Positions 1 through 39,567 of a stretch of DNA of 39,567 nucleotides are shown piece by piece. The notes beneath the pieces were generated by a model. The model saw only the letters and a list, made by a program, of their open reading frames with translations. It made no database searches and was not told the DNA's origin. Source of the stretch: Chloroflexota bacterium (GTDB lineage: Bacteria > Chloroflexota > UBA11872); assembly GCA_028873795.1 (NCBI GenBank), contig JAPPNP010000035.1, positions 1-39,567 of the forward strand, read 5' to 3'. Every line of letters starts with the position of its first letter. Position 1 is the first letter of the stretch. The position numbers were made by a program, and so were the translations under genes.

Positions 1-62
1 GCTGGACCATCCACTTCCTGACCGACGAACTCGACGTCGTGGACCTGCGGAAGCCAGCCTAA
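1..62 (+). CDS. C-terminal end of a probable integrase-fold transposase (partial)
   Basis: Only the last 19 residues lie in the window, read from position 3 to a TAA at 60-62, and they end in ELDVVDLRKPA. A tail with Trp and an IHFLTDEL strand resembles the small C-terminal domain that ends many rve/IS481-like transposases. The DNA just after the stop carries a direct-repeated GTAAACCAT motif of the kind seen at IS ends, which supports the call. The family cannot be proved from so short a tail, and a non-transposase protein remains possible. Confidence 0.4.
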   Translation, partial: WTIHFLTDELDVVDLRKPA

Positions 63-65
63 ATG

Positions 66-113
66 TGTAAACCATGTCTCCGAACACCCGTAAACCATCT
101 ACCCGGTCTGAAC
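66..113. repeat. Tandem terminal motif, probable IS end
   Basis: GTAAACCAT occurs at 67-75 and again at 90-98, 23 bp apart. Each copy is followed by a related half-site, CCGAACA or TCTGAACA. The block starts a few bases after the stop of the partial upstream gene, where a transposase end and its inverted repeat would lie. The matching left end is outside the window, so the IS assignment is inference. Confidence 0.4.
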
Positions 114-148
114 AGAAGGGGGAAGGTCGGGATGGGGGTCAACGGCTA
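113..148. repeat. Dispersed repeat, GGGGAAGGT type
   Basis: The stretch contains GGGGGAAGGTCGGGATGGGG followed by GTCAACGG. Nearly the same sequence recurs at 7200-7227, and related copies lie at 13310-13350, 25725-25763, 37311-37350 and 39111-39142. The family is intergenic apart from one copy that interrupts a toxin gene near 37.3 kb. Positions 149-225 hold nothing else recognisable. Confidence 0.6.
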
Positions 149-225
149 GCGTTCAAGACCAAGGTTGTTCGGCCACCCAGTCCCCCTCCATTGGAAACGA
201 CTCTTCAGACCCTCCCGCAAGCGCC

Positions 226-2007
226 TTATCCGGGCGTCTGGTAGCTCAGATCCCAGTCGCCCAGGAGATTGAGCTTGTGGATCGGCGTGACCAGCCCCGC
301 CTCGCCGGCCGCTCGCCAGGCGGCTATCTCCTCGCGATGCCCCAGCCGCCTCAGCGACGACCACATGTCCTGATAGTTCGCTCGGCCCGCGGGGCCGGCG
401 CAGTCCCAGAAGAACAGGTGCGGCGTGCCGGTCTTGTAGAGGCCGTCGGCGCGGCGGCGAAACTCCTCCGGCGACAGATGGCGCGGCATGATGTTGGGCG
501 CAACCCTGCACGGCGTTCCCTCAGTCAGGTCCAGCAGCCACCTGGCGGCCTCAGGATCCGTCCACGCCTCCAGCGAGCTGTCCATTCCCAGCTCCGACGA
601 GTAGGGAATCAGCGTGTCGACCAGGCCCTCGTCCACCCAGGCGCGCAGGTCCATGGCAATCTGCAGGTTCTCCTGCTCGGTGGCGCCGACCACGGCAGAG
701 ACGTGGATCCGGCTCCGGCCCTGCTTCTCCGCCTCCTCGTCCATCGCCTCCCGGACCTCGCGCATGAATTGCGTCAGCGTTTGCGCCCGGTAGCGCAGCC
801 AGGTGGGATCGTCCGGCGGCAGAAGTCGCGGGAAGCCCCCGTGCGTTCGCGTGAATCCCTCGACGATCGGGCGCTCATACTCCACCAGCGGCGGCCGGCG
901 GTTGTACAGCAAACAGACGCCGTCGATCGGGTGTTGCGCCACCTCCCGCAGCAAATCCACGGCATGGGCGCGCACTTCGGGAAAGCTATAGGCCATGCGC
1001 GGCGTGCGCACGCCGTTCCGGTCCTCGCCGCGCCACTCCGGATGTTGCTTGTAGATGCCGTTGCCGTGGTCGAAATGGTCATGCGGCGGCGGAAAGTGGA
1101 ATCCGGCCACCCGCCAGCTAGCGTGGAACTCCATGCCGAGCTCATGGCAGTAGTCCAGCGCAACGCGAAGCGGGTCGATGCCCTGGGCCGCGAAGGCCCG
1201 CCAGCTCTCCGCGTGCAGGCGGTCGCCCACGCGGTCGAAGTCGTCCAGCCCGTCGAACGTGCAGCGGCGCCCGATGTTGGTGAGGTTGTACATCAGGTCG
1301 CCCTGGCCGCATTCCCAATACATGCGCGAGAAGTCTGTGTCGCGGTAGGGCTCCAGCTCGCGCCGAACCTCATCCGCCGTCGTCATGCGCCACAGCCAGT
1401 GCGGCCCGTGCGCGTCTTGGTGCGCGAAGAGCGTGCGATGTGAAGCCTCGCCTCGATCGGCGCGAACGACCTCGACCTCGGCGTCGGTCAGCGGTACGAG
1501 CTTGATATAGGCGATCCGCGCGTGCATGCAGCGCATCGACCCAATGCCGTCGCCCGGAGCTTCCTGCCAGGCCACCTGGCCGATATGGAGATCCTGATCC
1601 GAAAGGTCCGCAACCTTCCAGAACATCTCCACGATCGCCCGATCATGGACGCCGTGTGATGCCTCGCCCCCGCTCTTGAGCATCGTTTCGACCGAGTCGC
1701 CACTGAGCCGCACGCGCAGCGCGTGACCGTCGCTCTCGCCGGCTCGCGACGGCAGGACGCCGATCGACACCGCGTGCCAGCCCTGGGCCTCCAGCGGATA
1801 GCGCACGTTCGGCGCGGCGGTGTTCGGTCCGGCCAAGAGCATCGTGCCGGAGAGGTCGTCGGTCGCGTAGGCCATGGCGCGCCAATGGCGATGCCGCGGA
1901 TTCGTCCCTAACGCCTCCGCCGGCTCACAGCGATCCAGATCGGTGCGAAGAACCGCCTGGTTGGTGAAGCCCCGATCCGCAAAGTAGTCAACGGTTGTCT
2001 GCGCCAC
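226..2007 (-). CDS. Glycoside-hydrolase-like TIM-barrel protein
   Basis: This 593-residue protein looks like an uncharacterised glycoside-hydrolase-like barrel. The N-terminal ~190 residues look like a beta-rich accessory domain. The remainder has barrel-like blocks such as DYCHELGMEFHASWRV, HPIDGVCLLYNRRPP and TPHLFFWDCAG. The GTG at 2005-2007 is preferred because GAGG lies five bases upstream. An in-frame ATG at 2064 would add 19 residues of low-complexity sequence. It sits 111 bp after a GH32/43-like gene transcribed the same way, so the two probably act on a common carbohydrate. No signal peptide is visible and the substrate cannot be inferred. Confidence 0.65.
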   Translation of the reverse strand: MAQTTVDYFADRGFTNQAVLRTDLDRCEPAEALGTNPRHRHWRAMAYATDDLSGTMLLAGPNTAAPNVRYPLEAQGWHAVSIGVLPSRAGESDGHALRVRLSGDSVETMLKSGGEASHGVHDRAIVEMFWKVADLSDQDLHIGQVAWQEAPGDGIGSMRCMHARIAYIKLVPLTDAEVEVVRADRGEASHRTLFAHQDAHGPHWLWRMTTADEVRRELEPYRDTDFSRMYWECGQGDLMYNLTNIGRRCTFDGLDDFDRVGDRLHAESWRAFAAQGIDPLRVALDYCHELGMEFHASWRVAGFHFPPPHDHFDHGNGIYKQHPEWRGEDRNGVRTPRMAYSFPEVRAHAVDLLREVAQHPIDGVCLLYNRRPPLVEYERPIVEGFTRTHGGFPRLLPPDDPTWLRYRAQTLTQFMREVREAMDEEAEKQGRSRIHVSAVVGATEQENLQIAMDLRAWVDEGLVDTLIPYSSELGMDSSLEAWTDPEAARWLLDLTEGTPCRVAPNIMPRHLSPEEFRRRADGLYKTGTPHLFFWDCAGPAGRANYQDMWSSLRRLGHREEIAAWRAAGEAGLVTPIHKLNLLGDWDLSYQTPG

Positions 2008-2118
2008 TGGTCCCTCGCCTCTCCCGGACTCGATGGTCCGAGGACTCGCCGCCGTGGCCGGCAATGTACAGAACCGCCCGTCAACCCGGCACGGACTCGG
2101 GAGCCGGGACGCCGACGC

Positions 2119-3054
2119 TCACGCAGCCCGGATGCCGCTATCGGTGGCAACGACCGGGATGGGGTCGCAGATGCACCGCGTGCCGTCGACGGTGGCCGTG
2201 CCGAGCATGACGCATTCCCCCTGCCACTGGATGAGGCGGCTGGCGTAGGGCTGCACCGGCGCGTCGGGCGGCAGCACCTCGCCGGTGCCATGGATATGAA
2301 ACGGCCCCAGCGGTGACTCGCCGACCATCGAGAAGTCGGCGCTCCGAAAGGGATGCCCGGGAAACCGGCGCTTGAACCACGGGACGATGCGGTCGGCCGA
2401 GGTGCAGAACAACAGGTAGTACCGCCCGTCGATGCGATACACCTGCGGGACCTCAATCTCGGTGGCGATGGGGTCGACGTCCAACGGCGGCTCCACCCGC
2501 CACGCGCGCATGTCCCGGCTGGTCGCCAACCCAACCGCGCCCCGGCGGCTGCGGTCCGGATGCTTGCTTCGGGCGCACACGATCTGATGCAGGCGGCCTT
2601 CGACCTCAAGGAGAAATGGGTCTCGCCATTGGCCGAAGGCCTTGTGCACGGGCCCGAGCCGCTCGTAGAGACCGGGATCGCGCTCGTTGACCGGATTGCT
2701 CTCGCACTTGGTCCAGCCATACAGATCGTCCGAAGCGGCCAGGCCCACGCGATGCACCTTGCGCGTCGGCGGGTTCTCATTCCGGCGCAGGGCGCTGTAC
2801 GCCATCCAGTATCGCCCCTGCCAAAACAGGACGGAACCGGTGGACAGGGTCTGGCTGTCCCAGGATTCACCGGCGCCTCGCTCCAGGGCGAAACCGAGGT
2901 ATTCCCAATGCACCAGATCTCGGCTGACGGCGTGGCCGATATCCCAGTGCCAGGAAGGACGCGGCTCCGGCGAGGTGCAGAAGAAGCAATGGGCCACGCC
3001 GTCGCCAACGACAAACCAGGAGTCGCCAATGGTGAAGCCGGGGAGACGAAACAT
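2119..3054 (-). CDS. GH32/GH43-like five-bladed beta-propeller glycosidase
   Basis: The 311-residue protein has the hallmarks of the GH32/GH43/GH68/GH130 propeller superfamily. These are SRDLVHWEYLG (the SxDLxHW strand), an RDP triad residue in FGQWRDPFL, and EVPQVYRIDGRYYLLF where the family has its E-C/E-x-P strand. Repeated [ST]xDxxxW blade motifs (AASDDLYGW, ATSRDMRAW) fit five blades. The start at the ATG of MFRLPGF is chosen because residues further upstream do not look conserved; no good Shine-Dalgarno is visible. It is first of a two-gene unit and is divergent from the lipoprotein at 3250 across a ~195 bp gap. The substrate is unknown, and a GH130-type phosphorylase is an alternative. 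Confidence 0.7.
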   Translation of the reverse strand: MFRLPGFTIGDSWFVVGDGVAHCFFCTSPEPRPSWHWDIGHAVSRDLVHWEYLGFALERGAGESWDSQTLSTGSVLFWQGRYWMAYSALRRNENPPTRKVHRVGLAASDDLYGWTKCESNPVNERDPGLYERLGPVHKAFGQWRDPFLLEVEGRLHQIVCARSKHPDRSRRGAVGLATSRDMRAWRVEPPLDVDPIATEIEVPQVYRIDGRYYLLFCTSADRIVPWFKRRFPGHPFRSADFSMVGESPLGPFHIHGTGEVLPPDAPVQPYASRLIQWQGECVMLGTATVDGTRCICDPIPVVATDSGIRAA

Positions 3055-3249
3055 GCGCTGGACCGTCAGGTTAGCCGGTCCACTGGCGCACGCGTTGATG
3101 CGTTTCCACGCGGCATCTTGAACGCCACGACGGCCCACTATCGATTGCTAGACTCCTACTGCGCGCGGCAAAGCGGCCCGCGCCATCTTCCGTCCCGCAA
3201 TCCGTCCACAGGATCGAGTGGGTGGAGGTACGGCCCAGAGGCGAGGTCG

Positions 3250-3966
3250 ATGCGCAAACGGCTCTCCCGGCTGGCGCCGACGATCATCGTGGGCGTCACG
3301 GCATTGCTGGTCGGCGCATGCGGCGACGTTGAATCCGCGCCTGGGCCAGTCGCCGCAGCCACGCCAACGCCGCGAATCATCGTCATCACCGTCACTCCCA
3401 CGCCGCCGCCCACCCCGGCCCCAACGCCCGAGCTCCGGCAAACGCCCACCGGCCAAACACCCTCCACGTCGCTGCAGAATCGCAGCGCCACGCCGCTGCC
3501 AACCGAAAGAGTCACGCCGACGGCCGCGCCGCCGTCGACGCCCGCTCCGATCGCCACTCCGGCGCCCACCGAGCCGCCCCGGTCCGTCAACCGAACACCG
3601 ACCGCCATCGTCCCCCCACCCAACGCGCGAGCTTCCGTGGGCCGGGTGGCGACGGCTGAAGGCGTGGACGGACTCCAGCGACCCGTGAATGAGACCACCA
3701 CGTTCGATCCCATGCAGCGGGTCTACATCACGGTCGAGTTCATCAATGTCCGGACCGGCGCCGAGCTTGGCTTTTCCTGGCGGGCCGACGAAGGCTGCGC
3801 CGGCAGCTTCACCCTGGCGCCCCAGACGGCCGTGCGGCGCGGCTTCTTCGCCTTCTATATCGACGAGACGGAGTGCCTCGGGCGCTACGTCGTGCAGATC
3901 ATGGTGGACGGCGCGGCGCACGCCGAAACCACCTTCGCCATCGGAGCCGCCCAGCCCATCGGTTGA
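3250..3966 (+). CDS. Pro/Thr-rich lipoprotein of unknown function
   Basis: A 238-residue exported protein. A basic start (MRKRLSRL), a hydrophobic stretch and a lipobox ending at Cys24 (LLVGAC) predict lipidation and anchoring to the membrane. Residues ~38-125 form a flexible TPTP/PAPT-rich linker. The C-terminal ~105 residues appear folded and beta-rich, with two Cys (DEGCAG and TECLG) that could pair, and VYITVEFIN and YVVQIMVDG strands. GAGG upstream of the ATG supports the start. The domain is not one I recognise. The neighbours (propeller glycosidase one way, enolase-superfamily enzyme the other) do not define its role; binding an extracellular ligand is possible. Confidence 0.65.
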   Translation: MRKRLSRLAPTIIVGVTALLVGACGDVESAPGPVAAATPTPRIIVITVTPTPPPTPAPTPELRQTPTGQTPSTSLQNRSATPLPTERVTPTAAPPSTPAPIATPAPTEPPRSVNRTPTAIVPPPNARASVGRVATAEGVDGLQRPVNETTTFDPMQRVYITVEFINVRTGAELGFSWRADEGCAGSFTLAPQTAVRRGFFAFYIDETECLGRYVVQIMVDGAAHAETTFAIGAAQPIG

Positions 3967-4028
3967 CCCCCGCCGCCGCCGGTGGTTTGCTGCGTACATC
4001 CCCGCTCCACAACCGCCCGAGGTGCCCC

Positions 4029-5135
4029 GTGAAGGTGACGCGCGTTTCCGCCGAGGTCTACGCCAAGCCGCATGACCCGCCGATCACCAACGGCAAGTAC
4101 ACCTACACCCACTCCAAGAACGTCGTCGTCCGGATTCAGACCGACGAGGGCATCGAGGGCGTCGGCATCTGCGGCGGGCTCGGCCTTCCGTCGGGGCGCG
4201 ACGTGCTGGTGACCGTCATCGAGAACATGTCCGAAGCCGTGATCGGCGAGGACCCCTTCAACGTCGAGCGCATCTGGGACCGGCTCTACCAGCCCAAGAT
4301 CTTCGGGCGCAAGGGCCTCACCACGCGCGCGCTCTCGGCCATCGACATTGCGCTGTGGGACGTCGTGGCCCGCGCCGTGGGTCAGCCGCTCTACCGGCTG
4401 CTGGGCGGCTACACCGACGAGGTGCGCGCCTACATCGCGGGCGGCTACTACGAAGAAGGCAAGGGCATCCCCGAGCTGCAGGACGAGATGCTCGGATACG
4501 TCGAGCAAGGCGCCACTGCCGTCAAGATGAAGATCGGCGCCGTCTCCCTGCGCGAGGATGAGCGCCGCGTGGCCGCGGTGCGCGACGCGATCGGCGACGA
4601 CGTGGACCTGCTGGTCGATGCCAACAACGCCTACGTCACGGCCGACGCCGTGCGCATGGCGCGCATCCTCGAAAGCTACGACGCCTTCTGGTTCGAAGAG
4701 CCGGTCTCGCCCGACAACATGGCCGGCAGCGCCGCCGTCGCCAACTCCTCGAGCGTGCCCGTCGCCGCCGGCGAAAACGAGTACACCCGCTGGGGCTTTC
4801 GCGAGCTGTTCGAGTCCGACGCCGTGCGCATCGCCAATCCCGACGCCATGGTGTTGGGCGGAATCACTGAGTACCGCCGCGTCGCGGCCCTGGCCTCGGC
4901 CTACGAGATCCCCATCGCCCCGCACGGCCTGCAGGAGATCCACATTCACCTGCTGGCCGCGTTCCCGTTCCCGCTGATCCTCGAGTACTACAACCCCAAC
5001 GTCGCCGGTCTCAACGAGGTCATGTTTCACGAGAAGCTGGAGCTCACGCAGCGCGGCACTGTGATGCTGCCCCAGGGACCCGGCCTCGGCGTCGAGTTCA
5101 ACTGGGACGCGCTGCGGCAATACCGCGAGGAGTGA
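4029..5135 (+). CDS. Mandelate racemase/muconate lactonizing enzyme family protein
   Basis: This 368-residue member of the enolase superfamily should abstract a proton alpha to a carboxylate, most likely dehydrating a sugar acid. The catalytic K-x-K is K166/K168 in AVKMKIG. Metal ligands are D197 (LLVDANN), E223 (WFEEP) and E249 (AAGEN), and H299 in IAPHG supplies the second base, as in the MR subgroup. The N-terminal capping domain covers residues ~1-125. The GTG start has GAGG six bases upstream. The stop overlaps the GTG of the next gene by four bases (GTGA), so the acetyltransferase is translationally coupled. The aldolase at 6335 could cleave the product. The exact sugar acid is not inferable. 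Confidence 0.85.
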   Translation: MKVTRVSAEVYAKPHDPPITNGKYTYTHSKNVVVRIQTDEGIEGVGICGGLGLPSGRDVLVTVIENMSEAVIGEDPFNVERIWDRLYQPKIFGRKGLTTRALSAIDIALWDVVARAVGQPLYRLLGGYTDEVRAYIAGGYYEEGKGIPELQDEMLGYVEQGATAVKMKIGAVSLREDERRVAAVRDAIGDDVDLLVDANNAYVTADAVRMARILESYDAFWFEEPVSPDNMAGSAAVANSSSVPVAAGENEYTRWGFRELFESDAVRIANPDAMVLGGITEYRRVAALASAYEIPIAPHGLQEIHIHLLAAFPFPLILEYYNPNVAGLNEVMFHEKLELTQRGTVMLPQGPGLGVEFNWDALRQYREE

Positions 5136-6028
5136 CGCCCGACCGGCCCGACGGCATCGAGTTGCGTCCCGCCCGCGCGAGCGATATCACTCAGTTCGAC
5201 CGGCTGTGGGCGGAGGCCGAGCGGGAAGAGCCGTCGCCCGGCGACGACTCCCTGTCGCTCTACGCGCACGAGGTGGCCACCGGCACGGTCTGGGTCGCCG
5301 CGCGCGGCGACCGCATCGTTGGCATGGCGGCCTCGCTGATACGCGGCGACGTGGCCGTCCTGGCGGAGCTCGCCGTCGCGGCGGACGTGCAGAACCGCGG
5401 CATCGGGCGTCGCTTGCTCGCGGCCGTGATGCCGGCCGACGTCCCCGAGCGCTTCACCCTCAGCTCGCGGGACCGGCGGGCCGTCGGTCTCTACGTCCGT
5501 GCCGGCATGACGCCGCGCTGGCCGGTCTATGAGCTGCGCGGAGAGCGATTCGATGTACGCGACCTCGATGGCGGCGTCCAGGTCGCGGTGGCCGCCGTGG
5601 ACGACCCAGCGTTCGTTGCCTGGGACGCCCGCGTCGGCCTGCGGCATCGACCGCACGACCTTGCCTTCGTGGCCGACGAGGTGGCGGCCCAGCCGCTCTG
5701 GTTCCGGCGCGGCGGCGCGACCGTGGGCTATGGCTTCGTCGTGCAGCGGATGGCCGATGAACCGAAGCAGTCCGGGACGTATGGCGTCGGCCCGCTGGGC
5801 GTCGCCGACCCGGGCGACGCTCGCGCCTGCGTGGCCGCGGCGTTGGCGTGGGCCCGGCCGCGGGCGCGAGCGGTGCGGTTGGACGTGCCCGCCCCGCACC
5901 CGGCCCTCGCCCCGTTGCTGGAGGCGGGATTCCGGATCGTCGACGACGACCACGTCTTCTGCTCCAGCAGCGCGGCGGCGGCGGACGCCCTGGCCTCGTA
6001 CCTCCCCACCTTCGCCGAGATCTACTAG
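5132..6028 (+). CDS. GNAT family N-acetyltransferase, probable two-domain
   Basis: The 298-residue protein has a clear first GNAT domain: beta-4 LAELAV followed by the acetyl-CoA pyrophosphate loop QNRGIGRRLL, then YVRAGMTP at its end (residues ~10-145). The second half repeats a degenerate GNAT-like layout (GYGFVVQRM, then ACVAAALAWARPRA, ending in GFRIVDDDHVFCSS) without a clean Q/RxxGxG/A loop. The GTG start lies inside the stop of the enolase-superfamily gene. Coupling suggests a related role, but the substrate is unknown. Confidence 0.75.
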   Translation: MTPDRPDGIELRPARASDITQFDRLWAEAEREEPSPGDDSLSLYAHEVATGTVWVAARGDRIVGMAASLIRGDVAVLAELAVAADVQNRGIGRRLLAAVMPADVPERFTLSSRDRRAVGLYVRAGMTPRWPVYELRGERFDVRDLDGGVQVAVAAVDDPAFVAWDARVGLRHRPHDLAFVADEVAAQPLWFRRGGATVGYGFVVQRMADEPKQSGTYGVGPLGVADPGDARACVAAALAWARPRARAVRLDVPAPHPALAPLLEAGFRIVDDDHVFCSSSAAAADALASYLPTFAEIY

Positions 6029-6108
6029 ACGGTTCGCGCAGGGGAGGCGCAACTGCCGCCGGCGCCGGTCCGGTCCCCTCTCCCTCGATAATACTCTTGG
6101 AGAGTCCG

Positions 6109-6200
6109 GTAGGGGCGGGTCTCAGACCCGCCCGGCACCAAGCGTCGGGCGCAACTCCAGATTCGACCGGACTGGATTCCGGCTTCCGCCGGAATGACGG
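6109..6200. repeat. Two adjacent dispersed palindromes
   Basis: At 6109-6133 a GTAGGGGCGGGTCTCAGACC-type palindrome (GGGCGGGTCT/AGACCCGCCC) and at 6174-6200 the GGATTCCGGCTTCCGCCGGA palindrome followed by ATGACGG. The same pair in the same order and spacing recurs at 17092-17181. The 306-bp gap 6029-6334 otherwise holds nothing I can assign. An upstream in-frame ATG at 6194 falls inside the repeat and is not a credible start. Confidence 0.75.
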
Positions 6201-6334
6201 AGGGGTTTCTCAAGGGTCTGTCGATGGGAAGGGGTCTGGATAAGGCCATCCTGCGCCGCCGGATCCACGCCGTCGGTTCGACCACCCGCGGTGCGTGTGG
6301 AACTATCGCCCGGTCCGACTCCTCCCTGAGTGCG

Positions 6335-7135
6335 ATGCGACCAAACACACTGCGTGAACTGCTCAACACCGGCCAGCCATCGGTCGGCACCCACATCCTG
6401 GTCTCGTGGCCGGGCGTCGTGGAGCTGGTCGGCCAGACCGGCGTCATCGACTACGTCGAGTTCGTCGGCGAATACGCGCCCTACGACCTCTATGCGCTGG
6501 AGAACATCGGACGCGCCATCGAGCTGTTCGACCACCTCAGCGGCATGATGAAAGTCGAGCAAGAGCCCCGCACCCACCTGGCGATTCGCTCCATCGGGTC
6601 GGGCATCCAGAACATCCTCTTCGCCGACGTGCACTCGGCGGAGGAGGCGGCGGACTGCGTGGCGGCGGTGCGCGCCGAGACCCCGTCCACCGGCGGACAC
6701 CACGGCGCAGGGTCCCGCCGCGATGTCGGCTACGGCTGGTCGAATGCCGGCGGCGGCAAGGCCTTCGTCCAGGCGCTCGAAGACTCGGTCGTCGCGCTGA
6801 TGATCGAGAAGGACGGCGCCGTCAAGGACATCGAGAACATCCTCGCGCTCAAGGGCGTCGACATGGTGCAGTTCGGCCCCGCCGACTACGCCATGAGCAT
6901 TGATCTCCCCGGCGACTATTGGCATCCCCGCTGCCGCGCGGCGGAGGAGCACGTCATCAAGACCGCGCTTGCCATGGGCAAGCATCCGCGCGCCGAGATC
7001 AGCTCGCCCGACCAGGCCAAGTACTACCTGGACCAGGGCGTGCGCCACTTCTCGATCGGCACCGACGTCCAGATTCTGCGCGACTGGTGGGCGCAGAACG
7101 CGGAGGGCGTGCGCGACGCCATCGCCGGGCACTGA
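6335..7135 (+). CDS. HpcH/HpaI aldolase family protein
   Basis: A 266-residue class II pyruvate-type aldolase homologue. The barrel starts with PSVGTHILVSWPGVVELVG. Later, LMIEKDGAVKDIENIL holds the metal-binding Glu, and VDMVQFGPADYAMSID matches the family (I/F)GPxDLA block. Helix FVQALEDSV and the closing strand VRHFSIGTD also fit. The ATG of MRPNTLREL is chosen because the 47 codons upstream run through dispersed repeat sequence. Following an enolase-superfamily dehydratase by ~1.2 kb, it could split a 2-keto-3-deoxy acid into pyruvate or a related fragment plus an aldehyde. That pathway is inference. Confidence 0.8.
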   Translation: MRPNTLRELLNTGQPSVGTHILVSWPGVVELVGQTGVIDYVEFVGEYAPYDLYALENIGRAIELFDHLSGMMKVEQEPRTHLAIRSIGSGIQNILFADVHSAEEAADCVAAVRAETPSTGGHHGAGSRRDVGYGWSNAGGGKAFVQALEDSVVALMIEKDGAVKDIENILALKGVDMVQFGPADYAMSIDLPGDYWHPRCRAAEEHVIKTALAMGKHPRAEISSPDQAKYYLDQGVRHFSIGTDVQILRDWWAQNAEGVRDAIAGH

Positions 7136-7144
7136 GGATTGGGT

Positions 7145-7227
7145 GCCTTCCCCCTGCCAGGGGAAAGGTTAGGTAAGGGTCGGGCGCCTTCCCCCTGAAA
7201 GGGGAAGGTTAGGATGGGGGTCAACGG
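7145..7227. repeat. Twin CCTTCCCCCTG hairpin repeats
   Basis: Two tandem units, CCTTCCCCCTGCCAGGGGAA and CCTTCCCCCTGAAAGGGGAA, each form a short hairpin. They are followed by GGTTAGGATGGGGGTCAACG as at 113-148. The 195-bp gap between the aldolase and thiamine pyrophosphokinase shows no TPP riboswitch consensus. Confidence 0.6.
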
Positions 7228-7330
7228 CCGCCGTCCCGAGTAGGAAGCTTCGACCACCGCCCACGAGACGCCGCGGTCGCAGGAAACCCGCAGTGACACT
7301 TAGAGGTTCACCAACGCCTCGACGCACCCC

Positions 7331-7972
7331 ATGCACGCCGTCGTAGCGTTCGGTGGTGAAGCCGATCCAGACCACGTGCGCGGCGTGCTCGCGCGTGCGG
7401 AGTTGGTCGTCGCCGCGGACGGTGGCGCCGCCCACGTCGAGGCCGGCAGCGGCGTGTGCGACGTGATCGTCGGGGATCAGGATTCGGCAGGTTCCGAGAC
7501 CCTCGACCGAGCGCGCGCCGCCGGCGCGGAAATCCTCGAGTTTCCCACCGCCAAGGACGCCACCGACGGCGAGTTGGCCCTTCGCGAGGCGGTACGTCGT
7601 GGCGCCACGTCCATCACCATCGTGGGCGCGCTCGGAGGACCACGGATCGATCACCTGCTGGCCAACGTCGCGCTGCTGGCGCACCCGAGTCTGCGGGGCG
7701 TGGACACCGCGATCGAAGACTCCGCGCATCGGATTTGGCTCGTGCGCGGATCGTCGTCTTGGCGAGGGGCTGTCGGCGACTGCGTGACTCTGATTGCCGT
7801 CGGCGGCGATGCGCACGGCGTGACCACGCAGGGCCTGCGCTATGTCCTCAACGACGGCGCGCTCGCGTTCGGCTCCAGCCTCGGCGTGAGCAACGAAATG
7901 ACGAATACGCACGCCGCCCTCTCCGTCGCCGGCGGCTCCGTGCTCGTCATCCACGAGCGGCAGTCCGGGTAG
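7331..7972 (+). CDS. thiN: Thiamine pyrophosphokinase
   Basis: This 213-residue enzyme converts thiamine to thiamine diphosphate using ATP, in the cytoplasm. The family blocks occur in order: VVAADGGAAH, VIVGDQDS, FPTAKDATDGELAL, IVGALGGPRIDHLLAN in the catalytic domain, then GLRYVL and SLGVSNEM of the thiamine-binding domain. Length is normal for the family. The ATG has no strong Shine-Dalgarno. The TAG stop (7970-7972) is contributed by the first bases of a dispersed palindromic repeat, so the native C-terminus may have been reset by repeat insertion. Confidence 0.9.
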   Translation: MHAVVAFGGEADPDHVRGVLARAELVVAADGGAAHVEAGSGVCDVIVGDQDSAGSETLDRARAAGAEILEFPTAKDATDGELALREAVRRGATSITIVGALGGPRIDHLLANVALLAHPSLRGVDTAIEDSAHRIWLVRGSSSWRGAVGDCVTLIAVGGDAHGVTTQGLRYVLNDGALAFGSSLGVSNEMTNTHAALSVAGGSVLVIHERQSG

Positions 7973-7992
7973 GGGCGATTCGCGAACCGCCC
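7969..7992. repeat. GTAGGGGCGATTCGCGAACC palindrome
   Basis: A 24-bp element whose reverse complement occurs without mismatch at 19080-19103 inside a GNAT gene. A one-mismatch copy is at 31822-31845. The core GGGCGATTCGCGAACCGCCC is near-palindromic and can form a stem. Here its GTAG end provides the stop codon of thiN. Confidence 0.8.
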
Positions 7993-8033
7993 TGGCCGGG
8001 TTCGCCTGTACTCACCACCTGGCTTTCCTTCCT

Positions 8034-8372
8034 GTCATTCGATCGCCCCTTCCGTCATTCCGAACACCCCTCCTGTCATTCCGAACGCCCCTCCCGTCAT
8101 TCCGAACGCAGAGAGGAATCCAAGGACGCTGCGCCTTTTCCCGGCCCCTTGGATTTCTCGCTCCGCTCGAAATGACAACCATGCCCGGTGGCCCACGCTG
8201 CGTGCAGCGTGGGAGTTCGCACCCGTCGTGCGACCTGATTTACTCAAGGGTCGTTCCAAACACCGTGAGGAATCCAAGGACGCTGCGCCCTTACCCGGCC
8301 CCTTGGATTTCTCGCTCCGCTCGAAATGACAACCATGCCCGGTGGCCCGCGCTGCGTGCAGCGTGGGATTTC
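8034..8372. repeat. Repeat block: tandem half-units plus two long hairpin elements
   Basis: Four GTCATT[C]CGA half-units start at 8034, 8054, 8075 and 8096, a 20-21 bp tandem array. The last runs into a full element (8096-8176), GTCATTCCGAACG...CTCGAAATGAC, whose arms pair over ~30 bp. A GCCCACGCTGCGTGCAGCGT palindrome follows at 8189-8212. A second, left-degenerate hairpin spans 8251-8330, with another palindrome at 8341-8368. Open frames here encode HFERSE-type peptides, which are translations of the repeat and not genes. This accounts for the 490 bp between thiN and the next gene. Confidence 0.8.
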
Positions 8373-8463
8373 GGCGTGGAAAAAGCCCACCTCCGCAAAG
8401 TGCGGTGTAGAATCTTGGGCCGGGGGGCAATGGCGCCCGCTCTGGTGAATCTGGAGGCCGAAT

Positions 8464-8793
8464 ATGGGATCCAGGAAGAAGGTCCTCGTTGGGACCGCAG
8501 TGCTCACTGCCGCCGTCGTCGCGACGCTCTTCGGAATCTGGTTATGGCTGTTCGCGTCGCCCATCCCGCCATCGACCGAGACCGTGTCGATTCCCAACGG
8601 AACCGCGACGATCCATAGTTCCGGGTACTCTGCGGGCGGCTTCGCCGCGGGGGTTGCCGCCATGCTGGTGGGCGTGATCTACGTCAGCGCGGTCGCGGCA
8701 ATCCTCTGGTTCCTGCTCGCGTTGGCCTGGCGAGCCTTCCAGTATCTCGGGCATCGGAACCGGGAATACGAACGGCGGCATACGGGCGTCTGA
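8464..8793 (+). CDS. Small two-helix membrane protein, unknown function
   Basis: A 109-residue protein with a strong GGAGG six bases before its ATG. Helix 1 spans about residues 7-31 (VLVGTAVLTAAVVATLFGIW). It is followed by a polar loop (~32-58, with STETVSIPNGTATI) and helix 2 (~60-92, ending in WFLLALAWRAF). The C-terminus is basic and charged (HRNREYERRH). The layout suggests both ends in the cytoplasm with an external loop. No family is recognised. It is bracketed by near-identical repeat blocks at 8096-8330 and 8907-9137. A TAGAAT box at 8408-8413 may be its -10 element, but no convincing -35 is seen. Confidence 0.6.
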   Translation: MGSRKKVLVGTAVLTAAVVATLFGIWLWLFASPIPPSTETVSIPNGTATIHSSGYSAGGFAAGVAAMLVGVIYVSAVAAILWFLLALAWRAFQYLGHRNREYERRHTGV

Positions 8794-8808
8794 CGCGGGG
8801 CTAGGCCC

Positions 8809-9205
8809 GGTGGCCCCGTGGCCCGCGCTGCGCGCAGCGTGGGACCGGCCGCTAACCTCATCCGCGGTCTGAATCGCCCGCTGCTACGCCCAGAGTCACC
8901 CACTCTGTCATTCCGAACGCAGTGAGGAATCTAAGCACGCTGCGACTTCTCCCAGTCCCTTAGATTTCTCGCTTCGCTCGAAATGACATGCCCGGTGGCC
9001 CACGCTGCGTGCAGCGTGGGAGTTCGCACCCGTCTTGCGACCTGACTCCCCAATGAGTCGTTCCGACCCTGGCGAGGAATTCAAGGACGCAGTGCCTCCT
9101 CCCGGCCCCTTGGAACTCTCGCTTCGCTCGAAGTGACGTGGGAAGAACTCGAAATCACATGGGAGCGGATTCAGATGTGTCACTTCGAACGGTGTGAGGA
9201 ATCCC
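8809..9205. repeat. Second repeat block, duplicate of 8096-8330
   Basis: Contains a GCCCGCGCTGCGCGCAGCGT palindrome (from 8824), a full hairpin element (8907-8987), another GCCCACGCTGCGTGCAGCGT palindrome (~8998-9020), a spacer (GGGAGTTCGCACCCGTC) shared with 8212-8228, and a second hairpin (9059-9137) plus a lone left arm at 9178. Order and spacers match the block on the other side of the small membrane-protein gene, so the two blocks are a direct duplication. No genes lie in 8794-9251. Confidence 0.8.
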
Positions 9206-9251
9206 AGCACCGCCGCGCGGGAATCGGCGGCGGCCGCCCCCAATCAGCGCC

Positions 9252-9617
9252 TCAGGTTTCCGACGCGAGCCCCGCCACCATGGTTTCGACCAGGTCGGAC
9301 GGATTCGACGGATACACCATATCGCTGTGGAAACTCCGCTCCCGATAGTCATTCGACGTTCGCGACAGCCAAGCCAATCGCGCGCGCCACTGTCCGCCGC
9401 CACCCCCGTTCTTGAGCAGCCGCAGCACTTCGAGACGGGCCTCCGCCCGTGCGCGAAGGAACTCGCACGCGAAGTCGTCGTCGCCGTGAATCCAGTTGTC
9501 CAGAGTCTTTCGCGTCACGCCCGCCAACGCCGCGCAATCTCGCAGTGTCAGGCCGTCGCCGGCCGCAGCCACCAATCGGCGGCGCGCTTTCGGAGTGAGC
9601 TTTGTTGGTCGTGCCAT
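9252..9617 (-). CDS. Terminase small-subunit-like HTH protein
   Basis: The 121-residue product starts MARPTKLTPKARRRL and has a helix-turn-helix (LRDCAALAGVTRKTLDNWI, residues ~25-43). An alanine/arginine-rich helix and a GQWRARLAWLSR segment follow. This is the pattern of phage terminase small subunits and related DNA-binding proteins that recruit packaging motors. The ATG at 9617 is chosen over one 15 codons upstream because conservation begins at MARP. No terminase large subunit or structural genes are nearby, so it is an orphan, either a prophage remnant or a repurposed DNA-binding protein. The promoter at 9627-9656 would give an almost leaderless mRNA. Confidence 0.65.
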   Translation of the reverse strand: MARPTKLTPKARRRLVAAAGDGLTLRDCAALAGVTRKTLDNWIHGDDDFACEFLRARAEARLEVLRLLKNGGGGGQWRARLAWLSRTSNDYRERSFHSDMVYPSNPSDLVETMVAGLASET

Positions 9618-9626
9618 TTCGCTACC

Positions 9627-9656
9627 ATTGTAAGCAGAATGTATCCACCGTTCCAA
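9627..9656 (-). promoter_or_regulatory. Sigma-70-like promoter of the terminase-like gene
   Basis: On the minus strand TTGGAA (9651-9656) and TACAAT (9627-9632) are separated by 18 bp. Transcription would begin around 9620, only a few bases before the ATG at 9617. That is consistent with the absence of a Shine-Dalgarno and implies a leaderless transcript. Confidence 0.55.
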
Positions 9657-9682
9657 AAGCATTTTCGCGGTTGGGAATATAT

Positions 9683-9720
9683 TTCGTGGTCGAAGTTAAA
9701 GCCCGAACGTGTATAGAAAC
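9683..9720. repeat. 38-bp element, copy 1
   Basis: Structure TTCG-N4-CGAAGTTAAA-NN-CCGAACGTGTATA-N-AAAC. The second copy is at 39203-39240 with the same spacing throughout; outside the four loop bases, only three positions differ. It contains a TTCG/CGAA dyad and a CGAACG motif. It lies upstream of the terminase-like gene in that gene's transcriptional direction. Function unknown. Confidence 0.6.
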
Positions 9721-9786
9721 CCCGCACCACACCTCGCGGGATTCGGGTCCAGCAGCCCATAGACTTGAGCGCCGGCACAGAGTTGC

Positions 9787-11559
9787 GTGAGCCGGGGGGC
9801 GCGATTGGTGGAACTGGAGCGATTTGGCGAGTTGGCGGTGATCGGCGTCTTGGCCGTCGCCACCGCCATCGGGCTGCACCGATTCGGCCTGCCCTCCACC
9901 GTCGGCTTCCTCGTCACGGGCGCCATCGCCGGACCGCACGGTCTGCGACTGGTCGGCGACCCGGAGCACATCGAGCAAATCGCCGAACTCGGCGTCATCC
10001 TGCTGTTGTTCGCGGTTGGGCTCGAGTTCTCGCTCACGCGCCTGCGCTACATCTGGAAGGCGGTCGCGTTCGGCGGCTCCCTGCAGGTCGGCGTCACGAC
10101 GCTGGCCACGCTCGCCATCCTGGTGATCGCGGGAGACTCGGTGGCGCGCGGCCTCGTGTTCGGCCTGGTGGTGGCGCTCTCGAGCACCGTGGTCGTGCTG
10201 CGCGTGCTCACGGTTCGGGGCGAGCTGGACGCGCCGCACGGACGCTTCATCGTCGGGGCGCTGATCTTTCAGGACCTCCTGGTCATTCCCCTCACCCTGC
10301 TCGTGCCGGCGCTGGCCGGCGGTGAGGGCGCCGGCGCCGCCCTGGAGATCGCGTGGGAGCTGATTCGCGCGGCCTTGGCCGTCGTCGCCCTGCTCGTCGT
10401 CGCCAGGTTCCTGATCCCGCGGGTATTCCGCGCCGTGGACGCCACCCGCACGCGCGAGGTGTTCCTGCTCACCGTAATCTCGATCGCCCTGGGCTCGGCC
10501 TGGCTGATGAGCCAGCTCGGGCTGTCGGTGGCCCTGGGAGCGTTTCTCGCCGGCATGCTCCTGGCCGACACCGACTACGGCCACCGCGCGACCAGCGACA
10601 TCATCCCGCTCCGCGACGCGTTCACCAGCTTCTTCTTCATCTCACTGGGCATGATTTTCGACTGGCGGGTGTTCGCGGACACCCCGCTGCTGGCGGTGCT
10701 GATCGTGCTCGGCCTGGTTTTCGGCAAGGCCCTGGTGGCATCGCTGGCGGCGCTGGCCATGCGCAACCCGGCGAGCGTGGCCTGGCGGTCGGGCATCTCG
10801 CTGGCCCAATTCGGCGAGTTCGGCTACGTGGTGCTGCTGATCGGCGCCGGCGTGGGATTGGTCACCGACGCGGAGCTGCGTCTGGTCGTCACGACGGGGG
10901 TTGTCAGCATCGTGGTTTCGCGGATCCTCATGCATTGGACCGGCGGCCTGCATGCGGGCGAGACCCTACTGCGCCCGCTGGAGCGGCTGCTGCGCGCCCG
11001 CGGCATGGACGAGCCGACGGCGCAGGACGCCCAGGTCAGCGACCACGTCGTCATCGCGGGCTACGGCGTCGCCGGCCAGCTCCTCGCGCGCACGCTGGCG
11101 CAGGCCGAGGTGCCGTATGTCGTGCTGGAAGTCGACGCCGATCGGGTGCGTGAGGGTCAGCGCGAGCACGCGCACGTCTACTACGGCGACGTCACCAGCC
11201 ACGAGGCCCTGGAGCACGCGCGCCTCGGCCACGCGCGCGTCCTGGTCATGCTCGTCAACGACCGCGTCGCGATGCGCCGCGGCATCCGCCTCGCGCGGGC
11301 CGATTGCCCCGACGTGCTCATTCTGGCCCGCACCCGGTACCTGTCGGACCGCGATGATCTGGTGGCCCTGGGCGCCGACCACGTCGTGTGCGAGGAGGTG
11401 GAGGGTGGCACGGAAATGACCGCGCGCGTGCTCAAGTCCCTGGGCCTCGCCACGCCCGACATCTACGACGAGATCAACTCCGCGCTCGGCTCCGACTCCG
11501 ACGAGTTCCTCGCCGGCGCAATGGACGATTGGACCGATCCCGCCGAGCAAAAGCCGTGA
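9787..11559 (+). CDS. CPA2-family cation:proton antiporter with RCK (TrkA-N) domain
   Basis: This 590-residue KefB/YbaL-like protein should exchange K+ or Na+ for protons across the membrane. Residues ~10-390 hold about 12 helices with family blocks GLPSTVGFLVTGAIAGPHGL, LGVILLLFAVGLEFS, ALSSTVVVLRVL, LIFQDLLVIPL and LGAFLAGMLLADT. A cytoplasmic RCK_N domain follows (~425-545): VVIAGYGVAGQLLA is the dinucleotide GxGxxG loop, with VLEVDADR and YYGDVTSHEAL. The GTG at 9787 is taken as start; an in-frame GTG at 9808 is possible. It stands alone, with a repeat-filled gap after it. No separate ancillary KefF/G subunit is present. Confidence 0.9.
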   Translation: MSRGARLVELERFGELAVIGVLAVATAIGLHRFGLPSTVGFLVTGAIAGPHGLRLVGDPEHIEQIAELGVILLLFAVGLEFSLTRLRYIWKAVAFGGSLQVGVTTLATLAILVIAGDSVARGLVFGLVVALSSTVVVLRVLTVRGELDAPHGRFIVGALIFQDLLVIPLTLLVPALAGGEGAGAALEIAWELIRAALAVVALLVVARFLIPRVFRAVDATRTREVFLLTVISIALGSAWLMSQLGLSVALGAFLAGMLLADTDYGHRATSDIIPLRDAFTSFFFISLGMIFDWRVFADTPLLAVLIVLGLVFGKALVASLAALAMRNPASVAWRSGISLAQFGEFGYVVLLIGAGVGLVTDAELRLVVTTGVVSIVVSRILMHWTGGLHAGETLLRPLERLLRARGMDEPTAQDAQVSDHVVIAGYGVAGQLLARTLAQAEVPYVVLEVDADRVREGQREHAHVYYGDVTSHEALEHARLGHARVLVMLVNDRVAMRRGIRLARADCPDVLILARTRYLSDRDDLVALGADHVVCEEVEGGTEMTARVLKSLGLATPDIYDEINSALGSDSDEFLAGAMDDWTDPAEQKP

Positions 11560-11672
11560 CGGCCTGTCAGTTCGAGATTGAAATGGCGAATCTCATCACT
11601 TTGCCTTTGCGCCGCAGCATGAGGCCCCGCCGTTGGCAGGCGCTTTGGACTCGCAGGGCGACGTGCGGACCT

Positions 11673-11699
11673 GGATTCCGGCCTTCGCCGGAATGACGG
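11673..11699. repeat. GGATTCCGGCCTTCGCCGGA palindrome
   Basis: One copy of the GGATTCCGGC...GCCGGAATGACGG family in the 263-bp gap before pdxS. Other copies are at 6174, 17157, 27247, 31967, 38206 and 39149. Confidence 0.75.
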
Positions 11700-11822
11700 A
11701 ATCAAACCGACCCACAACCTGAAATGGCGATCCCGTGCGGTGCCGCGGGCGGAGGCATAGAATGAGGCGAGTGAACGTGCCGCGATCGCCGTGATCGCCA
11801 CACGCAGCGAGTAGCGCCTCAA

Positions 11823-12704
<882 letters not shown>

Positions 12705-12716
12705 ACCGCCGCGCGC

Positions 12717-13295
12717 GTGACCGCCGTCATCGGTGTGCTGGCCCTGCAAGGCGACTTCGCCGAGCACGCCGCCATGCTGCGCCGGCTCGGGGTCGAGTCG
12801 CGCGAGGTGCGCGTGCCCCGTGACCTGGAGGGGCTGGACGGACTGGTGATTCCAGGCGGCGAGAGCACCACGATCGGCAAACTGCTCGAGACCTATGCGC
12901 TGCTGGAACCGGTGCGCGATCTCGGAGCGTCCGGCTTTCCCATCTGGGGAACCTGCGCCGGGCTTATCCTGCTCGCCACCGACGTGGGTGCGCCGCAGCC
13001 GCTGCTCGGCCTGATGGACATGACGGTGGAGCGCAATGCGTTTGGTCGCCAGACCGATAGCTTCGAAACCGACCTGGACATCGACGGTCTACCGGGCGGC
13101 GCATTCCACGCCGTATTTATCCGCGCGCCGATCGTGAGCGGCGTGGGCGACGACGTGGAGGTGCTGGCCAAGCTCGACGACGGCCGCATCGTCGCGGTGC
13201 GGCAGGGCAACCTGCTGGGCACCGCCTTCCATCCCGAGCTGACGACCGACGCGCGCCTGCACAGCCTCTTCGTGGAAATGGCGCGAGCCGCATGA
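12717..13295 (+). CDS. pdxT: Pyridoxal 5'-phosphate synthase glutaminase subunit PdxT
   Basis: The 192-residue class I glutaminase releases ammonia from glutamine and channels it to PdxS. The catalytic triad is C80 (GTCAGLI), H172 and E174 (FHPEL). The PGGEST oxyanion block is at residues 46-51 and the N-terminal GVLALQGDF is diagnostic. The GTG start gives the usual N-terminus ([14 protein letters not shown]). It is cotranscribed with pdxS. The stop is followed by a run of dispersed repeats. Confidence 0.96.
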
Positions 13296-13309
13296 GCGAC
13301 GCCGGCTCC

Positions 13310-13498
13310 CCCCTCATCCTGTCCTTCTCCCCTCAGGGGAGAAGGGACCGAACCCCCAAGCCCTGCAGCGCCCGCGTCCGTGTAGGGGCGCCCCTTGTGG
13401 GCGCCCGTCCGGTTCGATCCGGGCAGCCACAAGGGCTGCCCCTACACCGACCCGGCATTTCCCGGTGGCCCAGGCTGCGTGCAGCCTGGGAATCTCAG
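13310..13498. repeat. Cluster of three repeat families
   Basis: In order: a CCTTCTCCCCTCAGGGGAGA hairpin (~13321-13343), a paired GTAGGGGCGCCCCTTGTGGG / CAAGGGCTGCCCCTAC element (13382-13445), and a GCCCAGGCTGCGTGCAGCCT palindrome (~13466-13490). They fill the gap between pdxT and the next gene. Confidence 0.7.
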
Positions 13499-13509
13499 GC
13501 GGCAACCTG

Positions 13510-14514
13510 ATGACCGTCACCAGCTCGAAGCTCGGTCTCTGGCATGTGCCCACAATTGTCGGCACCTTCGTGCTGGCCAATCTGCCGCGCGTGGACGTGG
13601 TCACCTACCAGGGTCGCCACGTGCCCGCGCTGATGGCCGCCGGCGCCGCGCTGCCGGCCGTGGCTCCCGACCTGCAAGCGGTCGGGGCCTGGACCGGCGC
13701 GCGCCTGCGCGGCTTCGGCCTGCTGCGCTGCGCCCCGGCGGCGCGCCGCGCCAGCGTGGAGGCCCTCACCTTGCTGGCGCCGCATGCGGCCACCGCGCTC
13801 GGCGACCCGGTTGGCCCACGGCAGGTGGAAACCGCCGAGGCCATGCTGCAGCGCCTCGCCGGATGCGCCGCCGCCCAGGGGCGCCCGATCCTGGTGGCGC
13901 GTCTGCGCGAGGACAGCCCCTACGCTCCGGCATTCGCCGCCAACGGCTTCTCAACGGCGGCCATCGAATACGAGTACGCGCGATCGCCTCGACCGTTGAG
14001 CGAGGCGCCGGACATCGAGGGACTGCGACCGCAGGAAGCCCCCGATGCCTGGGACGTGATGCAGCTCTACCGCGCCACCACGCCGGCCGCGGTGCAACGC
14101 GCCGAAGCGCGGACCATGGAGGAAATGGAACAAACGCCGCCGCGCTCCGCGAGCCTCTGGCCGTGGCTGGGCGACGTGGCCATCGAACGCCACGTGGTCG
14201 CCGACGAGCACGGACTGGCCGCCTGGCTGGAGCTGCGGGTAGACGCAGGGGAGAGCCATCGGCTGACGCTGATGCTCCACCCGCGTAGACACCACATGGC
14301 CCGGACGCTGATCAACTGGGCGCTCTGGCGATTGGGCGCCGCGGCGCCGCGTGCGGTGCGCATCCGCGTCCGCGAGCCCCACTCGCCCATCGGCTCGGCC
14401 CTCGAGACTTTGGGATTCACGCCCGGAAATAGCCATGCGCTCATGGTCAAGGACGTGGCCGTACGCGCGGCGGAACAGGTTCGCGGCGTCGTGCTGGACG
14501 GAGCGCCCGGGTAA
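13510..14514 (+). CDS. GNAT-like protein upstream of the AAA ATPase
   Basis: A 334-residue protein of GNAT type by general layout. The second half has ERHVVADEHGLAAWLELRV, then HMARTLINWALWRL and RIRVREPHSPIGSALETLGF, corresponding to the acetyl-CoA fold strands. The Q/RxxGxG/A loop is not obvious. The N-terminal half (ANLPRVDVVTYQGRH) may be a second, degenerate domain. The ATG at 13510 is chosen because earlier in-frame sequence is repeat-derived. It ends three bases before the next ATG, so it belongs to the operon that continues through tmk. Substrate unknown. Confidence 0.6.
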   Translation: MTVTSSKLGLWHVPTIVGTFVLANLPRVDVVTYQGRHVPALMAAGAALPAVAPDLQAVGAWTGARLRGFGLLRCAPAARRASVEALTLLAPHAATALGDPVGPRQVETAEAMLQRLAGCAAAQGRPILVARLREDSPYAPAFAANGFSTAAIEYEYARSPRPLSEAPDIEGLRPQEAPDAWDVMQLYRATTPAAVQRAEARTMEEMEQTPPRSASLWPWLGDVAIERHVVADEHGLAAWLELRVDAGESHRLTLMLHPRRHHMARTLINWALWRLGAAAPRAVRIRVREPHSPIGSALETLGFTPGNSHALMVKDVAVRAAEQVRGVVLDGAPG

Positions 14515-14517
14515 CCC

Positions 14518-15975
14518 ATGGAAACACCCGCCACCGCCAACGGACCCGTGCCGCACCCGGCGGCGTCGGACGGCGAAGAGCTTGAACGGCTTCTCGCCGC
14601 CCTGCCGCCGCAAATCCGGGATGCGCTTCAGGCGTTGCCCGACTGGAACACGCTCGTCGAGATCGTGCTCGATATCGGCCGCTTCCCCGAGGCCCGGTTG
14701 GACGGGCGGTCGGCAGCGCTGTTGGAACGCGAGGTCACCGGAGACGACTTGGACCAGGTGGTCGCGGCCGTCGGCGCCTTCACCGCTGACAATCGCGCCG
14801 GAATCGCCCGCACGCTGCACCGGTTCTCCGCGCTTCGCAACCGCTCGGGACGCATCGTGGGACTCACCATCCGCCGGGGGCGCGCGCTGCACGGCACCAC
14901 GCACGTCGTGGCCGACATCGTGACATCGCGGCGCAATCTGCTGCTGCTTGGACCGCCGGGCGTGGGCAAGACCACGATGCTGCGCGAGATCGCGCGGGTG
15001 CTCGCCAATGACGAGGACCGCCGCGTCGTCGTGGTGGACACGTCCAACGAGATTGCGGGCGACGGCGACATTCCCCACGCCGGCATCGGTCGGGCGCGTC
15101 GCATGCAGGTGGCGCAGCCGGACCTGCAGCACCGCGTCATGATCGAGGCGGTCGAGAACCACATGCCGGAAGTGGTGGTGGTCGACGAAATCGGCACCGA
15201 GGCCGAGGCGCGCGCCGCCCGCACCATTGCCGAGCGCGGCGTGCAACTCGTGGCCACGGCCCACGGCCAGACGCTGGAAAACGTGCTGCTCAATCCGCTG
15301 CTGGCCGACCTTGTGGGCGGCGTCGAGGCCGTGACGCTGGGGGACGAGGAGGCGCGCCGTCGCGGCACGCAGAAGACCGTGCTGGAGCGCCGCGCGCCGC
15401 CGAGCTTCCACACGCTGATCGAGCTGCACAGCCGCGACTCGTTCGTGATCTATACCGACGTGGACGAGACGGTTGACGCCGTGCTGCGCGGATTGCCGGC
15501 TCCAGGCGAGCGCCGCGTGCGCCTAGCCGACGGGCGCACCGAGCGCGAGGCGTTCAACGAGCCGCCGCGCGAGCCCGAGCGTCCCGCCGTCGCGCGGGAG
15601 ACCGCCGCGGCGCCAGGTCGCCGATCGGCGTCGGGGAGCCTGCAGATCCTCCCATTCGGCGTGGGCCGCAATCGGCTGGAGCAGGCCATCGTCAACACCG
15701 GGATCGATGCGCGCCTGGCGCGCGAACTTGGCGGCGCCGACATCGTGATGACGCTGCGCAGCTTCTATCGACGCCGCCCGCGCCTGCTGCGCGACGCCGA
15801 GGCGCGGGGCACTCCGGTCTACGTGCTGCGCAGCAACACCGTATTGCAGATGGAGTCGTGCTTGATGGAGCTGGTCGAGGACGGCGCGGCGACGGGCGGT
15901 GACACGCCATCGCGTTCGGACTCGGGCGGGCCGGTCCAGCGCTTGCGCCTGGCGCTGACCAAGCCCCGCAAGTGA
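14518..15975 (+). CDS. SpoIIIAA/Ycf45-like AAA ATPase
   Basis: This 485-residue protein belongs to the R3H/SpoIIIAA-like ATPase family (plastid Ycf45 relatives). The N-terminal helical part (~20-110) includes LERLLAALPPQIRDAL. Walker A is GPPGVGKT (145-152) and Walker B is VVVVDE (219-224). Between them, VDTSNEIAGDGDIPH is a family signature, and LVATAHGQTLENVLLNPLL follows. After a disordered Pro/Arg linker (~335-375), the C-terminal block (ILPFGVGRNRLEQAI, VYVLRSNTV) is the family's conserved tail. The biochemical role is poorly defined in bacteria; nucleic-acid binding is suspected. Its TGA overlaps the GTG of tmk. Confidence 0.85.
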   Translation: METPATANGPVPHPAASDGEELERLLAALPPQIRDALQALPDWNTLVEIVLDIGRFPEARLDGRSAALLEREVTGDDLDQVVAAVGAFTADNRAGIARTLHRFSALRNRSGRIVGLTIRRGRALHGTTHVVADIVTSRRNLLLLGPPGVGKTTMLREIARVLANDEDRRVVVVDTSNEIAGDGDIPHAGIGRARRMQVAQPDLQHRVMIEAVENHMPEVVVVDEIGTEAEARAARTIAERGVQLVATAHGQTLENVLLNPLLADLVGGVEAVTLGDEEARRRGTQKTVLERRAPPSFHTLIELHSRDSFVIYTDVDETVDAVLRGLPAPGERRVRLADGRTEREAFNEPPREPERPAVARETAAAPGRRSASGSLQILPFGVGRNRLEQAIVNTGIDARLARELGGADIVMTLRSFYRRRPRLLRDAEARGTPVYVLRSNTVLQMESCLMELVEDGAATGGDTPSRSDSGGPVQRLRLALTKPRK

Positions 15976-16718
15976 CCGTCGACGGCCGGCGGCGCGGGCT
16001 GTTCATCGCCTTCGAAGGGCCCGAGGGCAGCGGCAAGTCCACCCAGGCGCAGCTGCTGGCCGATCGGCTGCAGCAGGCCGGCCTGGACGTGCTGGCGACT
16101 CGTGAGCCCGGCGGCACCGAGCTTGGCGAGCGCCTGCGGGACGTGATGTTCCGGGAGCGCTCGCTGCCGGATTTGGAACCCCGGGTGCAGGCGCTGCTGA
16201 TGCTCGCGGCGCGCGCCCAGCACGTCGCGGAACGGCTCCGCCCCTGGCTGAAGAGCGGCGGCGTCGTCGTGTGCGACCGATTTGCCGGGTCGACGCTGGC
16301 GTATCAGGGCGCTGGATTCGGTTTGGACCTTCCGGCGCTGGAGCAGATGAACGCGTTCGCCACGGCCGGGGTCCTGCCGGACGTGACGCTGCTGCTCGAC
16401 TTGGACGTGCAGATCGGCCTGCTGCGCAGCCTTGGGCAACGCGGCGGCGACTGGGAGAAGGCCGGCGGCATGAACGCGCAGCAACTCGAGTTTCACGCCC
16501 GCGTGCGGGGCGGGTATCTGGAGCTGGCCGACGCCCCGGGTTGGACGGTGCTCGACGCCACCCAGCCACCGGGTCAACTGGGCGAGGAGATTTGGCGACG
16601 CGTGGAACCCGAGGTCACGGCGCGCGCCCTGCGCGCCGCCGAGGCCGTCCAGCCGCCGCTGCCGCTGGCGGCCGGCACCCGCCAAGGCCCGCCAACCGAC
16701 GAATCCGGTGGCCCGTGA
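15972..16718 (+). CDS. tmk: Thymidylate kinase
   Basis: The 248-residue dTMP kinase makes dTDP for DNA synthesis. The P-loop is FEGPEGSGKST (K22), the substrate block TREPGGTELGERLRD follows, and the DR(Y/F) motif appears as VCDRFAGSTLAYQG. The LID region, near LRSLGQRGGDWEKAGG, keeps basic residues. The C-terminal ~35 residues (after EVTARALRA) are a Pro/Ala-rich extension beyond the usual length. Both ends are translationally coupled: GTGA overlap with the ATPase gene before it and with darA after it. Confidence 0.95.
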   Translation: MTVDGRRRGLFIAFEGPEGSGKSTQAQLLADRLQQAGLDVLATREPGGTELGERLRDVMFRERSLPDLEPRVQALLMLAARAQHVAERLRPWLKSGGVVVCDRFAGSTLAYQGAGFGLDLPALEQMNAFATAGVLPDVTLLLDLDVQIGLLRSLGQRGGDWEKAGGMNAQQLEFHARVRGGYLELADAPGWTVLDATQPPGQLGEEIWRRVEPEVTARALRAAEAVQPPLPLAAGTRQGPPTDESGGP

Positions 16719-17044
16719 AGCTCTTCATCATCATCGTGCAGCAGCAGGACGCCGACGGGCTGGCGGGTCTGATGCGCGACGCCGACATTCGCTTCACCCG
16801 CATCGATTCGGCGGGCGGCTTCTTGCAGCAGGGCAACGTGACGTTCCTGACCGGCGTCGACGACGAGCGCATCGGCGAGCTGATGGCGCTGATCAAGCGC
16901 GGGGCCACCACCCGCGTGCAGATGGTGAGCCCCATTCCGGCCATGCTGGAACCCGGCGAGCTGGCGGTGCCCTATCCGGCCGAAGTCCAGGTGGGCGGGG
17001 CGACGATCTTCGGCTTCGACGTGGAGCGGTTCGAACCGCTGTAG
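16715..17044 (+). CDS. darA: Cyclic-di-AMP receptor, DarA/PstA family
   Basis: A 109-residue PII-like signalling protein that, in characterised relatives, forms a trimer and binds cyclic di-AMP. It starts at a GTG overlapping the tmk stop (VKLFIIIVQQQDADGL). The family blocks GFLQQGNVTFLTGVDDE and VGGATIFGFDVERFEPL are present, as is the T-loop-like stretch between them. Association with tmk is common in Gram-positive lineages and Chloroflexota. No diadenylate cyclase or phosphodiesterase is in the window. Confidence 0.92.
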   Translation: MKLFIIIVQQQDADGLAGLMRDADIRFTRIDSAGGFLQQGNVTFLTGVDDERIGELMALIKRGATTRVQMVSPIPAMLEPGELAVPYPAEVQVGGATIFGFDVERFEPL

Positions 17045-17091
17045 GGAGAGTTCGGAGAAGCCATCGCGATGCCGGTGCCTTCCGCGATCGG

Positions 17092-17181
17092 GTAGGGGCG
17101 GATCTCAGACCCGCCCGGCGCCAGGCGTCCCGCACGCCTCCAGAGTCGACCGATCTGGATTCCGGCTTTCGCCGGAATGAC
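17092..17181. repeat. Two adjacent dispersed palindromes
   Basis: GTAGGGGCGGATCTCAGACC palindrome at 17092-17116 and GGATTCCGGCTTTCGCCGGA at 17157-17181, the same pairing and spacing as 6109-6200. They lie between the convergent darA and aminotransferase genes. Confidence 0.75.
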
Positions 17182-17257
17182 GCAACGGTGGCGAAGAAGT
17201 TTCCTGCCAAGGCAAAGGGACCGGAGGAGACTTGGTGAAGGGTCTCCTGGCCGCGGT

Positions 17258-18448
17258 TCAGGCTCGGGCGCCGGCCAGCCAGTCCGCCATGCGCCTGACT
17301 CCCTCTCGCAAGTTCTCCCGCGAGTTGGCGTAGGAGAGCCGCAGGGAATCGCGCCCCACGTCGCCGAAGGCGCTGCCGGCCAGCACCGCTACTCCGGCTT
17401 CGTCCAGGAGCCGCGCGGCGATCTCGTCCGCGTCGCGATCGAAGCCTTCGAGCTGCGGAAACACGTAAAAGGCTCCCGCGGGCCGCTGACACGACACGCC
17501 GGGGATGGCGTTGAGGCCGTCCACAACCTGGTCGCGGCGCGCCTTGAACTCGGCCACCATTTCCGCGGCGGCGTCCTGCGGTCCCTGCAAGGCCTCGATG
17601 CCGGCGATCTGAATGAAGCTGGCCGTGCAGCTGGTGATGTTCGTCTGCAGTTGCGAGAACGCGGAGGCGAGATCGGCCGGCATGACGCCGTAGCCCATGC
17701 GCCAGCCGGTCATGGCATAGGTCTTGGAGAAGCCGTCCAGGATGATCGTGCGATCGCGCAAGCCCGACTCGGCGGCGATCGACGCGTGCTCGATCTCGCC
17801 GTACATGATGCGGCAGTAGATCTCGTCGGAGAGCACGTAGGCGTCGTGGTCGGCAAGCAGCTCGCCGATGGCCCGGATGTCAGCGGGCTCGAGCACGCCG
17901 CCCGTTGGGTTTTGCGGCGAGTTGAGAATCAGTAGCTTGGTCCGCGGCGAGAGCTTGTCGCGCAGCTCGTCGAGGTCGAGCCGGAACTCGCGCTCGGGTC
18001 GCAGCGCCAGCGGCACCGGGGTTGCGCCGACGAAATCGACCACGGACTGGTAGATGGGAAAGCCGGGATCGGGATACAGCACCTCGTCGCCGGGGCCGCA
18101 AAGCGCCGTGATGGCGAAGTACATGATCGGCTTGGCGCCAGGGGTGACGACGACCTCGTCGGGGTCGATGACGATTCCCCGAGTCTCACCGACGTGCGAC
18201 GCAACGGCCGCGCGAAGCTCCGGCAGCCCCGCCGAGGGGCCGTAGTGGGTGAATCCGTCGTCCAGCGCCCGCTTGGCGGCTTCGATAATGTTGGCGGGCG
18301 TGTCGAAGTCCGGCTCACCGATTTCGAGGTGAATGACGTCGCGTCCTTGCGCTTCGAGCTGTCGGGCGCGGGCGAGCACGGCAAAGGCCGTCTCGGTGCC
18401 CAGCCGCCCCATGGCGGGCGCCAGGCCGGGATGCGTGAGCAACGCCAC
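17258..18448 (-). CDS. Class I/II PLP-dependent aminotransferase
   Basis: The 396-residue enzyme is of the aspartate-aminotransferase type (subgroup I-gamma). IHLEIGEPDFDTP starts the fold. The cofactor residues are Asn in LNSPQNPTGG, Asp in VLSDEIY and the Schiff-base Lys (K242) in DGFSKTYAMTGWRMGY. The C-terminal Arg that grips the substrate carboxylate is in DSLRLSYANS. A perfect AGGAGG lies five bases before the GTG at 18446-18448, so this start is preferred to a GTG five codons upstream. The amino-acid substrate is not inferable. It is divergent from the GNAT gene at 18517 across 68 bp, and PLP comes from PdxS/PdxT encoded nearby. Confidence 0.9.
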   Translation of the reverse strand: MALLTHPGLAPAMGRLGTETAFAVLARARQLEAQGRDVIHLEIGEPDFDTPANIIEAAKRALDDGFTHYGPSAGLPELRAAVASHVGETRGIVIDPDEVVVTPGAKPIMYFAITALCGPGDEVLYPDPGFPIYQSVVDFVGATPVPLALRPEREFRLDLDELRDKLSPRTKLLILNSPQNPTGGVLEPADIRAIGELLADHDAYVLSDEIYCRIMYGEIEHASIAAESGLRDRTIILDGFSKTYAMTGWRMGYGVMPADLASAFSQLQTNITSCTASFIQIAGIEALQGPQDAAAEMVAEFKARRDQVVDGLNAIPGVSCQRPAGAFYVFPQLEGFDRDADEIAARLLDEAGVAVLAGSAFGDVGRDSLRLSYANSRENLREGVRRMADWLAGARA

Positions 18449-18516
18449 ACTTGCCTCCTGCACGGATGAACCAGACGGGCGGCCGGCGGGGCCGCGACAA
18501 CGGGGGCGATTCTAGC

Positions 18517-19497
18517 GTGCCGAACACTGCGCACACGGGCTCCGGGGCGGGCGCGCCGGCAGTGCGGCGCATGCAACCGGACGACGCTGACGCGGTGGCG
18601 CAGGTGCTCACGCGGGCGTTCGCGCCGCCGCCCGGCGCGAAGCCGGCGGGCCTGCGCGTGCTCATCTCGAACCGAATGGCCGCCCGCTGGCAGGCGCAAT
18701 GCGCCGGGGCCTGGGTGGTGGACGCGCCCGGATTCGGACCCGTGGGCGCGGCCTTCGCCGTGGTTGAGCCGGATGTCGGATGGATCGGGGGGCTGGGGGT
18801 ACACCCGGCCTATCGCGGTCTGGGGGTGGGACGCGCGCTGACGACGGCGGCGCTCGAGTTCCTGGACGACGCGGGGTGCGCCGTCATCGGACTCGAGGCG
18901 TCGCCGAGCGATGGCGTGGCGCTGAGTGCCTATGCCCGCCGCGGCCTGCGGCCGGTGGACGTCACGCTGCGACTGCGAGCGGACGCCGCCGCGTTGGCGA
19001 CGTCGGGCGTCGCAGCGGAGTTTCAGATTCGGCCCTTGCCCACGGCGGCGGCGCGGGATGGACCCGAGCCGGTCAGGCCGGGCGGTTCGCGAATCGCCCC
19101 TACAGCCGCGCCGGACGCGCGTGAAGCGCGCGTGGCGCTGCAGGCGCTGGCCGTTCCGCTGTCGGATGCCGCCTTCACCGCAGTGGGGCCGGGCGCATAC
19201 CTCGTCTGCGATCCCCAGTCGGTGCCCGTCGGTGAAGTCCTAGAGGCGCGGCTCGGATTCCTTGGCCGTGACGGCCACCCGGTCGCGGCCGCTTGCCATG
19301 CGCTGGGCCGCATGGCCGTGGCCAGGAAGTCGCGTTATGTCGAGTTGGATCTTCCCGTGGGATCGGGCGCGGCACTGCCCGCGTTGTCGCGACTCGGTTT
19401 GCAAACAGTGCTTAGCACGGTCCGGCTGGCGCGGCCCGCGGCTGCCTATGGCCGTCGGACGGAGGACGGCGTGGACGTGGGGCGCTGGTCGCTCTAG
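18517..19497 (+). CDS. GNAT acetyltransferase carrying an internal dispersed repeat
   Basis: A 326-residue protein. The first GNAT domain is clear: VGWIGGLGVHPAYRGLGVGR gives beta-4 and the acetyl-CoA loop, and SAYARRGLRPVDVTLRL closes it. The C-terminal ~130 residues form a second, weaker GNAT-like domain. Between them lies a linker whose DNA (19080-19103) is an exact copy of an intergenic palindrome, encoding GGSRIAPT and keeping the frame. The GTG at 18517 is chosen; upstream in-frame ATGs would overlap the divergent aminotransferase's control region. It ends 12 bp from the convergent methyltransferase. Substrate unknown. Confidence 0.75.
   Translation: MPNTAHTGSGAGAPAVRRMQPDDADAVAQVLTRAFAPPPGAKPAGLRVLISNRMAARWQAQCAGAWVVDAPGFGPVGAAFAVVEPDVGWIGGLGVHPAYRGLGVGRALTTAALEFLDDAGCAVIGLEASPSDGVALSAYARRGLRPVDVTLRLRADAAALATSGVAAEFQIRPLPTAAARDGPEPVRPGGSRIAPTAAPDAREARVALQALAVPLSDAAFTAVGPGAYLVCDPQSVPVGEVLEARLGFLGRDGHPVAAACHALGRMAVARKSRYVELDLPVGSGAALPALSRLGLQTVLSTVRLARPAAAYGRRTEDGVDVGRWSL
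19080..19103. repeat. Dispersed palindrome inside a coding sequence
   Basis: All 24 bases are the reverse complement of 7969-7992. At 24 bp the insertion adds eight codons without a frameshift. It sits in the linker between the two GNAT-like domains, where an insertion is likely tolerated. Confidence 0.85.
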
Positions 19498-19509
19498 CGT
19501 TGGCCGTCG

Positions 19510-20283
19510 CTACGTCTTGGTCGCCACGACGATGAGGCGGTCGCCTTCGCCGTCGTAGGGGTCGAGCGCCCAGCTGCCGTAGGTCTCGATCCGCTCGAAG
19601 CCCGCGCAGCGCAGGGCCAGCTCCAGCTCGAATCGGTGCACATACCGCAGCGGCATGCGCGCGATGCGACGCGTCACCTGGCCGTCGCCACGGAGCACAT
19701 CGTAGATATGCCGCGCGTCGATGCGCTGCGCACCGGGGTCGACTTCCCACGAGACGAAATGAGTCACCGAGATTCCGTCGGCGTCGCGAAAGCCGCCCTG
19801 GGTCCGCAGCACGCCGTCCCACGCCGCCAGGCGGTCGAGCGTGGGATTGAAGACATCCACGGCCAGGACGCCTCCCGACCGGAGCAAGCCGCGCGCGCCT
19901 TCGAGCGTCAGGAGCTGATCGTGCGTCGATTCCAGGTGCAGGAATGAATCGAGGGCGCAGATTACCGCGCCGAACTCGGCGGTCGGCCGCAAATGCCGCA
20001 TGTCGCCTTGCTGCAACTCGATTCCGACGCCGCGCGCATCCGCGCGACGCCGCGCGATGGCCAGGAGCGCCGCAGACGCGTCGACGCCATGCACCTCGAA
20101 TCCAGCCGCGGCCAGCGCGGTGCCCACGCGCGCGGTGCCGCAGGCCAGGTCCATGATCGGCCCACCGGCGCGCTCGGCCAGGTGGACATACATCGGGAGA
20201 TCGTCGTCCCAATCGTCATGCTCGGCGGCGTACAGCTCGGCGATGGCCGCATAGGGATCGCCCTGGGGATCGGACGTACTCAC
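19510..20283 (-). CDS. SAM-dependent class I methyltransferase
   Basis: The 257-residue protein has a Rossmann-type methyltransferase fold. Motif I is PIMDLACGTARVG, the acidic end of beta-2 is VHGVDAS, motif II-like LQQGDMRHL follows and then FGAVICALDSFLHL. The C-terminal ~110 residues (HRFELELALRCAGFERIETYG) match the extended subgroup often annotated as methyltransferase domain 25. The substrate is unknown; small molecules or nucleic acid are both possible. The GTG start overlaps the TGA of the membrane-protein gene, making it the last gene of a coupled operon with the degenerate SbcCD-like pair. Confidence 0.85.
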   Translation of the reverse strand: MSTSDPQGDPYAAIAELYAAEHDDWDDDLPMYVHLAERAGGPIMDLACGTARVGTALAAAGFEVHGVDASAALLAIARRRADARGVGIELQQGDMRHLRPTAEFGAVICALDSFLHLESTHDQLLTLEGARGLLRSGGVLAVDVFNPTLDRLAAWDGVLRTQGGFRDADGISVTHFVSWEVDPGAQRIDARHIYDVLRGDGQVTRRIARMPLRYVHRFELELALRCAGFERIETYGSWALDPYDGEGDRLIVVATKT

Positions 20284-20894
20284 CGGCCGAGAGGCATCCG
20301 CCGAATGAGCAACTCGGCGCTGATGATCACCAGCACGATCAGGATGGCGGCCGCGGGACTGGCGACCCGATTGACGGCCGCCGTGGCCAACGCCACCGCC
20401 CCCGCGGCGATGAAAACCGCTTGTCGCGTGACGATCATCGCCGGCACACGCGGCCCCGAAGCGTCATCGCTGGTTCGCAGCCATGCGCCGATGGCCCAGG
20501 CGAAGAAGAACGCGCCGAATCCCGCCAGGCCAACGAAGGCCAAGACGTTTTCCGTCCGGTCCGGCGAGGTGAAGACGAGCACATAGCCGAGCAAGGCCAG
20601 CGTGACCAGCCCACCCAACCACATGAGACCGCCAGTCGCACGGGTTAAATCACGCGCGGTGCGCGGGCGCGTCGCACGCGGCCGATAGCCGCGAGGGGCC
20701 GGCGCCGCGAGGTCCAGAGCAGGGGGCGAAGCGTCTTTGCCCTTTGCGTCTGGTGGCGCTTCGGCGGCCTTGGCTGCCGGCCGGCCGGCGCTGGGCTTCG
20801 GCTCGGGCTTGGCGGCCTTCGTCGCCGGCCGAGCCTTGCCACTCTTCGCAGCCGGCGGCGTCTCCCGCCGGATGACGAGCGAATCCTCAGCCAA
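20280..20894 (-). CDS. Four-helix membrane protein with a Lys/Ala/Pro-rich N-terminus
   Basis: About 204 residues from a TTG at 20894 that overlaps the stop of the upstream ATPase-like gene. An ATG at 20969 would give 229 residues but a longer overlap, so the start is uncertain. The first ~80 residues are basic and disordered (KSGKARPATKAAKPEPKP). Four hydrophobic helices follow (GLMWLGGLVTLALLGYVLV, FVGLAGFGAFFFAWAIGAWL, AVFIAAGAVALATAAV, AAAILIVLVIISAELLI). No family is recognised. The positively charged cytoplasmic tail could contact DNA or the adjacent coiled-coil protein; this is inference. Confidence 0.65.
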   Translation of the reverse strand: MAEDSLVIRRETPPAAKSGKARPATKAAKPEPKPSAGRPAAKAAEAPPDAKGKDASPPALDLAAPAPRGYRPRATRPRTARDLTRATGGLMWLGGLVTLALLGYVLVFTSPDRTENVLAFVGLAGFGAFFFAWAIGAWLRTSDDASGPRVPAMIVTRQAVFIAAGAVALATAAVNRVASPAAAILIVLVIISAELLIRRMPLGR

Positions 20895-23800
20895 CGGCCT
20901 TGAGCCAGCGAGCAGGCGCCGCCTGGGCCGACGATGGCTCCGACGCTCCCTCGACGATGTTTGCGACATGATCGAAACCGGCGTGCCTCAAGCCGCCCGG
21001 AGCGGCGGTGGCGATGATTTGGGGAAAGTGTCGCTGAATGTCGGCTTGCATCAGCGCATCGAGCAGGGCTTCGATCGCGCCGGCGTCAACGCCCTCGCCG
21101 GCGGCGTCGAGCCACAGGAATGCGGGGGCGTTGGGAGCATCGTGCGGTCGGACGGCGCTGAGAAAGGCGACGCCGACCGCAAGCATCAGCCGACCGCGGG
21201 CGTCGTCGGCGACCTCCCGCAGGGGCGTCCAGGCTTGGCGCTCCTCGTCCCACAGGTGCACGGTCTGGTCCGACGCGATGCGCACGTCCCAATGCCGACC
21301 GCCCGTGATGGGCCCCACGACCTGCCGCAGGGCGGCCTCAGCGGCCGGACGCACACCGCTTGCCAAGGCGTCGAGCGCCTGGCCCATGAGACGCGCCGCG
21401 GCCGCTCGGACGCGGCGCCGGTCGACGATGTCGTCGAGCGCCGCGCGCGACGCTTCGAGATCGACCTCGTGCCGTACGGCGCCCGTACGGAGCTCCAACT
21501 CTCGGATCTGCGCGTCGAATTCGCGCCCTTCGACTCGGGCGCGCTGCATCCTTCGGCGGGCGCCGCCGGGATCCTCCAGGCGGTCGTCGTCCAGGTCGGG
21601 AAAGATGGCCCGAACCTCCGAGACGGTCGGGGCCGCGTCGACGTGGGCGCCCGTCGCCCGCACGGCGCCGGCTAACTCGGCCGTGGACCGGGCGACGCCG
21701 TCGTGCGCGGCGCGGGCCGTCGCAGTCGTTCGGTTTACTTCGGCCGCCGCCCGCGACTCGCCGACGGCGGCAATTGCATCCGCCAGGGCCGCGAGTGCTT
21801 CGAGACGTCCGATGGCGGCGGCGGACGGCTGGCCTCGCGGGAGCCCGGGATCGGTGGCCGCGAGCGAGTCGATGGCTTGCACGATGCCCGGCAGGGCGCT
21901 CTCGGCCGCGCGGAGCTTCCACTGCTCACGCTGACGCGACGCTTCTAGGTCCGATTGCCGGTCCACACGTTCCTGCACCGCATTCAGGTCGCGCTGCAGG
22001 ATGTTGCGAGCTTCGGTCAATGCCCGCTGGTCGTCGGAAAGACCGAGGGATCGGGCCAGCTCGGCCGCGTGACCGTGCGCGCGGCCACTCGCCTCGATCT
22101 GGCTGCGCAGCTCCGCTTCGGCCGCAGCCGCAAGCTCCTCGGCTCCCGAGTCCTCGAGCTCGCGCATCCGGGCCTGCAGTCGCTGCACCTCGCGTTCCGC
22201 GCCGGCAAGCTCCCGCTCGGTGCGCGCGCACTCGGCGTCCAGGTCGCCGGTCGAGACGGCGCTGTCACCGTCGGCAAGACGGCGCATTCTGGCAGTGGCG
22301 CTGTCGCGGAGGATGCGCGCGCGCTCGGCGGACGCGGGGATTTCAAGGCCACGGCGCTCGAGCTCGCGCTCGATCTTGATTTGCTGTCGGTGATTGACGG
22401 CCAGGCGGGCGGCGCGCTGCTCGCCGGTCTGGAGGTCGTGATCGAGCTCCGCCAACTGATCGAGCAGTTCGTCTTCCCGAGCGAGATCGGCGCGCTGGCT
22501 CCATAGCGACCAGGCGCCCGCAGCCGCTCCGGCGAAGACGGTCGCCACGCCCAGCGCCGCCAGCGGCGCGGTGCCGTTGAGTCCGATCGTGGCGACGACT
22601 ATTCCAATGGCGATGCCGATGGCCGCCACGATCAGCCGGCTCTTGCGGCGCTGCGCCTCGATGGCCAGCGACCGCAGACGTTGCTTGACTCGCGTAGTCT
22701 CAAGCAAGCGAGCCTCGGCGTCGATCTCTTCGTCGTCGTGGCCGGATTCGGCGCTGAGGATGTCGCTGAGCCGGCCCCACAGCCGGTGCGCGGTGGGGAG
22801 ATGCTCGTCTTCGTGCGCGCGTTTGCGCAGGGTCCGGGCCCGCTCGGCGGCAGCCTGCGCCTTCGACTTCACCACTTCGGCTTCGACCAGGTCCGAGCGG
22901 GCCCGCCGGAATTCGTGCGCGGCCTGTTGATGACGGTCGCGCTTCACCCGGACGCGGTCGGCCGCCCGTGACGCCGCGACGCCCTCGGTGGCGGCGTTGC
23001 AGGCCCGATCGAGCGCCGCAAGACGCTCGGCGCCGGTTCGCGCCCGCTGCGCCAGAGACGCGAGCTCGCCGAGCCGCGCATCCAATCGCTCGACGCCTTC
23101 CCGAGCGTGCGCGGCTTGCTCGGCGTGATGCGCGTGATCGGCCCACAGCACGGCAAACTCGCGGTAGGCGACCAGGCGATCGCGTTCGTCGAGGAACTGC
23201 CCGCGCAGCACGCGGTATCGGCGCTCGGTCGCATCGGCATCCGCGGCGCGCTCTGATGCCGCAGTGAGGGCGTGCAACGCCTGGCGTACGCGCCAGCGTT
23301 GCAGCGAGCGTTCGAGCCGGTCGACTTCCGTCTCCGTGGCGGCTGCGCGCATCACGGCTTCGGCCAACTCGACCCGGGCTCTCGCCACGGTTTCTTCTTC
23401 CCGGTGAGCGGGGCTGTCGGCGAACTCGGCTTCAAGCTCCTGGATTCGCCGCTCGCCCAGCAGCCGGCGCAGCAGCACCCGAATCTCGGCGGCCGGGGGC
23501 AATTCGGCGCGGGGTTGCGGCAGCACCAGCGCCTGCAGGGTCTCCTGATCGAGTCCCACCATCGCGTCGAGCGCCGCACCTACCTGAGCCCCGCCGCGGA
23601 CTGGCGCCGATCGGGGTCCGCGGTTCACGACAAGCTCCGACTCATCGCCGCCGCTGGCGCGCAGCGTGCGCCGCACGGTGACGGGTCGTCCGCCAACCGC
23701 GAGCTCGCATTCCACCAACGCGCCGTCTGACCTTGCGCGCAGGCCGTCAGCCGGACCGAACAGGCACGTCATCAGCGCCTCGCGCACGACCTGCGCTTGA

Positions 23801-23904
23801 CCTTCCGAAACGGTAATCAGGTGATGGCCCTGCGGCTGGAAGGCCAACTCAACCCGGTGCAAGGCCCCAAGCTCGCGGATCGTCAGCCGCTCCAGGAGAA
23901 TCAC
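20887..23904 (-). CDS. SbcC/YhaN-like coiled-coil protein with degenerate ATPase motifs
   Basis: The 1005-residue protein has the architecture of YhaN-type SMC-like ATPases: an N-terminal half-domain (LERLTIRELGALHRVELAF), long Arg/Glu/Ala-rich coiled coils (~155-420 and ~470-850), two central membrane helices (~424-442, ~447-468) and a C-terminal half-domain. The ATPase motifs are gone. The P-loop position reads HLITVSEGQAQVVREAL, with no GxxxxGK[ST]. The ABC signature position reads REVADDARGRLML. Walker B is FLWLDAAGEGVD, lacking the catalytic Glu, and the H-loop is ATAAP. The frame is uninterrupted. Its GTG overlaps the stop of the nuclease-like gene, the usual SbcD-SbcC arrangement. A structural, non-hydrolysing role is inferred. 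Confidence 0.8.
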   Translation of the reverse strand: MILLERLTIRELGALHRVELAFQPQGHHLITVSEGQAQVVREALMTCLFGPADGLRARSDGALVECELAVGGRPVTVRRTLRASGGDESELVVNRGPRSAPVRGGAQVGAALDAMVGLDQETLQALVLPQPRAELPPAAEIRVLLRRLLGERRIQELEAEFADSPAHREEETVARARVELAEAVMRAAATETEVDRLERSLQRWRVRQALHALTAASERAADADATERRYRVLRGQFLDERDRLVAYREFAVLWADHAHHAEQAAHAREGVERLDARLGELASLAQRARTGAERLAALDRACNAATEGVAASRAADRVRVKRDRHQQAAHEFRRARSDLVEAEVVKSKAQAAAERARTLRKRAHEDEHLPTAHRLWGRLSDILSAESGHDDEEIDAEARLLETTRVKQRLRSLAIEAQRRKSRLIVAAIGIAIGIVVATIGLNGTAPLAALGVATVFAGAAAGAWSLWSQRADLAREDELLDQLAELDHDLQTGEQRAARLAVNHRQQIKIERELERRGLEIPASAERARILRDSATARMRRLADGDSAVSTGDLDAECARTERELAGAEREVQRLQARMRELEDSGAEELAAAAEAELRSQIEASGRAHGHAAELARSLGLSDDQRALTEARNILQRDLNAVQERVDRQSDLEASRQREQWKLRAAESALPGIVQAIDSLAATDPGLPRGQPSAAAIGRLEALAALADAIAAVGESRAAAEVNRTTATARAAHDGVARSTAELAGAVRATGAHVDAAPTVSEVRAIFPDLDDDRLEDPGGARRRMQRARVEGREFDAQIRELELRTGAVRHEVDLEASRAALDDIVDRRRVRAAAARLMGQALDALASGVRPAAEAALRQVVGPITGGRHWDVRIASDQTVHLWDEERQAWTPLREVADDARGRLMLAVGVAFLSAVRPHDAPNAPAFLWLDAAGEGVDAGAIEALLDALMQADIQRHFPQIIATAAPGGLRHAGFDHVANIVEGASEPSSAQAAPARWLKAVG

Positions 23905-25010
23905 GCGGCGTGGCTCCCGGCGCGTCTTCGAAATCCATCAACCACCGCCCGGCGCGCGCGTGCCATCGTGTCGGCGTCGCAGTCCGGCGAGCCGCTCAAC
24001 TGCTCGGCCGCGCGTCGCACTTCCACCATGAACGAGCGCGTCGGCTGCGCCTCGGCCGGCCCGGACGACACGCGCAATTGCGCCAGGTCGACATGCACCA
24101 GCGTTCCCGCGGCGGACGCGCGGCGGCTGAGGTCGCCAACCCGACAGCGATGCCAGAGCTCGCGCGAGAACTCGCCCTCGAATTCAAGGGTCACCAGTGG
24201 CGCCTCGCCAATGAGCGTCGCCAGGCGCTCGCGGATGGCCGCGGCGGGGTCGCGGTCGACGAGATCCGCCGCGCTGAAACTGACGACGACCGGCGCAACG
24301 CCCGCAAGCTCCCGAAACTCGGCGCCGATGACGCCCTCGTGGTCGAGGTCGATGACGGCGAATCCCGACTCGGTGCGCCGCTCGGTCACCGAGGGCGCGG
24401 ACCAACCAGGGCAGATCACAAATGCGTCGCCGAGCCGGCGCTGGCCGGGCTCCGGCCGATTGCCGAGGACGATGACGTCCGCCGCAGTCTCCCGAGACTC
24501 CAGCGCTTCGGCGTCGATCGATAGGGCGATGCGAAGGAAACTGCGGTCAGCGGCAGGTTCGACGTGGTTCATTGCCGAGGCCGACCCAATTTCCAGCGTC
24601 AGTCCCGCGACCTGAACTGTCCGGGTGTGCGCGAGACCACCCGGGCGCACGGCGGCCAAAAGGCCCAACTCTTCGAGGAAGGCGATGCCGGTGCCGTCGG
24701 TCGCCGCCTCGTCCGCCTCGTCGAGGGCGATGCTGACGATCCCAGCCTCGCGCGCGCGCTTCAGACATTGCGACGCAAAGCGGATGTCGTCGAGCCCCGG
24801 TTCCGACCGCGCGAAGAGGCCGCCCGCGATGAGAATGAGGTCAGCGTCGTCGGCGAGTGCCTGATCGACGACGGCGGCGAAGCTGCGCCGGGTGTGGGCC
24901 TGGAAGAGAACGAGCTGCTCGGGGTTTAGCGACGATGGCGCATCCCCGATATGACTGCCCGCGGTGAGCACGGCACGGATAGATTCGGCCGATCCCCGCA
25001 GGAACCGCAT
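23901..25010 (-). CDS. SbcD/YhaO-like metallophosphoesterase homologue lacking its metal ligands
   Basis: The 369-residue protein aligns by eye with SbcD/YhaO (Mre11-type) nucleases, but motif after motif is altered. Family DxHLG is AGSHIG (17-22; only the His remains), GDxxD is GGLFA (63-67), GNHD is around LDEADE (96-101), and GHxH is GNRP (183-186). The flanking framework is kept: VLTAGSHIG, DADLILIAGGLF, and VIVLGNRPEP followed by CPGWSAP where relatives have YPGSxEP. Such a protein should not bind the two metals. The ATG start is six bases after the DUF4130-like gene. The C-terminal ~130 residues correspond to the capping and partner-binding region. Confidence 0.8.
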   Translation of the reverse strand: MRFLRGSAESIRAVLTAGSHIGDAPSSLNPEQLVLFQAHTRRSFAAVVDQALADDADLILIAGGLFARSEPGLDDIRFASQCLKRAREAGIVSIALDEADEAATDGTGIAFLEELGLLAAVRPGGLAHTRTVQVAGLTLEIGSASAMNHVEPAADRSFLRIALSIDAEALESRETAADVIVLGNRPEPGQRRLGDAFVICPGWSAPSVTERRTESGFAVIDLDHEGVIGAEFRELAGVAPVVVSFSAADLVDRDPAAAIRERLATLIGEAPLVTLEFEGEFSRELWHRCRVGDLSRRASAAGTLVHVDLAQLRVSSGPAEAQPTRSFMVEVRRAAEQLSGSPDCDADTMARARRAVVDGFRRRAGSHAA

Positions 25011-25016
25011 ACGCAG

Positions 25017-25622
25017 CTACGCCATCCCCTGCCTCCCAGGTGCGGCGGCAAAATGCGCCTGACTTGACAGAATATCACCGCCCGAAGGCGCCGACCAGAT
25101 TGAACGACCCGTGCTCCCGCGGCCGGGCGCCAGCTTCAGGCTGATGCCGCATCCGTCCTGCACATAGGTGCGCTGGCCGTCCCGGATCACGAGCGTGTGG
25201 CCGCGCCAGCGGCGTCGAAAGTGCCGCAGCACCAGGTCGACAACCGGGAATTGGAAGTGCCACTCGGCCACGAGCTGCCGCGGACCCGTCCCGCGCCTGA
25301 ATCGCAAATCCCGGCGCGCGACGTGGACCTCGCGATAGACCTGATGCCCCCAACTCAGGGCCAACTGCGCCTCACGCGAACTGCGACCGAGCACGTAGGC
25401 GGCCCCATGCTCCAGCACCTGTCCGGCCACTTCACGCAACACGCGATCGCGGTCGGGCGCGGGGTGACGCAACGCGTAGCCGTAAAGGCGCTCGAGCCGG
25501 GCCATGCGCCGGCGGTCGCGCCGCACCGCCGTCAGGCGAGACCGCACCACGTCCGGCCCGCCACCTCGTTCCTGGGCCACCTGCTCCACGAGAGCGACGA
25601 ATGCATCGGGCAATCGGTTCAT
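25017..25622 (-). CDS. DUF4130/TIGR03915-like DNA-metabolism protein
   Basis: The 201-residue protein starts at an ATG with GGAGG five bases upstream, which rules out the longer frame. The stretch SWGHQVYREVHVARRDLRFR resembles the V-x-rEahrmkgfvRF block of DUF4130 proteins. PVVDLVLRHFRRRW, then LVIRDGQRTYVQDG resembles the family's P-x4-L-x2-F-x2-R and I-x-D-x2-R-x5-DG ending. DUF4130 proteins usually sit beside a radical-SAM partner and are linked to putative DNA repair or modification; no such partner is seen here. It heads the operon containing the degenerate SbcDC pair. The C-terminal ~40 residues look disordered. The match is by eye. Confidence 0.55.
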   Translation of the reverse strand: MNRLPDAFVALVEQVAQERGGGPDVVRSRLTAVRRDRRRMARLERLYGYALRHPAPDRDRVLREVAGQVLEHGAAYVLGRSSREAQLALSWGHQVYREVHVARRDLRFRRGTGPRQLVAEWHFQFPVVDLVLRHFRRRWRGHTLVIRDGQRTYVQDGCGISLKLAPGRGSTGRSIWSAPSGGDILSSQAHFAAAPGRQGMA

Positions 25623-25724
25623 GTTGGCCTCCAATCGAATCCGGCGTCGACGCTCGGGAGTGCGTCGAGCGCCGCTGCCGCAACTGCGTATGTGGTCGGC
25701 GAACGAGAGGCTTGCCGGCGGTTC

Positions 25725-25763
25725 CCCGCACCCCGACCCTCGCCCCAAGGGAGAGGGAGCCGG
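25725..25763. repeat. Dispersed repeat, ACCCTCGCCCCAAGGGAGAG type
   Basis: A short hairpin repeat in the 199-bp gap between dinB and the DUF4130-like gene. Relatives are at 39111-39142 and 37311-37350. Nothing else is recognised in the gap, so the operon promoter is not identified. Confidence 0.6.
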
Positions 25764-25821
25764 ACACGGTCTGACTGAGCGGTTGCGCGAGCGTCACGAC
25801 GTCCGACCGGCCGACATCCGC

Positions 25822-27063
25822 TCATCCGAGCACCGCATCGCGCCAGGCGTAGCGACTCGCGCTCATTCGGGCTTCGCTCACGAGCAGCGTGGCGGGCGCG
25901 AGCACGGCGTCCCCAAATCGCCGCCGAATCTGATCCTGCGCCTCATCGAGCCGCCGTCGCTCGCGCGTCTCCGGCGGCCGCAACGGCAACTGGCAGTAGT
26001 CAAAACCTTCGAGCGCCGAGGCGTGAACCCCGACGAGCCGATAGACGTCGCCGATTCGCGCCACGCGCAGGAACAGATCGCGGGCCAGGGCGAAGATGGC
26101 AGCGCCGATATCCACGGCCGCCGGGACCGTGGTCTGGCGCGTGATGGTGCGAAAGTCGGCGTAGCGCACCTTGACGCTGATGGTGCGGGCGCGAAGCTGC
26201 TTGGCGCGCAGCCGTTGGCCCACGTGTTCCGCCAGTTGCTGCAGGTAGTCCACCACGATCGCCCCGTCGTCCACATCGCGAGCGAAGGTGACCTCGTTGC
26301 CCACCGAGCGCCGTCGCGGCGAGGGAATGACCGCCCGCGGGTCGATCCCGCGCGAGCGCGCGGCGGCCTGTGCGACGGCGCCGCCGAATCCGGCGTGGAC
26401 CCGCTCAGGGGCGATGCGCGCTAGGTCGCCGACGGTGGTGACGCCGTGCCGCCCGAGCCTGGCCGCGGTCTTGGGCCCGATGCCCCAGACCATGCGTACG
26501 GGAAGAGGGTCGAGAAACGCCGTTTCCGTGCCGGGAGCAATGACGCGGGACCCGTCGGGCTTGGCGACCTGGGAGGCGATCTTGGCGACGGACTTGGAGG
26601 TGGCCACGCCGACGGAGATCGGGAGGTCTTCCTGTTCGCGCACGGTCGCGCGCAGGTGGTCCGCGATCTCGGCGGGCGCGCCGTAGCGGCGCTCGCAGCC
26701 GGTGACGTCGAGAAACGCTTCATCCAGCGACAACGGCTCGACGAGCGGCGTGTAGACGCGAAACAGGTCCATCACCCGGCTCGACACCTCGGCATAGAGC
26801 GACATGCGCCCGGGGAGGAACTCGGCCTGGGGGCAGAGGCGAGCGGCCTGGCGCGAGGGCATCGCTGACCGCACGCCGAACGCCCGCGCTTCATATGAGG
26901 CTGCCGTGACGACGCCGCGTCCGTCGCGCGACCCGCCGACGACTACCGGCTTGCCGCGCAGTTCCGGCCGCTCACGCTGCTCGACGGCGGCGTAGAAGGC
27001 GTCCGTGTCGGCGTGAATGACCACCCGGTGTCCGTACCAGGCGGCTGAGCCGAGATTCTGCAT
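25822..27063 (-). CDS. dinB: DNA polymerase IV (Y-family)
   Basis: The 413-residue translesion polymerase copies past lesions. The catalytic carboxylates are D19/D21 in VIHADTDAFYAAVEQ and D114/E115 in LSLDEAFLDVTG. The finger block ASYEARAFGVRSAMPS, the palm/thumb stretch ISVGVATSKSVAKIAS and the helix-hairpin-helix region MVWGIGPKTAARLGRHGV are intact. The little-finger domain runs from ~245 to ~360. It lacks an obvious C-terminal clamp motif. The ATG at 27063 follows a strong promoter carrying CGAAC repeats. It lies just downstream of lexA on the same strand, which fits SOS control. Confidence 0.94.
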   Translation of the reverse strand: MQNLGSAAWYGHRVVIHADTDAFYAAVEQRERPELRGKPVVVGGSRDGRGVVTAASYEARAFGVRSAMPSRQAARLCPQAEFLPGRMSLYAEVSSRVMDLFRVYTPLVEPLSLDEAFLDVTGCERRYGAPAEIADHLRATVREQEDLPISVGVATSKSVAKIASQVAKPDGSRVIAPGTETAFLDPLPVRMVWGIGPKTAARLGRHGVTTVGDLARIAPERVHAGFGGAVAQAAARSRGIDPRAVIPSPRRRSVGNEVTFARDVDDGAIVVDYLQQLAEHVGQRLRAKQLRARTISVKVRYADFRTITRQTTVPAAVDIGAAIFALARDLFLRVARIGDVYRLVGVHASALEGFDYCQLPLRPPETRERRRLDEAQDQIRRRFGDAVLAPATLLVSEARMSASRYAWRDAVLG

Positions 27064-27093
27064 GTGCGCGGCGACTGCGGTCGGTGTGAGGTC

Positions 27094-27131
27094 ACAATAC
27101 CAAACAATTACCGAACGAACAAATAGCGAAC
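27094..27131 (-). promoter_or_regulatory. dinB promoter with CGAAC repeats (candidate LexA site)
   Basis: On the minus strand TTGTTC (27117-27122) and TATTGT (27094-27099) are 17 bp apart. That would put the start of transcription ~24 bases before dinB. Three CGAAC half-sites (plus-strand view) lie at 27112-27116, 27116-27120 and 27127-27131, overlapping and flanking the -35. They are direct, not the inverted CGAAC-N4-GTTCG of Bacillus LexA, so operator function is a hypothesis. Confidence 0.55.
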
Positions 27132-27177
27132 GGTTGCGGCCGATCCCGTCACCCCGGCCCGCTTCCCGTGTAGACCT

Positions 27178-27275
27178 TTGCAGAGTCCAGCCGGGCTTGG
27201 GGATGACCGGGGCGCATCCCTTTCGCCTACAGATTCAATGAGGGGTGGATTCCCGCCTTCGCGGGAATGACGAAG
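27178..27275. repeat. ~95-bp composite repeat, copy 1
   Basis: Starts CAGAGTCCAGCCGGGCTTGG, continues through GGATGACCGG and TTCAATGAGGGGTGGATTCC, and ends with a CCCGCCTTCGCGGGAATGAC palindrome. A diverged full-length copy occupies ~31905-31995. The 367-bp gap 27064-27430 otherwise holds the dinB promoter and a short GGATTCCTC-type fragment at ~27370-27395. Confidence 0.7.
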
Positions 27276-27430
27276 GGTTACGCACAGGTCTACCTCTGCC
27301 GGAATGACGGGCTCAAAGCGACCCACTGCCCCGGTCTGGGCTGGCCGAGCGGCCGTGCGCGGGCATCTGAGATTCCTCGCGTGCGCGCGGAATGACAGAC
27401 AGCGCGAATGCCGCCCGAAGTCCTGTTGGC

Positions 27431-28030
27431 CTACAGGCTCCGCAGGATGGCGACGGCGTGTCCGCGTACGCGGACGTCGCGGGCGTAGATGGGCTCGAAG
27501 TCGGCGTTGGCGGGTTGCAGGCGCACCTGCCCGTTCTCGCGGAAGAGGCGCTTGAGCGTGGCGCTGCCGTCTTCCAGCATCGCGACGGCAATCTGCCCGT
27601 CCCGCACGGTCTCCGCGGGCGCGACGATGACCAGGTCGCCGTCGCAGATGTGGTCGTCGATCATGCTGTCGCCGCGCACGCGCAGCGCATAGGTGTCGCT
27701 GGCGGGCACGAGGCCGGAGGCGACCGGCACGGTGTCGATGCGCTCTTCGTAGGCGTCGATCGGCAGGCCGGCGGCGATCTCGCCGATGATCGGCACGTGG
27801 ACCACGCCGGCGTCGGCGCCGTTATCAAGGATCTCGATGCCGTGCGACTGGCCGGTGCGCCGGATGTAGCCCTTGCGCTCCAGGGCGTCCAGGTGCTGTT
27901 GCACGGTGGCCGGCGCGAGCCCGACGATGCCGCCGACCTCGCGGACACTCGGCGTGTAGCCCTCGTCGCGCACGAAATGCTCGATGGTGACCAGCACGCG
28001 ATGCTGGCGTTGGGTCAGCGGGTCGCCCAT
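27431..28030 (-). CDS. lexA: LexA SOS repressor
   Basis: The 199-residue repressor has a winged-HTH (PLTQRQHRVLVTIEHFV, then TPSVREVGGIVGLAPATVQ; residues ~1-60) and an S24-type autoprotease domain. The self-cleavage site is A87-G88 (EIAAGLP), the nucleophile S122 (VRGDSMIDD) and the general base K160 (ATLKRLF). Start MGDPLTQRQ at 28030 has GGAGG nine bases upstream; the in-frame ATG three codons earlier abuts that GGAGG and cannot use it. It is transcribed toward dinB. A CGAACG motif lies between the -35 and -10 of its own promoter, compatible with autoregulation. Confidence 0.95.
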   Translation of the reverse strand: MGDPLTQRQHRVLVTIEHFVRDEGYTPSVREVGGIVGLAPATVQQHLDALERKGYIRRTGQSHGIEILDNGADAGVVHVPIIGEIAAGLPIDAYEERIDTVPVASGLVPASDTYALRVRGDSMIDDHICDGDLVIVAPAETVRDGQIAVAMLEDGSATLKRLFRENGQVRLQPANADFEPIYARDVRVRGHAVAILRSL

Positions 28031-28101
28031 GGGCGACATCCTCCGCGGCGCGCGACACGGCATGACCAACAGTCACGCGCCTGATGATTCCACGCACGGC
28101 C

Positions 28102-28131
28102 AAGCTACCAGACAGAATGCGAACGCGTCAA
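28102..28131 (-). promoter_or_regulatory. lexA promoter with internal CGTTCG
   Basis: Minus-strand TTGACG (28126-28131) and TAGCTT (28102-28107), 18 bp apart. CGTTCG (28120-28125) abuts the -35 inside the spacer. The same pentamer family is found in the dinB promoter. The -10 is a weak match. Confidence 0.5.
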
Positions 28132-28164
28132 CACCGCTTCAAGAAATCGGGCGCGCCGCCCGCG

Positions 28165-28560
28165 TTACGCCTGTAGCTCGTCCACCGCCTCGATGGTGAG
28201 CGTGGCGCCCGAGCGCACCCGGCGCAGGGCCGAAGCGTCCGGATTCTCAATCTGGCCGACCGGGGCGATGGGGCTTGCGGCGCGCGGCTCGGCCCCGTGG
28301 CTGGCGGGCGTGGGACCGAAGAAGATGCAGAGCGCGCGCCCCGGCGGCCAGATAGCCAGGTCTCCCACGGCAGCGACATCCGTGGCGCCGGGCGGAGGGC
28401 TCACGTCCAGACCGATGTTGCCGTAGATTTCGTCGCCCCAGATGCTCACGGTCGTGCGCAGCGGCAGGGCCTCCCACACCGCGTCCGCCGCCGGGGTGTC
28501 GAGCAGCCGCGCGTCGGCGATGTGGTCGTCGACTCGCAGCCGCACCCGGCGGTCAGGCAT
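28165..28560 (-). CDS. Cyclophilin-like fold protein (TM1367/PF04126 type)
   Basis: The 131-residue protein matches the small cyclophilin-like beta-barrel family: TVSIWGDEIYGNIG, VGDLAIWPPGRALCIFFGPT and ASPIAPVGQIENP. Its molecular activity is unknown in the family; peptidyl-prolyl isomerase activity is not established. It begins three bases after the stop of the GH15 gene, with AAGG in the intergenic spacing, so it is cotranscribed with it. Confidence 0.8.
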   Translation of the reverse strand: MPDRRVRLRVDDHIADARLLDTPAADAVWEALPLRTTVSIWGDEIYGNIGLDVSPPPGATDVAAVGDLAIWPPGRALCIFFGPTPASHGAEPRAASPIAPVGQIENPDASALRRVRSGATLTIEAVDELQA

Positions 28561-28563
28561 GCC

Positions 28564-30543
28564 TTACCCGCCCTGGTTGCGGATCTCGCCGGCGCGGGTC
28601 ACGTAGGTCTGAACGGTGGCGGCGAACTCGGCGTGGCTCCACGTGAGCGGACTGACGCTGAGGGGCTGCCCCGTGAGCGGATGCACCTGCTCCGCCAGCG
28701 TGCCGCTGGGCAGGGCGCGATTGACGACCCAGCGCATCAGCTCGTGGGCCCGCTCCAGATCGGCCATGGACTGCGCCGCCGCCGCTTCCCACTGCGCCAG
28801 CCAGAGCGTGCAGATGAACCACGGATTGCCGGGAATGCGCTCGATGTCGTCCGAGACGCGATGGTAGTAGTCGTTTTCGTACCGGGCCACGCCGCCGATA
28901 TCCGTCTTGACCCAGAGTCGATCGCGCAGGGAATGCATGGTGGCGACGCAGCGCTCGTCGGTGGGCTCGCAGAGCCCGAAGCGCCACATGCCGCTGACGC
29001 TGGCGTCGATGGTCAGGTCAGGGATGAGCTCGCCGTCGTCGGTCACCTCCAGCCGCCGAATGAAACGCTGCTCGCCGGGGTGATACAGGTGCTCGAACGC
29101 CGCTTCACGGATCTCGGCCGCGGCGTCCGCGTATTGATCGGCGGCGGCTTGCTCGCCGAACCCGCGGGCGAACGCCGCGGCCGCCTGCAGCCCGCCGTAG
29201 ACGCTCGCCACCGTGAACGCGTGGATGCCATAGCGCTCTTCCCACAGGTCCCACGACGGCGCGGGCAACCCGGTCGCCTGGTGCCTGAAGCGAACCATGA
29301 AGTCGGCGGCGCGCTTGATGAGGGGCGCGTAGAGCGGCTTGACGACCTCGGTGTCCTTGAACCGCTCGTCATAGGCGCCGAGGGCCCAGAGCACCAGGGC
29401 GGTCTCGTCTTCCTGGATTGGAAGGATGCGGTTGCCGTCCTTGTCCGCCCACGGATGCCAGCTGCTGCCCGGCGTGCCGTCGGGGTTGTATTTGTGCAGC
29501 ATGAACCCGCCCGGCTGAATGGTGCGGAGGCAGAAGTCGAAGAATCGACGCGCCAGCTCCCGGTGGTCGGCCTGGATGAGCACCTCGACCACCAGCGCCC
29601 CATCGCGCGGCCACATGTAGGTGTAGGTGTCGCGGCCGAACTGCAGAATGTCGCTGTCGTTGGCGGCGATGATGGCGCCCTCGTCATCAGTCTGAGTGCG
29701 GACGATGAGCAGGCTGCGCCGGTAGAGGTCGCGAATATCCGGCTCGAGGCCGCTGACGTCGAGCGACTCGCGGGTGACCCAGTGGCGCCAGTAGTGCGTG
29801 GTGCGTTCGATCAGGGTGTCGGGGCCGCGCCGCACGACCATGTCGTTGTCGTCCTTGACGCCAAAGAATTCCTCGCCGACCGCGAGCCAGTAGTGCGCTA
29901 CGGCTTCGCCGCCCGCGGGCACGCGCACCTCCACGCCGCCGGTGCTGTCGACCAGGCCCTGGGCGATGGCGTTGCCGGAGAGGTTGCCGTCCTCGGCGTC
30001 GCGCCAGGTGCCCTCCAGGCCATGCAAATGCTTGGTGCCGGTGCTGACCGCGTCGAAGCCGGGCTGCTCGCCCGCCCACGCGTTCGCCATGAACAGCACG
30101 TCCCGCTTGTGATGCACCAACCCGCGCGTCAGCGGATCGAAATAGGTGGTGTCGCCCACGCCGTCGCGAAACAGGTAGAAGTCGTGGTGGAAGAAGAGCT
30201 TGACGTGCCGCGGGGCGCCGCGCAGGTCGCGAATCACCATGCGGCGGACGTAAATGGGGCGATGGAAGTCAACGGCGTCGGCGCAGGTCAGCTCGAGGCC
30301 GAGGGCGTCGCTTCGCAGGCGCACGTCGGTGACGAGCGTGTCCGGGCGATAGTGCAGCGACCCGTTCCACTCGCGCGCGGCCACCCAGGAAAACTCGCCG
30401 TCGACCCAGACTCCGAACCGAAACGGGTCGTGGCCGGCATGGTTGGACTGCCCGACGTGGGGAAAATAGATGTCGCGGACTCGATAGTCGCCGTCGAAGG
30501 CGACGAGCAGGTGTCCATTGCCAATGGCCAGGTCCCGCGGCAT
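28564..30543 (-). CDS. GH15 glucoamylase-like glycoside hydrolase
   Basis: The 659-residue enzyme should release glucose from the non-reducing ends of alpha-glucans. The N-terminal beta-sandwich (~1-270) begins AIGNGHLLVAFDGDYRVRD. The (alpha/alpha)6 barrel contains TYMWPRDGALV, SWDLWEERYGIHAFT with the likely general acid Glu, and SGTLAEQVHPLTGQPLSVSP with the likely catalytic base, followed by LTWSHAEF. The ATG at 30543 has AAGGGG six bases upstream. No signal peptide is visible, suggesting intracellular glycogen or maltodextrin use. It heads a two-gene unit with the cyclophilin-like protein and is divergent from the nucleoside hydrolase. Some GH15 members act on trehalose instead. Confidence 0.88.
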   Translation of the reverse strand: MPRDLAIGNGHLLVAFDGDYRVRDIYFPHVGQSNHAGHDPFRFGVWVDGEFSWVAAREWNGSLHYRPDTLVTDVRLRSDALGLELTCADAVDFHRPIYVRRMVIRDLRGAPRHVKLFFHHDFYLFRDGVGDTTYFDPLTRGLVHHKRDVLFMANAWAGEQPGFDAVSTGTKHLHGLEGTWRDAEDGNLSGNAIAQGLVDSTGGVEVRVPAGGEAVAHYWLAVGEEFFGVKDDNDMVVRRGPDTLIERTTHYWRHWVTRESLDVSGLEPDIRDLYRRSLLIVRTQTDDEGAIIAANDSDILQFGRDTYTYMWPRDGALVVEVLIQADHRELARRFFDFCLRTIQPGGFMLHKYNPDGTPGSSWHPWADKDGNRILPIQEDETALVLWALGAYDERFKDTEVVKPLYAPLIKRAADFMVRFRHQATGLPAPSWDLWEERYGIHAFTVASVYGGLQAAAAFARGFGEQAAADQYADAAAEIREAAFEHLYHPGEQRFIRRLEVTDDGELIPDLTIDASVSGMWRFGLCEPTDERCVATMHSLRDRLWVKTDIGGVARYENDYYHRVSDDIERIPGNPWFICTLWLAQWEAAAAQSMADLERAHELMRWVVNRALPSGTLAEQVHPLTGQPLSVSPLTWSHAEFAATVQTYVTRAGEIRNQGG

Positions 30544-30691
30544 TGCGTGCCCCTTCCGCACCGGAGCGAATCGCCAGCGGACGCATTATGGCAGCGGGTC
30601 TCGACACGTTTGGTAGCGAACCGCCCCCTACGGCACGCGGGGATTTGCGCAGTGGCTCGGGTGACGGGCCGCGTGGGACCCTTGAGGGCAT

Positions 30692-30720
30692 CCCATGCTG
30701 CACGCAGCATGGGCCACCGG
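30692..30720. repeat. CCCATGCTGCACGCAGCATG palindrome
   Basis: A perfect stem from the GCTGCGTGCAGC family followed by GGCCACCGG, in reversed orientation relative to the copies near 8.2 and 9.0 kb. It lies in the 219-bp divergent gap between the GH15 and nucleoside hydrolase genes. Confidence 0.8.
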
Positions 30721-30762
30721 ACACTGCGGGCCACCGAAATGAGTCAGCAAGGGACCAGGCTG

Positions 30763-31728
30763 ATGTCAGCAGGCATTCCCGTCGTCATCGATTCGGATCC
30801 GGGCGTGGACGACGCGCTGGCCCTGGCGCTGGCGCTGGTATCGCCCGAGCTTTCGGTGCGCGCGGTGACGACCGTGGCCGGAAACGTGGACCTGGCCACG
30901 GGCACGGCCAACGCCGGCTATCTGCTCCGCGTCCTGGCGGCGGGTCGCGGGATTCGGCTGGCCCAGGGCTGCGCCCGGCCGCTGGCGCGCGAGCTGGTGA
31001 CGGCGGAGGAGGTTCATGGCTCCGACGGCCTGGCCGGAATCACCGGTCACGAACGTTGGCGGCGTCGATCCAGCGATTCGACGAATGTCCCGTCTGACAC
31101 CGTGGACGCGATCATCGACGAGGTCGCCAATTCTCCCGAACCGCTGACGGTGATCGCCCTGGGACCGCTGACGAACGTCGCCGCCGCGCTTCGGCGCGAC
31201 CCGGCGGCGATGCGCCGCGCGGCGGCCATTGTGGTCATGGGCGGCTCGCTGCACGCCGGCGGCAACGTGACGCCGCAGGCGGAGTTCAACTTTTACGTGG
31301 ACCCCGAGGCGGCCGACGCGGTGATGGCTTCAGGGTTGCCCGTAGTCGTGACGCCGCTGGACGTGACGCATCAGCTGGCCGTGAGCGACGCAACGGTCGA
31401 GTCGCGGCTGCAATCACGCTCCGAGCCCCGGGCGGCGTTCCTGGGCGAGCTCATCCAGCGTGCCCGCGCGGAGGAGTTCACCGGACGCGGCGGCAAGCTG
31501 CTGCTGCACGACCCGGCGGCCGTGGCCACGCTGCTGTGGCCGGAGCTCTTCACCATGCAGGCGCACGCGCTCGCGGTCGACGGCGGCGACGGCGACCAAC
31601 GCGGCGCGATGCGGTCCACCGGGGACGAGGGCGGGACGGAGCGGACGCGGGCCGAGGTGGCCGTGGACGTTGAGGCAAACGAGGTGGTGAGCCGGATCGT
31701 GGAGCGACTGGTGGCCGGCGGCGCGTAG
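30763..31728 (+). CDS. Inosine-uridine-preferring nucleoside hydrolase family protein
   Basis: The 321-residue enzyme should hydrolyse ribonucleosides to base and ribose for salvage. The Ca-binding cluster DSDPGVDDALAL is at residues 10-21. The blocks VTTVAGNVDLATGTAN, TVIALGPLTNVAAAL and AIVVMGGSLHAGGNVTP, then FNFYVDPEAAD are typical. The C-terminal LLHDPAAVATLL carries the active-site His-Asp. The ATG at 30763 (AAGGGA eight bases upstream) is preferred; an ATG eight codons earlier is possible. It stands alone. Pyrimidine or purine preference cannot be told. Confidence 0.9.
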   Translation: MSAGIPVVIDSDPGVDDALALALALVSPELSVRAVTTVAGNVDLATGTANAGYLLRVLAAGRGIRLAQGCARPLARELVTAEEVHGSDGLAGITGHERWRRRSSDSTNVPSDTVDAIIDEVANSPEPLTVIALGPLTNVAAALRRDPAAMRRAAAIVVMGGSLHAGGNVTPQAEFNFYVDPEAADAVMASGLPVVVTPLDVTHQLAVSDATVESRLQSRSEPRAAFLGELIQRARAEEFTGRGGKLLLHDPAAVATLLWPELFTMQAHALAVDGGDGDQRGAMRSTGDEGGTERTRAEVAVDVEANEVVSRIVERLVAGGA

Positions 31729-31821
31729 GCTGAGAACTGGATTCGACGCGCCCTGACGACGCGCGACCAATTGCGGGCGCTTTCGTCAGATTCGCATGAC
31801 GGGGATGCCTGGCGATCGGAC

Positions 31822-31993
31822 GTAGGGGCGGTTCGCGAACCGCCCATTCCGGTGAGTTCACAGGTTGAACCGACGCTGGATTCCCGCCTCCGGAGACCAT
31901 TGCAAAATCCAACCGGACTTGGGGATGACCGGGCGCACTCCTTCCGCCCCCAGGTTCAATGAGGGGTGGATTCCCGCCTCCGCGGGAATGACG
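31822..31993. repeat. Palindrome plus ~95-bp composite repeat, copy 2
   Basis: 31822-31845 is the GTAGGGGCGGTTCGCGAACC palindrome. From ~31905 a composite repeat (CCAACCGGACTTGGGGATGA through GGTTCAATGAGGGGTGGATT) parallels 27178-27275 and ends in a CCCGCCTCCGCGGGAATGAC hairpin. A truncated GGATTCCCGCC unit is at ~31879. The 379-bp gap before the isomerase gene otherwise shows nothing assignable. Confidence 0.75.
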
Positions 31994-32107
31994 GACTCAC
32001 GACGAGCTACCACCCACGCATGCGCGCAGAATTCCGACCTCCGTGGCAATCGAGCGCCGGGCGCGGCAGAATAGGACGTGGGCTGGTGACGACGCTTGGG
32101 GGACAAC

Positions 32108-32734
32108 ATGATGCGGCGAATGATCGTCGTTGCACTGGCGCTGGCAATCGCCATGGTCGTGGTCGCCTGCGGCGAATCCGAGCCCGAAGGGCCTCCCACG
32201 TTCGCGGCCTATCCGGAGATGGGGATCGACCCCAAGCGGCCCTATAGCGTCATCGTCACCACCGACGTCGGACGCATGACGTTCATCCTGCTGCCGGCGG
32301 AAGCGCCGCTGGCAGTCAACAGCTTCACGTTCCTACTCAATGAAGGCTTCTACACCGGCATGGAGTTCTATCGCGTGCTTCCGGGCGTGCTCGCCGAAAC
32401 CGGCGATCCGACGGGCACCGGCACGGGCGGCCCTGGCTACACCTACGAGCTCGAGCCGCCCCAGCGACCCTACGCGCGCGGCCTCCTGGCGATGGCGCCC
32501 AACGGGGCCGACAACTCCAACGGCTCGCGGTTCTACATACTCCTGGGCGACCTGGACGCGAGCGATGCGGTCTCGGGGGATCACACGATCTTTGGCCACC
32601 TGAAGGAGGACCACGCACCCTCCGCGACCACGCTGACCAAGATCGAGAACTCGCAGGAGCCGGTCGCGATCCGGGAAGTGAAGGCCATCGAGGGCTGTCT
32701 GCCCAACGTGAGCATGTGGACGCAGGGCTGCTAA
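32108..32734 (+). CDS. Cyclophilin-type peptidyl-prolyl isomerase lipoprotein
   Basis: A 208-residue exported isomerase. The signal peptide (MMRRMIVVALALAIAMVVVA) ends at lipobox Cys21. The cyclophilin domain (~45-195) has VNSFTFLLNEGFYTGMEFYR with the catalytic Arg, then GDPTGTGTGGPGYTYELE and GSRFYILLGD, and FGHL near the end. The usual MIQGGDP reads LAETGDP, so one active-site glutamine is replaced. It would assist folding of exported proteins at the membrane surface. The ATG has GGGGGA four bases upstream. Confidence 0.9.
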   Translation: MMRRMIVVALALAIAMVVVACGESEPEGPPTFAAYPEMGIDPKRPYSVIVTTDVGRMTFILLPAEAPLAVNSFTFLLNEGFYTGMEFYRVLPGVLAETGDPTGTGTGGPGYTYELEPPQRPYARGLLAMAPNGADNSNGSRFYILLGDLDASDAVSGDHTIFGHLKEDHAPSATTLTKIENSQEPVAIREVKAIEGCLPNVSMWTQGC

Positions 32735-32829
32735 AGGGCCGGCCGACCGGCTGGGCGCCAGCGAGCAGGAACACTTGAGCGGGCGGGAACGCCAGCAGGG
32801 ATAGGTCCGTGGAAGCAGAGGAGACCAAG

Positions 32830-33405
32830 GTGGGGAATTCGAACGGCGCGGCGCGTCACGCAACCATCGCTGAGCTGGAAGCCGGCCTGGACCACGTTCG
32901 AGCGTCTCCGGCGGACAACGGCTCGCTGCGCATGATCGTACGGCGACCCGAGGTCGATGCGCGCGAGGTGATCGCGGAGGGCACGCTCGACACCGAAACC
33001 GGCCTGGTCGGCGACGGCTGGAAGGATCGCGGCAGCACGCGTACTCCCGACGGCGGACCGAACCCGGCAGCCCAGATCACGATCGTCAACTCCCGCCTGC
33101 TCGACCTGCTCGCGCTGTCCGAAGATCGCTGGCCGCTGGCGGGCGATCAGCTGGTGATCGATCTCGACATGAGCGAAGACAACCTGCCGCCAGGAGCGCA
33201 ACTCGCCATCGGGTCGGCGGTAATCCAGATCTCCAAGGAACCCCACACGGGGTGCGCCAAGTTCGCGGCGCGCTTCGGCCACGACGCGCTGCGCTTCATC
33301 AGCACCCCAATGGGACGTCAGATGCGAATGCGCGGCATCAACACGCGGGTGGTCCGGTCGGGGTCAATCCGGGTGGGGGACGTGGCGACGAAGTTTGGAG
33401 CCTAG
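32830..33405 (+). CDS. MOSC-domain-like protein
   Basis: The 191-residue protein resembles MOSC sulfur-carrier domains related to the C-terminus of molybdenum cofactor sulfurase. It has GDQLVIDLDMSEDNLPPGAQ, then IGSAVIQISKEPHTGCAKFA with the conserved cysteine that can carry sulfur as a persulfide, and DALRFISTPMGRQMRMRGIN. The GTG at 32830 is preferred because GAGGAG lies six bases upstream; a GTG seven codons earlier has none. The acceptor is unknown. It faces the RimJ-type GNAT gene across a terminator hairpin. Confidence 0.8.
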   Translation: MGNSNGAARHATIAELEAGLDHVRASPADNGSLRMIVRRPEVDAREVIAEGTLDTETGLVGDGWKDRGSTRTPDGGPNPAAQITIVNSRLLDLLALSEDRWPLAGDQLVIDLDMSEDNLPPGAQLAIGSAVIQISKEPHTGCAKFAARFGHDALRFISTPMGRQMRMRGINTRVVRSGSIRVGDVATKFGA

Positions 33406-33414
33406 TCCGACGTT

Positions 33415-33456
33415 CCCAAGCCGCCGGCTGTAACTAACCCGGCATGGCGGCTTGGG
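33415..33456. terminator. Bidirectional hairpin between convergent genes
   Basis: CCCAAGCCGCC (33415-33425) pairs perfectly with GGCGGCTTGGG (33446-33456), and an inner CCGG/CCGG can extend the stem. It lies ten bases after the MOSC stop and ~70 bases from the end of the convergent GNAT gene. It lacks a T-tract, so termination is inferred from position and stability. Confidence 0.55.
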
Positions 33457-33527
33457 CCGGAATCACCGCTGTGGTCGACTGCGCCGTAAAGCCTGGTTGG
33501 CGGGTTGGAGCCATCGGCGGGTGACGC

Positions 33528-34094
33528 TCACCGCCGGCAAGTCCAGACCTCGTCCCCGTCGTCGGTCCGTTCGCCGGTGCGACGCATGCCGACTTTCGCA
33601 GCGACTCGCTGGGACGCGGTGTTGTCGGGGTGGATTTCCGCCCGGACCTCGCCCACCTTGAAGAACTTCATCAGCCAGGCCGCAATGCACCGCGCGGCCT
33701 CGGTCGCATAGCCCTGGTTCCGAAAGCGCGGCCCGATTACCCAGGCCATGTCGGCCCTGGTTTCGGTCACGGTCGCTTGCATGCGTCCCACCGCGGTTTG
33801 GCCGTGCTTCAGCCGGAGCGTCCAGTTCAGCCAGATTTCGGCGCCGTCGGGTGATCGGCGGGGCGCCCAGCGGCGGATGCGCGCTTGGATGTCCTGAACG
33901 CTGGCGGCGGGGCCGTCGTCTGTGCCCGCGTCGGCATTGGGGCACCAAAGCAGCGCGTGTAGCTCCGCGGCGTCTTTCACGGTCATCGGCACAAGTGCCA
34001 GGCGCTTGCTCTCGAGAGTCCATTCCTTGTCGCTGGGGACGTCAGGCGCCGGTTGGCCGTCCTGGACTCCGCTCGCGTTGTTTCTCAGTGGCAT
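33528..34094 (-). CDS. RimJ/RimL-type GNAT acetyltransferase
   Basis: The 188-residue protein has the RimJ/RimL subgroup layout: LESKRLALVPMTVKDAAEL at the start, then MAWVIGPRFRNQGYATEAAR with the acetyl-CoA loop, and EIHPDNTASQRVAAKVGMRR, the family's last conserved block. Such enzymes acetylate N-termini of ribosomal proteins or small molecules; the substrate here is unknown. The ATG at 34094 is chosen over a long upstream extension that runs antisense through the dehydrogenase gene. The start lies 108 bp from the divergent dehydrogenase. Confidence 0.82.
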   Translation of the reverse strand: MPLRNNASGVQDGQPAPDVPSDKEWTLESKRLALVPMTVKDAAELHALLWCPNADAGTDDGPAASVQDIQARIRRWAPRRSPDGAEIWLNWTLRLKHGQTAVGRMQATVTETRADMAWVIGPRFRNQGYATEAARCIAAWLMKFFKVGEVRAEIHPDNTASQRVAAKVGMRRTGERTDDGDEVWTCRR

Positions 34095-34141
34095 CGCTGG
34101 GGCGCATCTTTCGAGCACCCCGCACTCTACGCCCGCCGGCG

Positions 34142-34171
34142 TTGACACTGGGAAAGCGTCGTCTCTAAAGT
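34142..34171 (+). promoter_or_regulatory. Sigma-70 promoter of the dehydrogenase gene
   Basis: TTGACA (34142-34147) and TAAAGT (34166-34171) with an 18-bp spacer, the best consensus match in the window. Transcription from ~34178 leaves a ~25-base leader, which supports the ATG at 34203 and excludes a GTG at 34176. Confidence 0.65.
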
Positions 34172-34202
34172 CGCGGTGCTTGCGAACTGCGCGTGGGGCG
34201 TC

Positions 34203-35207
34203 ATGGCTGAGGAAACTAGCGGCCACAAGATTCTGATCACGGACATCGCCTGGCCGAGCACGGCGCCGGAGCGCGAGGTGCTGGCGGAGCTCGACGCCGA
34301 GGTGATCGAGTCGGACAGCCCCGACGAGGACCGGCTGGTCGAGCTGGCGCAGGACGTGACCGGCATCCTCACGTGCTTCGCCAAGGTCACCGAGCGCGTG
34401 ATCGCCGCGTCGCCCCGCCTGGGGGTGGTCGGGCGCACCGGCGTGGGCACCGACAATATCGACGTGGACGCCTGCACCCGGCGCGGCATTCCCGTGACCT
34501 ACGTGCCCGACTACGCCATCGAGGAGGTGGCCGACCACGCAATGGCGCTGCTGATGGCGCTTTCCCGCAAGATCGTGGCGCTGGACCGGCTCACCAAGGC
34601 GGACCGCTGGGAGACCAAGCCGGCGCGACCGATCCACCGCATGCGCGGGCGCACGCTGGGCATCCTGGGCTACGGCCGCATCGGTCACGCGCTGGCGCTG
34701 CGCGCGATTCCGCACGGGCTCAAGATCCTGGTGTTCGATCCCTACATCACCGCCGACCGCGTGGCCGACATCGGGGCCGAGCTGGTGAGCAAGGAGCGGC
34801 TGCTGGCCGAGTCGGACGCGATCTCGGTGCACGCCCCGCTAACGCCGGAAACCCACCACGTGATCGGCGAGTCCGAGCTGCAAGCCATGAAGCCGGAAGC
34901 CTTTCTGATCAATACCGCCCGCGGCCCGCTGATCGACGAATACGCGCTCGCCCGCGCGCTATCCGAAGGCTGGATCGCGGGCGCGGGCATTGACGTCCTG
35001 GAGGCCGAGCCGCCGCCCGACGGCCACCCGCTCCTCGCCGAACCCAACGCCATCGTCACGCCCCACGCGGCGTTCATGTCCGAGGAGTCGGTGCTGGAGC
35101 TCGAGCGCCGCGCCGCCCTGGCCGTGGTGCGCGTCCTCCAAGGCCGCATGCCCGAGTTCATCTGGAACCGCGAGGTGCTGGAGCAGGTGAGGCTGGCGGA
35201 TGAGTAA
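34203..35207 (+). CDS. D-isomer-specific 2-hydroxyacid dehydrogenase
   Basis: The 334-residue NAD-dependent enzyme resembles phosphoglycerate dehydrogenase without the ACT domain. The nucleotide loop is LGILGYGRIGHALALRA. The catalytic Arg is in LINTARGPLIDEYAL, the Glu in GAGIDVLEAEPPP and the His in VTPHAAFMSEES. The N-terminal lid carries VVGRTGVGTDNIDV and the family block EEVADHAMALLMALSRKI. The substrate (3-phosphoglycerate, glyoxylate or another 2-keto acid) cannot be settled. It marks the end of high-GC core sequence: its stop overlaps a 52-residue frame and AT-richer DNA begins within ~100 bp. Confidence 0.9.
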   Translation: MAEETSGHKILITDIAWPSTAPEREVLAELDAEVIESDSPDEDRLVELAQDVTGILTCFAKVTERVIAASPRLGVVGRTGVGTDNIDVDACTRRGIPVTYVPDYAIEEVADHAMALLMALSRKIVALDRLTKADRWETKPARPIHRMRGRTLGILGYGRIGHALALRAIPHGLKILVFDPYITADRVADIGAELVSKERLLAESDAISVHAPLTPETHHVIGESELQAMKPEAFLINTARGPLIDEYALARALSEGWIAGAGIDVLEAEPPPDGHPLLAEPNAIVTPHAAFMSEESVLELERRAALAVVRVLQGRMPEFIWNREVLEQVRLADE

Positions 35208-35358
35208 CAAGAGCAACGACCGTCGCCAGCAGCGGCGGCGACTGGAGCAGCCTGCGAAATCGGGCCTCAAGCAGCTACTGCTCGCACCGGAAGCGAGAAC
35301 AATTGACCTTGCCCACCCCCGGCCTTCTTCATCAATCACTGTTTCCGCAATATTCTGA
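35200..35358 (+). CDS. Small Arg/Gln-rich ORF overlapping the dehydrogenase stop, possibly truncated
   Basis: A 52-residue frame starts at an ATG inside the end of the dehydrogenase gene (ATGAGTAA overlap). It begins MSNKSNDRRQQRRRLEQPAK, continues SGLKQLLLAPEART, and ends in Ser-rich residues just before the reverse transcriptase. The first ~35 codons match the local GC-rich style, while the last ~15 run into AT-richer sequence. This suggests an older gene cut short by insertion of the reverse-transcriptase segment. No family is recognised and it may not be expressed. Confidence 0.35.
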   Translation: MSNKSNDRRQQRRRLEQPAKSGLKQLLLAPEARTIDLAHPRPSSSITVSAIF

Positions 35359-35369
35359 CCGATCACACA

Positions 35370-36896
35370 ATGTCGCTAGACAAGCAGTACCTTCTCAATG
35401 CTCTCCTTAGACATAATTACTTCCCAAGTCATCAAAAGCACCGCGATGAACTTCCACCGCTTCTAGACTCGACATCACTATCGCCGACGATCGCACGCCA
35501 ACTTCGCGATCTTCCAAAAGTCCGACGAAAACCGCATTCCGGATATGACGCAGTTGAATATCGTCTTACTCGCTTCAACAACGTACCACGGGTGTGTTCC
35601 ATCCCACACCCCAAAGCCTATTCCACGCTCGCACTCCGCCTTGCCACCGACTGGGACAAAATTGCATATATCACGGATAACCCACGAAGCCAAATAATCC
35701 CACGCCAACATGACGACGGGCGCGTCATGATAATGAACTACCAAGACTCCGCCGAGCAAATCGCGCGATCGGTCCGCAATTCATTCGGTCGCCAATATAT
35801 TGTAAAGACCGATATTTCAAACTGCTACCCGAGCATTTATTCACATGCCGTGCCGTGGGCGGCTGTGGGAATAGCCGAAGCGAAAAAGCACATCGGGAAA
35901 CGATCCAAATGGTATAACAAGCTCGATCACGCGATCACTTTGACACGTCGAAATGAAACTATGGGAATAGCTATCGGTCCGGCCACTTCCGCAATAGTGG
36001 CAGAAATCATATTGGCTCGGGTGGATTTGACTCTTGACGACAAGTTTAAGTATACAAGATTCATGGATGACTATACAGCATTCTGCCTCAATCGAGAGGA
36101 AGCTGAGGAATTCCTCTTCAGTCTTAGCCGCGAATTGTCGAAGTTCCAACTTCTATTGAATGTCGGCAAGACGGCGACTGTCGACACCCCTTCCAACTCT
36201 AGCGAATTCTGGGTCAGCGACCTTCGAAAGGCGCTACCGCAGCAAGACTCGGTCACCCTTCACAGTGCAGTCGACTACCTGGATTTCGCGCTGGACCTGT
36301 CAAAGCGGCGTCCTGATGGAAGCGTACTCAAATATGCCCTTAGATCCCTCGTGCCAAGACTTGTGGATTCGGGGGCCACGGTCGATGAACGTGCCATCGA
36401 TCTAATCTTAGACTACAGTCTCAATCTTTGTTTCCATTTCTCAGCTTTGGTCACTATGCTCGAGCAGTTATTTGATATATCAGCGATAGTCTATAATTCA
36501 TTTGTCCACGGAGATCGCCTGCAGCAGATATTACTGAGGTTCACGCGTATGCGCCAGTCAGATGCCATTTCGTGGTGCCTCTATTTCTGCCTGAAGTATC
36601 GTGTCGCAATACCAGAGGAGTGTGCTTCTGGAATTATCAAGTCGGGCGACTGTATTCCGATGGTCATACTATACTGGTCAGGCAATCTCAAGTATCGACA
36701 AATGGTTATTGATTTTGCAAACACAATTGACAGGTCTGATTTGTACAAGCTTGATCAGTATTGGCTGCTACTCTATGAAGTCTATCGGGATGACGAAATC
36801 ACGAACCCGTATGGTCAAGAAGATCGAGTCTTCGAAGTCATGAAGTCCGCGGGCATCAGCTTCACGAGGCCGGTTGCTGACCAATTGCCGCCGTGA
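35370..36896 (+). CDS. Reverse transcriptase, Abi/DRT-like (unknown group)
   Basis: A 508-residue RNA-directed DNA polymerase. Motif A is YIVKTDISNCYPSIY (D148), motif B GIAIGPATSAIVAEIIL (199-215), motif C FMDDY with D233/D234, and motif D LLLNVGKT (~261-268). Motif B has IGPxTS rather than the group II intron PQG, and motif C has FMDD instead of Y[AV]DD. No maturase or endonuclease domain and no retron NAxxH/VTG motifs are visible. Residues ~290-508 are helical (ALRSLVPRLVDSG, YWLLLYEVYR), as in abortive-infection and defence RTs. Codon use is markedly AT-richer than the neighbours. An antiphage role is inferred, not shown. Confidence 0.82.
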   Translation: MSLDKQYLLNALLRHNYFPSHQKHRDELPPLLDSTSLSPTIARQLRDLPKVRRKPHSGYDAVEYRLTRFNNVPRVCSIPHPKAYSTLALRLATDWDKIAYITDNPRSQIIPRQHDDGRVMIMNYQDSAEQIARSVRNSFGRQYIVKTDISNCYPSIYSHAVPWAAVGIAEAKKHIGKRSKWYNKLDHAITLTRRNETMGIAIGPATSAIVAEIILARVDLTLDDKFKYTRFMDDYTAFCLNREEAEEFLFSLSRELSKFQLLLNVGKTATVDTPSNSSEFWVSDLRKALPQQDSVTLHSAVDYLDFALDLSKRRPDGSVLKYALRSLVPRLVDSGATVDERAIDLILDYSLNLCFHFSALVTMLEQLFDISAIVYNSFVHGDRLQQILLRFTRMRQSDAISWCLYFCLKYRVAIPEECASGIIKSGDCIPMVILYWSGNLKYRQMVIDFANTIDRSDLYKLDQYWLLLYEVYRDDEITNPYGQEDRVFEVMKSAGISFTRPVADQLPP

Positions 36897-36965
36897 TGTC
36901 ACGTCCACTCTGGCGAGCCTTCGCTTCCGTAGGTTGGAATGCTGAGCATTGGCTAGTTGGCCTCC

Positions 36966-36984
36966 GAGCAACAGAATGTTGCTC
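36966..36984. terminator. Hairpin downstream of the reverse transcriptase
   Basis: GAGCAAC-AGAAT-GTTGCTC forms a perfect 7-bp stem with a 5-base loop, 69 bases after the reverse-transcriptase stop. There is no T-tract, so it could equally be part of a structured 3' RNA. Confidence 0.4.
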
Positions 36985-37009
36985 CGATCCAAGAGTAACG
37001 ATCGCGGGA

Positions 37010-37272
37010 TCACGTTCGGACAAATGCGCAGCAATGAGCTGAAATCGGAAACTGCTTGGCGCAGCCGGTGGCGATGGCTAGGGCGCGGCAGACCTGGCGC
37101 ATTTTGGTTGGGCTGAGGGAGCCGATGTAGCGGTGGAGTTGGCGTTGCTCGACGGTCTGGACGTGGTCGAGGTTGATGGCGGAGTCGTGGCGCAGGCCCT
37201 CATCCGGGCCTACGACGACCTCGCTTGGGAGGCCGCGGATGGTGGACGTGATGGGGGCGACCATCGCGGTGT
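37010..37272 (-). pseudogene. mazF: Truncated mazF-like toxin, copy 1
   Basis: The frame from MVAPITSTIRGLPSEVV to SLSPTKM is nearly identical to residues 44-96 of the intact toxin at 38361-38699. Homology stops abruptly at the codons for HTA (37272). The first ~40 residues, including the family RGEIW start block, are replaced by a dispersed repeat (37311-37350) and a short filler. The C-terminal tail also differs from copy 2. The remnant would lack the N-terminal part of the MazF fold and is probably inactive as an endoribonuclease. Confidence 0.75.
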
Positions 37273-37310
37273 GCCCAATACGAAGCTCCCCCTAGCCGAG
37301 CGAGTCCGGC

Positions 37311-37350
37311 CCCTTCTCCCCCTTGTGGGAGAAGGTTGGGATGAGGCGGG
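37311..37350. repeat. Dispersed repeat replacing the 5' part of mazF copy 1
   Basis: CCCCTTCTCCCCCTTGTGGG with AGAAGGTTGGGATGAGG, a hairpin of the CTCCCC/GGGGAG family. It lies exactly where the intact module has the toxin N-terminus, between toxin remnant and antitoxin. Confidence 0.7.
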
Positions 37351-37382
37351 ATTCGGGATGGCGCCGCGTTACGGCCCGGCGT

Positions 37383-37631
37383 CTAGTCGTGAGTCCATGC
37401 GCACTCGCCGGGCCAGCCATCGAGGTCGGCGTCAATCCCGGCGGCATCGCTGTAGCCCACGCGGTAGCGGTGGGCAATGTCCTCGGCGTCCTTGCGGGCG
37501 AGGTATGCGGCAGCGGCTTCACCCAGCACCGCGGCGCGGAGGCCCCGCTGTCGCACCTCGGGATGCGCGTCGAGACGCTTCAGGAGCGCCTCGTCGAAGG
37601 TGACGTGAACGGATTTCAGAGGCAATTGCAC
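37383..37631 (-). CDS. RHH-type antitoxin, copy 1
   Basis: About 82 residues from a GTG at 37631 (TTG at 37625 is an alternative). The body (SVHVTFDEALLKRLDAHPEV, AAAAYLARKDAEDIAHRYR, GIDADLDGWPGECAW) closely matches copy 2. At the position of copy 2's ATG start this copy has CTG, so initiation must shift upstream or has been lost. The N-terminal half is a ribbon-helix-helix DNA-binding domain and the C-terminal half should wrap the MazF partner. Its own toxin is truncated, so it may act as an orphan that neutralises copy 2. Confidence 0.6.
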   Translation of the reverse strand: MQLPLKSVHVTFDEALLKRLDAHPEVRQRGLRAAVLGEAAAAYLARKDAEDIAHRYRVGYSDAAGIDADLDGWPGECAWTHD

Positions 37632-37653
37632 ACTAAAGTACCCGAACCCGAGC

Positions 37654-37968
37654 CTACCCCTTGAACTTCCTCGACACTCGCTCCGTCTTGTCATCTTCTG
37701 GCTGGCTCTCAACCTCTGTTCCAGTCACTGTCGATTGATCGCCCTGGACCTGATTGACGATGATCGTCGGCTGCTCAACCTGCCGCGTTGGCGCGCTCAA
37801 CGACCAAACCAACGCAACAATCCAACCAATAACCGTCCAACCAAGCAGGACATTTAGCGCGGCAATCGCCCATTTGTTCGGTTGACCACGAATAAACCCG
37901 ATGATCGTCGGGCACATATACACAACTATGCTCACAATGGTAATCAAGAATGCTCCCGAACCGTCCAT
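37654..37968 (-). CDS. Superinfection immunity family membrane protein (Imm_superinfect, PF14373-like)
   Basis: The 104-residue protein has two membrane helices. The first ends in YMCPTIIGFIRGQPNKWAI and the second is LNVLLGWTVIGWIVALVWSL, the signature of the family named after phage T4 Imm, which blocks DNA injection by later phages. The C-terminal ~40 residues are polar (QPEDDKTERVSRKF). The ATG at 37968 has GGAGG eight bases upstream; longer frames run through structured non-coding DNA. It lies between the two toxin-antitoxin copies and has AT-richer codons. Many chromosomal members have no proven antiphage role, so function is inferred. Confidence 0.75.
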   Translation of the reverse strand: MDGSGAFLITIVSIVVYMCPTIIGFIRGQPNKWAIAALNVLLGWTVIGWIVALVWSLSAPTRQVEQPTIIVNQVQGDQSTVTGTEVESQPEDDKTERVSRKFKG

Positions 37969-37990
37969 AATCGGACCCTCCAACAAAGAT

Positions 37991-38114
37991 AGCGGCCCTA
38001 ACTCGCCGCTCGACTGCTTCCCATTGCTACACAGGCGGAAGTCCAGCGAACCTGCTAGGGCCGCTGGGAAGCAAACCCGCCGCGCTTGACGCGCAACGTG
38101 CCCGCCTGTGTAGC
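37991..38114. repeat. Three interleaved perfect inverted repeats
   Basis: A: AGCGGCCCTA (37991-38000) with TAGGGCCGCT (38056-38065). B: TGCTTCCCA (38015-38023) with TGGGAAGCA (38065-38073). C: GCTACACAGGCGG (38026-38038) with CCGCCTGTGTAGC (38102-38114). The order A-B-C-A'-B'-C' means the stems cross, so they form pseudoknots or alternative folds. The block is immediately upstream of the immunity-family gene in its direction of transcription. Confidence 0.65.
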
Positions 38115-38157
38115 GGGAGCAGCCTACCAGAAGGGGGACCGTGCGGGCATGAGGAAT

Positions 38158-38281
38158 CCCCACGCTGCACGCAGCGCGGGCCACCGAGCTTGGGGCCGCC
38201 GGACTGGATTCCGGCCTTCGCCGGAATGACGGACGGGACAGCGGGACGCGGTCTTTGTAGGGGCGCCCCTAGTGGGCGCCC
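38158..38281. repeat. Cluster of dispersed palindromes
   Basis: CCCACGCTGCACGCAGCGCG (from 38158), GGATTCCGGCCTTCGCCGGA (38206-38225, ATGACGG following) and GTAGGGGCGCCCCTAGTGGG with GCGCCC (38257-38281). Together with the interleaved inverted repeats they fill 37969-38360, where no gene is seen. Confidence 0.75.
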
Positions 38282-38360
38282 GGGACCAGCAGCCGCGGAT
38301 CCCGGCGCCGGGCCGCCCCAAAGGCTGGCAATAAGCGGTCGGGGTGAAACAGTAGCGGCG

Positions 38361-38699
38361 TCAGGCGCCGCCCGGGGCGGTTGCCAGGGCGCGGCCGCCC
38401 AGGCGCATTTTTTTTGGGCTGAGCGAGCCGACGTAGCGGTGGAGTTGGCGTTGCTCGACGGTCTGGACGTGGTCGAGGTTGATGGCGGAGTCGTGGCGCA
38501 GGCCTTCGTCCGGGCCTACGACGACCTCGCTCGGCAGGCCGCGGATGGTGGACGTGATGGGGGCGACCATCGCGGTGTGCAGCAGCGGGAGCACTTCCTG
38601 GCGGGTGAGAACCACGACCGGCCGGCGCTTGTCGGGCGACTTGAATCCGTAGTGCCAGATCTCGCCGCGACGCGGTCCGGCGTCTAGTCCTCCGGCCAT
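38361..38699 (-). CDS. mazF: MazF-like endoribonuclease toxin, copy 2 (intact)
   Basis: A 112-residue PemK/MazF-family toxin predicted to cleave mRNA when free of antitoxin. The fold is complete: RRGEIWHYGFKSPDKRRPVVVLTRQ, then HTAMVAPITSTIRGLPSEV and SAINLDHVQTVEQRQLHRYV, ending SLSPKKM. The ATG lies inside the end of the antitoxin gene, with a 16-bp overlap typical of such modules. An A8 run (38407-38414 as T8 on the plus strand) within the SPKKM codons is prone to slippage, but only affects the last ~15 residues. Confidence 0.85.
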   Translation of the reverse strand: MAGGLDAGPRRGEIWHYGFKSPDKRRPVVVLTRQEVLPLLHTAMVAPITSTIRGLPSEVVVGPDEGLRHDSAINLDHVQTVEQRQLHRYVGSLSPKKMRLGGRALATAPGGA

Positions 38700-38917
38700 G
38701 CGCCCTCGCCGGGCCAGCCCTCGAGGTCGGCGTCGAGCCCGGCGGCGTTGCCGTAGCCCGTGCGGTAGCGGTGGGCGATGTCCTCGGCGTCCTTGCGGGC
38801 CAGGTAGGCGGCCGCGGCTTCTCGCAGCACGGCCGAGCGACCGCGCTCTCGCACGGCGGGATGCGCGTCGAGCCGCTCCAGGAGCGCCTCGTCGAATGTG
38901 ATTTGTATAGGTTTCAT
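38684..38917 (-). CDS. RHH-type antitoxin, copy 2
   Basis: The 77-residue protein begins MKPIQITFDEALLERLDAHP, a ribbon-helix-helix N-terminus whose first strand contacts operator DNA. It continues SAVLREAAAAYLARKDAEDI and ends with the acidic GLDADLEGWPGEGAWPED, the likely toxin-wrapping tail. It is the first gene of the module and overlaps the mazF start. Palindromes at 38916-38932 over and upstream of its start are the probable autoregulatory operator. Confidence 0.85.
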   Translation of the reverse strand: MKPIQITFDEALLERLDAHPAVRERGRSAVLREAAAAYLARKDAEDIAHRYRTGYGNAAGLDADLEGWPGEGAWPED

Positions 38918-38932
38918 AGCTATAGGTATACC
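38916..38932 (-). promoter_or_regulatory. Palindromic operator candidate of the antitoxin-toxin operon
   Basis: Two adjacent perfect palindromes, ATAGCTAT (38916-38923) and GGTATACC (38925-38932), overlap and precede the antitoxin ATG in an otherwise GC-rich setting. RHH antitoxins bind such short repeated palindromes cooperatively. Copy 1 of the module lacks this sequence. Confidence 0.5.
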
Positions 38933-39011
38933 ATATTGCGAATGGGCGTCGCCATTTGGGAGTCGTCCACTCCAGTCGAGGCCCTGACGGCCGCGGCGCC
39001 TTGTTTCCACG

Positions 39012-39177
39012 CCCTAGATTCCTCGCTGCGCTCGGAATGACAATGTGGGTGGCGCAAGTGTGCGCGGCGGGATTCTCACGCTGCGCGCAGCGTGAGCCAC
39101 CGGACAGCCCCTCACCCTGACCCTCTCCCCAAGGAGAGGGAATCGGACTGGATTTCCGCCACCGCGGGAATGACGGA
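39012..39177. repeat. Series of dispersed repeats
   Basis: Right arm of the long hairpin family (CTAGATTCCTCGCTGCGCTC, 39012-39041), a TCACGCTGCGCGCAGCGTGA palindrome (~39076-39095), a CCCTCTCCCCAAGGAGAGGG hairpin (39121-39140) and GGATTTCCGCCACCGCGGGA (from 39150). No gene is seen from 38933 to the end of the window. Confidence 0.7.
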
Positions 39178-39202
39178 GGCGACCAGCGAGCGAGGCCTTT
39201 AG

Positions 39203-39240
39203 TTCGATATCGAAGTTAAACGCCGAACGTGTATAAAAAC
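39203..39240. repeat. 38-bp element, copy 2
   Basis: Same TTCG-N4-CGAAGTTAAA-NN-CCGAACGTGTATA-N-AAAC arrangement as 9683-9720. Here the dyad is the full palindrome TTCGATATCGAA. No gene follows in either direction within the window. Confidence 0.6.
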
Positions 39241-39360
39241 TCGAGGTCTCCAGGTTTGGGGCTCCGCTGGGCGCGACCGTCAGGCGCGCCTACATGGGTC
39301 GTCATTCGGGCATTCAGCGGGAGTCCAGGCCATCCAAGGCGCCGTGCCTCCTCCTTGCCC

Positions 39361-39495
39361 CTTAGATTCCTCGCTGCGCTCGGAATGACAATGTGGGTGG
39401 CGCAAGTGTGCGCGGCGGGATTCCCACGCCGCGCAGCGTGGGCCACCGGGCGCGGTCTTTGTAGGGGCGTCCCTGGTGGGCGCCCGCGGCTAGCA
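39361..39495. repeat. Terminal group of dispersed repeats
   Basis: CTTAGATTCCTCGCTGCGCT with CGGAATGAC (39361-39389), a CCCACGCCGCGCAGCGTGGG palindrome (~39423-39443) and GTAGGGGCGTCCCTGGTGGG with CGCCC (39461-39485). The spacer CAATGTGGGTGGCGCAAGTG between the first two is repeated from 39041, so 39012-39100 and 39361-39450 are a local duplication. Confidence 0.7.
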
Positions 39496-39567
39496 GCCGC
39501 CGGGTCGGGCATCGGGCAGCCACAAGACACCCCAGGTGCGTAAGGTGTCAAGCCGCGAGCGGTGTGT

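Follow-up and report, generated by a model that had tools for sequence, protein, structure and literature searches.

A stepwise degenerate Mre11-Rad50 lineage beside lexA and dinB in Chloroflexota as a candidate membrane-anchored scaffold

On the evidence of its motifs and phylogeny, the adjacent MPE and AAA genes of a Chloroflexota locus are a degenerate form of a third Mre11-Rad50 lineage, which is intact in families f3 and f4, partly dead in f2 and fully dead in f1, the family to which the analysed DNA belongs. The window is the whole analysed stretch of 39,567 nucleotides and is a single contig (C24) of a 3.18 Mb genome (G000); the genomes sampled from its class are grouped into five families, f1 to f5. 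We regard the case as evenly balanced that the product of the locus is a pseudo-Mre11-Rad50 complex anchored in the membrane, an ATP-independent and non-nucleolytic scaffold that in f1 would probably be co-expressed with translesion synthesis. A scaffold role instead of DNA cutting is probable because all catalytic motifs are lost, selection persists and membrane parts have been gained.

The genes of the locus are all on the reverse strand, in the order lexA (27431-28030; TIGR00498, 188 bits), dinB for DNA polymerase IV (25822-27063; IMS and IMS_C domains, NCBIfam NF003015, 393 bits), a DUF4130-like gene (25017-25622, 201 aa), MPE for a Mre11/SbcD-like pseudo-nuclease (23901-25010, 369 aa), AAA for a Rad50/SbcC-like pseudo-ATPase (20887-23904, 1005 aa), TM for a protein with a basic N-terminal tail and four hydrophobic helices (20280-20894, TTG start) and MT for a class I SAM methyltransferase with an intact domain (19510-20283; Methyltransf_25, 61 bits). 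The dinB gene is located 199 bases upstream of the DUF4130-like gene, which is separated from MPE by 6 bases, and the MPE/AAA, AAA/TM and TM/MT boundaries overlap by 4, 8 and 4 bases, respectively. The gene coordinates thus bear out the first-pass annotation, which had described five same-strand genes joined by overlaps of 4-8 bases or a 6-base gap, directly downstream of dinB and lexA and including a methyltransferase. The TTG start of TM and its 8-base overlap with AAA recur in L032, L034 and L050. The tight DUF4130-MPE gap is specific to the genus, with 132-134 bases at this position in the sister genus. Elsewhere in the window, two similar small open reading frames of ribbon-helix-helix antitoxin-like type are found about 1 kb apart (37383-37631 and 38684-38917).

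Pfam and NCBIfam are almost silent on MPE, AAA and TM as single sequences, and family profiles are therefore required for their identification. The single MPE sequence matches Mre11 models weakly, a 13-sequence profile of the MPE family matches Mre11 structures with an E-value of 4e-05, and the AAA family profile matches Rad50 of T. maritima with an E-value of 3e-04. When aligned to intact relatives with hhalign, the two profiles give probabilities of 99.3% and 99.6% over nearly the full length. All eight metal-ligand columns of MPE (the Asp, His and Asn ligands of the nuclease) are lost across the 18 sequences of f1, and the same columns are intact in f3 and f4. In AAA, all 18 sequences have a deletion of the Walker A (P-loop) lysine and Ala or Gln in place of the Walker B glutamate, and the ABC signature motif is lost; the Walker B acid mostly stays D/E. 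The earlier labels of pseudo-nuclease and pseudo-ATPase both hold for the 18 members of f1. The CxxC motif of the zinc hook is absent from AAA, as it is from most intact relatives. AlphaFold models of MPE and AAA built from two-sequence input (the window and L031) have pLDDT values of 39 and 44 and are too poor to use.

The catalytic motifs are intact in the f3 and f4 relatives, with DNH, GDxFD, GNHD and GHVH in MPE and NEAGKST, SGGTQ and LDEP in AAA. The four pairs of f2, a family sampled through five genomes, retain the P-loop lysine and Ser/Thr (4/4), and their signature and most of their metal ligands are gone. In the trees, f1, f2 and f3/f4 form one clade, with support of 100/99 for MPE and 96/90 for the AAA heads, and pairs of the YhaO/YhaN type and of the Mre11/Rad50 type branch apart from it in supported clades. 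Both of these types are also present as one intact pair each in the window's genome (L079, L080), so that the degenerate pair is its third copy, a status that may have let it drift. The pair is not a dead copy of either YhaO/YhaN or classical Mre11-Rad50. The initial description of a degenerate SbcDC pair stands as to degeneracy and is refined as to origin, with motif table and tree together pointing to a third Mre11-Rad50 lineage that died in steps. When 400 Chloroflexota genomes are scanned with the MPE profile, all full-length matches fall in f1.

The locus has two predicted membrane parts. A hydrophobic segment midway along the AAA coiled coil, likely a transmembrane hairpin by its hydropathy, spans residues 424-468 (22501-22635, reverse strand); it is found in all f1 AAA proteins and is absent at this place from the intact AAA proteins of f3 and f4, and the AAA protein of one f2 member (L059) has two such segments. 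Among 301 Chloroflexota, each of the 18 sampled f1 genomes and all five f2 genomes has a single strong hit to the TM profile, and outside these families, including in genomes with intact pairs, hits are at most marginal. TM is thus essentially confined to f1 and f2, and its appearance coincides with degeneration; it directly follows AAA wherever the contig permits. The membrane anchoring proposed at first is supported in that a membrane component is present, and is extended to a double arrangement of a hydrophobic segment in the AAA coil and the separate TM protein. One TM protein of the sister genus (G018, L046 4682-6289) has a called length of 535 aa, including a long, repetitive Ala/Pro-rich N-terminal extension that may be partly an artefact of the start call.

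Conservation within AAA is highest on the two sides of this hairpin. The top window (0.66 against a mean of 0.30) is the motif RTLRKRAHEDEHLPTAHRLW at residues 353-377 (22774-22848, reverse strand), and the second highest (0.65) is the motif P..AERARILRDSATARMRRLADGD at residues 523-547 (22264-22338, reverse strand). Both peaks lie near the 99.9% level obtained by shuffling the columns (0.653), and average AAA identity between the two genera is about 30%. As regular expressions, both motifs are found only in f1, though they are missing from some f1 sequences. These peaks are the best hint from sequence that the function of AAA has moved from the heads to the membrane-proximal part of the coil.

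The association of the five genes is not unique to this contig, and the refuting condition set at first, that they be scattered in relatives, is not borne out. The five-gene order is found in all six sampled genomes of the genus, including L050, where an intact DUF4130 frame was recovered by translation, and in at least eight of the 13 genomes of the sister genus, with three more cut by contig ends but fitting; the relatives include metagenome-assembled genomes, and gene calling relied on a simple codon model. The entire block of about 19 kb from a GH15-like to a holB-like gene is syntenic throughout, and recurrence is therefore weak evidence for function. More informative are the breaks. The upstream side differs in the sister family f2, where DUF4130 is absent at the locus and MPE-AAA-TM-MT-aminotransferase is retained (most clearly in L059 and L061; L051 lacks a called MT). 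DUF4130 and dinB are also missing from the locus in G006 and G018 of the sister genus, which nevertheless have MPE, AAA, TM and MT side by side, and no relative of DUF4130 was found elsewhere in these two genomes. In G018, whose genome is a single contig, the distance from MPE-AAA-TM-MT-GNAT is about 1.17 Mb to lexA and about 1.26 Mb to dinB. The proposed five-gene unit accordingly recurs in the f1 genera and does not hold as a robust unit; the core is the four genes MPE-AAA-TM-MT, to which, by this comparison of gene orders, DUF4130 and the SOS context are a later attachment. MT and the adjacent aminotransferase could be bystanders.

The attached DUF4130-like gene passes the gathering score of Pfam PF13566 (31.6 against 27 bits) and falls below the cut-off of TIGR03915, a putative DNA repair protein (31.1 against 112.25 bits). 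Its first description as a DNA-repair-family partner is supported. DUF4130 proteins have been described as predicted enzymes related to mutagenesis, with links to uracil glycosylases and SplB-like radical SAM proteins (PMC3765255); unlike these, the window gene is not fused to a glycosylase and has no adjacent radical SAM gene. The predicted mutagenesis role fits the dinB neighbourhood. Two tandem LexA-type boxes (GTTCGNNNNTTGTYYGGTA, with the look of a direct repeat) precede dinB (27098-27131, reverse strand), a further GTTCGNNNNTTGTYYGGTA box precedes lexA (28106-28124, reverse strand), and related boxes lie upstream of both genes in both genera. In the window's genome the same box, found at C35:140604, C64:71503 and C75:105339 (L095, L096, L100), also precedes the intact Mre11-Rad50 pair, an imuA-imuB-like locus and a Rv2578c-like radical SAM gene, which belong to a small putative SOS regulon. 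The genomes of f1 have 4-10 LexA-type sites each (none in G018), compared to 0-1 in the reversed control. In G018 (L141), lexA is kept at about 8181-8774, the box is unmatched genome-wide at one mismatch, and lexA, dinB and the MPE operon are dispersed. Most members of the sister genus have a TPR protein gene between lexA and dinB, 13 bases after lexA in L037 (11444-12151); the window's genus lacks it.

The SOS association is thus positional, with boxes before lexA and dinB and none found before DUF4130 or MPE; as no terminator is predicted between dinB and DUF4130 in the window, co-expression with dinB would be plausible. The link is not obligatory, since in f2 and G018 the unit is located apart from lexA and dinB. 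This retention of MPE-AAA-TM-MT apart from lexA, dinB and DUF4130, combined with the lack of a box in front of DUF4130 and MPE, would also suit a housekeeping membrane organiser unrelated to DNA damage, for which lexA-dinB-DUF4130 is merely an inherited neighbour. We consider such an organiser unlikely, though it is the alternative to be taken most seriously, as most f1 units follow dinB-DUF4130 on the same strand with no terminator intervening in the window, and in the sister genus dinB and DUF4130 are separated by 63 bases.

Regulation of live proteins by their dead paralogues is common, and the degenerate proteins could act as a decoy, with MPE, AAA or both mixing or competing with the two intact pairs to restrain nuclease activity during translesion synthesis. 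The coexistence of these pairs in one genome and the LexA-type box of the Mre11/Rad50 pair are in keeping with such regulation, which is nevertheless improbable: the dead pair is distant from both intact pairs in the trees, making mixed dimers unlikely, conservation peaks at the membrane segment and away from the head, and the TM partner is left unexplained. The proteins might still be enzymes with re-invented active sites, given that the Walker B D/E and PAF.WL remain conserved in the heads, but this is very improbable when the Mre11 ligand and P-loop columns are unconstrained or changed throughout the family and the Walker A lysine is not substituted but deleted. Within the genus, in pairs with unsaturated synonymous divergence, dN/dS is 0.18-0.24 for MPE and AAA, 0.25 for TM and 0.21 for MT, compared to 0.13 for DUF4130 and dinB and 0.05-0.08 for the aminotransferase and lexA, and frames are open in every family copy except those cut by a contig end (G017, G012). 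As judged by a dN/dS of about 0.2, the genes are under purifying selection. Decay of a repair operon into a remnant, which the loss of all catalytic motifs and an evolution faster than that of lexA or the aminotransferase might suggest, is rejected as scarcely credible on these dN/dS values, with all uninterrupted copies full-length, coupled overlaps retained and new conserved motifs present.

The membrane-anchored scaffold can be set out as a series of proposed steps. A third pair, redundant with two intact ones, would first have lost its nuclease centre and ABC signature, as in f2, and next, in f1, its P-loop and Walker B glutamate, while acquiring a four-helix membrane protein as its dedicated partner. 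The heads, though dead, would probably still assemble, as shape-determining residues remain, and the coiled coil would be inserted into the membrane through its transmembrane segment. The complex would then serve as an ATP-independent scaffold that keeps repair proteins or DNA at the membrane, and one of its components or a partner would be modified by the methyltransferase. In f1, where the unit lies behind lexA-dinB-DUF4130, read-through from the dinB promoter would probably allow co-expression with translesion synthesis after damage. A broader and more tentative proposal, which we hold to be possible though somewhat short of an even chance, is that the stepwise loss of all catalysis turned Mre11-Rad50 into a structural complex that is anchored in the membrane, works without ATP, has a new functional centre at the coil apex and is wired into the SOS locus of a bacterial family. 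Dead paralogues of SMC/Rad50-type machines reveal the capacities of such machines without ATP or nuclease activity. As intact, half-dead and dead forms survive in sister families, the order of losses is both readable and testable, with nuclease and signature going first and the P-loop last, in step with the new membrane partner. If true, the proposal would describe a bacterial pseudo-Mre11-Rad50 complex at the membrane tied to translesion synthesis, and neither such a complex nor a pseudo-Mre11 or pseudo-SbcCD was found described in open-licence papers.

Several known systems share parts of this architecture. Lamassu LmuB, an SMC-like defence ATPase, is the best PADLOC hit of an intact f3 AAA relative (72.6 bits); membership in Lamassu was rejected for the window pair, which has no PADLOC hit and no LmuA or LmuC in sight, the tested neighbours matching methyltransferase models only. 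YhaO-YhaN (SbcE) of Bacillus likewise combines a metallophosphoesterase with a coiled-coil ATPase, and the YhaN-type protein of these Chloroflexota (L062) has a central transmembrane-like segment as does the window AAA, but pairs of this type are intact and form a separate branch, and the window's genome has its own intact one. YhaO/YhaN is reported to belong to the LexA regulon of B. pumilus (PMC3896406), so SOS-linked Mre11-Rad50-like pairs are of a known kind and the new part here is a fully dead pair. With Mre11-Rad50 and SbcD-SbcC, the window locus shares the adjacency of a metallophosphoesterase and a long coiled-coil ABC-type ATPase, as well as homology to the solved Mre11 and Rad50 structures; it differs from them in having lost the metal ligands, P-loop, signature and catalytic glutamate, and in having a transmembrane segment in the coil and a dedicated membrane protein.
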